Shown: positions 1 through 44,557 of the stretch, piece after piece
Layout: each line of letters begins with the position of its first letter
Position numbering within the stretch: position 1 is the first letter of the stretch
Source of the DNA: Phycisphaeraceae bacterium
GTDB lineage: Bacteria > Planctomycetota > Phycisphaerae > Phycisphaerales > Zrk34
NCBI GenBank assembly: GCA_028282685.1
Contig: JANQHK010000150.1
Location: 1-44,557 of the forward strand
Length of the DNA: 44,557 nucleotides
Reading direction: 5' to 3'
Position numbers and translations under genes: made by a program
Notes under the pieces: model-generated
Told to the model about the DNA's origin: nothing
The model's input: the letters and a program-made list of their open reading frames with translations, nothing else
The model's database searches: none

Positions 1-147
1 GTCCACGTTGCCGAGCACCCGACCGACGTACCGGAGCAGCGGGCCCTGGTACGCGGCCACCAACTCGGCAAAATCCCCGTCCATAGCCACAGCCACCGGG
101 CTCGAGCCCGCTACGGTTTCGCTGCGGCTTGCTGGGCTGCTACTCAC
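1..147 (-). CDS. ECF-type RNA polymerase sigma factor, N-terminal part only
   Basis: The minus strand encodes the beginning of a sigma-70 family factor that runs off the left edge. About 49 codons are visible; after a Ser/Ala-rich lead they read DGDFAELVAAYQGPLLRYVG, which is the usual opening of region 2 of ECF-type sigma factors. I chose GTG at 147-145 because an AAGGGG ribosome-binding sequence lies about seven bases upstream; an in-frame ATG at 84-82 sits closer to the domain start and is the alternative. The gene diverges from the plus-strand gene beginning near 253. Subgroup and target genes cannot be judged from this fragment. Confidence 0.7.
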   Translation of the reverse strand, partial: MSSSPASRSETVAGSSPVAVAMDGDFAELVAAYQGPLLRYVGRVLGNVD

Positions 148-252
148 GGGCCATCCCCTTGCATTCAACCTGTTAGACGCCGATGTCGTGATTTGTTTAA
201 CCCATTGTAAAAAAAACACATCCCCGGGGCGGAAAAACCGCATTGCTGCACC

Positions 253-1443
253 GTGACGTCCGATCTATCATCCCTATTGATGCCCTGGGAATCTCGAATT
301 ACCGACGAAAAACGACGCCGCATCGTGCTGGCGGCGCTGATGCTCGCTCTGCTGGGCGGCTCGACCGCTCTGGCCATGCTGCTGACCCGGGACCGCAACC
401 CCCGCTCTCCGGCCTATTGGCAGGACGAAAAACTGGGCTCATTTGAAATCCGCCGCCCCGCCAACTGGCGGATGACCACCCAGAGCGAACCGAGCGGACT
501 GGTGGTCGCGTTGGAAGATCCTTCATCCCTGCAACGCGAAATTTCGATTCGCCTGATCAACATCGGCCGGCCGATCGATCCGTTGGCGATCGTCGACAAT
601 TGGCTGGACAAGAATGCGCACCTGCAACTAAAAGGCCACAGGGCATTCCGCCTCGGGCCGGCGGTGGGCCATTATGCGACCGGCTATATGCATGTTCGCC
701 ACGGTTCGACGCAGATCATCCAGGGCCAGATCATACTGGATGTCACGCTGGACGGTCGCACCCATCTGTTATTGCATCTGACTCAACCGGGAACAACGCA
801 GGCCGATGTCCAGACGTTGATTGACATCGTCAGAACACTACGCGATACGCGCTTCGTCGCAGAGCGCCAATCCATCGAACTCGGCGAAGCGACGGTGAGC
901 ATTCCCGAGCACCTGGTGGCGTGGCGGCCGACCGATGAATCGCTGACCGGACGATACGATCTGACGCCGGACGGCGCCGGTCCGTGGGCGAAAGCGCGTT
1001 TCGTACGTCTGTCGCCGCGTCGGTTGAATCTGGCGCAGCTGCTGCCGGAAGCCCTGGCCGAATGGGGCGATGATGCGGAGCACGCCGAGCAGCTCGAGGC
1101 GATACGGGCGGCGTTTGAAGGACTGGACGATCCGGAGGAACTGATCCGTGGATTGCTGTGGATGATGCCGCGCCAGGTCAGCACGCATCAGGATCCGTCG
1201 CAACTGTACGCCGTCAGTGAACTGGCCGGCAAAACGGTGCATACGATGATACTGGAAGATGGGACGCGTTCACCGCTGTTTCGCGCGGTGTGGGTGGTGC
1301 GCGGCCCGGAGAAGGTGGTGGTGCTTATGGAGTTATTGGCGTCGAGGAAAGAGATTCCCACCGCTCTGCAAGCGGCCCGGAGCGTGGTGGAGCAGTTGCA
1401 TTGGACCGTTCAGGAAAACCGCGATCAGGAAACGCAACCATGA
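253..1443 (+). CDS. Membrane-anchored protein of unknown function
   Basis: I do not recognise this 396-residue protein. It has a short cytoplasmic N-terminus rich in Arg/Lys (TDEKRRR), one clear membrane helix at about residues 24-44, and a long soluble remainder that should lie outside the cytoplasmic membrane. The soluble part has beta-rich segments such as GSFEIRRPANWRM and DGRTHLLLHLTQPG but no catalytic motif I can name. The GTG at 253 has no good ribosome-binding site; the ATG at 280 (MPWESR) is an alternative. The stop overlaps the start of the next gene by four bases (ATGA, 1440-1443), so the two are probably translated together and may act together at the envelope. Confidence 0.75.
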   Translation: MTSDLSSLLMPWESRITDEKRRRIVLAALMLALLGGSTALAMLLTRDRNPRSPAYWQDEKLGSFEIRRPANWRMTTQSEPSGLVVALEDPSSLQREISIRLINIGRPIDPLAIVDNWLDKNAHLQLKGHRAFRLGPAVGHYATGYMHVRHGSTQIIQGQIILDVTLDGRTHLLLHLTQPGTTQADVQTLIDIVRTLRDTRFVAERQSIELGEATVSIPEHLVAWRPTDESLTGRYDLTPDGAGPWAKARFVRLSPRRLNLAQLLPEALAEWGDDAEHAEQLEAIRAAFEGLDDPEELIRGLLWMMPRQVSTHQDPSQLYAVSELAGKTVHTMILEDGTRSPLFRAVWVVRGPEKVVVLMELLASRKEIPTALQAARSVVEQLHWTVQENRDQETQP

Positions 1444-2738
1444 TGCAATGTCGCATTGCCATAGCGGAACTGGCTCTTCTGGTGGTGCTGATCGGCGCCG
1501 CCGCGACCGGCGCGCGTGAACTGGACGAGACGCGCTGGCGTGATAACGCCTACGGGCTGTCGCTGCGGCCGCCGGTGGGCACGCAACTGATCGAACAAAC
1601 CGGCGACACCTACCTGGTGCGGATTCTCGATCGCCAGGGCAGGTTCCAGATCGCCGCTTCGGTCAAGCGCTCGCGGAAAGCGCTGACGATGAATGAAACC
1701 GTCACTTCCATCACCGAGCAGATGTACCATGCGCAGCCGACCGTCTCGCGCACCGAGCCGGAGAACAGACAGGTGGCTGGGCGTGAGGCGGCGGTGATGT
1801 ATTTCACGTATCCGCAGCCGGCCAAGGGACCGGACGTGGTCGTGGGCTATTGCGTGGTTCGCATGGATGCGAAGTCGTTCGCGGTGCTGGAGCTGCACTG
1901 CTCGACGGAGGAAGGCGAAACCCACCGCGCCATGTTCAAGAAGGTGATCGGCAGCATGGAACTGGCCGACCAGCGCGAACTGGCCAAGCAGCGCGCCAAG
2001 GCCATCGAACGCGCCACGCAATGGCTCGGCCGTACCCGATCACCGGAGAAAATGAAGGAACTGCGCGCGCGGTTGCGCGACAGCCAATACTTTCGCATTG
2101 TCGATGGAACCCAAGACATCGGTTACATGCGCATCCACCAGGCCACCGAAACGATCGATCTGCGCAGCAAGAATCAGCAGGGCATCCGGGTGGAAATCCA
2201 GTCCCGACTGGTCAAGTCCGACCGCTCGACCATCGATACGCTGGCAAAATTTTTTCTCTCCGACGACGACACCACAGAGCTGTGGACCGTGGCCACCACG
2301 CTGCGGCAGCCCGCACCCAATCGCCCCGAGCCGATCAAGCAGACCTTCACGGAAACGGGCCTGCGCAGCGGCATGAACATCAACATCACGGTGAACGGGC
2401 CGCGCGGCGCCGAGCAGTTGCAGTTCGAGCAGCCGAAGCGCGGCTACCTTTCTCAGGTGGAGGCGAAGCTTCTGCCGCTGATGATGCCGGCCGATCGCGC
2501 CGCGACCTACGGCTTCTACTGGTACAACAGCGCGACCAACAAGATGACCTATCGCACCGAGCAGGTGACGCCGACGCTCAACGGTTTCGTGATTACCACG
2601 CGGCTGGGTCCCAACGCCCCGGCCCTGCGCGCCACATACAACGCCGAGCGGTTGCTGGTCGAGCAGCAACTGGGTGCCGAGCGCAAGCTGGTCGCCTCGG
2701 ACAAACAGACGATCCTGCGTCTGTGGCGGCATCGTTAA
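1440..2738 (+). CDS. Exported protein of unknown function
   Basis: 432 residues. The start at 1440 overlaps the preceding stop by four bases, and gives a signal peptide: a short N-region, a hydrophobic core ELALLVVLIGAAA and a likely cleavage near residue 24 (ATGA|RE). An upstream in-frame extension to 1290 exists but overlaps the previous gene and lacks a ribosome site. The mature part starts with a segment (residues 28-170) of the same flavour as the preceding protein (short YGLSLRPP and VYF-type strands), followed by a charged helical stretch around 175-215 and a C-terminal beta-rich region. No known domain recognised. Context suggests a co-translated envelope pair with the gene at 253. 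Confidence 0.8.
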   Translation: MMQCRIAIAELALLVVLIGAAATGARELDETRWRDNAYGLSLRPPVGTQLIEQTGDTYLVRILDRQGRFQIAASVKRSRKALTMNETVTSITEQMYHAQPTVSRTEPENRQVAGREAAVMYFTYPQPAKGPDVVVGYCVVRMDAKSFAVLELHCSTEEGETHRAMFKKVIGSMELADQRELAKQRAKAIERATQWLGRTRSPEKMKELRARLRDSQYFRIVDGTQDIGYMRIHQATETIDLRSKNQQGIRVEIQSRLVKSDRSTIDTLAKFFLSDDDTTELWTVATTLRQPAPNRPEPIKQTFTETGLRSGMNINITVNGPRGAEQLQFEQPKRGYLSQVEAKLLPLMMPADRAATYGFYWYNSATNKMTYRTEQVTPTLNGFVITTRLGPNAPALRATYNAERLLVEQQLGAERKLVASDKQTILRLWRHR

Positions 2739-2857
2739 CCCGCCCGATCCGTTGCCGTTGTGAAAATGGGGCCGCGTTGCATGCCCTGCGCGCAGGACCT
2801 ATCCTTGAAGGCAATTCACACGCGATACGTCTGCCCGGTACACGCCAAGAGACACGC

Positions 2858-5566
2858 ATGCCCAGTATCAGTTACGACGGACAATCGTTCATCGCCGACG
2901 GCCGACGGCTCTGGCCGATCGGCGGCGTCATGGATTACGCGCGCATTCCACATGAATTATGGCGCGATCGATTGAGCGCGATGCGGCAGGCCGGGCTGAA
3001 TACCCTCTGCACACACGTCTTCTGGAGCTACCACGAGCCGCAACCCGGCACATTCCGATTCGAGGGGCGGGCCGACCTGCGGCGCTTCGTCGAACTGGCC
3101 GCGGAACAACAGCTGTGGGTCATCCTGCGCCCCGGGCCGTATGTCGGGGCGGGATGGGATTTCGGTGGTTTGCCCCCGTGGTTGCTCGAACGGCAGGACA
3201 TGAAACTACGCCAGGGTGATCCGGCGTATCTTCAGGCCGCGGCCGGATACCTGAATGCGGTGATGAAGCAGGTGCAGGATTTCCAGGCGACGCGCGGCGG
3301 GCCGATCCTCGCCGTGCAGAATGAGCACCACTGGTTCTGCCACAACGATGAGCAGGCCGACAGCTACCTCAATCAGATCACACGCTATCTGCGTGAAGCC
3401 GGCTGCCGCGTGCCAATTTTCAATACCAACAACCTCTGGCAGCCCGTCGACGGGACACTCGATGCGTGGTCCGGCGGGGAAGAACCGCTGACGATCAGCC
3501 GGCAACTCGGCGTGGTGCATCCCAATGCGCCGCGTCTGCTGACCGATCTGCCGATCACTCGGGCGACGCATTGGGGCAGGCACGCCCCCGAGCCGCTCAC
3601 ACCCGGGCAGGCGATGCGCCGGCTGTGCCAAGCCACCGCAGGCGGTGCGTCGATCATCTTTCAGCCATTCCACGGCGGAACCAACTTCGGTTTCGACGCC
3701 GGCTGCGAAAGCGACGATACCGCCCTGACTACCGCGCACCTGCCCGATGCGCCGCTCGGCCAGGCCGGACAGCGCAGCGAAGTGTACGATGCGATCAAGC
3801 GTTTTGCCGTCTTTCTGTCTCGTCATCCCCGGCTGTTATCCAGTCTGCAGGTGGTGGATCAACACACCATTGCCGACACGGGCGTCAGCGTGGTGCAACT
3901 CAACAGCCCTCACGGCAAACTCGTGATCGTGCTGAAAAGCGACCAATGCAAACCGCGCAGCACCAAACTGCTCACTCCCGACGGGCGGTCACTGACTGTT
4001 CACTTCGGACACGACCTGGCCGCGTGGACCGTCCTCGATGCCTCTCTTGACGGGCTGGCCACACTCGACCGGACCAACCTGCGCCCGTGGGCATTTCTCG
4101 ACCGGCGCTTGCTCGTCCTGTTCGGCCCGGCGCGCACCGAAGCAACGGTCTGCATCGACGGCGCCACGCTGAGCGAAACCGTCCCCGCCGGAATCAAACC
4201 GTTAATCGTCCAACACCGGGAACTGACGGTCTGCATCTGCAACGAATCCCAGATCGACTCGGCTTACATCCGCGAGGAACGGTTGTACCTGGGCATCAAT
4301 GGTTTCGATGCCGAGGGCAATCCGCTGCGGCGCGGCAATGCGGCGTCGTATCCGGTGATTGAACCCGACGGGACCATCCGGCGCGAGCGTTTCAGCGGCG
4401 CCGCGTCCAAGCCCACCGCACCGCGTCTGGGGAAATGGCGCGCCGCGACGCGTGAAACTTACGTGAATGGCTCGGCCTTGCGCTTTGCCGCCATCGCCGG
4501 GCCGCGAGCGCTCGAGCAATGCGCCACCGATTTCGGTTACGGCTGGTACCGATTGCGCCTGCAAAGCAGCGCGGCAAAAAAAGTCAACCTCATGGCTCCC
4601 CTTGCCTCCGATCGTCTGCACCTTTACCAGCAGGGCAAACTGCAATCCGTGCTGGGATTCGGGCCCAGCGCCACCTCGCCGAATCAACCGCTGCCGATCC
4701 AGCTCCAGGCCGGGCAGACCGACCTGGTCGTTCTGGCCGACAACCTCGGCCGACTTCAGCACGGCAACCGGCTCGATCAGCGCAAGGGCCTGTTTGGTCA
4801 CCTGTATCATGTCAAGACCGTCCGTCTGCGGCGCGCCGAAGCGAAAACGGAACCGACTCCCGATGCGTTTGCTCTCAGCGGCTTCATCGAGGGCCTGCGC
4901 CGGGGGGACACCACACCGCGTCCGCATTACACCTGGACCATCGAACACCGCCGTCGGACGCCGTTGATTCTGACGTTGGCGGGCGAACGGCCGGCGGCTT
5001 TGGTCCTGCTCAACGAGAAGCCGATCGCGCTGGACGCCACGTCGGGCGTGAGCTTGCGGCTGGTGATCGAGCCCGATCAACTGAAGCGCGGCAAGAACCG
5101 CATTACGATGGCCTCGCTGGCCGATCCGCCCGCGCGTTACAATCCGAACAAGGTCGCTGCCCTTTACGAAGCCGTCGACACCCTGACGAATAAAGCCGGC
5201 TGGGCCTTTGCGCGATGGCAGATGCCCGATGAACACGAGTATGACGAGCTTCCGGCGCGCTCGCCCGCCGTGCCGACGTGGTTCGCCGCATCGTTCAGCA
5301 TCAGGAACACCGAGGCGCCGCTGTTCCTGGAACTGCACGGTGTGAGCAAGGGACAAGTCTACCTGAACGGATACAATGTCGGACGGTATTTCGTGGCCAC
5401 GGCAACGGGCAAGCACGTCCCGCCCCACCGCCGCGTTTACCTGCCCGAGCCCTGGCTGAACGCCGAGGGCGAAAACGAACTGATCCTCTTCGACGAGCAT
5501 GGCAAGACGCCGGACAAGTGCAAGCTGGTGTACGGGCGCGGAGAACCAAAGCGGAGTTCCCCATGA
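2858..5566 (+). CDS. GH35 beta-galactosidase-like protein with altered catalytic positions
   Basis: 902 residues, no signal peptide, so probably cytosolic. Residues 1-310 follow the glycoside hydrolase family 35 barrel: GLNTLCTHVFWSYHEPQPG, LRPGPYVGAGWDFGGLPPWL, GGPILAVQ and a THWG anchor at 237-240. The C-terminal part (about 800-900) has the family's jelly-roll signature GVSKGQVYLNGYNVGRYF and YLPEPWL. The catalytic positions differ: the nucleophile normally written TEF..GW..HWG is Asp230 here (TDLPITRATHWG), and the acid/base motif QxENEYG is QNEHHW at 154-159. It may be inactive, or use another chemistry. Start ATG 2858 follows the weak site AAGAGA, 120 bp after the previous gene; the stop overlaps hldD by four bases. 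Seen: residues. Known: GH35 mechanism. Inferred: altered activity. Confidence 0.82.
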   Translation: MPSISYDGQSFIADGRRLWPIGGVMDYARIPHELWRDRLSAMRQAGLNTLCTHVFWSYHEPQPGTFRFEGRADLRRFVELAAEQQLWVILRPGPYVGAGWDFGGLPPWLLERQDMKLRQGDPAYLQAAAGYLNAVMKQVQDFQATRGGPILAVQNEHHWFCHNDEQADSYLNQITRYLREAGCRVPIFNTNNLWQPVDGTLDAWSGGEEPLTISRQLGVVHPNAPRLLTDLPITRATHWGRHAPEPLTPGQAMRRLCQATAGGASIIFQPFHGGTNFGFDAGCESDDTALTTAHLPDAPLGQAGQRSEVYDAIKRFAVFLSRHPRLLSSLQVVDQHTIADTGVSVVQLNSPHGKLVIVLKSDQCKPRSTKLLTPDGRSLTVHFGHDLAAWTVLDASLDGLATLDRTNLRPWAFLDRRLLVLFGPARTEATVCIDGATLSETVPAGIKPLIVQHRELTVCICNESQIDSAYIREERLYLGINGFDAEGNPLRRGNAASYPVIEPDGTIRRERFSGAASKPTAPRLGKWRAATRETYVNGSALRFAAIAGPRALEQCATDFGYGWYRLRLQSSAAKKVNLMAPLASDRLHLYQQGKLQSVLGFGPSATSPNQPLPIQLQAGQTDLVVLADNLGRLQHGNRLDQRKGLFGHLYHVKTVRLRRAEAKTEPTPDAFALSGFIEGLRRGDTTPRPHYTWTIEHRRRTPLILTLAGERPAALVLLNEKPIALDATSGVSLRLVIEPDQLKRGKNRITMASLADPPARYNPNKVAALYEAVDTLTNKAGWAFARWQMPDEHEYDELPARSPAVPTWFAASFSIRNTEAPLFLELHGVSKGQVYLNGYNVGRYFVATATGKHVPPHRRVYLPEPWLNAEGENELILFDEHGKTPDKCKLVYGRGEPKRSSP

Positions 5567-6504
5567 TTCTGATCACCGGCGGAGCCGGATTCATCGGCAG
5601 CAACCTGGTCAAGGCGTTCAACGACGCCGGGCGCGATGACGTGGTGGTCTGCGACGATCTGACCGATGCGGCCAAGACGCCGAACCTCGCCGACCGGACC
5701 ATCGCCGACTATCTCGACGTGCAGGAACTGGCCCAGGGTCTGGCGGCGCAGACGCTCAACCTGCCCATCACCGCCGTCTGCCACCAGGGCGCCTGCACCG
5801 ACACGATGGAAAACAACGGCCGATACATGCTCGAAAACAACTACACCTTTTCCAAGCTGCTGTTCGACTGGGCAGCGGCGCGCCAATTGCCGTTTGTTTA
5901 CGCTTCGAGCGCCGCGGTGTACGGGGCGAGCCGCACGTTCACCGAGAAACCGGAGAACGAGTGTCCGCTCAACGTTTACGGATATTCCAAGCTGCTGTTC
6001 GATCAGTACGTCCGACGCCGGTTGAATGAGATCGAGTCCACGGTCGTCGGCTTGCGTTACTTCAACGTCTACGGCCCGCGCGAACAGCACAAGGGACGCA
6101 TGGCCTCGATGATCCACCAACTCCGCCAGCAGGTGTTGCAAACCGGCACGGCCCGGCTGTTCGAGGGGTTCGGCGGCTGCGGCCACGGTGGGCAGAAACG
6201 CGATTTCATTTACGTCGGCGATATCGTCGCCGCCAACCGTTACTTCCTCGAATCGTCCAAGCCGATCAAGGGCATCTTCAACGCCGGCACCGGCAAAGCG
6301 CGCACGTTCAACGATCTGGCCAACGCGGTCATCGACACCCTGGGCTGCGGCCGCATCGAGTACATCCCCTTCCCCACGGAACTGGTCGGCAAGTACCAGT
6401 CGTACACCCAGGCCGACACCGCCAACCTCCGCGCCGCCGGATTCCAACTGCCGTTCACCGAACTGGAGGACGGCGTACGGCAGACAATGCAATCCGAACC
6501 GTAA
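5563..6504 (+). CDS. hldD: ADP-L-glycero-D-manno-heptose 6-epimerase
   Basis: 313 residues, the usual length for HldD/RfaD, which turns ADP-D-glycero-D-manno-heptose into the L-glycero form for the lipopolysaccharide inner core. It is an extended short-chain dehydrogenase: NAD(P)-binding GGAGFIGSN at residues 6-14, the family signature HQGACTDTMENN, the catalytic YGYSK, GPREQHKGRMAS, RDFIYVGD, and the C-terminal FPTELVGKYQSYTQAD. Its ATG overlaps the stop of the GH35-like gene (ATGA, 5563-5566), so the two are translationally coupled. No other heptose or Kdo gene is in the window. The gene is good evidence that this organism makes a heptose-containing LPS. Confidence 0.95.
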   Translation: MILITGGAGFIGSNLVKAFNDAGRDDVVVCDDLTDAAKTPNLADRTIADYLDVQELAQGLAAQTLNLPITAVCHQGACTDTMENNGRYMLENNYTFSKLLFDWAAARQLPFVYASSAAVYGASRTFTEKPENECPLNVYGYSKLLFDQYVRRRLNEIESTVVGLRYFNVYGPREQHKGRMASMIHQLRQQVLQTGTARLFEGFGGCGHGGQKRDFIYVGDIVAANRYFLESSKPIKGIFNAGTGKARTFNDLANAVIDTLGCGRIEYIPFPTELVGKYQSYTQADTANLRAAGFQLPFTELEDGVRQTMQSEP

Positions 6505-6526
6505 GCCCCCGAGCGATCCGTACACG

Positions 6527-6570
6527 AAAAAAGAAAAAGCGTTCTGTCATTGAGGAAATGACCGAACGCT
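6527..6570 (-). terminator. Intrinsic terminator of the small repeat-protein gene
   Basis: Inverted arms at 6538-6551 and 6557-6570 pair over 14 bp with a single mismatch and a 5-base loop. On the minus strand the hairpin is followed by a T-rich run (6538-6527, TTTTTCTTTTTT-like), which fits termination of the leftward gene at 6613-7035. On the plus strand no T run follows, so it is probably not a full terminator for hldD. Confidence 0.8.
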
Positions 6571-6612
6571 CTGTCCCACGGGATATGATGAGCGGCCCTT
6601 TGGCCGATGTGT

Positions 6613-7035
6613 TTACACCAGGGCGTTCAGCGCATCGCCGGTGGAAGCGGGCATCGCCTGCGAGCCGTCCGAGGCATACGTCATCGACAGACTGGCCTGG
6701 AACGACATCGACATCGCCGTGCCGCCCCCTCCGCCGCCGAGCATTGCAAGCAGGTCGGTGGCGGTCTGCATCATTTGCTCATCGTCTTCACCGAGCAGCA
6801 CCGACATCACCAGCAACAGGAAGAGCATCTCCAGCGACTTCTCGAGATCGAGACTGTCGGTGGCGCCAATGCCGGACGCGGCGCCAATGCCGGACGCGGC
6901 GCCAATGCCGGACGCGGCGCCCTCGAGCGAGAGCAACTCGCCGATCGAACCGGTTGAGGACGTCACGCCGGAAGTGCTGTCCATGTACATGGCCGAGTAG
7001 GAGGCACTGTATTCGATGGATGAAATCTGGCTCAT
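6613..7035 (-). CDS. Small Arg-free, Met/Ser/Gly-rich protein with tandem hexapeptide repeats
   Basis: 140 residues, not recognised. The start ATG at 7035 follows a good ribosome site (CAGGGAGAAAGACC then ATG) and the gene ends before a strong terminator, so it is very likely real. The N-terminus is rich in Ser, Tyr and Met (SSIEYSASYSAMYMDS), then come three copies of GAASGI (18-bp DNA repeat), a hydrophobic helix MLFLLLVMSVLLG, an acidic GEDDEQ segment, a second helix ending in a run of six Gly, and a Ser/Thr/Met-rich tail. It has no Arg, Cys, Trp or His and only one Lys, with about 12 Met. That composition suggests a secreted, surface or membrane-inserting protein rather than an enzyme, but no signal peptide is obvious. 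Confidence 0.75.
   Translation of the reverse strand: MSQISSIEYSASYSAMYMDSTSGVTSSTGSIGELLSLEGAASGIGAASGIGAASGIGATDSLDLEKSLEMLFLLLVMSVLLGEDDEQMMQTATDLLAMLGGGGGGTAMSMSFQASLSMTYASDGSQAMPASTGDALNALV
6862..6921 (-). repeat. 18-bp perfect tandem repeat, three copies plus a partial
   Basis: The unit ggcgccaatgccggacgc occurs at 6862-6879, 6880-6897 and 6898-6915, followed by the first six bases of a fourth copy. It is in frame and encodes three GAASGI/GIGAAS hexapeptides of the small repeat protein. Perfect identity points to recent slippage, so copy number may vary between strains. Confidence 0.95.
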
Positions 7036-7242
7036 GGTCTTTCTCCCTGGGGATATCGCTGACCAAGAACCAGCAGCGGGCATACCTGGGGCATGCCAAA
7101 CAACTGAGCCGCGCTAAGCCATGCAGAGACAGCCGTTAACGTCGATTAGCGAATGATGGGAATGTAACGATTGTAGCGCGTGGTGAGTTTTTCGATTCAT
7201 CCGCGATGCATCGTCTGGCCCGACTGCACTCCACCCAGCGCC

Positions 7243-7302
7243 TCAGCCGACCCAGAAGGCGATCGTCATCCAGAAGAACAACCAAAGAACTTTGCGTCTC
7301 AC
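7243..7302 (-). CDS. Candidate 19-residue Trp-rich membrane peptide
   Basis: The minus strand has GTG at 7302-7300 preceded by GAGG with six bases of spacing (7312-7309), then 19 codons reading MRRKVLWLFFWMTIAFWVG and a TGA. The basic start followed by a hydrophobic stretch with four Trp is what a small single-pass membrane protein or a signal-like peptide would look like. It lies about 25 nt after the start site predicted from the extended -10 box at 7334-7339, and upstream of the repeat-protein gene on the same strand. It may be a small protein or a leader peptide of that gene. Evidence is signals and composition only; short frames like this also arise by chance. Confidence 0.4.
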   Translation of the reverse strand: MRRKVLWLFFWMTIAFWVG

Positions 7303-7333
7303 GAAACACCTCACGCACAACGAGAACAAAACC

Positions 7334-7339
7334 ATTATA
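7334..7339 (-). promoter_or_regulatory. Extended -10 promoter element (TGGTATAAT)
   Basis: On the minus strand a perfect TATAAT is preceded by TGn, forming an extended -10 element; a -35 hexamer 17 bp upstream is weak (ATTATC-like). The start site would fall near 7327, upstream of the tiny reading frame and about 290 nt before the repeat-protein start codon. Confidence 0.55.
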
Positions 7340-7438
7340 CCACAGCCGCGAGGCCCGATAATTCATTTGGTGGTTTACCGGTGGGTAACGTGTGCAGTAT
7401 GAATGTGAAATCCGTCAAGCCCCGCCGTTTACAGCGGA

Positions 7439-8098
7439 TTATTCCAGGTCATCCTCGTCCGCCAGGTGAAGTGTGTCGATCGCCCGGTGGATCGTTTCCG
7501 TATCAAAGCCCCGCCGCGCCAGGTAGCCCCAGAGCCGGCGTTTGCGCGTGGCCGTATCGCAACGCTGCATGGCGGGCGTCGCCAGGCGCTGCTCGGCAAG
7601 AGCCCGCGCATCTTCAGCCGTATCGCGCCCCTGCTCTGCCTCGTGGATCAGCCGGTCGATCAGAGCGGCATCGAGTTTTTTCTGGATCAACTTGTGACGC
7701 AACAATCGGCTTCCGGCCGGCTTGCCTGCACGAACCCGCTCGATCACCGCCCGGCCGTACGACGCATCGTCGAGCAGATTCATGCGCTCCAGCGTCGCCA
7801 TGGCCCGAACGATGGCCGGCTCCGCGTGGTCGTTGCGCTCCATGCGCTGACGCATTTCGTTGCGGCTGTAGGACCGGCGGTTCAGCAGACGCATCGCGTA
7901 ACGCAGCGCCTTGTCCGCCTTCAATTCCCCCTCGACCCGGATGCGCAATTCCGCATCCCACTCCCGGCCCACCGCCAGTCCCAACTCCGTGATGCGAGCA
8001 TCCGGCAGCGCGCCGACAAACTTGCGGTCCACGTATATCGATAACCGCCCCGGCGAGCGCTGGGTGGCTTTCATGGCGGTGATGACCGGATGATCCAT
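7439..8098 (-). CDS. recX: Regulatory protein RecX
   Basis: 219 residues. RecX modulates RecA filaments and so recombination and the SOS response. The protein has the typical all-helical repeats: ALRYAMRLLNRRSYSRNEMR (three-helix module opening), ERMNLLDDASYGRAVIERVR, and a C-terminal module RRLWGYLARRGFDTETIHRA. The N-terminal part (residues 10-60) is a small extra region rich in beta prediction, common in longer RecX proteins. I placed the start at ATG 8098; ATG 8074 (MKATQ) is possible and an extension to 8149 enters a repeat. recA is not in the window. The start region borders a dispersed repeat that fills the gap to nth. Confidence 0.88.
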   Translation of the reverse strand: MDHPVITAMKATQRSPGRLSIYVDRKFVGALPDARITELGLAVGREWDAELRIRVEGELKADKALRYAMRLLNRRSYSRNEMRQRMERNDHAEPAIVRAMATLERMNLLDDASYGRAVIERVRAGKPAGSRLLRHKLIQKKLDAALIDRLIHEAEQGRDTAEDARALAEQRLATPAMQRCDTATRKRRLWGYLARRGFDTETIHRAIDTLHLADEDDLE

Positions 8099-8110
8099 GG
8101 GAACTATATT

Positions 8111-8266
8111 AAACACAGAGAGCCACAGAGGACCACTGAGAGAATCCAAAAAACGGGAAAGCTAAGAATTGAAAACGAATGGACCGAAGTATTTCCTGCG
8201 TTCCTGTTTTCGTGCTTTCTGCTTGCCTGTCCTTTTTCTCTGTGCCTTCGTGTCTTTGTGGTTCTA
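8111..8266. repeat. Dispersed repeat, family A (imperfect inverted arms)
   Basis: Left arm 8111-8140 (aaacacagagagccacagag...) and right arm 8235-8266 (ctctgtgccttcgtgtcttt, then gtggttcta) are imperfect inverted copies. Similar sequences occur at 11608-11752, 14590-14623 and 41335-41432. The stop codon of nth (8264-8266) is the last three bases of the right arm. Confidence 0.75.
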
Positions 8267-8965
8267 TGCCACACCGATTTTCGGGCAATCCTTCGCCACG
8301 CAGCAGTGATCGCAGTCCGGTTTGCGCGCGTTGCAGGTCGCCCGGCCGTGCCAGATCAGCAGATGCGCCAGCAGCGCCCAGTTCTCCCGCTCGAACAGCG
8401 GCATCAGGTCGCGCTCGATCTTGACCGGATCGGTCTGCGAGGTGAACCCCATGCGTCCGGCCAATCGTTTGACGTGCGTATCGACGACGATACCCTCGTT
8501 TTTTCCGAAGGCATTGCCAAGGACGCAGTTGGCGGTTTTACGCGCCACGCCCGGCAGCTCAAGCAACTCATCCATGGTGTCCGGGACGCTTCCGTTGTGC
8601 CGTTCGGTGACGGACCTGGCTGTGCCGAGCAGGGACTTGGTCTTGTTGCGGTAGAAGCCGGTGGAGCGAATGAGTTTTTCCAGCGTGGCCGACTTGGCCG
8701 CGGCCATTGCCGCCGGATCGGGATACTTGGCAAACAGGGCGGGCGTCACCATGTTCACCCGTTCGTCGGTGCACTGGGCGGAGAGGATCGTCGCCACGAG
8801 CAACTGCCAAGGATCGCGATGGTGCAGGGCGCATTCGGCCTTGGGGTACTGCTTCTGCAACGCGCGGTAAATGCGACGGGCCCGTCGAACCAGCGCGGCA
8901 TCCGGCCGATCCGACTGTGCCGCCGCGCCCGACCTGGATTTTCGTGTGGACTTTTTCTTCGTCAT
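8264..8965 (-). CDS. nth: Endonuclease III
   Basis: 233 residues. Nth is a DNA glycosylase/AP lyase that removes oxidised pyrimidines. It shows the HhH-GPD fold: the hairpin LPGVARKTANCVLGNAFG with the catalytic Lys, VVDTHVKRL with the catalytic Asp, and the [4Fe-4S] motif C-X6-C-X2-C-X5-C at the C-terminus (CNARKPDCDHCCVAKDC). The start ATG at 8965 (MTKKKS) has GGAGG five bases upstream; ATG 8998 and TTG 9025 extend the frame but have poorer sites. It is divergent from the DnaJ-like gene, with about 80 bp between them. Confidence 0.95.
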   Translation of the reverse strand: MTKKKSTRKSRSGAAAQSDRPDAALVRRARRIYRALQKQYPKAECALHHRDPWQLLVATILSAQCTDERVNMVTPALFAKYPDPAAMAAAKSATLEKLIRSTGFYRNKTKSLLGTARSVTERHNGSVPDTMDELLELPGVARKTANCVLGNAFGKNEGIVVDTHVKRLAGRMGFTSQTDPVKIERDLMPLFERENWALLAHLLIWHGRATCNARKPDCDHCCVAKDCPKIGVA

Positions 8966-9048
8966 CGGCGCCTCCGGCGTTCCATGGGTTGTCGGCATGG
9001 TTGTTCCGTCCAGATGACTTGTCAAGCGTCAGCGGTAAAATGAAATGC

Positions 9049-10026
9049 ATGGCACGAGATTATTACGACATCCTGGGTGTGGCACGCAGCGCCGAGCCCG
9101 CCGAGATTACCAAGGCCTACCGCCGACTGGCCAAGAAATACCATCCCGATGTGAACAAATCGCAGGACGCGACAGATAAGTTCGGCGAGGTGCAGAAGGC
9201 CTACGACATTCTGAAGGATCCGCAGAAGCGCAAGCTGTACGATCAATACGGCCACGCGGGAGTCGAAGCCGACGCTTCGGCCGGAGCAGGAGCACAGGGC
9301 TTCGATCCGTTCGGAGGTTCCGGTTCGTTCCGGCGCAGCTACAGCGGACCGGGCGGTTTCACCTTCACTACCGATGCGGGAGACATGTCCGAACTGTTCG
9401 AGCAGATGTTCGGCGGGCGCGGCGGATTCGCACGCCAACGCGGGTCCAGCCCCTTCGGCGGCGCACAGGCCTCGCCCCGAAAGCCCGAGCCGTTGCGACA
9501 TACGGTCACGGTCCCCTTCCAGACCGCGGCGCAGGGCGGAACGGTCGCCATCACGCTCAGCGGGCCATCGGGCAAACAGAACCTCGATGTGAAAATTCCT
9601 CCCGGCACCGACAACGGAGCCAAGTTGCGTCTGCGCGGCAAAGGGCATCCTGCGCCAAACGGCGAACCGCCGGGCGACCTGATCCTCACCGTGCGCTCGG
9701 CCGAGCATCCCGTGTTTCGTCGCGATGGATTGAATCTGTTGCTGGAAGTGCCGATCGCGTTGGACGAGGCGGTGTTCGGGGCGACGGTGGAGATCCCCAC
9801 GCTGTCCGGGCGCGCCACGCTCAAGATTCCGCCGCGCACCGCCGGTGGAAAAAAATTACGCCTGCGTGGCGCGGGCATCACCGACGCCAAGGGCAACGCC
9901 GGCGATCTGCTGGCCATTGTCCAAATCGATATTCCCGAGCAGTTGACCGACGAACAGACCGAATGGCTGAAACCGTTGCAGGGTCAAATGCCCAACCCGC
10001 GCGAAAATCTGGACGGGTGGAAGTGA
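9049..10026 (+). CDS. DnaJ-family co-chaperone of the CbpA type
   Basis: 325 residues. An N-terminal J domain (residues 1-70) carries the HPD motif in KYHPDVN that stimulates DnaK ATPase. A Gly/Phe-rich linker follows (about 75-140, including FDPFGGSG and MFGGRGGF). The cysteine-rich zinc module of classical DnaJ is absent, and two C-terminal substrate-binding beta domains complete it (IPPGTDNGAKLRLRGKGHP and IPPRTAGGKKLRLRGAG). That makes it a type II J protein like CbpA rather than DnaJ itself. The start MARDYYDILGV is the normal J-domain N-terminus; an ATG three codons upstream (9040) is also possible. It faces an unrelated minus-strand gene seven bases downstream. Confidence 0.93.
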   Translation: MARDYYDILGVARSAEPAEITKAYRRLAKKYHPDVNKSQDATDKFGEVQKAYDILKDPQKRKLYDQYGHAGVEADASAGAGAQGFDPFGGSGSFRRSYSGPGGFTFTTDAGDMSELFEQMFGGRGGFARQRGSSPFGGAQASPRKPEPLRHTVTVPFQTAAQGGTVAITLSGPSGKQNLDVKIPPGTDNGAKLRLRGKGHPAPNGEPPGDLILTVRSAEHPVFRRDGLNLLLEVPIALDEAVFGATVEIPTLSGRATLKIPPRTAGGKKLRLRGAGITDAKGNAGDLLAIVQIDIPEQLTDEQTEWLKPLQGQMPNPRENLDGWK

Positions 10027-10032
10027 TCCGGA

Positions 10033-10548
10033 TTACCGCAATCCCAATGCTGCGCGCAAGGTCTGGTATTGCGGCTCTCGCAGGAATACATCGTAAATCA
10101 GGTACTGCCAGCGATCGCCATCGTAATAGCTGAACAGAATGGATGTTTCAGCGGAATCGGGATCGACTTCCGGCGGTAGCTCATCAAACAGGGTGGAAAA
10201 GGCACCCCTCTGGGTGGGCGATACGTTAAAACCTTGCGGCTGCTCACCGGGAACGGACAGCATTTGAGGAGAACTGCCCTGATCGCATATCAACGTCCTC
10301 GCCTGGCCGTTGACCAGCCACGTGGAAACGATCCGCCTGGCGTTGTCCGGGGGTGTTTCCAATCGGCGATGCCAGGCAACCCACGGAATAAACGCCTCGT
10401 GCGCTTCCACGGCGGCGTACGGCAGCGGCGGCGGAGCGCTTTTCTCGAAAGCGCCCAACGTCCATGCAACCATCAGCGAGGCGAACACAACCGCACCGAT
10501 GATCAGCGCCACACTCATTTTCAGCGTTCGGCTGGTGACTTCAATCAC
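10033..10548 (-). CDS. Single-pass membrane protein of unknown function
   Basis: 171 residues, not recognised. A GTG start at 10548 is supported by AAGGAG eight bases upstream. Residues 11-34 form a membrane helix (VALIIGAVVFASLMVAWTLG), followed by a Pro-rich linker and an exported domain of about 130 residues with several Trp and a C-terminal YYDGDRWQYLIYDVF segment. It follows the M19 dipeptidase gene by 39 bp on the same strand and may be cotranscribed with it. Confidence 0.75.
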   Translation of the reverse strand: MIEVTSRTLKMSVALIIGAVVFASLMVAWTLGAFEKSAPPPLPYAAVEAHEAFIPWVAWHRRLETPPDNARRIVSTWLVNGQARTLICDQGSSPQMLSVPGEQPQGFNVSPTQRGAFSTLFDELPPEVDPDSAETSILFSYYDGDRWQYLIYDVFLREPQYQTLRAALGLR

Positions 10549-10587
10549 GACACACTCCTTTCACGGTGAACCGCTATTCCGGAAGTA

Positions 10588-11607
10588 TCATACCGCGCCC
10601 ACACGCCAGGTGTTTTCGATCACGCGCAGCCAGTTACGATGGGCCAGCGCGGCCAAGTCATCCTCTTTGTAACCGGCCCCGTGCAGGGCTTGCATGAGCC
10701 GGGCATAGCCCGCAGCGTCGGCGATGGCGTCCGGGATGTCCGCCCCATCAAAATCACTGCCGAATCCAACGTGCGCGATGCCCATCCTCTGAACCAGGTA
10801 TTCGATCTGACGAACCAGCGCCTCCATCGGCGTATCGGTATCGAACCGTCCGTCTTCGCGGATGAATCCAACGGCGAAATTGCACCCGACGATTCCACCC
10901 GAGGCGGCGATGGCGTCGAGCTGCGCATCGGTCAGATTGCGCGCGTGTTTGCAGAGCGCCCACGCGTTGGAATGAGACGCCACGAGCGGGGCGTCGGACA
11001 GTTCCGCCACTTCGTCAAAACCGCGCTGGTTCAGATGAGACAGATCGATGATCATGCCGAGTTCATTGCAACGGCGGACCAGCCGTTTGCCCGCATCGGT
11101 CAGTCCCGGGCCGGTGTCGGGCGAATGGTCAAACCGAAACGGCGTGCCGTGGCCGAAGGCATTGGGCCGACTCCATACCGGCCCCAGCGAGCGCAACCCC
11201 GCACGGTAGAGCACGTCCAGCGCCGCCAAGTCTTCGTCGATCGCCTCGGCGCCTTCGATATGCATCACGGCGGCAAAGACATCCTGCTGAAAGCACTGTT
11301 GCAGCGCGTTGAAGTCGCGAGCGATTTTCACGCGTCCCTGCGCCGCGGCCTCGCATCCCTCCAGCCGGGCCATCATCGCCACCATGCGCTGCAATGCCAG
11401 GGCCTGGCCGACCGGGGGATCGAACACACCGGCCGATCCTTCGAGAAACATGGCGAAGATCCCCCCACCCATGCCGCCCTCGAGCGCGCGCGGCAAGTCG
11501 AGGTGTCCGGTGGATCGGCGCTCGAGCAGTTGCTCGCCGCGCTTCACGCGCGACAGCGCATCGTTGTGGCCGTCGAAGATAAGCGGGTAACCGGACATAA
11601 CCATCAT
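10588..11607 (-). CDS. Membrane dipeptidase (peptidase M19)
   Basis: 339 residues, matching the M19 renal-dipeptidase family, binuclear zinc enzymes that hydrolyse dipeptides. Metal-binding motifs are present in order: FDGHND at residues 11-16 (HxD), HIEGAEAI with the bridging Glu, DLSHLN and VASHSNA with the two later His, and GFGSDFDG near the C-terminus. No signal peptide is visible, so the enzyme is probably cytoplasmic despite the family name. Three closely spaced ATGs (11607, 11604, 11598) are possible starts; none has a strong ribosome site, because the upstream bases belong to a dispersed repeat. It follows trpA on the same strand, 143 bp away. Confidence 0.9.
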   Translation of the reverse strand: MMVMSGYPLIFDGHNDALSRVKRGEQLLERRSTGHLDLPRALEGGMGGGIFAMFLEGSAGVFDPPVGQALALQRMVAMMARLEGCEAAAQGRVKIARDFNALQQCFQQDVFAAVMHIEGAEAIDEDLAALDVLYRAGLRSLGPVWSRPNAFGHGTPFRFDHSPDTGPGLTDAGKRLVRRCNELGMIIDLSHLNQRGFDEVAELSDAPLVASHSNAWALCKHARNLTDAQLDAIAASGGIVGCNFAVGFIREDGRFDTDTPMEALVRQIEYLVQRMGIAHVGFGSDFDGADIPDAIADAAGYARLMQALHGAGYKEDDLAALAHRNWLRVIENTWRVGAV

Positions 11608-11752
11608 GGACCACTAAGACACAACAAGAAAACGGGCTGACTGGTTAACTGGTTAATTCGTTAATTCGGATTTCGGATTTCGGACAAACTTTACTTCTGC
11701 CTTCAAACTTCACGTTTCTGACTTTTCTTCGTGTTTTCGTGCCTTTGTGGTT
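11608..11752. repeat. Intergenic repeat block: family A arms around a family B core
   Basis: The whole gap between the dipeptidase gene and trpA is repeat-like. Left arm 11608-11630 (gaccactaagacacaacaag) and right arm 11724-11752 (ending cgtgcctttgtggtta) are imperfect inverted copies of family A. Between them lies an AT-richer stretch (11640-11690) of direct short repeats, ttaattcg twice and gatttcg twice, followed by a segment resembling 17470-17508. The right arm runs into the trpA stop codon (11751-11753). Confidence 0.75.
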
Positions 11753-12551
11753 ATCCCAGTCCCGTCGCCAGTTCGCTGACGAACCGCCCGGCGGCTTCGG
11801 CGATTCGTTCCGGCGGCTCATCGAAGTGCTCGCCGATGCGTCGGACCAAAGCCGAACCGACGATCGCCGCGTCGGCATGCTCAACCACCGCGCGCACGTG
11901 CTCGGCAGCGCTGACGCCGAATCCCACGGCAACAGGCAGATCGGTCACTTGCCGCACCGCCGTCACCCGCTCGGCCAATCCCTCGGGCGCTTTATCCTGC
12001 GCGCCGGTGATGCCGGTGCGCGCGACCATGTAGACAAAGCCGCTGCAGGCCCGGGCAATGCGACCGGCGCGCTCGTCCGGCGTGGTGGGTGCGATCAACA
12101 GACTGAACGTCAGGCCGGCCTGCTCCGCCATGCGGCGCGCCGATTCCGCTTCCTCCAGCGCCAGATCGGGAATGATCAGGCCGTCGAATCCCGCCTCGGC
12201 CGCACGCTGATAGAAATGGCGCTCGCCCATGCGGTAGACGATCGAATAGCTGACCATGCAGACCAGTCCCATGCCCACGCGATCCCGTACCGAAGCAACC
12301 GTCTGGAAAATACTGTCCGGATTAACGCCGTGCTCCAACGCGCGAGACATCGAGGCCTGAATCACCGGGCCGTCGGCGATCGGATCGGAAAACGGAATCC
12401 CCAATTCGCAGACACGGGCTCCGGCGGCCTCGATGGCCGGCAGCAGCGCGGCCGTGGCCTGGAGGGAGGGATACCCGGCGGTGATAAACGGCATCAACGC
12501 CTTGCTCCCGGCATTTCGCAGGTCGGAGAAAATCTGTGGAATGCGATTCAT
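11751..12551 (-). CDS. trpA: Tryptophan synthase alpha subunit
   Basis: 266 residues, the standard length. TrpA cleaves indole-3-glycerol phosphate to indole and glyceraldehyde-3-phosphate and passes indole to TrpB. With the start at ATG 12551 (MNRIPQIF) the catalytic residues fall exactly at the classical numbers: Glu49 in CELGIPFSDP and Asp60 in PIADGP. Phosphate-binding VGFGVS and VGSALV motifs are present in the C-terminal third. An upstream frame to 12602 is not needed. No trpB is adjacent; metF lies 58 bp upstream on the same strand, so the tryptophan genes are dispersed here. Confidence 0.95.
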   Translation of the reverse strand: MNRIPQIFSDLRNAGSKALMPFITAGYPSLQATAALLPAIEAAGARVCELGIPFSDPIADGPVIQASMSRALEHGVNPDSIFQTVASVRDRVGMGLVCMVSYSIVYRMGERHFYQRAAEAGFDGLIIPDLALEEAESARRMAEQAGLTFSLLIAPTTPDERAGRIARACSGFVYMVARTGITGAQDKAPEGLAERVTAVRQVTDLPVAVGFGVSAAEHVRAVVEHADAAIVGSALVRRIGEHFDEPPERIAEAAGRFVSELATGLG

Positions 12552-12609
12552 GCGGTATAGAGTAATGAGCCGGAGACGACCGGCCAAGCGGGGGGTTTGC
12601 ACTCGTGCA

Positions 12610-13515
12610 TCATAAAGCCGAGAGATCGGCCAGGTCGGACGAATCCGTCGCCCCGAGCCGATGATAAATTTCCAGTGTAGCGCGGGAGCGGTTCAACGTG
12701 TAGAAGTGAATGCCGCGCACTTCGTTATCCAGCAGATCGCGGCATTGTTGCGTGGCCCAATCGATACCGACCTTGGCGACCCGCGCATCGTCCCCTCCCG
12801 CATGTTGGAGCCGCCCCAGCAACTTGGCCGGGATCCGCGCCCCGCTCAGACCCGCCATACGCAGAATGCCCTTGCGCGAGAGGATCGGCATGATCCCCGC
12901 GATGATCGGCACGTCGATCTTCGCCAGCTCGCAGCGCTGACGGAAATCGTAGAAATCGCGGTTGTCGAAAAACAGTTGCGTGATCACGCAGTCGGCCCCG
13001 GCATCCACCTTGCGTTTGAGGTGATCGAGGTCGTCCAGCATGTTCGGCGTTTCGGGGTGGCCCTCGGGATACCCGGCCACGCCAACGCCGAAATCATTCC
13101 CATAACGCTTGCGGATCAGTTCGACCAGCTCGATCGCGTGATGAAAACCCCCCGCCGCAGGGGGATCGTCGCCCTGGCCTTCCGGCCGATCGCCGCGCAG
13201 GGCAACGATGTTCTTCACGCCCTGCTGACGGTAATGGTCGAGGATTTCAATCAGCTCCTCACGGCCATGCCCGACGCAGGTCAGGTGCGCAGCGACGTTG
13301 AAGCCGAACTCCTTCTTGAGCCGAATGACAACGTCGCGCGTTTTCGTGCGTGTACTTCCGCCGGCGCCGTACGTCACGGAAACAAAGGTCGGCTTCAGCT
13401 CCGCCAGTTCCCGGGCGCGCTCGTCGAGCTGCTCGACGGCCTGGTCCGACTTCGGCGGAAAAAACTCGAAGCTGAACGTCGGCTTCGGATTCGCAAGAAC
13501 CTGTTTCAGCTGCAT
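12610..13515 (-). CDS. metF: 5,10-methylenetetrahydrofolate reductase
   Basis: 301 residues. MetF makes 5-methyltetrahydrofolate with FAD and NAD(P)H for methionine synthesis. Seen: FSFEFFPPK near the start with the catalytic Glu, VSVTYGAGGSTR, NIVALRGDRP with the flavin-contacting Asp, YPEGHPE, GADCVITQLFFD and IIAGIMPI. ATG 13515 (MQLKQV) is the natural start; an in-frame extension to 13551 has no support. It is divergent from the TPR gene by about 70 bp. It belongs to the same pathway as ahcY and the SahR-like regulator 4 kb away, though not in one operon. Confidence 0.95.
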   Translation of the reverse strand: MQLKQVLANPKPTFSFEFFPPKSDQAVEQLDERARELAELKPTFVSVTYGAGGSTRTKTRDVVIRLKKEFGFNVAAHLTCVGHGREELIEILDHYRQQGVKNIVALRGDRPEGQGDDPPAAGGFHHAIELVELIRKRYGNDFGVGVAGYPEGHPETPNMLDDLDHLKRKVDAGADCVITQLFFDNRDFYDFRQRCELAKIDVPIIAGIMPILSRKGILRMAGLSGARIPAKLLGRLQHAGGDDARVAKVGIDWATQQCRDLLDNEVRGIHFYTLNRSRATLEIYHRLGATDSSDLADLSAL

Positions 13516-13583
13516 GGTTGCGATGGTAGAACGGCCGATGGGACCGGTCAACCAACGGCGTTGAATCCGTTATGATAACGTGC

Positions 13584-13895
13584 ATGAGCGATCGCTTAGA
13601 ACAACTGGTGCGCTTCTTTGAAGCCGATCCGAACGATGCGTTCACCGCGTACGCCATTGCGCTGGAGCACGGCAAGGCCGAGCGAACCGACGAGGCGTTG
13701 CAGTGGCTGGATCGCACGATCGCGCTCGATGCCGACTTCGCCTACGCCTACTTTCAGAAGGCGAAGAGGTTGATCGGCCGGGGGCAGACCGAGCAGGCCC
13801 GGGCCGAGTTGCAAGCGGGCATCGCCGCCGCCGAGCGCAGCGGGGATGAAAAAGCCCAACGTGAACTGAGCGAACTGTTGAACACCCTGGGATGA
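13584..13895 (+). CDS. Small tetratricopeptide-repeat protein
   Basis: 103 residues made of roughly two and a half TPR units: DPNDAFTAYAIALEHGKAER, then ALQWLDRTIALDADFAYAYFQKAK, then TEQARAELQAGIAAAERSGD. Such proteins are protein-protein adaptors; no partner is evident. ATG 13584 (MSDRLEQ) gives the expected start, with an ATG at 13572 also in frame; neither has a clear ribosome site. A PAP2 phosphatase gene follows after 12 bp, so the two probably form a small operon. Confidence 0.85.
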   Translation: MSDRLEQLVRFFEADPNDAFTAYAIALEHGKAERTDEALQWLDRTIALDADFAYAYFQKAKRLIGRGQTEQARAELQAGIAAAERSGDEKAQRELSELLNTLG

Positions 13896-13907
13896 GATTC
13901 GCCCGAC

Positions 13908-14582
13908 ATGACCGCGCCGCAACACTTTCCACTCGAACCGATTCAGCCGCACCGCGCTATTTATCGCACGGGCGGGGTGGTGCTGGCGCTGCTGGTGATT
14001 GCGTTCGCATGGATTGACGTACCGGTCATCGTCTGGGCGCGCGAAAACCACTGTACCTGGTGGATCAACTGGCCGGAGTTGCTGACGCACGTGGGGCACG
14101 CCACGTTCTGGCTGATATTCCTGATCGGCGGCGGACTGCTGTTGCTGCTGCTGAAGCGTCCGGTATGGGGCATGCGCTTGCTCCACGCGGGACTGGCCAT
14201 GGCGCTGGCGGGACTGATGGTCAGCGCGATCAAGATCATCACGGGACGCTACCGGCCGATGGCCTATTTCGATCACGGCCTGTGGGGATTCGATCTGCTG
14301 GCGCTGCAGTTGAAACACATGAAAAACAGTTTCCCCTCGGGCCATTCCTGCAACATGGGCGCGCTGTGCACGGCGTTGTGGATGTGGAAGCCGCGCTGGT
14401 GGTGGCTGTGGCTGATCGTCTTCGCCCTGATCACGTCGACGCGCGTGCTCGTGGTTACCCATTGGCCGAGCGACGTGCTGGCCGGGGGATACCTGGGACT
14501 GGTGGTCACGCTGCTGCTCTATAATCCGCTGGGAAGACTGCTGAAGGTGATTTCGCCGTGTCGATCTTCGATCGACCGCTAA
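13908..14582 (+). CDS. PAP2-family membrane phosphatase
   Basis: 224 residues with about six hydrophobic segments. The three phosphatase motifs of the PAP2 family are visible: KIITGRYRP (motif 1), FPSGHS (motif 2 with the catalytic His) and TRVLVVTHWPSD (motif 3, with Thr in place of the usual Ser and the second catalytic His). Members dephosphorylate lipid phosphates such as undecaprenyl pyrophosphate or phosphatidic acid at the outer face of the inner membrane. The neighbouring convergent GT83-like gene also uses polyprenyl-phosphate chemistry, which makes undecaprenyl recycling or lipid A modification plausible, but the substrate cannot be read from the sequence. Confidence 0.9.
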   Translation: MTAPQHFPLEPIQPHRAIYRTGGVVLALLVIAFAWIDVPVIVWARENHCTWWINWPELLTHVGHATFWLIFLIGGGLLLLLLKRPVWGMRLLHAGLAMALAGLMVSAIKIITGRYRPMAYFDHGLWGFDLLALQLKHMKNSFPSGHSCNMGALCTALWMWKPRWWWLWLIVFALITSTRVLVVTHWPSDVLAGGYLGLVVTLLLYNPLGRLLKVISPCRSSIDR

Positions 14583-14589
14583 ACATTTC

Positions 14590-14623
14590 CCTTCGTGCCG
14601 ATGTGCCTTATTGCCTTCGTGCC
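14590..14623. repeat. Family A repeat fragment
   Basis: The stretch cccttcgtgccgatgtgcct followed by tattgccttcgtgcc resembles the right arm of the family A elements. It fills the gap between the convergent PAP2 and glycosyltransferase genes and adjoins the stop codon of the latter (14623-14625). Confidence 0.55.
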
Positions 14624-16365
14624 TACTCCAGGTTCCGTCCGATGACCGCCACAGTCATGCGTTTCATTCCTCCGGCGTAATTGATCGTCTTGAACTTTCC
14701 CAACACCCGTGCCAATGCCGGCAGCGGGCCATCGCCCAGTTCCTTTTCGGTGGTAATCAGCACCGCCTGACCCGGTTTGCTCAACCACTCGGCTATCCGG
14801 TGACGCCGCCATTGCATTTTCTGTTCGGAGGACAAGTCCTTGGGCATGCCATGGAATTGCAACCCCTGCACCGGGGCGTTGGGCGGCCGATCCAGGTAGA
14901 ACATCAGCGACGGTTCCTGGTACCCCCGCGTAAACACCGGCACGTCCGGCGGGGCATGCACCTGAACCAGCGCCGCGATATCCGGCGACACCTTGATCGT
15001 TTCTTCCAGCATCGGCATAAACAGTCGCGCCGCCAGCAGCATGCAAACGGCCGTACCGAGCAGCGCCACGCGCGCCGCGCGCGCCGAGCGCTCGGCCAGT
15101 TGGTCGCGCACCGCCCCCACCGCCATGATGACAATCGCCGCGCCGACAATCCCGACGGGAAGCGCAAAGCCATTCTCCGGCAAAAGCGCACCGGCAACGA
15201 CAATGCCGCCCAGCAGGACCAGCGCCACGGGGATGAAGAACCAGACCCCGCCGCGCAGCCAGTCGCGATCCTTTTCGCTCAGTTCCTCGCGCTGGCGGGC
15301 AAAGAGTGTCGCGGCGCAGGCGATCGCCAGGGCCGGGTAGATCGGCAGGATGTAATGCGGCAGCTTCGTGGCGACCAGGCACATCAGCACAAACGTCGGC
15401 AGCGCCCAGCCGATGAGAATCGCGCGCTCGCGTCGACCGCCGATGTGCTTGCGGACGGTGGCGGAGACGGCCGCGGGCAACAGCAGGGTCCACGGGAAAA
15501 AACCGACCACCAGCGCGATCGGATAAAAACCCGCAGCCAGACCGAAGTATTCCAGCCAATCCGACCCGCCGTGGCCCTCGGCGGGAGAGAGAATGCGGTC
15601 GAGAACATGCCGCCCGACGCCCTCCTTCGCAAACTCACCACCGGTGGCGTTGTCCGCAGGCCACCCCCACGCCACGAACATGCCGATCCCGACCAGCGCC
15701 GCCACGGCGATGCCGAGCCACATCGTGCGCGTGATGCGCACCGCCCCGCCGCGTCCGAACCAGGCCGCGCCGAAAATCGTCATCAGCGGCACCGCCAGAC
15801 CGACCGGCCCCTTGGTCAGTTGCGCTCCGCCCAAGGCCAGCGCCAGCACCGGATAACTCCACCAGCGCGGACCGCGGTAGATCATTTCCACGAACACCCA
15901 GATCGCCAGCAGCAGCCACGCCAGCAGAACCCCGTCGGCCGTGGCGGCCGTGCCGATGACCATGGCGTTGAGCGCGGTGGCGAGAATGCCCATCGCCCAC
16001 AGTCCGGTGCGCCCGTCGAACAGGCGGCGACCGATGAGGAACGTCATCCCCGCCGCGCAGAGCATGCCGACAATCGAGGGCAATCGCACCGCCAGTGTTT
16101 TGTAATCGATCAGGCGCAGCGGCACGCTCATCGTCCAGTAGATCATCGCCGGTTTGTCCGGGCGCAGTTCGTTGTTGAACCGGGGCACCAGGTAATCGCC
16201 GGTCTCGACCATTTCCACCGCGGCGCGCGCGAAGCGAGGTTCGTCGCGGTCCCACAGCGTGCTGCTCGCCGCCAGGATGCCGTAGCCCAGCGCCATCACC
16301 GCCAGACCCAGCGCCACCGCGCCCCGGTAGCGTCGTGCTTGCAATGGCGTAAAACTCTCGGACAT
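14623..16365 (-). CDS. ArnT-like polyprenyl-phosphate-dependent glycosyltransferase (GT83/GT39 type)
   Basis: 580 residues, an integral membrane protein with about a dozen hydrophobic helices followed by a C-terminal periplasmic domain of about 130 residues. The first periplasmic loop carries WDRDEPRFARAAVEM, the acidic motif shared by ArnT and protein O-mannosyltransferases, and later TKLPHYILPIYPALAI, typical of ArnT-like members. Such enzymes move a sugar from undecaprenyl phosphate to lipid A or protein. Acceptor and sugar are unknown; no arn gene is nearby. ATG 16365 (MSESFTP) precedes a basic segment and the first helix. Transcribed leftward, convergent with PAP2. Confidence 0.88.
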   Translation of the reverse strand: MSESFTPLQARRYRGAVALGLAVMALGYGILAASSTLWDRDEPRFARAAVEMVETGDYLVPRFNNELRPDKPAMIYWTMSVPLRLIDYKTLAVRLPSIVGMLCAAGMTFLIGRRLFDGRTGLWAMGILATALNAMVIGTAATADGVLLAWLLLAIWVFVEMIYRGPRWWSYPVLALALGGAQLTKGPVGLAVPLMTIFGAAWFGRGGAVRITRTMWLGIAVAALVGIGMFVAWGWPADNATGGEFAKEGVGRHVLDRILSPAEGHGGSDWLEYFGLAAGFYPIALVVGFFPWTLLLPAAVSATVRKHIGGRRERAILIGWALPTFVLMCLVATKLPHYILPIYPALAIACAATLFARQREELSEKDRDWLRGGVWFFIPVALVLLGGIVVAGALLPENGFALPVGIVGAAIVIMAVGAVRDQLAERSARAARVALLGTAVCMLLAARLFMPMLEETIKVSPDIAALVQVHAPPDVPVFTRGYQEPSLMFYLDRPPNAPVQGLQFHGMPKDLSSEQKMQWRRHRIAEWLSKPGQAVLITTEKELGDGPLPALARVLGKFKTINYAGGMKRMTVAVIGRNLE

Positions 16366-16410
16366 GGCGGCTACGGTAGCCGCAGGCGCGCGAATTGTCG
16401 ATGTCGCGTG

Positions 16411-17379
16411 CTACGCACCAAAGGTCCGGCGGAGCAATTGCAGCGACTGGGGAATCGCTTCGGCGCCCGGGGCGCGCCCCTCGAATTCCAGTGAAACATA
16501 TCCGTGATAATTGGCCGCGCGGAGCAAACGGGCAATGCGCTGGTAATCCAGATCCAGCGTGTACCACACGCCGCCGCCGAAATACGTCTTCGCCTGGACA
16601 AAGACCGCCCGCGGAGCCAGCTTCGCCAGCTTGTCGTACGGTTCTTCCAGAAAGTTGCCGGTATCCATCAGCACAGCCAACCACGGCGAACCCAGCGCGT
16701 TGACGATGCGCAACACGCCCTCCGGAGTTCGGCCCAGACCCCAGTGATTCTCCAGCCCCAAGGTCACGCCGCATTTCTCGGCGGTCGGCAGGCATTTTTC
16801 CAGCGACTCGATCACCCAGGGATACGCATCTTCATCGGTGTATCCTTCAAGCGGTTTTTCGATGCCGCGGTTTTTCATCAGCTCGTCGAAGTTTTTGCTG
16901 GTGCCCCACGTGCCGGTGTTCACGCGCATGATCGGAATGCCCAGCTTGTAGCACAGCTCGATGCTGGCGATGGTCTTGTCGATGTTACGCCGGCGCTTTT
17001 GCTTATCCGGGCTGACGAATCCCTGGTGCGTGGACAGACCGCAGATATCCAGGCCGTTCACGGCGGCGCGCCGCTTGAGCGATTGCAGATACGCGTTGGA
17101 TTTCTTTTTCCCGGGTTCGGCGTGCTCGATCTGCACCTCCAGCAGTTCCACGGCGTCGAAACCCATGATCGCGGCGTGATCGATGCATTCGACCATTGTC
17201 AACTTCTTACCCACGCCGAACCGCCAGAAAGAATAGGTCGAAACGGCAATCGGGTTGCCGCGCCAATGGGAAACCGGCGCTTGGGAACTCGGCGCTGCGG
17301 TGGCGGCTTCGTCGGCTTGCGCGGTCAGTGCCGCGGCGCTGCCGACCAGGGCGGACTTGATGAAAGTGCGTCGATCCAT
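16411..17379 (-). CDS. Tat-exported sugar phosphate isomerase/epimerase-like TIM barrel
   Basis: 322 residues. The N-terminus MDRRTFIKSALVGSAAALTA is a twin-arginine signal, and ATG 17379 is preceded by GAGGAG six bases upstream. The mature part is an AP-endonuclease-2/xylose-isomerase-like barrel: LLEVQIEHA, LGLENHWGLG (Glu metal ligand), LAVLMDTGNF (Asp), VFVQAKTYF (Gln where His is common) and VSLEFEGRAP (Glu). The family includes epimerases and isomerases of sugars and inositols; exported forms are common in planctomycetes. Substrate unknown. It follows ahcY on the same strand after 129 bp of repeat-like sequence, so cotranscription is uncertain. Confidence 0.9.
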   Translation of the reverse strand: MDRRTFIKSALVGSAAALTAQADEAATAAPSSQAPVSHWRGNPIAVSTYSFWRFGVGKKLTMVECIDHAAIMGFDAVELLEVQIEHAEPGKKKSNAYLQSLKRRAAVNGLDICGLSTHQGFVSPDKQKRRRNIDKTIASIELCYKLGIPIMRVNTGTWGTSKNFDELMKNRGIEKPLEGYTDEDAYPWVIESLEKCLPTAEKCGVTLGLENHWGLGRTPEGVLRIVNALGSPWLAVLMDTGNFLEEPYDKLAKLAPRAVFVQAKTYFGGGVWYTLDLDYQRIARLLRAANYHGYVSLEFEGRAPGAEAIPQSLQLLRRTFGA

Positions 17380-17443
17380 GGCGATCTCCTCGATGCCGGC
17401 AAGAAACACCTCACATGGCGCGGGGTGGATTTTCATTTGGAAT

Positions 17444-17510
17444 TTCAAACTCGAAATCTCAAATCCAGGATTTCGGACTTCTTACTTCCGTCTTTTCACT
17501 TGCTACTTTT
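17444..17510. repeat. Dispersed repeat, family B
   Basis: AT-richer stretch with cgaaat...atttcg arms (17454-17479) and then ggacttcttacttccgtctt, which resembles 11680-11715. Its end runs into the ahcY stop codon (17509-17511). It fills half the gap between ahcY and the TIM-barrel gene. Confidence 0.6.
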
Positions 17511-18987
17511 AATACCGGTAGTGCTCCGGCTTGTAGGGGCCTTCGACGGGCACGCCGAGGTAGTCGGCCTGTTCGGGTGTGAGCCGGGTCAGCTTCACAC
17601 CGAGTTGATCCAGGTGCAGGCGGGCGACCTTTTCGTCGAGGTGCTTGGGCAGTACGTAGACTTCGTTCTTGTATTGCGCCTTGTTCGTGGCCAGTTCGAT
17701 CTGGGCAATCACCTGGTTGGTGAAGCTGTTGCTCATGACGAACGAGGGATGCCCGGTGGCGCAGCCGAGATTGAGCAGACGGCCCTCGGCGAGAATCAGA
17801 ATGCTGTTGCCGGTATCGGCGAAGGTCCACTTGTCGTACTGCGGCTTGATGTTGGTGCGAACGACCTTGCCGGCTTTTTCCAATTTGTACAGACCGGCCA
17901 TTTCGATTTCGTTGTCGAAGTGGCCGATGTTGCCGACCACCGCACCGTCTTTCATGGCCTGCATGTGCGCCGCGGTGATCACGTTGTAGTTGCCGGTGGT
18001 GGTGACGAAGATGTCGGCCTCGGCGACGACGTCTTCGAGTTGCGACACCTGGTAACCTTCCATCGCCGCCTGCAAGGCACAGATCGGATCGATCTCGGTC
18101 ACGATCACCCGTGCGCCCTGGCCGCGCAGCGACTGGCAGCAACCCTTGCCCACATCGCCGTAGCCCAGCACCACCGCCGCCTTGCCGGACATCATCACGT
18201 CCGAGGCGCGGTTGAGCCCGTCGATCAGCGAGTGACGGCAGCCGTAGAGATTGTCGAACTTGCTCTTGGTCACCGAGTCGTTGACGTTAATCGCGGGGAA
18301 GGGCAGCTTGCCTTCGCGCTGAAGTTGGTACAGACGGTTGACGCCCGTGGTCGTTTCTTCGCTGATGCCCTGAATTGCCGCCTGCACTTTCCCCCAACGG
18401 TCCGGCTGCGCCCGGTAAATGCACGCCAACGCTTTGAGCAGCTCGGCCCAGTCTTCGCCGGCCTCGGCTTCGGGCTCGGGAACGGCGCCGGCCTGCTCGA
18501 ACTCGGCGCCCTTGAGGACCATCATCGTGGCGTCGCCGCCGTCGTCGACGATCTGGTGCGGCCCCGCGCCATCACCGAAGTCCAATGCTTGGGCGGTGCA
18601 CCACCAATACTCGGCGAGCGTTTCACCCTTCCAGGCGAAGACGGGAATGCCCGCGGGATGGTCCGGCGTGCCGCCGGGGCCGACCGCCACCGCCGCCGCG
18701 GCATGATCCTGCGTGCTGAATATGTTGCAAGAAGCCCAGCGCACGGCCGCGCCCAGAGCCACGAGCGATTCGATCAGCACCGCCGTCTGGACAGTCATGT
18801 GCAGCGAACCGCTGATGCGCAACCCCTTCAAGGGCTTGGCGTCGGCGTACTCGGCGCGCACGCTCATCAGACCCGGCATTTCCTTCTCAGCCAGTTCGAT
18901 TTCCTTGCGCCCCCAATCGGCCAGGGACAAGTCCTTGACCTTGAAGGGCAGTGGCTCGGTGATAGTCTTCGTATCGATTGCGGTCAT
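17509..18987 (-). CDS. ahcY: S-adenosylhomocysteine hydrolase
   Basis: 492 residues, the longer bacterial form with an insertion of about 40 residues around 150-190. AhcY splits S-adenosylhomocysteine to adenosine and homocysteine, relieving inhibition of methyltransferases. Seen: [31 protein letters not shown] with the catalytic Asp/Lys region, the NAD-binding [33 protein letters not shown] and the conserved C-terminal KPEHYRY. ATG 18987 gives the expected N-terminus. The ArsR-methyltransferase regulator gene ends 60 bp upstream on the same strand, so the two probably form an operon with regulation at the regulator's promoter. Confidence 0.97.
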
Positions 18988-19010
18988 AACAAACTCCTCT
19001 GTAGGTCCGA

Positions 19011-19038
19011 CTCATCCCCCTCTCCACTTCAAGGGAGA
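19011..19038. repeat. Short inverted repeat, family C (cctctcc/ggagagg)
   Basis: Seven-bp arms cctctcc and ggagagg around acttcaag lie between the regulator gene and ahcY. A related sequence family (taacccctctc..., ggggagaggttgggcgaggg) is found at 32319-32460. On the plus strand a T-rich run follows, but no plus-strand gene ends here. Confidence 0.5.
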
Positions 19039-19047
19039 GGAGTTTTT

Positions 19048-19998
19048 CTATTTTTTCGTTGCCGTCGCGGCGAACAAGCCCGGTCCTTTCGCCGCCGCAT
19101 CGACCGACAGCGGCAGATAACGTATATTGATCAGATTCGCCGTTTTCATCCAATCGGACAGCGTGTTCGATTCAAATCCCAGCCACTGGTGTCCCATCGA
19201 TTGCTTGTACTCGGCGCGATCGTGGGGCAGCATGTCGATCACGAGCACGCGCCCGCCCCGCTTGAGCACCCGTGCCGCCTCGGCTAACGCCGCGCCGGGG
19301 TCCGGCAGGTGATGCAACACCAGGCAGTAAATCGCCGCATCAAGCTCGGCGTCATCCAGCGGCAGTGCAGTCAACTCCCCCTTACGCACGGCGACGTTTT
19401 TCACCGATTTGAATCGCTGGCGCGCCGCTTTGAGCATCGCGGCGGTGTTGTCAATGGCGACGAGGCGCTTCACGAACGGCGCCAGCGCCGCGGCAATCTG
19501 CCCCGTTCCGCAGCCCATGTCGCCGACCACCGCATGCGCATCGAGCAGCGCGAGTAGGGCGTTGAAGTGAAACGTCGGGCCGAACAACTCGGCGCGGTAC
19601 TTGTCCCACTGTCCGGCCGCGGAGGAAAAAAACGCCTGACTGCGCGTGCGGCGCTCATCCAGAACGCGCTGCAAACGGCGCTCGTCGCGTGCCGCATCGC
19701 CGGTTTCGCTCAGTTCGCTGCGCACCAGCAGCCAGAGCTTGCGATCGGGCGCGGCCAGGTCGTCCAGCGTCAGCCGGTAGAGCGTGCGCGTGCCCTCCCG
19801 CCGCGAGGACAACCAACCGTCATCGGCAAGCACCTTCAAATGGCGGCTGACGGTCGACTGCGGACTTTGTAAAACCGCGCACAGTTCGGCGACGGTCAGC
19901 TCGTGCTGCTCGAGCAGCCGTAGCAGACGCACGCGCAGGGCATCGGCCAGACGTCCCATGCGGTCCAGGATGGCGGTGGAGGCGGCCATATTCTTCAT
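19048..19998 (-). CDS. ArsR-family regulator fused to a SAM methyltransferase domain (SahR-like)
   Basis: 316 residues from ATG 19998. Residues 1-90 are an ArsR winged helix (LADALRVRLLRLLEQHELTV, then SQSTVSRHLKVLADDGWL-type recognition helix). Residues 120-316 are a class I methyltransferase fold: VVGDMGCGTGQIAAAL (SAM/SAH motif I), VAIDNTAAML, and VLHHLPDPGAALAEAARVLK. This architecture is that of SahR, a repressor of the SAM/SAH cycle that senses S-adenosylhomocysteine in Proteobacteria. Its position directly before ahcY supports that role. The methyltransferase part may be only a ligand sensor. Starts at 19989, 20049 and 20091 are also open; no good ribosome site decides between them. 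Divergent from the antiporter operon. Confidence 0.88.
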   Translation of the reverse strand: MKNMAASTAILDRMGRLADALRVRLLRLLEQHELTVAELCAVLQSPQSTVSRHLKVLADDGWLSSRREGTRTLYRLTLDDLAAPDRKLWLLVRSELSETGDAARDERRLQRVLDERRTRSQAFFSSAAGQWDKYRAELFGPTFHFNALLALLDAHAVVGDMGCGTGQIAAALAPFVKRLVAIDNTAAMLKAARQRFKSVKNVAVRKGELTALPLDDAELDAAIYCLVLHHLPDPGAALAEAARVLKRGGRVLVIDMLPHDRAEYKQSMGHQWLGFESNTLSDWMKTANLINIRYLPLSVDAAAKGPGLFAATATKK

Positions 19999-20089
19999 CC
20001 GTCTATCCGGATTATTGGATGATTTAATGAAGGAGTCAACCCGGGCCATTCCCAAGCCAGAACAACAGCCAAGGAGTCCATGGAGAACC

Positions 20090-20114
20090 AATAATTAGAT
20101 ATTATCTAATTATT
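20090..20114. promoter_or_regulatory. Perfect 12-1-12 palindrome, candidate operator of the ArsR-type regulator
   Basis: Arms aataattagata (20090-20101) and tatctaattatt (20103-20114) are exact inverted copies around one base. The site lies about 90 bp upstream of the ArsR-methyltransferase start, in an AT-rich segment of the divergent region. Long near-perfect inverted repeats are typical ArsR-family operators, so autoregulation (and control of ahcY) is the simplest reading. Confidence 0.65.
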
Positions 20115-20131
20115 TATTTGGTGCTTATTAT

Positions 20132-20160
20132 TTGTCTAACTGTTAGATGATACCATAAAT
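20132..20160 (+). promoter_or_regulatory. Candidate promoter with an internal palindrome before the antiporter
   Basis: TTGTCT (20132-20137) and ATAAAT (20155-20160) are spaced 17 bp. A second palindrome, TCTAAC-T-GTTAGA (20135-20147), sits across the -35 box and spacer and shares the TTAGA/TCTAA core with the 20090-20114 palindrome, so one regulator could act on both divergent genes. If this is the start point, transcription begins near 20167. Confidence 0.45.
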
Positions 20161-20240
20161 TACCTGTTGAACCCGCAGGTGCCCTGAGACCGCGCCGGTC
20201 CGCGGGGCCTTGTACCTGACACGATTGCATCGGAGGCAGC
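20161..20240 (+). ncRNA. Candidate structured 5' leader of the antiporter mRNA
   Basis: Three short segments can pair in two exclusive ways: ACCTG at 20162-20166 with CAGGT at 20176-20180, or the same CAGGT with ACCTG at 20214-20218. The second pairing encloses a GC-rich hairpin CCGCG/CGCGG (20190-20205, loop ccggtc) with outer GCC/GGC pairs. The GGAGG ribosome site (20232-20236) follows at once. This is the layout of a switching leader. Lithium- and sodium-responsive riboswitches are known before bacterial cation antiporter genes, but I cannot match this to a known consensus. If the promoter at 20132-20160 is used, the first arm would be only partly transcribed. Confidence 0.3.
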
Positions 20241-20241
20241 C

Positions 20242-21606
20242 ATGCGCAAGGTCATGATTTATTCCGGATTGCTGTTGATGGGCCTGGTGGCCTCGCAGTG
20301 GCTGCCGTCGTGGTTCGGCGGCCATGCCGAAACCGCGGCACTGGTGGTGCGCGTCCTGACCATGACCGGTCTGGCGTTCATCATGATCCACGTCGGCTTC
20401 GAGTTCCACATCGATAAATCCAACCTGCGCAAGTACGGGTGGGACTACATCGTCGCTTTCACGGCTGCCACGTTCCCGTGGGTGTTCGTTGCGCTTTATT
20501 TCGTCTTTGTGATGCTACCGGCGGAGACGTGGTCGAACTGGGATGCATGGAAGGAATCCCTGCTGGCAGGGCGTTTCGCGGCGCCAACCTCCGCGGGCGT
20601 GCTGTTCAGCATGCTTGCCGCCGCCGGACTCACCACCACCTGGCTGTTCCGCAAGGCGCGCATCCTGGCCATCTTCGATGACCTGGACACCGTTTTGCTG
20701 ATGATCCCCCTGAAGATGCTGATGGTGGGTCTGGCCTGGCAACTGGGCATGGTCGTGCTGTTGATGATCGGCCTGCTGGGTTTGGCGTACATCTTTCTGC
20801 ATCGTGTTTCGATGCCCGTGAGCTGGGCGTGGGTGTTGGCGTATGCCGGCGGCATTACGCTCATCAGCGAGTTGGTCTATGCGGGCACCAAGTGGTATGA
20901 CCCCACCGTTCCGATCCACATTGAGGTGCTACTGCCGGCGTTCGTGTTGGGCTGCATCGCCCGACCGCGACGCCGCGACGTTGCGGACCCGTCTTTTGAC
21001 GGACGCGATCCCCAGGTCGTCGAGCACAAGCTCCACGCGTTGCTGGATCATCCCGGCGAGAAGCGCGCCGCCGGCTGGATCTCCGGCTTCTTCATGGTGT
21101 TTGTGGGTCTGAGTATGCCGGTGATTTTCAACGGCGCTGCAACGTCCGGAGAAGGCGAGGCTTTCACCAAAGCCATGACGGTCACCTCCGCACAGCCAGC
21201 GATGGGCTGGGGTGAAATCGCGATGCACGTGCTGATCGTTACGCTGATCAGCAACGTCGGCAAGATGTTCCCGGCGTTCTGTTACCGACGTGAAGCGCAC
21301 TGGCGCGAGCGTCTGGCCGTGGCCGTGGGTATGTGGCCGCGCGGCGAGGTCGGCGCCGGAGTTCTGGTGGTCAGTCTCAGCTACGGCATCGGCGGCCCGA
21401 TCGTCACCGTCGCCATGCTCAGTCTGGCGCTGAACCTGGTGTTGACCGGCCTGTTCATCATGATCGTCCGCAAACTGTTGGCCGGCGTGCCGAGCGCCGA
21501 GGCGCCTGCCGAATCCCCGGTGTCTGAAAACCCCGTTGGCGCTATGCAGACCGGGCAACCGCATTCCTCGCCCCTGCAATACGCCAGAAAGGAGATGGTG
21601 TCATGA
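20242..21606 (+). CDS. Cation/proton antiporter family membrane protein
   Basis: 454 residues with about 11-12 hydrophobic segments, consistent with the CPA (NhaP/KefC-type) fold. Conserved-looking elements are FAAPTSAGVLFSMLA in the middle of the first half and the buried acidic pair in IFDDLDTVLLMIPLK, which corresponds to the ion-carrying helix of CPA proteins. A cytoplasmic charged loop (about residues 240-275) separates the halves, and the last 40 residues are a soluble tail. ATG 20242 follows GGAGG by five bases. The stop overlaps the UspA gene by four bases (21603-21606). An NhaR-type regulator lies 1.4 kb downstream. The ion (Na+, K+ or Li+) cannot be told from sequence. Confidence 0.87.
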   Translation: MRKVMIYSGLLLMGLVASQWLPSWFGGHAETAALVVRVLTMTGLAFIMIHVGFEFHIDKSNLRKYGWDYIVAFTAATFPWVFVALYFVFVMLPAETWSNWDAWKESLLAGRFAAPTSAGVLFSMLAAAGLTTTWLFRKARILAIFDDLDTVLLMIPLKMLMVGLAWQLGMVVLLMIGLLGLAYIFLHRVSMPVSWAWVLAYAGGITLISELVYAGTKWYDPTVPIHIEVLLPAFVLGCIARPRRRDVADPSFDGRDPQVVEHKLHALLDHPGEKRAAGWISGFFMVFVGLSMPVIFNGAATSGEGEAFTKAMTVTSAQPAMGWGEIAMHVLIVTLISNVGKMFPAFCYRREAHWRERLAVAVGMWPRGEVGAGVLVVSLSYGIGGPIVTVAMLSLALNLVLTGLFIMIVRKLLAGVPSAEAPAESPVSENPVGAMQTGQPHSSPLQYARKEMVS

Positions 21607-22430
21607 TCCGCAGAATCCTCGTCGGATTGACCGGCACCCCCTATACGCCGGTCGCCATTCAACGCGCCCGAGAACTGGCCAAGCGGCACGATGCGCTGGT
21701 AACCGGCATTGCCGTGAGCAACCGCATCGCCGCCGCCAACGTCGCGCCGCTGTCGATGGTCAGTCTGGTTGATGCCGAACGCCTGCGGGCCGAGCGCATC
21801 ACCACCATCGAGCAGCGCATCGACAAGGCGGTTGCTGATTTCGAGCAGGCCTTTGAAGGCAGCGGACTGCGCACCGACGTGGTTCGCACCCAGAGCAATC
21901 CCGTCGAGGCGCTTTGCCGCCACTGGCGATACCACGATGCCCTGGTGCTCGGGTTGCGCGGGCTGTTTGAGTATGGCGTGCTTGATGAGCCGCGTGACGC
22001 TCTGATGAAGTTGATCGGAGCGGGGGTGCGCCCCATCATCGCGGTCAGTTCCCGGTATCGCGAAATCAACCGGGTCTTGATCGCCTACAGTGGATCGATG
22101 GAGTCGGCCAAGACAATGAAGCGGTTCGTCCAGTTGCGTTTGTGGCCCGATGCCGCGGTTCGCATCGTCCATTTTTCGGAGAATACCGAACGCGCGGCCA
22201 AACTGCTCAGCAATGCGCACGACTACTGCCGCGACTGGGGCATGGAAACCGAAACCGATGCGCCGCCCGGTACGGCCGACAAGCGACTGTTGCCGTACGC
22301 CGAGGACTGGTCGGCCGACATGATTGTGCTCGGCGACAGCGCCTGTAGCGTGCTGGAGCGCAGACTGTTCGGCTGCACCGTGGAACATGTGATCCGCAAT
22401 GCGCCGATTCCCCTGTTCCTGGCGCATTAA
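21603..22430 (+). CDS. Two-domain universal stress protein (UspA family)
   Basis: 275 residues, a tandem of two Usp domains: residues 1-150 (RRILVGLTGTPYTPVAIQRA ... DALVLGLRG ... GAGVRPIIAVS) and 155-275 (NRVLIAYSGSMESAKTMKRF ... DMIVLGDSA ... EHVIRNAPIPLFLAH). The ATP-binding G-2X-G-9X-G pattern is degenerate in both halves, so nucleotide binding is doubtful. It is translationally coupled to the antiporter (ATGA overlap). UspA-like domains often regulate cation/proton antiporters, either as fused tails or as separate partners, which is the likely role here. Confidence 0.9.
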   Translation: MIRRILVGLTGTPYTPVAIQRARELAKRHDALVTGIAVSNRIAAANVAPLSMVSLVDAERLRAERITTIEQRIDKAVADFEQAFEGSGLRTDVVRTQSNPVEALCRHWRYHDALVLGLRGLFEYGVLDEPRDALMKLIGAGVRPIIAVSSRYREINRVLIAYSGSMESAKTMKRFVQLRLWPDAAVRIVHFSENTERAAKLLSNAHDYCRDWGMETETDAPPGTADKRLLPYAEDWSADMIVLGDSACSVLERRLFGCTVEHVIRNAPIPLFLAH

Positions 22431-22458
22431 CCACGGACCCAATCACCATCCATCCCCT

Positions 22459-22484
22459 GCACACCTTGTTACCGCAAGGTGTGC
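22459..22484 (+). terminator. Intrinsic terminator of the antiporter-usp operon
   Basis: A perfect 10-bp stem, gcacaccttg (22459-22468) with caaggtgtgc (22475-22484), and a six-base loop, followed by tttcatat. It starts 29 bp after the UspA stop codon. Confidence 0.7.
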
Positions 22485-22512
22485 TTTCATATAGTCAGTT
22501 CTGTAAAAGCCA

Positions 22513-22546
22513 CAGCCCACGGCGTCATTCAGCGGGCCGTGGGCTG
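22513..22546 (-). terminator. Hairpin, probable terminator of the HPF-like gene
   Basis: Perfect 11-bp arms cagcccacggc (22513-22523) and gccgtgggctg (22536-22546) around a 12-base loop. On the minus strand it is followed by tggcttttac, a short T run, 30 bp past the stop of the HPF-like gene. Confidence 0.6.
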
Positions 22547-22576
22547 GGAGGGAGACGTCGGGTAACAGACGACGGT

Positions 22577-22906
22577 TCAGTGCTTGCGGGTGCGTCGTCG
22601 TTTGTCCTGACGTCGCTCTATACGGCTGCGAACAGCGCGGCGGGCACGGTCGGCCACGCGTTCCACGGCCGAGTAATGGCAGGATTCCCAATGTTTGATG
22701 TGAAGCGTTTGACTGTCGTTCATCTGGATCACGACCGCAGCACCGCAGCGTTGGGGGCGGGGCCCTCCGCCGTCGGACCGCAGCTTCACAACCACTTTGC
22801 GGACACCCGATGCCATCTGGGACAGGGGGCGGATCAGTTTGTCCTGCACGAAGCCGGCCAGGGAGCCGGACGATTCAAACCCGATCTGTTGAATCTGCCA
22901 ACGCAT
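22577..22906 (-). CDS. HPF/RaiA-like ribosome-associated protein
   Basis: 109 residues. ATG 22906 follows AAGGAG by six bases; the longer frame to 22993 is therefore not used. The protein resembles the short ribosome hibernation/S30AE fold: IQQIGFESSGSLAGFVQDKL (first strand and helix), VRKVVVKLRSDGG, a strand AAVVIQMNDSQTLHIKHW and a final helix SAVERVADRARRAVRSRIER, then a strongly basic tail (RRQDKRRRTRKH) fit for RNA binding. Such proteins hold ribosomes inactive or protect the 30S subunit under stress. It is divergent from the NhaR-type regulator and next to the antiporter-usp operon. Similarity is judged by eye; moderate certainty. Confidence 0.65.
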   Translation of the reverse strand: MRWQIQQIGFESSGSLAGFVQDKLIRPLSQMASGVRKVVVKLRSDGGGPRPQRCGAAVVIQMNDSQTLHIKHWESCHYSAVERVADRARRAVRSRIERRQDKRRRTRKH

Positions 22907-22988
22907 GATGAACTCCTTATGGGTTGGTAAGTTCACCGGTATATTTGGCTGGCCGGACCGATTAGGCCAATAGAAATCGTATTCTGGA

Positions 22989-23013
22989 ATCATAGATATT
23001 TACTAACTATGAT
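22989..23013. promoter_or_regulatory. Inverted repeat with LysR spacing (7-11-7)
   Basis: Arms atcatag (22989-22995) and ctatgat (23007-23013) are perfect inverted copies separated by 11 bases, the usual geometry of a LysR-type binding box (T-N11-A). It ends seven bases before the start codon of the NhaR-type gene and lies in the 113-bp region between it and the HPF-like gene, so the regulator may control both. Confidence 0.6.
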
Positions 23014-23019
23014 CATGGC

Positions 23020-23919
23020 ATGGAATGGCTGAATTACCACCACTTGCTCTACTTCTGGACGGTCGCGCAGGAGGGCACGATCGCGCGGGCATCGGAGAAA
23101 CTGATGCTCTCGCAGCCGACCATCAGCACCCAGATCAAATCCCTGGAAGCGACGCTGAAGGAAAAGCTTTTCGTGCGTCGCGGTCGACGGTTGGCGTTGA
23201 CCGAAACCGGCGAACTCGTCTACGGCTATGCGAACGAGATTTTTTCCATCGGCAGAGAATTGCAAAGCGCTCTTCGCCAGCAGGGTCGGGACCGGCCGCT
23301 GCGTCTGACGGTCGGTATAACCGATGCGCTTCCGAAACTGGTGGTGCATGAGCTACTGCGCCCGGCCTTCAATCTGAACCGCCCGATTCAACTGACCTGC
23401 CGCGAGGGCAAGTTGATACCCATCCTTGCCGACCTCGCATCGCATCAGTTGGACGTCGCGTTGGCCGATACACCCGCCGGTGAAACCGCCAACATTAAAA
23501 CCTTCAACCACCTGCTTGGTGAAGCACCGCTGGTCTTTGTGGCCGAAGAGGCGATGGCGCGTAAACTCAAACGACAATTCCCCCATTCACTCGATGACGC
23601 GCCCGTCCTGTTGCCCACGCCCAATTTTTCTGTTCGCCGCCAACTGGACCGGTGGTTCAACCGGAAGGACGTATCGCCTCGGATCGTTGCCGAGATCGAA
23701 GACAGCGCCCTGACCAAGGTGTTCGCCGGGGAGGGGATGGGATTTATCGCCGTCCCGCAGGTTATTGAGCAAAATGTTTACGAACGCTACGGATTACACC
23801 GTATCGGTCAAGCCGACGATTGCTACGAAAGGTTTTACGCGATTACGGTGGAACGGCGACTGAAACATCCCGCCGTCATCGCCATCAGCGAAGTGGCGCG
23901 GGAACGATTGTTCGCATGA
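23020..23919 (+). CDS. nhaR: NhaR-type LysR transcriptional regulator
   Basis: 299 residues. The N-terminal helix-turn-helix (LNYHHLLYFWTVAQEGTIAR, then LSQPTISTQIKSLEATL) matches NhaR, which begins with the same N-Y-x-H-L-x-Y-F-W pattern, and the following KLFVRRGRRLALTETGELVYGYANEIF is also NhaR-like. The effector domain (about 90-299) includes VGITDALPKLVVHELL and HQLDVALADTP. In enterobacteria NhaR activates the NhaA sodium/proton antiporter on Na+ excess. Here a different antiporter type, a UspA protein and an HPF-like gene are adjacent, so the logic appears kept with other effectors. ATG 23020 is chosen on the match to the family N-terminus. Confidence 0.88.
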   Translation: MEWLNYHHLLYFWTVAQEGTIARASEKLMLSQPTISTQIKSLEATLKEKLFVRRGRRLALTETGELVYGYANEIFSIGRELQSALRQQGRDRPLRLTVGITDALPKLVVHELLRPAFNLNRPIQLTCREGKLIPILADLASHQLDVALADTPAGETANIKTFNHLLGEAPLVFVAEEAMARKLKRQFPHSLDDAPVLLPTPNFSVRRQLDRWFNRKDVSPRIVAEIEDSALTKVFAGEGMGFIAVPQVIEQNVYERYGLHRIGQADDCYERFYAITVERRLKHPAVIAISEVARERLFA

Positions 23920-24037
23920 AACTGCGCATCCTGATAGCGGAAAGCCGCTGTGGAAGAAGTCCCTCTGCGAGAATGACGTATGGCAGCGATCACCGATCGT
24001 GACTCGCGGGGCTCAAGACTCAGAACCCAGACCTTCT

Positions 24038-24391
24038 TCACCCGAACATCTGCGGCGGGACGTGGGTCGCAACGGATTCGTGGCGGTGATCCGGGCAGGC
24101 GAGCCGATCCAACTCATCGGTGACCAGTCGAATCTGTAATTCCAGTGCGCGATGCCGATGGCTCATCGGTTCTCCGGTCTCTTGGATCGGGCAGTTTTCA
24201 CGAATGATGTTACCCGCCTGTTCCGCAAGCGATTCATCACCCAACATACCCGACTGATCCAGCAGCGCAATCAATTGCGGAACGCAATGACGCATCTGGT
24301 AGTACCAGTATTGATCGCAGCGATTGGCCATAAATTGGAGCAACCGCTCCTCGGCCTGACTTTGATGTGAATGTAAAACCACGTACGCCAT
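24038..24391 (-). CDS. Orphan His-rich protein
   Basis: 117 residues, not recognised. ATG 24391 (MAYVVLHSHQ) follows AAGGGGG by about five bases; the frame is open to 24454 without support. The sequence appears mostly helical, with several aromatic residues in CDQYWYYQMRH, His-containing clusters (HSHQSQ, HRHR, CPDHRHE) and four Cys, so metal binding is possible but not shown. It is convergent with nhaR and on the same strand as the PFOR/DHOD genes, separated from them by a terminator. Confidence 0.6.
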   Translation of the reverse strand: MAYVVLHSHQSQAEERLLQFMANRCDQYWYYQMRHCVPQLIALLDQSGMLGDESLAEQAGNIIRENCPIQETGEPMSHRHRALELQIRLVTDELDRLACPDHRHESVATHVPPQMFG

Positions 24392-24524
24392 ACACACCCC
24401 CTTCGGCTGAAGTGCCACCACATTGACAAGCCAATTCCCCTCCGGCTTATCCATTTTAACACGGTGGACTCACCAAATCTTAAAAGACCCGATAAAATAA
24501 AAATATTGAATATTGCCCAAACGT

Positions 24525-24549
24525 AAAAAACCCACGCCAGGCGTGGGTT
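24525..24549 (-). terminator. Intrinsic terminator of the nifJ-DHOD operon
   Basis: Arms aacccacgcc (24529-24538) and ggcgtgggtt (24540-24549) form a long perfect stem (the tip pairs open to a small loop). On the minus strand a run of T follows at once (24530-24525). It lies 36 bp past the stop of the DHOD-like gene. Confidence 0.85.
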
Positions 24550-24585
24550 AAATCATTCACAGTAAAGGGTTTGATGCAAATCGGA

Positions 24586-25590
24586 TCAGTCGGCCAACCC
24601 GTCCCAGCTCTGGAGAATCTGCACGTAATTGGCCCGCTCGTAGGCCGAGGCATCCGGGCTGCGCGACAGATCCATCGAGCCCTTCATCTGCTGCAGCGAT
24701 TCGTACTCGTTGTCCTCGAGCCATTGCTCGGTCTCGGTGCGGATGCGGGTCAGTTCCCCGGCCCCCTTGCGGAGGACAGCGGAAACGATTTGCACCGCAT
24801 CGGCGCCGGTCATGACGGCCTTGACGGCATCGAGTCCGCTGTGCACGCCGCCGGACACCGCCAGCGCGTACTGGTGCTCGTTGCCCGAGAGGATCGCCAA
24901 CCAGCGCAACCGCAGCAGCAACTCTGACGGATCGCTGAGCTTCAGTTCCCGGCGGACTTCCAGCGCTTGCACATCGATGTCCGGCTGATAGAAGCGATTG
25001 AACAACACCAGCGCATCGACGGCGATCGAATCGAGATGGCCGGCGAAGTTGGCCAGCGAGGAGTAGAACGGGCTGAGCTTGACGGCGACCGGCAGGTTCA
25101 CCTTTTCCTTGACGGCGGCCACGATCTCCACGGTCGTCTTTTCGATCTGCTCGCCGCTGATCTGCGCATCGGTCGCCAGTTGGTAGATGTTCAGTTCCAG
25201 GGCATCGGCGCCGGCCTCGGCGATGAGCTGCGCGTACTTCAGCCAGCCGCCGAGCGTCGTGCCGTTCAGCGAACCGATGACGGGCACGGAAACGGCCTGC
25301 TTCACCTTCGCCAGATGCTCGATGTATTCATCGGGACCGAGGCGGAAGGTATCGGTTTCGGGGAAGTAGCTCAGCGCTTCGGCGAACGATTCGGCCGGGG
25401 CTTCCAGCGACTGCATGGTCGCCATTTCCTCGCGGACGATCTGCTCCTCGAACAGCGAGTGCATGACGATGGCCGAGGCCCCGGCATCTTCGAGCTGTTT
25501 GATCGTGTCCAGCTCGTAGGCATACGGACTGGCGCCGGGCATAAAGGGGTGGGGCAGGTCGAAGCCGAGGTATTGCGTTGAAAGATCCAT
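24586..25590 (-). CDS. Dihydroorotate-dehydrogenase-like flavoprotein
   Basis: 334 residues, start ATG 25590 with AAGGAG six bases upstream. It has the FMN TIM barrel of the PyrD family: LPHPFMPGASPYAYELDTIK, VPVIGSLNGTTLGGW, ALELNIYQLATD (Asn where catalysis and FMN binding take place), LPVAVKLSPFYSS (FMN Lys), and the phosphate-binding VSGGVHSGLDAVKAVMTGAD. It lacks the extra N-terminal membrane helices and the usual catalytic Ser/Cys loop is not obvious. Genes of this subfamily often accompany nifJ, as here, so it may pass electrons to or from PFOR/ferredoxin rather than make orotate. The gap to nifJ is filled by a palindromic element. Confidence 0.88.
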   Translation of the reverse strand: MDLSTQYLGFDLPHPFMPGASPYAYELDTIKQLEDAGASAIVMHSLFEEQIVREEMATMQSLEAPAESFAEALSYFPETDTFRLGPDEYIEHLAKVKQAVSVPVIGSLNGTTLGGWLKYAQLIAEAGADALELNIYQLATDAQISGEQIEKTTVEIVAAVKEKVNLPVAVKLSPFYSSLANFAGHLDSIAVDALVLFNRFYQPDIDVQALEVRRELKLSDPSELLLRLRWLAILSGNEHQYALAVSGGVHSGLDAVKAVMTGADAVQIVSAVLRKGAGELTRIRTETEQWLEDNEYESLQQMKGSMDLSRSPDASAYERANYVQILQSWDGLAD

Positions 25591-25607
25591 GGGTAACTCC
25601 TTAATTT

Positions 25608-25694
25608 CTGATTTCTGATTCGGTATTCCCGGTGATTTGGCGACCGACACGGCAGGGCGTCGCAATCGCCAAATCACAAATCAAAAGTCAGAAA

Positions 25695-25698
<4 letters not shown>
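25608..25698. repeat. Two-tier palindromic element between nifJ and the DHOD-like gene
   Basis: Outer arms ctgatttctga (25608-25618) and tcagaaatcag (25688-25698), and inner arms gtgatttggcga (25632-25643) and tcgccaaatcac (25666-25677), are all perfect. The outer right arm contains the nifJ stop codon (25695-25697) and the element ends four bases from the ribosome site of the DHOD-like gene. In the mRNA it would form a long hairpin inside the operon. AT-rich arms contrast with a GC-rich tip. Confidence 0.85.
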
Positions 25699-29282
<3,584 letters not shown>

Positions 29283-29774
29283 GGCACACTCCTTATTTCA
29301 ACTGGACCCCGGCCGGGTCGGCCGGGTGTCTGGCACGGACCGACGGGGCGATGTACCGGAGGATAAACAATCGCCCGACCCACCAGTCGCGCGACTCCTC
29401 GGTGTCGCCGCCGCCGACGCCCCGCACAGCATGGACAAAGGCAAGTAACCGGACACGCTTATCCGGTAAGACCCCCAGTGTAGCGTTTACCCGCCAACCC
29501 GGCAATAGGGGCGAAAAAACCGCGAAATTGCTCCAATATCGGATAAGGGATGCCGGGTATCGGATTGCGAATTTCAATAACGCCGACCCCGAACGCAAGA
29601 GAGGGGACATCGGTTGATCGATGAGTCAGGGTGCCACGAGTCGGCCGACTTGTCCCGAGCGCAGTCGAGGGAAGGCAGACCCGTGCTTCATGATGCTGGC
29701 AACTCACCCACCTATAAACAGCAAGGCACCCGGCAAGTTTGGCTCGTTGTTCATGCGAAGATAGAATAGATATC
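29283..29774. other. Gap between nifJ and the toxin-antitoxin pair
   Basis: About 490 bp with no credible gene. The part near nifJ should hold its promoter, though I see no clear consensus. It contains an accgga/tccggt inverted repeat near 29440-29460, short tatcggat direct repeats near 29540-29575, and a REP-like sequence at 29649-29675. Confidence 0.6.
29649..29675 (+). repeat. REP-like sequence, left copy
   Basis: The core ccgagcgcagtcgagggaag recurs in inverted orientation at 30372-30403. The two copies face each other across the toxin-antitoxin genes. This type of sequence (gagcg.agtcgaaggg) is widespread between bacterial genes. Confidence 0.65.
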
Positions 29775-30002
29775 ATGCTCAAATACGGTGACCGAATCAC
29801 GATCGAAGAAGGCAAATGCGGCGGCAAGCCCTGTATTCGGGGCATGCGCATCACTGTATACGACGTGCTGGGATACCTGGCCTCGGGCATGACGCCGCAG
29901 GAAATCGTCAGCGACTTTCCCGATCTGACCCCCGAGGACATCACGGCCTGTCTCCAGTTCGCCGCCGACCGTGAGCGCTCGCAGATGGTCATTGCCGGAT
30001 GA
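29775..30002 (+). CDS. DUF433-family antitoxin
   Basis: 75 residues starting at ATG 29775 (MLKYGDRITIEEGKCGGKPC). The segment GKPCIRGMRITVYDVLGYLA followed by GMTPQEIVSDFPDLTPEDI is the hallmark of DUF433, a small winged-helix-like antitoxin that is paired with PIN-like toxins. The stop overlaps the next start by four bases (29999-30002). Such antitoxins bind and block their toxin and repress the operon. No clear ribosome site is present, and no operator palindrome was recognised. Confidence 0.9.
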   Translation: MLKYGDRITIEEGKCGGKPCIRGMRITVYDVLGYLASGMTPQEIVSDFPDLTPEDITACLQFAADRERSQMVIAG

Positions 30003-30331
30003 GTTTGCTCCTCGACCACAATCTCTCGGCCAAACTGATCCCGCAACTCGAAACGGTCTTTCCCGGCTGCACGCATGTCCGCTTGCTTGGCCTGGAGCGA
30101 GCCACAGACGCCGAGATTTGGAATAAGGCAAAGGAAAGCGGCTACACCATTGTCACCAAAGACAGTGACTTTTCCGATCGCTTGGCCATGTTTGGATTCC
30201 CACCCAAAGTCATCTGGATCAAACGCGGCAACTGCTCCACCACCGACATCGAACAATTGCTCTTTCAGCACACCGACCATGTCACGGCTTTTGAAAAATC
30301 GCAGGAAGTGGGATTACTTGTGATAGAATAA
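29999..30331 (+). CDS. DUF5615-family PIN-like toxin
   Basis: 110 residues. The acidic residues of the PIN-like fold are at Asp6 (LLLDHNLSAKL), Asp37 (ATDAEIWNKA) and Asp55/Asp57 (VTKDSDFSD), and the family motif KRGN is at 75-78. Members are predicted ribonucleases and usually follow a DUF433 antitoxin with overlapping genes, as seen here. All catalytic positions look intact. Target RNA is unknown. Confidence 0.9.
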   Translation: MSLLLDHNLSAKLIPQLETVFPGCTHVRLLGLERATDAEIWNKAKESGYTIVTKDSDFSDRLAMFGFPPKVIWIKRGNCSTTDIEQLLFQHTDHVTAFEKSQEVGLLVIE

Positions 30332-30371
30332 GCAGCGACCCATCCCGGTTTTCGGCCTCGTCACTTCGTGG

Positions 30372-30403
30372 CTTGTCCTCCCTTCGACTTCGCTCCGGGT
30401 CAA
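30372..30403 (-). repeat. REP-like sequence, right copy (inverted)
   Basis: Reads cctcccttcgacttcgctcc on the plus strand; its complement matches the left copy at 29649-29675 over about 26 of 30 positions. Together they bracket 755 bp that contain only the toxin-antitoxin pair. Confidence 0.65.
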
Positions 30404-30458
30404 CGACAACCTCGGGCTTATACATCACACATCACCGAATCACCAAATCAAACATGTT

Positions 30459-32270
30459 TCATACTCTAAACAGCAATCCCATCTTCTTACCGAGCATCAT
30501 GGTGGCGCCGATCAGCGTCAGGGCGAGCAGGGCCATGCCCCAGACGCCCATGGCGCTGGCGATGTACGGGCCGTCGCCGAGGCGCTCGAACAATTCGTAG
30601 ATCGCCTTGGTGATCGGATAATGCTCGGCGGTCTGCGCGAGAATAAGCGAATCGGACACCTCCAGCATGGCGAAGCTGAACGCCAGCAGGCCCCCTGCGA
30701 TCAGGTTGGCCAGGATGAGCGGCGCCACGACCTTGCGCATCATGCGCCAGCGCGATGCGCCCAGCACCAGTGCGGCTTCTTCCAATTCCAGCGGCGTCTG
30801 CTCCAGTCCCGCCACGGCCGAGCGCACCACGTAAGGCAGCCGCCGGACCGCGTAAGCGATCACAAGGAACAACACCGGGTTGGGATCCTGCCCAAGCACC
30901 TGCAACCAACCGGGCGGCTCACCCCCGCCCCCCGAACCAAACCATTGGTCGATCTGGATGGAGATGGCGACGTATCCGAACGCCATCACCAAACCCGGCA
31001 CGGCAAGCGGCAGCATGGCCAGCGCATCGAGCCCTTTGGCCAGCCAGCGTCCGATGCGGCCGAGCAATTGCGGGCGCGCGATCAGTGTGGCCAACAGCAG
31101 GCCGAGCACGATGTCCAGCGCCATCGCGCCCAGTGCATAGAGCAGCGAATTGCGGATTGAGTCGGCGGCGAGGTTGTGGGTGAGCGCGGCGGAGTAGTGT
31201 TCGCCGGTCCATTCGCTCGGCCACATGCTGCGGTACCACGAGCCGGCCTCGGCGAAGCTGGTGAAGATCACGCCCAGGTGCGGCAGCACGGCCAGCGCCG
31301 TGACCAGAACAAACGGCATCGCGGCGAGCAGCGCCCCGGGCAGGCGCAGCTTTTTCGTTACAGCGGCAACGCTGGCGCGCGTGGTCGCGGTGTACGCGCG
31401 GCCACCGAAGAACACCTTGCCCCCAAAATAGAACAGCAGCGCAAAAGCCAGCATCACCACCACCAGCGCATAGGGTCGAGCTGAGGTTTCCATCTCCTGG
31501 ATGCCCCAGAAGACCTGCACCGGCGTGACGCGCGTCAGGTCGAACATCAACGGCGTGCCCAACTCCGTGAACGACCAGATGAAGACGATCGTGCAGCCGG
31601 CGAACACACCCGGCCGAATCAATGGGAACGTGATCTTCCAGAACCGCCTGCGGCGCGAAGCGCCGAGATTTTCCGCGGCCTGCTCGAGGGCGGGATCGAG
31701 GTTGGCCAGGGCCGCGGCCACGTTGAGATACACAATCGGATACAGATGCAGCGCTTCGAGCAGCACCACGCCGAGGATGCGACTGTCGAACTCGAAGATG
31801 CCCGGCAGGATCGACCACGTCCCCCCGCCGAGCCAGTCGATCGGCTGCGACGGATCGATCCATCCCCACTCGCCCAGCAGCGCATTGAACGCACCGTATC
31901 GGCCGAGAACCTGGCGCATGCCGATCGCCCCGACGAACGGCGGCAGGATCAGCGGCATGAGCAGCAGACCGTTGAGCAGGGTCTTGCCGAAAAAATCGTA
32001 GCGGCGAGCGATCAGCGCCAGCGGCGTGGCGATGGCCAGACTCAGCGCCGTGGTCAGCAGCGCAATGATGAAGCTGTTGACCAGGCCGTCGATCAGCACC
32101 GGCTCGCGGAACACACCGGCGATGTGCCGCAAGGTGAACGCCGATGCATCGCCCTGCCCGTCGACGAAGGCGCCGCGGACGGTCAGCACGATCGGCCAGA
32201 CCAGAAAGACAGCCAGAATCGCAAAACTGGCGAGCAGCAGGAACAGGCGCATTGGATTGCGGTGAGTCAT
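30459..32270 (-). CDS. ABC importer permease with two fused membrane domains, ferric-iron type
   Basis: 603 residues with about 12 membrane helices in two similar halves, like FbpB/SfuB/ThiP. Each half carries the EAA loop that contacts the ATPase: EQAAENLGASRRRRFWKITF around residues 195-215 and EEAALVLGASRWRMMRKVVA around 520-540. This family imports ferric iron, thiamin, polyamines or phosphonates; together with the binding protein and ATPase 1-5 kb away iron is the best guess. ATG 32270 starts just before the first helix. It is divergent from the LOG-family gene, so the transporter is not a simple operon. Confidence 0.9.
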   Translation of the reverse strand: MTHRNPMRLFLLLASFAILAVFLVWPIVLTVRGAFVDGQGDASAFTLRHIAGVFREPVLIDGLVNSFIIALLTTALSLAIATPLALIARRYDFFGKTLLNGLLLMPLILPPFVGAIGMRQVLGRYGAFNALLGEWGWIDPSQPIDWLGGGTWSILPGIFEFDSRILGVVLLEALHLYPIVYLNVAAALANLDPALEQAAENLGASRRRRFWKITFPLIRPGVFAGCTIVFIWSFTELGTPLMFDLTRVTPVQVFWGIQEMETSARPYALVVVMLAFALLFYFGGKVFFGGRAYTATTRASVAAVTKKLRLPGALLAAMPFVLVTALAVLPHLGVIFTSFAEAGSWYRSMWPSEWTGEHYSAALTHNLAADSIRNSLLYALGAMALDIVLGLLLATLIARPQLLGRIGRWLAKGLDALAMLPLAVPGLVMAFGYVAISIQIDQWFGSGGGGEPPGWLQVLGQDPNPVLFLVIAYAVRRLPYVVRSAVAGLEQTPLELEEAALVLGASRWRMMRKVVAPLILANLIAGGLLAFSFAMLEVSDSLILAQTAEHYPITKAIYELFERLGDGPYIASAMGVWGMALLALTLIGATMMLGKKMGLLFRV

Positions 32271-32318
32271 GGACGGATCGGTTGTTAATCAGCGGCACGG
32301 CCTACGGCATGCATGCTA

Positions 32319-32460
32319 TCTTAACCCCTCTCTGCCGAGTGGGCTTCGGCCGTGAGCTCAGCCGAACGGGGAGAGGTTGGGCGAGGGGGATGATCTAAAG
32401 AATTGGAGAGATATCGGTATCTCACCCTTCCCTAACCCCTGCCTTGGAGGGAGGGGGATT
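32319..32460. repeat. Dispersed repeat, family C, two neighbouring copies
   Basis: taacccctctctgccgagtg ... ggggagaggttgggcgaggg (32322-32390) and tcacccttccctaacccctg ... ggagggaggggga (32420-32459) form imperfect inverted repeats in the divergent gap between the permease and LOG genes. They resemble 19011-19038. Confidence 0.6.
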
Positions 32461-32497
32461 GGTTTTGAGGCGGGTTCCAGTAAAATCCCAATCTACG

Positions 32498-33547
32498 ATG
32501 AACACACACCACGACAAAACGCAGCCCGCAGCCGATCCGCAGATCGAACAGGCGATGAACCGGCTCGTCGAGCAGTTCGGGGGCGATCCGGCCAGCTTCG
32601 ACGGCCAACTCATCCGCGAAATGATCGCCACCGCCGGCAAGTTGCTGCGCGACGGGGCCGACACCGGCGAACTGAAACTGATGAACCGGGCGTTCAAGGA
32701 GCTGCGGTATGCGCTGAAGGTGTTTCGGCCGTACCGCGAGGCGCGCAAGATCACGGTATTCGGTTCGGCGCGCACGGCCGAGGACCACCCGGACTACATC
32801 GCCGCTTCGGATTTCAGCAAGCGCATGGCGGATGCGGGATGGATGGTGATCACCGGCGCGGGCGACGGCATCATGAAAGCCGGGCACGACGGCGCCGGTC
32901 GCGCTTCCAGTTTCGGCGCGTCGATCCGCCTGCCCTTTGAAACCACGGCCAACGAAATCATCGCCAACGATCCGAAGTTGATCACGTTCCGTTATTTTTT
33001 CACGCGCAAGCTGATGCTGGTCAGTCAGGGCCACGCCGTCGCCTTGTTTCCAGGCGGATTCGGCACGCACGATGAAAACTTCGAGGTGCTGACACTGATC
33101 CAGACGGGCAAGGCGGTGATCGTGCCGCTGGTGATGTGCGAGCCGAAAGGCGGCAGCTACTGGGCTTCGTGGGACCAATGGGTGAAGCAGAACCTGCTTG
33201 CCAACGGGATGATCGACGAAGAAGACCTGAACCTCTATTACATCACCGACGATGCGGACGACGCCGCCCGCCATGTGCTCAACTTCTACCGCAATTACCA
33301 CTCGCAGCGGTTCGTCGGCGATGTGCTGGCCATCCGCATCAAGCGCCCGGTGAGCGCAGCGCAACTGGAAGAGCTGAATGCCGACTTCGCCGACCTTGTG
33401 GCCGAGGGGCGCATCGAGCAATCCGGCCCGCTCAAAGGCGAAACCGATCACCTCGAACTCAACCGCCTGCACTTCCTGTTCACCAAGCGCAACTACGGAC
33501 GACTGCGGCTTCTGATCGACCGGTTGAATCAGTATGCCGGAGCGTGA
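32498..33547 (+). CDS. LOG-family Rossmann-fold protein (TIGR00730 type)
   Basis: 349 residues. The core (about 75-250) has FGSARTAEDHPDYIAASDFS, the nucleotide-binding GAGDGIMKAGHDGAG and the family signature PGGFGTHDE. Small LOG proteins are phosphoribohydrolases that release bases from nucleoside monophosphates; they are often misnamed lysine decarboxylases. This one is longer, with an N-terminal helical extension of about 75 residues and a C-terminal extension of about 90, recalling nucleotide-level regulators such as PpnN. Start ATG 32498 (MNTHHDK) was preferred to the frame start at 32444, which lies in repeat sequence. It is wedged between two genes of the ABC importer on the opposite strand; no functional link is evident. 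Confidence 0.88.
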   Translation: MNTHHDKTQPAADPQIEQAMNRLVEQFGGDPASFDGQLIREMIATAGKLLRDGADTGELKLMNRAFKELRYALKVFRPYREARKITVFGSARTAEDHPDYIAASDFSKRMADAGWMVITGAGDGIMKAGHDGAGRASSFGASIRLPFETTANEIIANDPKLITFRYFFTRKLMLVSQGHAVALFPGGFGTHDENFEVLTLIQTGKAVIVPLVMCEPKGGSYWASWDQWVKQNLLANGMIDEEDLNLYYITDDADDAARHVLNFYRNYHSQRFVGDVLAIRIKRPVSAAQLEELNADFADLVAEGRIEQSGPLKGETDHLELNRLHFLFTKRNYGRLRLLIDRLNQYAGA

Positions 33548-33595
33548 GTCGGTTAACCGGTTGATTGGTTAATTGGCTAACTGGTTAATTGGGGG
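33548..33595. repeat. Short tandem ggttaa/ggttgatt repeat at a convergent junction
   Basis: A run of near copies of ggttaa-ttgg between the LOG gene and the binding-protein gene, similar to 11640-11665. The binding-protein stop codon (33585-33587) is inside it. Confidence 0.6.
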
Positions 33596-35108
33596 AAGCA
33601 ATCACATTTCGATATTGTGCCCTAAAGAACTTCGTCCATCGCAGGCGCGCGCCGTCTTCGCCCAGTTCATCGATTTGTCGCTTCATGTCGGCGGTGTCGG
33701 TAAAGGGTAAAGCATCAAACTCCGCGATCATTTCAGTGCGGCGGTCGGCGTTGGCCGGATCGTTGATCACCGACCAGGCGCAGCGTAATTCGTCATGCAC
33801 GTCCATGCACATCGATTGCAGCAGGACCGTCACCACGCCGAAGTAGTTCGGCGTCCCCTCGGGCAGCGGCCGGGCATCGGCGTAATAATTCACCCGGTCG
33901 ACCATGCGCGCAAAGCAGGACTCGTGATACATCTCCCGGCGCACCGGCGGCCGGCGCAACTCGAATCGCCACGGCCCCAGCCCATCCTCGGGCGGAACGT
34001 TCATCGGCTCTCGGGCCGGGTAACACCACACCGCCTGTCCGGCGCGCGTCAGTTGAAATTGCACGAATCGCTTGGCCAAAGTCAGTCGTTGGGCGTGGGG
34101 ACCCTCGGGGCGTGATGGATCGTCGCGCACGCCGTTGAGCACCGCCACCGGATCGCTGGTGTAGGTGGTCAATCCCGCCGGCGTGATGTAATCGATGCGC
34201 TCGCTGCCGATCGATTCGGACTGGTATCGGCCGTAGAAATCGATGCACATGCCCGCCGCGGCTTCACCGGCGGACACGTCCAGGGGAACGCGCGATGAAC
34301 CGGCCGTGAAGTACCGCGCGTTGGCGAAGCACCGACGCAGAACCGCCAACCCTTCCCGCATGCCCAGCCGCTGCAGAATCGCGTTGTACGTCACCTTGAT
34401 CGAGCCGGAGTGCGACGGATCGGCCAGAGCGATGTTGCCGAAGAAACGCGGATCGGTCAGATCGGCCCAGGTGGTCGGCTCGGTCAGGTTCAGGTCGGCC
34501 AGCACATCGCGGTTGTAAACGATCCCGAATCCCGACAGCACCACGCCCCACCAGTGTCCCGGTGGATTACCGCCCGGTTTCGCTTCATCTCGTATCGAAC
34601 GATCGTACAGCGCGTTGCCGGCCAGCTCGCCCGTCGAGCCGTACACCGCCGCAACGTCGATTTCGTTGATGTCAAAGACGATCGGCTGGGTCAGCGAAGC
34701 GCGATGCTCGCCGACGGTCACGCCGATGCGCCGGTAGTATTGATCGAACTCGTAATCTCCCCCACCGAAGACGATGTCGTACCCCACCGATTCCAGCGGT
34801 TTGCCGGTCTGAAGTGAGCGCCGCAGCGCCGCGGTGTACTGGCTTTGCAGGATGCGGCGGATGTCGCTGGCGCCGCCGGGTGTGCGCCAGTCGATGGCGA
34901 CGGGTCGGCCGAAACGTTCTTCATGCCACCGGCTGAACGCGCGGGCGGTTTCGTAGCGGATTTGCTCGTTGTGCGGCGTGATCACCACCAGCGTCAGCGC
35001 ATCGCCATCGGTCGCGGACGGACGTTGGCCCGGTCGAAATGCAAACGGCAGGCCGACCACCGCCGCCAGCAGTACGACCACGAGCAACCTTCCCGTCCAG
35101 GGATTCAT
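33585..35108 (-). CDS. ABC importer periplasmic binding protein, ferric-iron type
   Basis: 507 residues. An N-terminal hydrophobic segment (LLVVVLLAAVVGLPFAF, about 8-24) serves as signal peptide or anchor. The mature part belongs to the type II binding proteins used with FbpB/FbpC-like transporters: TLVVITPHNEQIRYETARAF near the start, YDIVFGGGDYEFDQ, GIVYNRDVLADLNLTEPTTW and NIALADPSHSGSIKV are typical. It is longer than FbpA (about 340), with a C-terminal extension of about 120 residues. Ligand residues cannot be assigned with certainty; iron, polyamines or phosphonates remain possible. The ATPase gene diverges from it after about 80 bp. Confidence 0.88.
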   Translation of the reverse strand: MNPWTGRLLVVVLLAAVVGLPFAFRPGQRPSATDGDALTLVVITPHNEQIRYETARAFSRWHEERFGRPVAIDWRTPGGASDIRRILQSQYTAALRRSLQTGKPLESVGYDIVFGGGDYEFDQYYRRIGVTVGEHRASLTQPIVFDINEIDVAAVYGSTGELAGNALYDRSIRDEAKPGGNPPGHWWGVVLSGFGIVYNRDVLADLNLTEPTTWADLTDPRFFGNIALADPSHSGSIKVTYNAILQRLGMREGLAVLRRCFANARYFTAGSSRVPLDVSAGEAAAGMCIDFYGRYQSESIGSERIDYITPAGLTTYTSDPVAVLNGVRDDPSRPEGPHAQRLTLAKRFVQFQLTRAGQAVWCYPAREPMNVPPEDGLGPWRFELRRPPVRREMYHESCFARMVDRVNYYADARPLPEGTPNYFGVVTVLLQSMCMDVHDELRCAWSVINDPANADRRTEMIAEFDALPFTDTADMKRQIDELGEDGARLRWTKFFRAQYRNVIASPN

Positions 35109-35185
35109 ATCGTTACTTTATCCGCCCCAACCGCGCCAGGTAAACGATCGCGACAATCGGCTGAAAATTGGTATAAGCTGTGGGC

Positions 35186-36250
35186 ATGATCGCGGTCACG
35201 CTGAGCAACCTGGACAAGCGGTTCGGCCGGACCGTGGCGGTGGACGCGGTGGACCTGACCATCCAGCCGGGCGAATTGTTTTTCCTGCTGGGGCCCTCAG
35301 GCTGCGGCAAGACCACGCTGCTGCGGATCATCGCCGGGCTGACCGCGCCGGACCGCGGCCGAATTCTCTTCGGCGAGCGCGATGTGACCGATCTGCCCAG
35401 CCGACGACGCAACACCGCCCTGGTCTTCCAGAGTTACGCGCTGTGGCCTCACATGACCGTCGAACAGAACGTGGCGTTCGGTCTGGAAGTACGGCGCATC
35501 AAAAAAGCCGAGCGGCAACAACGCATCAACGAGGCGTTGCAGCGCGTGCAGATGACGCACCTGGCCCAGCGCCGCCCTCCGCAGCTTTCCGGAGGTCAGC
35601 AGCAGCGTGTGGCGCTGGCGCGCGCTTTGGTCGTTCAACCCGATGTGCTGCTGCTCGACGAACCGCTGAGTAATCTCGATGCCAAGCTGCGCATGGAAAT
35701 GCGCAGCACCATCCGCCACATCTGCAAGCAGGCGCACATCACGGCCATCTACGTCACGCACGACCAGACCGAGGCCTTGAGCATGGCCGATCGCATCGCG
35801 CTCATGGAGGAAGGGCGCATCTGCCAGGTCGGCTCACCGTGGGAAATTTACAACCGTCCGCTCAACCGTTTTGCCGCGGATTTTCTGGGCGCGGCGAATT
35901 TCATTCCCGCCGAGGTGGTCAACCGCACCGACGGACACACTCAACTGCAAACCGAAGCCGGATGCTTGACGACCTCGGTGCTGCCCGAAGATATCCCCGA
36001 CACCGGCAACGTCACCTGCTGCATCCGCCCCGAAGCCCTGCGCATCCTCGAACCCGGCCGGACTGCCAACAACATCCTCCATGGCCGACACCTTGAAACC
36101 ATTTATCTCGGCGAAATGGCGCAGCACCGATTCGCATTGTCCGAGCATCTGGCGGTAGTGATTAACGAACTGTCGCCGCACCCGCGCCAATGGTCGAATC
36201 CCACCAACATCGGCTGCGATGCGAATGACGTCGTGGTGCTGGTCGATTAG
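35186..36250 (+). CDS. ABC importer ATPase, ferric-iron/polyamine type
   Basis: 354 residues. ATPase motifs: Walker A GPSGCGKTT, Q loop VFQSYALWPHMT, signature LSGGQQQRVALARAL, Walker B VLLLDEPLSNLDAKLR and the switch His in YVTHDQTEAL. The C-terminal 110 residues form the TOBE-type regulatory domain (CCIRPEALRILEP). This is the FbpC/PotA group, matching the permease and binding protein on the other strand. Start ATG 35186 was chosen for the usual distance to the first strand; a GTG two codons upstream is possible. Confidence 0.92.
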   Translation: MIAVTLSNLDKRFGRTVAVDAVDLTIQPGELFFLLGPSGCGKTTLLRIIAGLTAPDRGRILFGERDVTDLPSRRRNTALVFQSYALWPHMTVEQNVAFGLEVRRIKKAERQQRINEALQRVQMTHLAQRRPPQLSGGQQQRVALARALVVQPDVLLLDEPLSNLDAKLRMEMRSTIRHICKQAHITAIYVTHDQTEALSMADRIALMEEGRICQVGSPWEIYNRPLNRFAADFLGAANFIPAEVVNRTDGHTQLQTEAGCLTTSVLPEDIPDTGNVTCCIRPEALRILEPGRTANNILHGRHLETIYLGEMAQHRFALSEHLAVVINELSPHPRQWSNPTNIGCDANDVVVLVD

Positions 36251-36588
36251 AAATTCGTTAGAAACACGCCCAAAACTTTATTTTCCAATCGGCGCGCCAA
36301 TAATTGTGAACAGGACGCGGCCTTGTGCGTCATAATGGGGTACCGTCGAGATGCCCTCGAAAAGGAATACAGCAGATTCGGGTATTCACTAACTTGACGG
36401 TCAAAACAAATTCGTTAGGTTGTTCGATCCACTGAAACAGGACAGTGGCCGGCCCAAAGGCGGAAAGGGGATGGGCCTGCGGGTATCCAGCCTCATAGGG
36501 ACTTTTGGTAGATAGCTGAAACTGCACGAAGCACAACGTCGTTGTCTTCAATACGAAAGGACATCGGCCCAGCGCGGCCGGGGGTATT
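36251..36588. other. Gap between the ABC ATPase and zinc-ribbon genes
   Basis: 338 bp of lower GC with no convincing gene. A minus-strand frame at 36330-36551 has no ribosome site or family resemblance. The region may hold the promoter of the zinc-ribbon gene (cataat near 36330 and a TTGACG near 36393 are possible boxes but badly paired). Confidence 0.5.
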
Positions 36589-36825
36589 ATGGCTGATTCG
36601 AAATCCTCATTGTCACCGACCGTACGGTTCTACTGCCGATGCGGGCAGAAACTCAGAGCCCCGCACAACGCGCGTGGACGACGCGCCCGTTGTCCCAGTT
36701 GCGGACACGTGTTCCGGATCAAGGCCCCGATCGAAACGCCCATCACCATCAATCCGACCGGCAGCACGATTCTCTCGTCCCTGCGTCAAGACACCCCGGA
36801 AAAACAAACGCCCGAGTACGTCTGA
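36589..36825 (+). CDS. Small zinc-ribbon protein
   Basis: 78 residues. A four-Cys zinc ribbon is seen as FYCRCGQKLRAP followed by RARCPSCGHVFRI, a CxCG/CxxCG pair 18 residues apart, with a basic patch ARGRRAR between. The C-terminal half is Pro/Thr/Ser-rich and probably disordered. The start ATG 36589 follows CGGGGG. A strong terminator follows immediately, so this is a one-gene unit. Small ribbons of this type are frequent in planctomycetes and may bind nucleic acid or protein; role unknown. Confidence 0.8.
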   Translation: MADSKSSLSPTVRFYCRCGQKLRAPHNARGRRARCPSCGHVFRIKAPIETPITINPTGSTILSSLRQDTPEKQTPEYV

Positions 36826-36835
36826 GTCAGCACGT

Positions 36836-36868
36836 AAAAAGCCCACCCGGGTCTTGGGTGGGCTTTTT
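36836..36868. terminator. Bidirectional intrinsic terminator
   Basis: Perfect 13-bp arms aaaaagcccaccc (36836-36848) and gggtgggcttttt (36856-36868) around gggtctt. The A and T runs make it work in both directions, ending the zinc-ribbon gene (+) and ilvB (-), which converge here. Confidence 0.95.
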
Positions 36869-36896
36869 AGTCTATTTCCGAATTACCGGTTAACGA

Positions 36897-38693
36897 TCAC
36901 TTGCGCCCGCGGCTGGGGTCGGCATCGCTGAACTTCATTTCGTGCAGCGCCGCCCCGGCCGGCACCATCGGGTACACGTGCTCGTGCTTCTCGACCATGC
37001 ATTCCAACACGACCGGTCCTTCGTCATACTCGAGGAACTCGGCCATCTTGCCCGGCAGTTCCGCACTGCTGACGCAGCGCAGCCCCTTGCAGTTCAACGC
37101 CTCGGACAACTTCACGAAGTCCGGGTTGTGCATTTCCGTATGGCTGTACCGCTTTTTGTAGAACAGGTCCTGCCACTGCTTGACCATGCCCTGGAAGTCG
37201 TTGTTGAGCACCAGGTGCTTGGCCTTGATGTTGTACTGGGCGGCGGTGGCCAGTTCCATGGCGGTCATGCAGAACGAGCCGTCGCCGTCGATGTTGACGA
37301 CCGTCTTGTCCGGCGCGCCGAGCTTGGCGCCGTGCGCCGAAGGCACGCCGAAGCCCATCGTGCCCAAACCGCCGCTGGTGATCCACTGGCGCGGATAGCG
37401 GAACCGGTAAAATTGCGCCGCCCACATCTGATGCTGGCCGACCCCGGTGGTGATGATCGCTTCGCCGCGCGTCTGCTTGTCCAGTTCCTCGATGACCTGC
37501 TGCGGCTTGAGGTGATAGGGACGATCGTCCGGCGCATAGCAGAACGGATGCCGCTGTTTCCAGTCGTTGATGACGGTGAGCCAGTCTTCGCGCGGTCGGT
37601 GCTCGATCATCGGCAGCAGCAATTCGAGGTTCTTGCGTGCATCGCCCTGCACGCCGAGCGTCACCGGGATCGACTTGCCGATGTTCTCCGGGGCGATATC
37701 GAAATGGATGATGCCGCCGCGGCCGTCGCGCTCGGCCCGTCGCGCTTCGGGGGCGAAGTCGGGGATGTGGCCGGTCACGCGGTCGTCGAACCGCGCGCCG
37801 ACGGAGACGATCAGATCCGCGGCCTGCATGGCGTAGTTGGCATACGCCGAGCCGTGCATCCCCAACATGTGCAGCGCAAGCGGTGAAAACTCGTCGAACG
37901 CGCCCAAACCCTGCAAGGTGGTCGTCACGGGGATATTGCCCTTCTCGCAGACCTGCCTCAACACCTCCGCCGCATCGGAAAGGATCGCGCCGTGGCCGAC
38001 GTAGAACAGCGGGCGCTCGGCGCAGTTGATCATCTCGGCCGCACGTTCGATCTCATGGCTGGCGCCCAATTCGCGCGCGTGGTAACCGGGCAGATGTCGT
38101 TCGGCCGCCACCGCTTCGCGCAGCGTCGCCGCCGTCACGTCCTTCGGCAGATCGACCAGCACCGGGCCCGGCCGACCCGTCATGGCGATGTGGAACGCCT
38201 CCTTGATCCGCCGCGGCAGGTCGCGCACGTCTTTCACCAGCACGTTCCACTTCGTGCACGGGCGCGTGATGCCCGTTACGTCGGCTTCCTGGAACGCATC
38301 GGAACCGATGGCGAACGTGGCCACCTGGCCGCTGAACACGATGATCGGCACGCCGTCCATCAGCGCATCCTGGAGCGGGGTGACGGTGTTGGTCGCCCCC
38401 GGTCCGCTGGTCACCAGCACCACGCCGGGCTTGCCGGTCACGCGGGCATAGCCCTCGGCCATGTGGCCGGCGCCCTGTTCGTGGCGCGTGAGGACGAAAT
38501 CGAAATGATCGGATTCGTAGATGGCATCGAAGACCGGCAGGATCGCGCCGCCGGGGTAACCGAATATGTGCTTGACGCCCTGCTCGCGCATGATTTCGTG
38601 GAAGATCTGCGCGCCGGTCATACCGATGTACTGATCGGTCTTCGGGACGTCGGCGTGGCTATCGATGTCGGTGGTCAGCGTGGGGCGAGGCAT
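36897..38693 (-). CDS. ilvB: Acetolactate synthase large subunit
   Basis: 598 residues. It makes acetolactate or acetohydroxybutyrate for valine, leucine and isoleucine, using thiamin diphosphate, FAD and Mg2+. Seen: FGYPGGAILPVFDAIY, RHEQGAGHMAEGYAR with the cofactor-activating Glu72, VTSGPGATN, VGARFDDRVTGHIPDFAP, the thiamin-binding GDGSFCMTAMELATA and the metal ligand region VLNNDFQGM. ATG 38693 has AAGGAT eight bases upstream. The regulatory subunit gene ilvN is not adjacent on either side, which is unusual because bacterial ilvB and ilvN generally form an operon. Confidence 0.96.
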   Translation of the reverse strand: MPRPTLTTDIDSHADVPKTDQYIGMTGAQIFHEIMREQGVKHIFGYPGGAILPVFDAIYESDHFDFVLTRHEQGAGHMAEGYARVTGKPGVVLVTSGPGATNTVTPLQDALMDGVPIIVFSGQVATFAIGSDAFQEADVTGITRPCTKWNVLVKDVRDLPRRIKEAFHIAMTGRPGPVLVDLPKDVTAATLREAVAAERHLPGYHARELGASHEIERAAEMINCAERPLFYVGHGAILSDAAEVLRQVCEKGNIPVTTTLQGLGAFDEFSPLALHMLGMHGSAYANYAMQAADLIVSVGARFDDRVTGHIPDFAPEARRAERDGRGGIIHFDIAPENIGKSIPVTLGVQGDARKNLELLLPMIEHRPREDWLTVINDWKQRHPFCYAPDDRPYHLKPQQVIEELDKQTRGEAIITTGVGQHQMWAAQFYRFRYPRQWITSGGLGTMGFGVPSAHGAKLGAPDKTVVNIDGDGSFCMTAMELATAAQYNIKAKHLVLNNDFQGMVKQWQDLFYKKRYSHTEMHNPDFVKLSEALNCKGLRCVSSAELPGKMAEFLEYDEGPVVLECMVEKHEHVYPMVPAGAALHEMKFSDADPSRGRK

Positions 38694-39211
38694 GGTCAGG
38701 TATCCTTATTCATTATCCGCACGAAAGGGGAACAGCCGTGGTATCTGTAACATATTGATCGTAATGGGAGAAACGGAACCGGGATGGGCGAGTCGTAGGC
38801 CGAACAGGTCAGGCAACGACCCGCACGGGTACAGCAACCGGTACGACCCGCGGTGACGGGCGTAGAAACAGGGCCAGAATCAGGTTGCATATCCGTTCCA
38901 TAACGGCAGGTAGTGTATCGGTAATTTTGATTTTGTCCAGTGAAAATTGTGTCAACGGTGAAAACACAACCGAAAACAGCCCGGCCGCCAACTCTCGCGG
39001 CAACCGGGCGCAGGGATGAATCCACAGACAGAAAATTCCACCTTGGGGACCGATAAACCAACGCCCGGGCGAGTCAATTATTGCCCCACGCCTGTATCCT
39101 GCTGTGGCAAGGAACTTTCTGGTATGCTCATGGCGGTTTGCTGAGCATCGAGAATCGGTCTTGCCGATGCAATAAACGGGATCGGTAAGCCGTTCTACGG
39201 ACGGAAAATGC
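38694..39211. other. Divergent gap between ilvB and the ECF sigma gene
   Basis: 518 bp. Two overlapping minus-strand frames (38809-39213 and 38696-39061) have implausible compositions and no ribosome site. The region should hold both promoters; a TATGTT near 38750 (minus) is a possible -10 box for ilvB. Short inverted repeats (for example cgggt/acccg near 38824-38852) occur but no clear attenuator or T-box is seen. Confidence 0.5.
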
Positions 39212-39775
39212 ATGGATCGACCGCTCGATGCAGTCCTGAAAGAAGCGGCCCGGGGCCAACCCCAGGCCTGGCGCCAACTGACCGAGGCCTACACCGGGCG
39301 GGTCTGGGCGATGATCTATCGGCAATGCCGCGATGCCGAGCTGGCCGAGGAGATCACCCAGGACACGTTCGTGCGAATCGTCGACAAGTTGAGCGATTAC
39401 GCCGAACGTGGGCAATTCGAGTCCTGGCTCTTTCGCATTGCACTGAATCGGTTGCGGGACGAGATGCGGCGGCGCAAGCGGCAGGCCACGCCGGTCGACT
39501 GGCACCAGACGCCGCCCGAAGCGCTGGGCTACAATCCGGATCAGGACGGACCCGCCCAGCACCTGCAACAGGCCGAACGCCACGAACAACTGCGCCAGGC
39601 GTTCGACCGGTTGCCCGAGGCCGATCGCGTCGTGCTGGGGCTGAGGTTCAACGGCGACCTGAGTTTTCAACAGATCGCCGACACGCTCGAGCAGCCGCTG
39701 GGCACCGTGCTGGCGCGAAGCCACCGGGCCCTGAAAAAACTGAAAGGCATGCTCGAGGAGCATGAGAATGACTGA
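39212..39775 (+). CDS. ECF-family RNA polymerase sigma factor
   Basis: 187 residues. Region 2 spans about 24-92: VWAMIYRQCRDAELAEEITQ, DTFVRIVDKLSDY and FESWLFRIALNRLRDEMRRR. Region 4 spans about 130-180: LPEADRVVLGLRFNGDLSFQ then QIADTLEQPLGTVLARSHRA, the helix-turn-helix that reads the -35 box. ATG 39212 follows GGACGGA. The gene overlaps the next one, a membrane protein that is the likely anti-sigma factor, so this is a regulated sigma/anti-sigma pair of the SigE type. The target promoter is unknown. Confidence 0.93.
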   Translation: MDRPLDAVLKEAARGQPQAWRQLTEAYTGRVWAMIYRQCRDAELAEEITQDTFVRIVDKLSDYAERGQFESWLFRIALNRLRDEMRRRKRQATPVDWHQTPPEALGYNPDQDGPAQHLQQAERHEQLRQAFDRLPEADRVVLGLRFNGDLSFQQIADTLEQPLGTVLARSHRALKKLKGMLEEHEND

Positions 39776-40364
39776 ACGAACCGAACAATTCGAGCACGAC
39801 CCGGCCCTGGAGGCGATCGAGCGCGAACTGGCCGAAGCGCTGGCCGCGCCCGTGCCGACCGATCTGGCCGACCGCGTCTACCGGGCCACGGTGGACGGTC
39901 TGCCGACGGGGATCGAGCCGCATTTGTCCGACGCCCTGGCCGCCGAGCCCCCGGCCGACCTGTCGCAGCGTGTTTATGCCGCCACGGTGGATCGGCTGCA
40001 CGCAACCGAAGCGCCGGCGCCGGTCGTTGCGAAGATCGGCCCGTCCCGTTGGACGCGCTGGGTCGCCGCCGCGGTGATCGTCCTCAGCGTCAGCGGTTCG
40101 ATCTGGATGGCCAAGGGGCTGGACACCACCAACGCCCAGGCCCACGCCACCAGCTTATTGACCCAGGCCGACTGGGACACCATCGATCTGGCCCTGACAG
40201 GCGAGCCCGGCGAACTTGAAGCGGAACTGGACGCCTTGTCGAATGAACTGGAAGAGTTGCTGGTCTCGCTGAACGAAGAGCCGACCGGCGCTTCCGACTT
40301 GTGGTCCGATGAACTGTACGGCGACGATCTCGATGCACTGGAAAACCGGGTGCGCCAGTTCTGA
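39768..40364 (+). CDS. Membrane anti-sigma factor candidate with an internal duplication
   Basis: 198 residues from ATG 39768, which has GAGGAG seven bases upstream; ATG 39762 is too close to it. The cytoplasmic part holds two copies of a segment of about 26 residues: ALAAPVPTDLADRVYRATVD (about 24-43) and ALAAEPPADLSQRVYAATVD (about 56-75). A membrane helix follows (about 98-115), then an acidic extracytoplasmic domain rich in Glu and Leu. There is no HxxxCxxC zinc motif. Position after, and overlap with, the sigma gene suggest an anti-sigma factor; homology was not recognised. Confidence 0.75.
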   Translation: MTERTEQFEHDPALEAIERELAEALAAPVPTDLADRVYRATVDGLPTGIEPHLSDALAAEPPADLSQRVYAATVDRLHATEAPAPVVAKIGPSRWTRWVAAAVIVLSVSGSIWMAKGLDTTNAQAHATSLLTQADWDTIDLALTGEPGELEAELDALSNELEELLVSLNEEPTGASDLWSDELYGDDLDALENRVRQF

Positions 40365-40395
40365 GCCCCATCGCATCGATGTGGAGAATCGGAGC

Positions 40396-41319
40396 ATGCC
40401 CCGCCCCGTTCACTTGTTAACACTGCTTGCTCTGCTGACGCTGCTGGTGCCGGGCAGCGCGGCTGTTGCGCAGGACGATCCGCCCAACTACGACACACCG
40501 CCGGGCGGTGAAATCACGCCCCCGCCTCCACCCACGCCAGGGATGGAAGCGGATCGTGGCGACGAGCGACCTTCCCGGAGGGACCGCGGCATGCGGCCCC
40601 GCCGATCGGACGGGCCCGACTTCGATCGCCCCGGTTCCGACCGTCCGCCCCGTCGCCCCGCGCCCGATCGTGACTTCCGCCGACCGGGCTCCGACGGCCC
40701 GGGCAGGGGCGAACCCCGCAAACCGCGCAAACCCCTGACCGACGAACAGACCGAGGAACTGTTCGGCATTCTCCAGCAAATCAATCCCCGCTTCGCCGAG
40801 GGCCTGGCCAAGGTGCGCAAAATCAGGCCCGAGCGCTTCCGCCAGGGCTTGCAGCGTATCGCGCCGCGCCTCGAACACCTGGTGCAATTGAAAGATGACG
40901 ATCCGGAACTGTTCCAACTGGAAATTGAAAATCGTCAATTGAAGTTCAAGTCGTTTCGCCTCAGCCAGGCCATTCGCAAAGCCCGCACCGAAAACACCGA
41001 CCCGGCAAAAATCGAGGCCATGCAGAACCAGTTGCGCGACATGCTGGACAAGCATTTCGATGTCCGTCAGAAAATCCTCGAACGCGAATTGAAACACATG
41101 GCCAAACGCATCGAGAAACTCAAGGGGCAATTGCGGCAGCGCCAGGAAAACCGCAAGCAACTCATCGACCAGTACATGCGGAAACTCATGACCGCCGAGC
41201 GCATGAACGACCGTGAACGCGACCCCGATCGCAAGCGGGAGCGTAATCCCGATCGCAAGCCGGACTTCGACCGCAGGCGCGATCGAGAAGACGATCGCCG
41301 ACGCGATCCCAAGCCGTAA
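40396..41319 (+). CDS. Exported Arg/Asp-rich coiled-coil protein
   Basis: 307 residues. A signal peptide (LLTLLALLTLLVPGSAAVAQ) ends near residue 26. Residues 30-115 are a low-complexity Pro/Arg/Asp/Gly region with repeats like RPGSDRPPRRPAPDRDFRRP. From LTDEQTEELFGILQQ on (about 115-275) the protein is a long charged helical coiled coil, and the last 35 residues repeat DRxRxPDRK-like units. The LTDEQ start of the helical part recalls periplasmic sensors and chaperones of the Spy/CpxP/ZraP kind, but this is only a resemblance. It follows the sigma/anti-sigma pair after 31 bp and could be its periplasmic input or main target. Confidence 0.75.
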   Translation: MPRPVHLLTLLALLTLLVPGSAAVAQDDPPNYDTPPGGEITPPPPPTPGMEADRGDERPSRRDRGMRPRRSDGPDFDRPGSDRPPRRPAPDRDFRRPGSDGPGRGEPRKPRKPLTDEQTEELFGILQQINPRFAEGLAKVRKIRPERFRQGLQRIAPRLEHLVQLKDDDPELFQLEIENRQLKFKSFRLSQAIRKARTENTDPAKIEAMQNQLRDMLDKHFDVRQKILERELKHMAKRIEKLKGQLRQRQENRKQLIDQYMRKLMTAERMNDRERDPDRKRERNPDRKPDFDRRRDREDDRRRDPKP

Positions 41320-41334
41320 GTTCGCCTATAAAAT

Positions 41335-41432
41335 TCACCGCAGAGTTACAGAGAATCGCTGAGGGCCGCAGGGGTTATTTTGATAGTTTTCCCCTCTGTG
41401 TTTTCTGCGCTGCTCTGTGTCTCTGTGGTTCA
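41335..41432. repeat. Dispersed repeat, family A
   Basis: Left arm (41335-41370: tcaccgcagagttacagaga...) and right arm (41393-41432: ctgctctgtgtctctgtggt) are imperfect inverted copies. It fills the convergent gap between the coiled-coil gene and prmC; the prmC stop is 20 bp beyond it. Confidence 0.75.
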
Positions 41433-41451
41433 TTTTGTTTTTGTTTCTTAA

Positions 41452-42339
41452 TCATACCCGATCCGCGATCAGCACACGGGGTTTGCCTTCGTGGTCGGCC
41501 AGGACCTTCGCATCAGCCAGTTTGGCATTGTTTTCCACCCGTTCCACCGACAACCGTTTACGCGATGCGGCGATCTCGAAGACGATCTGCCCGGGATCCG
41601 TGAGATATTCGGCGGAACCGTCGATCAGCGGCCCCAGCACATCCATGCCCTCCGCCCCACCGCGCAGGGCCGCGGTCGGTTCGTGATCTTTGACGTTTGC
41701 AGCCACATCGCCCCATTCGTCATCCGGAATGTAGGGCGGATTGGAAACGATGAAGGAGAAGCGCAATCCGGCAAGCGGTTCAAAGAACGGACCGGGACGC
41801 AGGTCCACGCGGTCGGCCACGCCGTGCGCTTCAACGTTTTCCCGCGCCAGTTCCAATGCCGCGGGATCGATGTCGGTCGCGATGACGCGCGCGGTGGGGA
41901 TGTTGACGGCCAGGGCGATGGCGATCGCCCCACTGCCGGCGCCGATGTCGGCGATGACCGGATCGACAAAGCCCGGCGATCGACGCGCATGCTCGATGAC
42001 ATGTTCAACCAGCGTTTCGGTGCACGGCCGGGGGACCAGCACGCGCGAATCGACCTTCAGCGCCAACGAATAGAAGAAGGCCCGTCCGACCAGATACTGC
42101 ACGGGTTCGTGCTCGGCGGCCCGTTCGACCAACTCGCGGAAGGCGGCCCGCTCCAGCGGACTGGCCGGTCGATCCAGGTCCATGTAGAGCTTGATGCGCG
42201 GCACGCCGAGAACATGGGCCAGCAACATCTCGGCGGACAGGCGGGGCGAATCCACCGCTTTGGCCTGAAAGTGGCCGGTGGTCCAATCCAGCAGTTTCCG
42301 CGTGGTCCAGTTCGCATTCGAGCCCGTGGGGTCGGCCAT
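41452..42339 (-). CDS. prmC: Release factor glutamine methyltransferase
   Basis: 295 residues. PrmC (HemK) methylates the Gln of the GGQ motif in RF1/RF2 with SAM. An N-terminal helical domain (1-95) is followed by the methyltransferase fold: VIADIGAGSGAIAIALAV (motif I), VIATDIDPAALELARENV and the substrate-binding NPPYIPDDEW. The sequence PVQYLVGRAFFYSLALKVDS is also typical of the family. Start ATG 42339 (MADPTGS); the frame runs open to 42609 into the opposing gene. The genes for RF1 or rpmE, common partners, are not present. Confidence 0.93.
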   Translation of the reverse strand: MADPTGSNANWTTRKLLDWTTGHFQAKAVDSPRLSAEMLLAHVLGVPRIKLYMDLDRPASPLERAAFRELVERAAEHEPVQYLVGRAFFYSLALKVDSRVLVPRPCTETLVEHVIEHARRSPGFVDPVIADIGAGSGAIAIALAVNIPTARVIATDIDPAALELARENVEAHGVADRVDLRPGPFFEPLAGLRFSFIVSNPPYIPDDEWGDVAANVKDHEPTAALRGGAEGMDVLGPLIDGSAEYLTDPGQIVFEIAASRKRLSVERVENNAKLADAKVLADHEGKPRVLIADRV

Positions 42340-42447
42340 GATGCGGAAAATTGTAAACCCGTCGCATGTCGCCTGACAAAGCGAGGGGAAAAACAGTTGT
42401 GACGTTGCCCCGATTCCGTTAGATTTTCCACAGAGGTACGCCTTTCC

Positions 42448-42897
42448 ATGCCGCCGACGCCCCCGACCAACCTGTTGCCTGCCGTGGCCGACGCAGTTCG
42501 CCGGGCGGATGTGTTTGATGACGTGCAAATCGATGAGACCGGGCAGTTGATTTGTGCGGCGCGCCAGGTTGACGCCGAGTACGCCGTCGCCTTCGAGCCG
42601 CCGGATCACCGGCCCTGGGTGATCCTGCGTTCATCGGACCGCTGGCTGAGCGAATCAATCGAAGCCGACCTGATGCACAGCGGAGATAAACTCGAAGAAC
42701 TGATCGCCGAGGAACTGCTCGAATTCGATCACGAGTTTCCGATCCGGTTTGAGCATTTCCGTGATGAACACAAACGCTACGTGTTTCGCACCCCGACGCC
42801 GTTGGACCCCAATGCGGACCAACTGGTCGCGTTATTGCTGGCTTACGAGGCCGCATTCCGCCAACTCGGCGACATGGGCGGCGAGGCGGACGATTGA
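42448..42897 (+). CDS. Small acidic protein of unknown function
   Basis: 149 residues, strongly acidic. No family recognised with certainty. The order of predicted strands and helices (a helix AVADAVRRADVF, then ICAARQ, EYAVAFEP, PWVILRSSDRW, later RYVFRTPTPL and a C-terminal helix QLVALLLAYEAAFRQLGDM) recalls YbjN/secretion-chaperone-like folds, which would suit a protein-binding adaptor. It is divergent from prmC and 81 bp ahead of the glycosyltransferase on the same strand. Confidence 0.7.
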   Translation: MPPTPPTNLLPAVADAVRRADVFDDVQIDETGQLICAARQVDAEYAVAFEPPDHRPWVILRSSDRWLSESIEADLMHSGDKLEELIAEELLEFDHEFPIRFEHFRDEHKRYVFRTPTPLDPNADQLVALLLAYEAAFRQLGDMGGEADD

Positions 42898-42978
42898 GCG
42901 GTACGACGGTGGGGAGGATTCGCGGATTGGCGCGGCAGCGTCAACGGTCGGCAGTGGTTCCATCTGCGAGGTAAGGCC

Positions 42979-44436
42979 ATGCGGATCCTCATGCTGGGCT
43001 GGGAGTTCCCGCCGTTCATCAGCGGCGGATTGGGCACGGCGTGCTACGGGCTGACACGCGCGCTCGATCGCATGGGCATGCGGGTGTTGTTCGTTTTGCC
43101 CAAGTCGGTCACCGCGGATTACGCCACGCACGTTCGGCTGCTCTCCCCCGACGCCCCGCCCATCGAACGCACCGCACACGACAACGGCCCGACCATCTCC
43201 GCCGGCGGTTTCGCCGAACCCGTGGAACTGCCCGGTTCGCCCGGCATGCGCCTGCCCGAATTCAAGCACGTGTTTTTCAAGAGCATTCCCACCTGGCTGA
43301 CCAGCCCGTACCAGACGCCGGCCTGGGTGGCCGAACGGGCGCGCGCCACCGGCATGACGGTCGAGCAGGTGGCCGCCGAGGCCATGGCCGCCCTGGCCGT
43401 GCAGCAACAGCGCACCGCCGCCGGCGCCGCGCCGCAGGCCACCGATGCGCCCGATTATTCCGTCGACCTCATGGAGCAGATTCACACCTACGCCGATACC
43501 GCCGTGCGGTTGACCCGAGGCGAGGCGTTCGACGTCATCCACGCCCACGACTGGATGACCTACCCGGCCGGACTGGCCATCGCCGCCATCTCCGGCAAAC
43601 CCCTGGTCGTTCACGTCCACTCGACCGAGTTCGACCGGTCCGGCGAACACGTCGACCAGCGCAAGTACGACATCGAGCGGCGCGGCATGCACGGCGCGAT
43701 GCGCGTGATGTGCGTCTCACACCTGACCCGCAAGATCGTCGAGCACCGCTACGGCGTGCCGCACGAAAAAGTGGAAGTGGTGTACAACGGCATCGATCTG
43801 ACTCCCGAGCCCTCGGCGGCGCGCATTCGGCGGGGCGATCGCATCGTCCTGTTCCTCGGTCGCATCACGATGCAGAAAGGGCCGGAATACTTCATCGCCG
43901 CGGCGAAGAAAGTGCTCCAGAAACTCGATAACGTCAAATTCGTCATCGCCGGTTCGGGCGATAAAACATCGCAAATCATCGAGATGGCCGCGCAGATGGG
44001 CATCGGACACAAGGTGCTCTTCGCCGGGTTCCTGCGCGGACGCGATGTCGATGCGATCTTCCGCATGGCCGATGTCTACGTCATGCCCAGCGTCTCCGAG
44101 CCGTTCGGCATCGCGCCGCTGGAGGCGATCAGCCACGATGTGCCGGTCATCATTTCCAAGAGTTCCGGCGTGGCCGAGGTGCTCAAGCACGCGCTGAAGG
44201 TCGATTTCTGGGACGTGGAGGAAATGGCCAACAAGATCATCGCCGTATTGAAGCATCCGCCGCTCAGCCAGACCCTGCGCTCCCAGGCCGATCTGGAAGT
44301 GCGCAAGCTGACGTGGGAGGATGCGGCGCGCAAGTGCGTCAGCGTGTACAGCGAAGTCCGCGCCGAAATGACACACCCCCCCGCCATCGGACGCCTCACC
44401 GGCGAACATTCGGTCGTCCCGGAAGACCGTCTGTAG
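42979..44436 (+). CDS. Glycogen-synthase-like glycosyltransferase
   Basis: 485 residues with the GT-B fold. The N-terminus RILMLGWEFPPFISGGLGTA holds the nucleotide-sugar loop of glycogen/starch synthases. Then come HAHDWMTYPAGLAIA, HVHSTEFDRSG, VVYNGIDLTP, GRITMQKGPEYFIAAAKKV and the catalytic EPFGIAPLEAI pair of Glu. It is of the shorter kind seen in archaea and many bacteria (GT4/GT5 border). Donor ADP- or UDP-glucose cannot be told apart by eye. An insertion of about 75 residues (roughly 110-180) between the first segments is rich in Ala, Gln and Thr. ATG 42979 follows GAGGTAAGG. Confidence 0.88.
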   Translation: MRILMLGWEFPPFISGGLGTACYGLTRALDRMGMRVLFVLPKSVTADYATHVRLLSPDAPPIERTAHDNGPTISAGGFAEPVELPGSPGMRLPEFKHVFFKSIPTWLTSPYQTPAWVAERARATGMTVEQVAAEAMAALAVQQQRTAAGAAPQATDAPDYSVDLMEQIHTYADTAVRLTRGEAFDVIHAHDWMTYPAGLAIAAISGKPLVVHVHSTEFDRSGEHVDQRKYDIERRGMHGAMRVMCVSHLTRKIVEHRYGVPHEKVEVVYNGIDLTPEPSAARIRRGDRIVLFLGRITMQKGPEYFIAAAKKVLQKLDNVKFVIAGSGDKTSQIIEMAAQMGIGHKVLFAGFLRGRDVDAIFRMADVYVMPSVSEPFGIAPLEAISHDVPVIISKSSGVAEVLKHALKVDFWDVEEMANKIIAVLKHPPLSQTLRSQADLEVRKLTWEDAARKCVSVYSEVRAEMTHPPAIGRLTGEHSVVPEDRL

Positions 44437-44524
44437 TTCTGGCGATACCGGAAAGACGATGCACGCGTCGCATCAAAAGGAGCGCGTTCTTGCCCCCGCC
44501 CGGCATTCCGCTACCCTAGCGGAC

Positions 44525-44557
44525 ATGAGTGAAACCGTGTTAATCACCGGGGCGGCG
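44525..44557 (+). CDS. Rossmann-fold dehydrogenase or epimerase, first 11 codons
   Basis: Starts at ATG 44525 and reads MSETVLITGAA to the window edge. VLITGAA is the first strand and turn of an NAD(P)-binding short-chain dehydrogenase or nucleotide-sugar epimerase. Nothing more can be said from this fragment. Confidence 0.6.
   Translation, partial: MSETVLITGAA

Follow-up and report, generated by a model that had tools for sequence, protein, structure and literature searches.

A GH35-fold protein of Phycisphaeraceae as a putative cytosolic pseudoenzyme from a family with repeated active-site loss

The closest described systems are the GH35 beta-galactosidases, represented by human GLB1 (3thc), B. 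thetaiotaomicron 3d3a and BT0290 (6eon), and the enzyme of Desulfurococcus amylolyticus (8qqh). The roles of Tyr83, Cys127, Glu129, Glu188, Glu268, Tyr270 and Tyr306 (GLB1 numbering) have been described, including the bond of Cys127 to the axial O4 of galactose (PMC6566704). The human elastin-binding protein, an inactive splice variant of GLB1, is a GH35 derivative that is reported to keep a binding role; it stems from an active gene through alternative splicing, whereas in the case reported here the only GH35 gene of a bacterium has itself degenerated by substitution. Klotho and the chitinase-like lectins are glycosidase pseudoenzymes. Together with heparanase-2 they have kept a glycosidase fold, lost the activity and serve in binding or regulation; most of them exist as paralogues alongside a copy that is still active. 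Our case resembles them in the retained fold and the predicted loss, but concerns a single-copy orthologue with many parallel losses. Heparanase-2 is described as a glycosidase pseudoenzyme in PMC12406646. Finally, GlmA has a GH35-like barrel with a nucleophile position that is unconventional in the sequence alignment (PMC6566704), as here, but it is active and keeps two catalytic Glu (PMC6566704), and no such pair was found in our protein.

The gene lies in a stretch of 44,557 nucleotides from a Phycisphaeraceae bacterium (hereafter the window). Its product shares with the GH35 beta-galactosidases the Pfam family and the barrel/beta-domain architecture, but lacks the acid/base, the nucleophile, most sugar contacts and a signal peptide. 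We consider it quite probable that it is a cytosolic GH35-fold pseudoenzyme whose function is independent of the pocket, likely the binding of a partner. New in this, as far as sequences can tell, would be a bacterial GH35 pseudoenzyme family with parallel active-site loss in a single-copy gene; our literature search on GH35 pseudoenzymes found no paper, which is weak evidence of novelty as subscription papers were beyond its reach.

Gene, fold and location of the product

The window protein scores 225 bits against Pfam PF01301 (cut-off 27, E = 2.4e-66), and its AlphaFold2 model (mean pLDDT 93.2, pTM 0.93) has the barrel and beta-domain fold of GH35. This model matches GH35 structures along its full length (VIA Z 33-40), namely BT0290 (40.1), the Desulfurococcus enzyme (38.2 over 809 residues) and human GLB1 (33.4). 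The first-pass annotation, made from the sequence of the window, had stated that the fold and the C-terminal jelly roll were kept; both statements hold, the latter through a PF21467 match and strong conservation in members of the family with intact and with lost pockets (defined below). Against the NCBIfam equivalog NF041127 (GlmA exo-beta-D-glucosaminidase) the protein scores 108 bits, the cut-off being 1500. Met1 is conserved among family members, the barrel begins directly at the N-terminus, and 42 of 129 members have an in-frame stop at most 15 codons upstream of Met1, which leaves no space for a signal peptide there; a cytosolic location is therefore probable.

Table 1. Coordinates of the features discussed, with the residues of the window protein and, where aligned, of human GLB1
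Feature	Position	Strand	Basis
Upstream gene, ca. 432 aa, no family match (Pfam, NCBIfam)	1440..2738	+	29-40% identity in 6 orthologous loci
Gene of the putative GH35-like pseudoenzyme	2858..5566	+	ATG 2858, stop ends 5566; 902 aa, no signal peptide
GH35 TIM-barrel domain (PF01301), residues 10-316	2885..3805	+	Pfam match, AlphaFold2 model
His53 at pocket position Tyr83	3014..3016	+	alignment
Gly97-Ala98-Gly99 at Cys127-Ala128-Glu129	3146..3154	+	alignment
QNEHHW (154-159), degenerate QxENEY; His157/His158 replace Asn187/Glu188	3317..3334	+	alignment
Asp230 at nucleophile position (Glu268)	3545-3547	+	ten residues ahead of Gly of HWG; alignment
Pro232 at Tyr270, same segment as Asp230	3545..3553	+	alignment
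Gln269 at pocket position Tyr306	3662..3664	+	alignment
His294 and Pro296 at pocket positions Tyr331 and Tyr333	3737..3745	+	alignment
BetaGal_ABD_1 (PF21317), first all-beta domain	4502..4807	+	Pfam match
BetaGal_gal-bd (PF21467), C-terminal galactose-binding-like jelly roll	5273..5476	+	Pfam match
hldD, ADP-glyceromanno-heptose 6-epimerase	5563..6504	+	TIGR02197, 386 bits (cut-off 275)

Catalytic pair and sugar contacts

In the alignment with human GLB1, the acid/base Glu188 at the end of strand 4 falls on His158, the nucleophile Glu268 at the end of strand 7 on Asp230, and Glu186 on Glu156. The translation and this alignment bear out what the first-pass annotation had read at residues 154-159 and ten residues before the HWG glycine. 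The loss extends to the galactose contacts: Tyr83, Cys127, Glu129, Asn187, Tyr306 and Tyr333 (of which we take Asn187 and Tyr333 to touch galactose) have become H53, G97, G99, H157, Q269 and P296. The HGGTNF loop is retained, so that the earlier claim of preserved substrate-loop motifs stands for this loop and F279, and fails for most sugar-contacting residues.

The register of the alignment is fixed by a sister protein from another member of the Phycisphaeraceae (L031), 49% identical to the window protein over 897 positions and gapless at both motifs. It carries QNENEW and TELWPGWFDAWG, with both catalytic Glu present, where the window protein has QNEHHW and TDLPITRATHWG; residue 158 is thus the acid/base site, residue 230 the nucleophile site, and Glu156 the first Glu of ENE. 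The first-pass annotation had offered two readings, a gapless one in which the catalytic Glu becomes His158 and one with a two-residue deletion by which Glu156 could still serve: the former is right, and the latter is ruled out by the sister alignment. All 110 of the 110 members compared have Glu156, intact and degenerate alike, and it is also conserved GH35-wide; being invariant whatever the state of the site, it is probably a structural residue and not a replacement catalyst. With both catalytic Glu absent, the normal double-displacement hydrolysis of GH35 would be impossible for the window protein. That it is an inactive homologue, as had been proposed among other options, is strongly supported by the replaced catalytic pair and sugar contacts, and we expect inactivity in vitro.

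Could the protein still be an active glycosidase using unusual residues, with Asp230 as nucleophile, Glu156 or another residue as acid/base, or catalysis relocated as in archaeal GlmA? Asp230 is acidic, Glu156 is nearly invariant, and the nucleophile of the GH35-like GlmA does align elsewhere (PMC6566704). However, Glu156 is just as invariant beside intact Glu188 and Glu268, the motif has no deletion, the substrate contacts have gone along with the catalytic pair, and other lost members carry G, S, N, A or Q at the nucleophile position. Relocated catalytic acids were also looked for, and rejected: no newly gained acidic residue is strongly conserved in the barrel core of the lost members, weak acidic rises being found at residues 37 and 209 and other rises outside the barrel. 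We therefore hold an active glycosidase to be very unlikely, and the "different chemistry" once suggested for this protein is disfavoured by the missing acidic gain and by the slightly faster change of the former pocket.

Distribution of the family and repeated loss of the pocket

A search of the genome collection with the single protein gave no match; an alignment-based search gave 80 loci, nearly all in metagenome-assembled genomes (MAGs) labelled Phycisphaerae or Planctomycetota, and MAGs are nearly all of the genomes compared here. Of the 61 relatives searched at the outset, 47 gave matches, with paralogous GH35 matches counted among these. Full-length orthologues are spread across the class Phycisphaerae; outside it full-length matches are few, with two in the phylum sample, both from one family. 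Within the order, 89 of 121 genomes have a GH35 match, mostly exactly one, and most Phycisphaerales genomes have the window-type protein and no further GH35. The window genome itself contains no other GH35 and no separate GH42: its sole GH42 match is the window gene, which removes GH42 as a candidate substitute galactosidase there.

We called a pocket intact when both catalytic Glu were present and no more than one of five sugar contacts was missing, and lost otherwise. By this rule 29 of the 132 family members are intact and 103 lost, and 65 sequences carry none of the seven residues scored. Intermediates exist: L124 has a nearly whole pocket with Glu268 changed to Asp, L049 has lost both Glu and kept three Tyr, and in some lost members one catalytic Glu, or even the pair, survives where other pocket residues are missing. 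The homologue search proposed in the first-pass annotation thus establishes that the degenerate state is no isolated error; of the window protein's own substitutions, Asp at the nucleophile position is shared by 53 of the 103 lost members. The loss is broader than had been noted, as it concerns the whole pocket and is recurrent and order-wide. Automatic annotation would label more than 100 such proteins beta-galactosidase, which most of them very probably are not. A second group of families in the class (L117, L122, L124, L125, L127, L128) has its own losses and partial pockets, and is useful for ordering the steps of decay.

The trees were built from alignments without the pocket columns. For the intact/lost label, the IQ-TREE mixture-model tree calls for nine changes of state, seven of them forced by starred (well-supported) branches; the FastTree tree also calls for nine, six of them forced. 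A single lost clade is rejected, as forcing every lost Phycisphaerales row into one group lowers the log-likelihood by 604 units (p-AU 1.1e-6, an optimistic value because this group was chosen with the tree already in view). The window's family clade alone holds two intact and several lost members. Such change counts carry no direction; since the GH35 outgroup paralogues are all intact and repeated regain of the exact canonical pocket is implausible, loss is the sensible direction, and we infer that the changes ran from intact to lost.

One substitution stands out along the way. The change of Cys127 to Gly (Gly97 in the window protein, 3146-3148; column read across L002-L150) coincides with loss in about 6.5 of the 7 independent pairs compared (p ~0.016 by sign test), while Asp at the nucleophile position, though common, was not significant in the same test. 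It may be that decay prefers a certain route, or that Gly at the Cys127 site favours the pseudoenzyme state. On balance we lean towards a history, spanning a whole bacterial class, in which an ancestral non-catalytic function of this single-copy protein outweighs its catalytic one and the active site has in consequence been taken apart in parallel, at least seven times and by a route that is in part repeatable (Cys127 to Gly), with intact, intermediate and dead orthologues as the living outcome. Against the reading as a pseudoenzyme with a decayed pocket, the recurrence of Cys127 to Gly hints at some directed remodelling rather than pure decay, and the over-representation of Asp at the nucleophile position means that this site is not entirely free; the lost members that retain catalytic Glu, and the higher dN/dS of one lost pair given below, also count against it.

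Selection, neighbourhood and the retained function

Pairwise dN/dS is 0.035-0.23 in the degenerate groups, comparable to the 0.10-0.16 of intact pairs, with one exception, the lost pair L089/L109 (0.41). These values come from degenerate relatives, the window species having no relative close enough for a dN/dS of its own; read in this way, the family combines absent catalytic residues with retention under purifying selection, as a pseudoenzyme does. That the gene is a decaying pseudogene on its way out is scarcely credible: the catalytic site is gone, but the frame is open over 902 codons, the degenerate relatives are under strong purifying selection, the gene has been retained for long across families, and a complete fold is predicted with high confidence.

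Within the barrel, the ten pocket columns were compared with all others. Relative to the rest of the barrel they differ 1.18 times as often among 32 sister pairs with lost pockets, against 0.13 times among 10 intact pairs; this second value is biased low, since being called intact already requires part of the pocket to be identical. When 864 columns were ranked blind by how far their entropy rises from intact to lost, mainly active-site columns came out on top (E188, E268, Y83, Y306, Y331, Y333, Y270, E129 and N87 in GLB1 numbering); the five contacts and two Glu stand there by construction, whereas H281, D334, Y331, Y270, W273 and N87 lie outside the label. The old pocket might instead be a ligand-binding site of a receptor or sensor, with lineage-specific specificity and a variability that is adaptive and not relaxed. 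This would agree with pocket columns slightly faster than the barrel average, with the recurrence of Cys127 to Gly and with the frequent Asp at the nucleophile position. We think it unlikely all the same, because in lost members only Gly97 is conserved among the pocket residues, and a ratio of 1.18 is near the barrel average and no sign of positive selection. A carbohydrate binder working through the pocket, as the first-pass annotation had considered, is likewise disfavoured, since substitutions accumulate slightly faster in the former pocket than elsewhere in the barrel.

Purifying selection, a drifting pocket, the entropy ranking and the lack of a strongly conserved gained acid in the barrel core together argue that whatever function is retained works without the old pocket, and, as the rest of the protein is kept by selection while the active site is erased, a non-enzymatic job in the cell is probable. 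W159, R176, R179, E180, W194, W204, R215, Q216, R315, W390 and W527 are among the residues conserved in intact and lost Phycisphaerales and not in GH35 at large, and the C-terminal jelly roll is very conserved too; W159, E180, W204, R215, Q216, W390 and W527 lie outside the classical pocket. Shared by both states, these residues are what one would expect if a second, non-catalytic function had preceded the losses, and may form a partner surface. The pseudoenzyme reading that we prefer would then run as follows. The ancestor of the Phycisphaerae would have had a single-copy, probably catalytically competent GH35 glycosidase, with a second, non-catalytic function on surfaces outside the pocket; the catalytic pair and sugar contacts would have decayed lineage after lineage, the window's included, the scaffold being kept. 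Its present role would most likely be to bind a partner (a protein, or a sugar via the C-terminal jelly-roll domains) through the conserved non-pocket patches. The family is a natural replicated experiment, one gene with orthologues in which the site is intact, partial or erased, and this series allows a direct test of the path from enzyme to pseudoenzyme and of the hidden function that keeps the protein. It points to a conserved cytosolic role in the Phycisphaerales, a group with few characterised genes.

Gene order was searched for a partner, with neighbours clustered on calls from a GC3-based gene caller. The coupling to hldD proposed in the first-pass annotation is correct as to the ATGA overlap (5563-5566); a functional link was rejected, as hldD stands beside the GH35-like gene in none of the 29 orthologues with searched flanks. 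The upstream gene adjoins it only within the window's own family, being directly upstream in six other genomes. In many clustered loci the GH35-like gene, whether intact or lost, has a divergent TolC-like outer-membrane efflux gene as its neighbour (the TolC-like cluster spans 46 loci), and in some there is a HlyD-like gene as well; the other neighbours in the clustered loci are housekeeping genes, and no partner could be named. The TolC-like gene is seen, for example, at L074:297-2135 (minus strand), and many of the loci within L034-L109 have it in their upstream flank. In the window, positions 253-2738 hold two consecutive genes of about 396 and 432 aa that overlap at 1440-1443, neither with a Pfam or NCBIfam match over the cut-off. 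Further downstream, at 6862-6921, a perfect 18-bp tandem repeat (GGCGCCAATGCCGGACGC, 3.3 copies) falls within open frames that overlap each other; read in the minus-strand frame 6613-7083, it gives the repeated six-residue unit AASGIG.

Follow-up and report, generated by a model that had tools for sequence, protein, structure and literature searches.

The three consecutive genes examined here, for an ECF sigma factor, a single-pass membrane protein and an exported helical protein, probably encode an autoregulated envelope-stress circuit that drives Spy-type chaperones. They lie in a stretch of 44,557 nucleotides (the window) from a 2.9 Mb draft genome, labelled G000. What is new is a promoter-like element, GCAAT-N16/17-CGTT, that stands both before the sigma gene and before genes for Spy-type chaperones. 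Planctomycetota have many ECF sigma factors and unusual envelopes, but to our knowledge the signal, the promoter or the targets are known for few of the ECF circuits in this phylum. For one such circuit there is now a promoter-like element, a set of predicted chaperone targets and an exported partner that is undescribed and widely conserved.

Proteins of the locus

The three open reading frames were first picked out in an earlier note on this DNA, whose coordinates for them proved exact. The genes and the features within them are as follows.

39212..39775, + strand: ECF sigma factor gene, 187 aa, with Pfam regions 2 and 4
39762..40364, + strand: predicted zinc-free anti-sigma gene, 200 aa, single-pass membrane protein; zf-HC2 proteins hold this position in some other loci
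39816..39902, + strand: motif copy 1, anti-sigma residues 19-47
39912..39998, + strand: motif copy 2, anti-sigma residues 51-79
40062..40118, + strand: predicted transmembrane segment, anti-sigma residues 101-119 (Kyte-Doolittle, 19 residues)
40396..41319, + strand: exported helical protein gene, 307 aa, undescribed family
40396..40470, + strand: predicted signal peptide, 25 aa, ending AVA, by hydrophobicity and sequence
40711..41235, + strand: conserved helical core, the basis of family alignment A1

In window coordinates the sigma gene and the middle gene overlap by 14 nt. For the exported-protein gene we prefer the ATG at 40396 as start, the mechanically called reading frame being longer, from 40309.

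The earlier assignment of the first gene to the sigma factors is borne out by Pfam, which matches Sigma70_r2 (53.1 bits, residues 24-90) and Sigma70_r4 (40.8 bits, residues 130-178) above their cut-offs and gives no match to sigma region 3; regions 2 and 4 lying close together without region 3 is the arrangement by which ECF factors are recognized. The protein scores 99.5 bits against the NCBIfam superfamily model TIGR02937 (cut-off 42.9), and the other 24 of the best 25 of 98 NCBIfam models, equivalog models included, fall below their cut-offs. Its closest solved structures are of the SigE and SigW types, with CnrH lower in the list, and the G000 genome as a whole has 11 sigma-70 region 2 matches, 10 of them above cut-off. 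One scan turned up a single named relative of the sigma factor, from the Phycisphaerales MAG Baikal-deep-G177 (45% identical), whose locus L030 holds the same three genes in the same order as the window. The order to which we assign the genomes compared below, Phycisphaerales, is judged by this one named relative.

The middle protein has one strongly hydrophobic segment, at residues 101-119. The cytoplasmic part before it contains no cysteine, and Pfam gives no zf-HC2 match (the HxxxCxxC zinc motif), in line with the earlier description of an anti-sigma candidate devoid of a zinc motif. No Pfam family exceeds its cut-off on this protein, and the NCBIfam model NF052375, 'anti-sigma factor', reaches 30.6 bits (E 3.2e-7) against a cut-off of 100, a weak similarity only; the predicted structural model is unusable (pLDDT 42.8). 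A missing zinc motif is by itself not rare, since passages of PMC7406223 put the share of class I anti-sigma domains without one at about 44%. In the tail, residues 19-47 and 51-79 are identical at 18 of 29 positions with a local score of 81, compared with a maximum of 47 in 5000 shuffles (0/5000 reach 81) and with 0/2000 when the whole tail is shuffled, so that the duplicated cytoplasmic motif of 26 residues seen earlier stands as the core of a 29-residue stretch. Its consensus is Leu-rich, L...L..AL....P..L..RI..AT. A motif model was built from the 49 middle proteins of the order, counting the window's, and run on these same proteins at a domain E of 0.01; it finds a single copy in 20 of them, two copies in 9, three copies in 1 and no copy in 19. 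The motif is thus a feature common to many of these middle proteins, the window's having two copies. Proteins with one, two or three copies form a natural series for studying a putative sigma-holding motif. A further pattern, V-V/I-A/G-R/K-I, occurs in 18 of the 49 proteins, the shuffled mean being 0.3.

The third protein was described at the outset as an exported, Arg/Asp-rich coiled coil, and this description is upheld by an N-terminal hydrophobic stretch of signal-peptide type, by its composition (Arg, Asp, Glu and Lys together make up 41%, and the tails are rich in Arg, Asp and Pro) and by an AlphaFold model of the core, built from two sequences, that is all-helical (pLDDT 87.9, pTM 0.68), with three helices of 14, 13 and 24 residues followed by helices of 29 and 73. 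Alignment A1, a profile of 54 cores, has no invariant column, and a cysteine after the signal peptide is absent in most members. Pfam searches of the 54 cores and of 54 full-length proteins, and an NCBIfam search of the 54 full-length proteins, gave no family matching more than 3 members among the first 25 families listed by member number. Four members of the window's family (L092, L093, L112, L121) carry two cores in one protein, and some genomes have two tandem genes. These four loci also have 2-3 copies of the anti-sigma motif, as do one-core members, the window among them.

The Spy/CpxP or LTXXQ family (PF07813) consists of exported, helical proteins with a cradle-shaped fold that are tied to envelope stress, and a faint likeness of the third protein to it had been suggested. 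That likeness rests on an LTDEQ string and did not hold up. PF07813 gives no match up to E 1 in the window protein, and among its relatives it is not in the best 25 of 84 families for the 54 cores or of 63 for the 54 full-length proteins, which leaves at most 1 member per set. In profile comparisons of A1 with Spy, CpxP, ZraP, CnrX and PF13801-type proteins of the same genomes, nothing rose above reversed controls; the best hit to a Spy/CpxP/ZraP/CnrX candidate, at 23% probability (L224, a predicted target), lies below the 39.6% of A1 against its own reversal, and we regard it as noise. A PDB sequence search with the third-protein profile returned designed helical, ribosomal and unrelated coiled-coil proteins (best E 0.0075). 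Fold searches with the core model gave only E values of 0.96 or more in Foldseek and Z scores up to 10.9 in VIA-align, mostly over the hairpin of residues 67-140, a level common for long helices according to that program's notes.

Conservation of the trio

The third-protein family is present in 59 of 61 genomes of the order. A single-sequence search hit 55 of the 61, 53 of them correctly, the hits L132 (G009) and L133 (G018) being false and excluded from the counts; a profile search then added G009, G014, G018, G022, G038 and G059, the true places in G009 and G018 being L216 and L217. In 57 of the 59 order loci the third gene has a sigma gene upstream in the same orientation, and the two exceptions (L102, L114) begin at a contig start. 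The three genes, whose co-occurrence the earlier note had proposed to check, are found together throughout the order. An ORF with a hydrophobic segment lies between the sigma gene and the third gene in 49 of 53 order loci examined, window included, and its first start codon overlaps the sigma stop by 4 nt in 17 of 47.

The two genomes of the order in which the third family was not found are unlike each other. G042 seems to be missing the sigma gene too, its best sigma match being at E 8e-21. G057 (L377) has both the sigma gene, preceded by the element, and the anti-sigma gene, motif included, but lacks the third gene, and a different membrane protein follows; because this genome keeps the sigma gene, the element and the anti-sigma gene in the absence of the third gene, the third protein is not indispensable. 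Such a case, the first two genes without the third, had been named beforehand as counting against the trio. It was found this once.

Judged by sequence, the trio is kept across the order and found elsewhere in the Planctomycetota phylum. The A1 profile matched 68 of 294 genomes, 15 of the order and 53 outside it, and of the latter 51 loci were taken, leaving out the partial matches in G294 and G322 (E 3e-4 and 6e-4); a first look concerned mostly 10 candidates. Here, too, a sigma gene mostly precedes the third gene in the same orientation, in 45 of the 51 loci, at a distance of 2.6 kb in one of them. Of the six loci that lack it, L188, L199 and L204 start less than 1.4 kb from a contig start, unlike L181, L193 and L219.

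The middle gene of these more distant loci is informative about that of the window. Ten were scanned, chosen by eye as zinc-finger-like, kinase-like or typical: zf-HC2 exceeds its cut-off in four (L174, L175, L182, L187), a protein kinase domain is found in three (L187, L197, L211), L187 having both, and nothing passes a cut-off in the other four (L184, L185, L190, L192). Since a zf-HC2 or Ser/Thr kinase protein can occupy the same position outside the order, the window's middle gene is likely an anti-sigma factor, the zinc-finger anti-sigma in that position elsewhere being good evidence for the assignment, not proof. The zf-HC2 class I anti-sigmas share the middle position in some outside-order trios, and the window protein differs from them in having no zinc ligands and a tail made of the repeated motif.

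The three kinase-bearing middle genes (L187:1396-3177, L197:1626-3176 and L211:1595-3199) encode membrane proteins with a Ser/Thr kinase domain, accompanied in L187 by zf-HC2. Passages of PMC2754498 report a response to heat, cold and salt for three ECF genes of Rhodopirellula baltica, one of which, RB138, responds together with the Ser/Thr kinase gene RB140.

A promoter-like element and its predicted targets

Three 7-mers, GGCAATA, TGCAATA and GCAATAA, are 14- to 18-fold enriched upstream of the sigma genes of the order, and they make up the first block of GCAAT-N16/17-CGTT. Two copies of this element lie in the window.

39169..39194, + strand: predicted ECF-type promoter for autoregulation, GCAAT-N17-CGTT, its end 17 nt upstream of the sigma start codon
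39060..39084, - strand: second, divergent copy, GCAAT-N16-CGTT, pointing to the acetolactate synthase-like gene 36897-38693, 367 nt from its start

Across the order the element lies upstream of the sigma gene in 42 of 53 loci, where the remaining sequence of these loci would lead one to expect 0.47, and its spacer is 16 in 29 of them and 17 in 13, with none at 12-15 or 18-21. Four further order loci (L216, L217, L374, L377) also have it. In the named relative, L030, the sole copy is at 4549-4573, between the sigma and anti-sigma genes. GGAAC, a common ECF -35 block, was also considered as a promoter block; it occurs once in the window, at -104, and here and there in a minority of the remaining regions, and was dropped.

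Two blocks separated by a fixed spacer of 16-17 nt constitute the layout of an ECF promoter, which, together with the window copy ending 17 nt before the sigma start, suggests that the element is read by the sigma factor of the trio. A different sigma factor or a transcription factor might instead read it and control both the trio and the Spy-type genes. In favour of this alternative, the element is absent before 11 of 53 sigma genes in the order and 43 of 45 outside it, the two that have it (L167, L175) carrying it 43-48 nt upstream of the estimated start. This alternative nonetheless seems unlikely to us, given the promoter layout and the position of the window copy, and given that the other sigma genes checked, namely 3 in G000 and 6 second sigma genes in order loci, have no element before them. 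Other ECF factors could read the same element as the trio's own.

Genes of the PF07813 family are the foremost predicted targets. A search for PF07813 (LTXXQ) in 41 genomes found matches in 24, 45 in total, of which 30 with an examined locus represent 28 distinct genes. The element stands upstream of 10 of these 28, in 10 genomes, always with a spacer of 16 and 44 to 103 nt before the likely start codon. All ten belong to families f1 and f6, where they account for 10 of 13 genes, as opposed to 0 of 15 in the other families. At spacer 16 the 30 loci contain 16 sites (13 distinct); no other spacer from 10 to 24 accounts for more than 2, and the reversed pattern does not occur. The third protein is itself not a detectable PF07813 member.

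In the G000 genome, GCAATA-N14-17-CGTT occurs 16 times and the reversed pattern 10 times, and because of this small difference most single matches in G000 mean little. One contig, C139, whose locus was picked before the element was known, has two copies before two adjacent genes for exported proteins, one of them a PF07813 Spy-type protein above cut-off and the other similar by eye with no Pfam match.

Eight genomes, selected by having a Spy gene with the element, contain 82 element sites compared with 23 reversed-pattern sites, although in G000 and G033 the sites barely exceed the control (7 vs 5 and 12 vs 11). An exported product, called by a simple hydrophobicity rule for a signal-peptide-like start, is encoded downstream of 36 of the 82 sites, as against 4 of the 23 controls (Fisher p 0.017). 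Pfam families among these 36 products (E 1e-4) are led by LTXXQ, with 6, followed by sulfatases and EF-hand proteins with 3 each; the Spy count is not independent, given how the genomes were selected. Independent support comes from the excess of sites, the excess of exported products and two recurring pairs. The first pair, L235:1619-2074 (G000) and L309:1462-1929, consists of small exported proteins behind an element in different families of the order, 31% identical (E 3e-12) and with no clear Pfam family, and these are possibly further element targets. The second, L288:702-1367 and L294:1584-2237, consists of exported proteins behind an element in two genera, 42% identical (E 2e-33), whose Pfam matches are all sub-threshold, PF13801 among them.

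The proposed circuit and related systems

Taken together, the layout of the locus and the element suggest an envelope-stress circuit that regulates its own expression and may work as follows. At rest, the sigma factor would be bound by the membrane protein, whose cytoplasmic tail would grip it with the repeated Leu-rich motif. Outside the inner membrane, the exported protein would sense how the envelope fares and pass this on to the C-terminal part of the anti-sigma factor, or buffer the envelope's state. We infer that stress would release the sigma factor, which would then bind GCAAT-N16/17-CGTT promoters and transcribe its own operon along with genes for exported proteins, foremost the Spy-type (LTXXQ) chaperones. 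Signals of this kind cross the membrane by proteolysis in RseA, and a conformational change is thought to serve in CnrYX.

The third protein is more likely a sensor or modulator than an effector, because its gene is linked to the sigma gene, although G057 shows that it can be absent; the sensor role taken by itself we put at about even chances. In the same circuit it could be an effector, a structural or chaperone-like envelope protein that is the operon's first target. Spy-type genes are predicted targets of the same element, into which set an exported helical effector would fit, G057 has the sigma and anti-sigma genes without the third protein, and some genomes carry the core twice within one protein or the gene as a tandem pair. 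Set against this, a sigma gene accompanies the third gene in 57 of 59 loci of the order and 45 of 51 outside it, a tighter link than one target among many should show, and we hold the effector role to be a real possibility, of somewhat less than even probability.

Beyond the sensor or modulator reading, and more tentatively, the trio may represent a Planctomycetota envelope-stress module with exchangeable parts, in which the exported helical sensor family and an ECF sigma factor are joined by anti-sigma factors whose sigma-holding end swaps between lineages (a repeated linear motif in 1-3 copies, a zinc finger, or a zinc finger with a Ser/Thr kinase), and in the window's family the copy number would tune how firmly the sigma factor is held.

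The layout of the trio is familiar. RpoE-RseA-RseB of E. coli likewise comprises an ECF sigma factor, a single-pass zinc-free anti-sigma factor and a periplasmic modulator encoded downstream, with an envelope-stress logic. The likeness is one of layout; among the families listed for the trio proteins no match points to RseA or RseB. The earlier note had recognized an envelope-stress layout made of unusual parts, which agrees with the linkage through order and phylum, the zf-HC2 middle genes and the element shared with Spy-type genes. Its further suggestion of a distinct type of extracytoplasmic signalling goes too far, the layout being known from RpoE-RseA-RseB and CnrYXH; what sets the trio apart is its partner family, its repeated motif and its predicted promoter. 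We found no description of the trio in the open-access literature by title or abstract opening, a scope that takes in few subscription papers and is no proof of novelty, nor in passages of PMC7406223, PMC8103513, PMC8999054 and PMC2754498.

CnrYXH, from plasmid pMOL28 of Cupriavidus metallidurans, resembles the trio in that an ECF sigma factor, a short zinc-free membrane anti-sigma factor and a periplasmic partner are encoded together. The gene order differs, being Y-X-H there and sigma, anti-sigma, partner in the window, and so do the targets, since cnrCBA beside cnrH encodes an efflux pump and the predicted targets of the window circuit are Spy-type chaperones. Passages of PMC7406223 describe CnrY as wrapping its sigma factor with two helices, of which one lies on sigma-4 and the other on sigma-2. 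By analogy, a short motif might bind a sigma factor in this manner in place of a zinc finger, the sequence of CnrY itself having no similarity to the window's middle protein in a profile search.

The shared set of three roles, and the existence in the same order of trios with a PF13801 partner (L220, L223), would also suit a metal-sensing circuit of the CnrYXH type with a diverged CnrX-like sensor as third protein. We consider this very unlikely: PF13801 (Metal_resist) has no match up to E 1 in the window's third protein and matches 1 of 54 cores, at E 0.002, CnrX gives no match to the third-protein profile, most members have no cysteine after the signal peptide, and A1 lacks any invariant column.

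The L220 (G006) and L223 (G013) loci are separate trios, consisting of a sigma factor, an anti-sigma factor and a PF13801 (CnrX-type) protein with an N-terminal hydrophobic stretch; by eye, the anti-sigma factor of L220 is zinc-finger-like.
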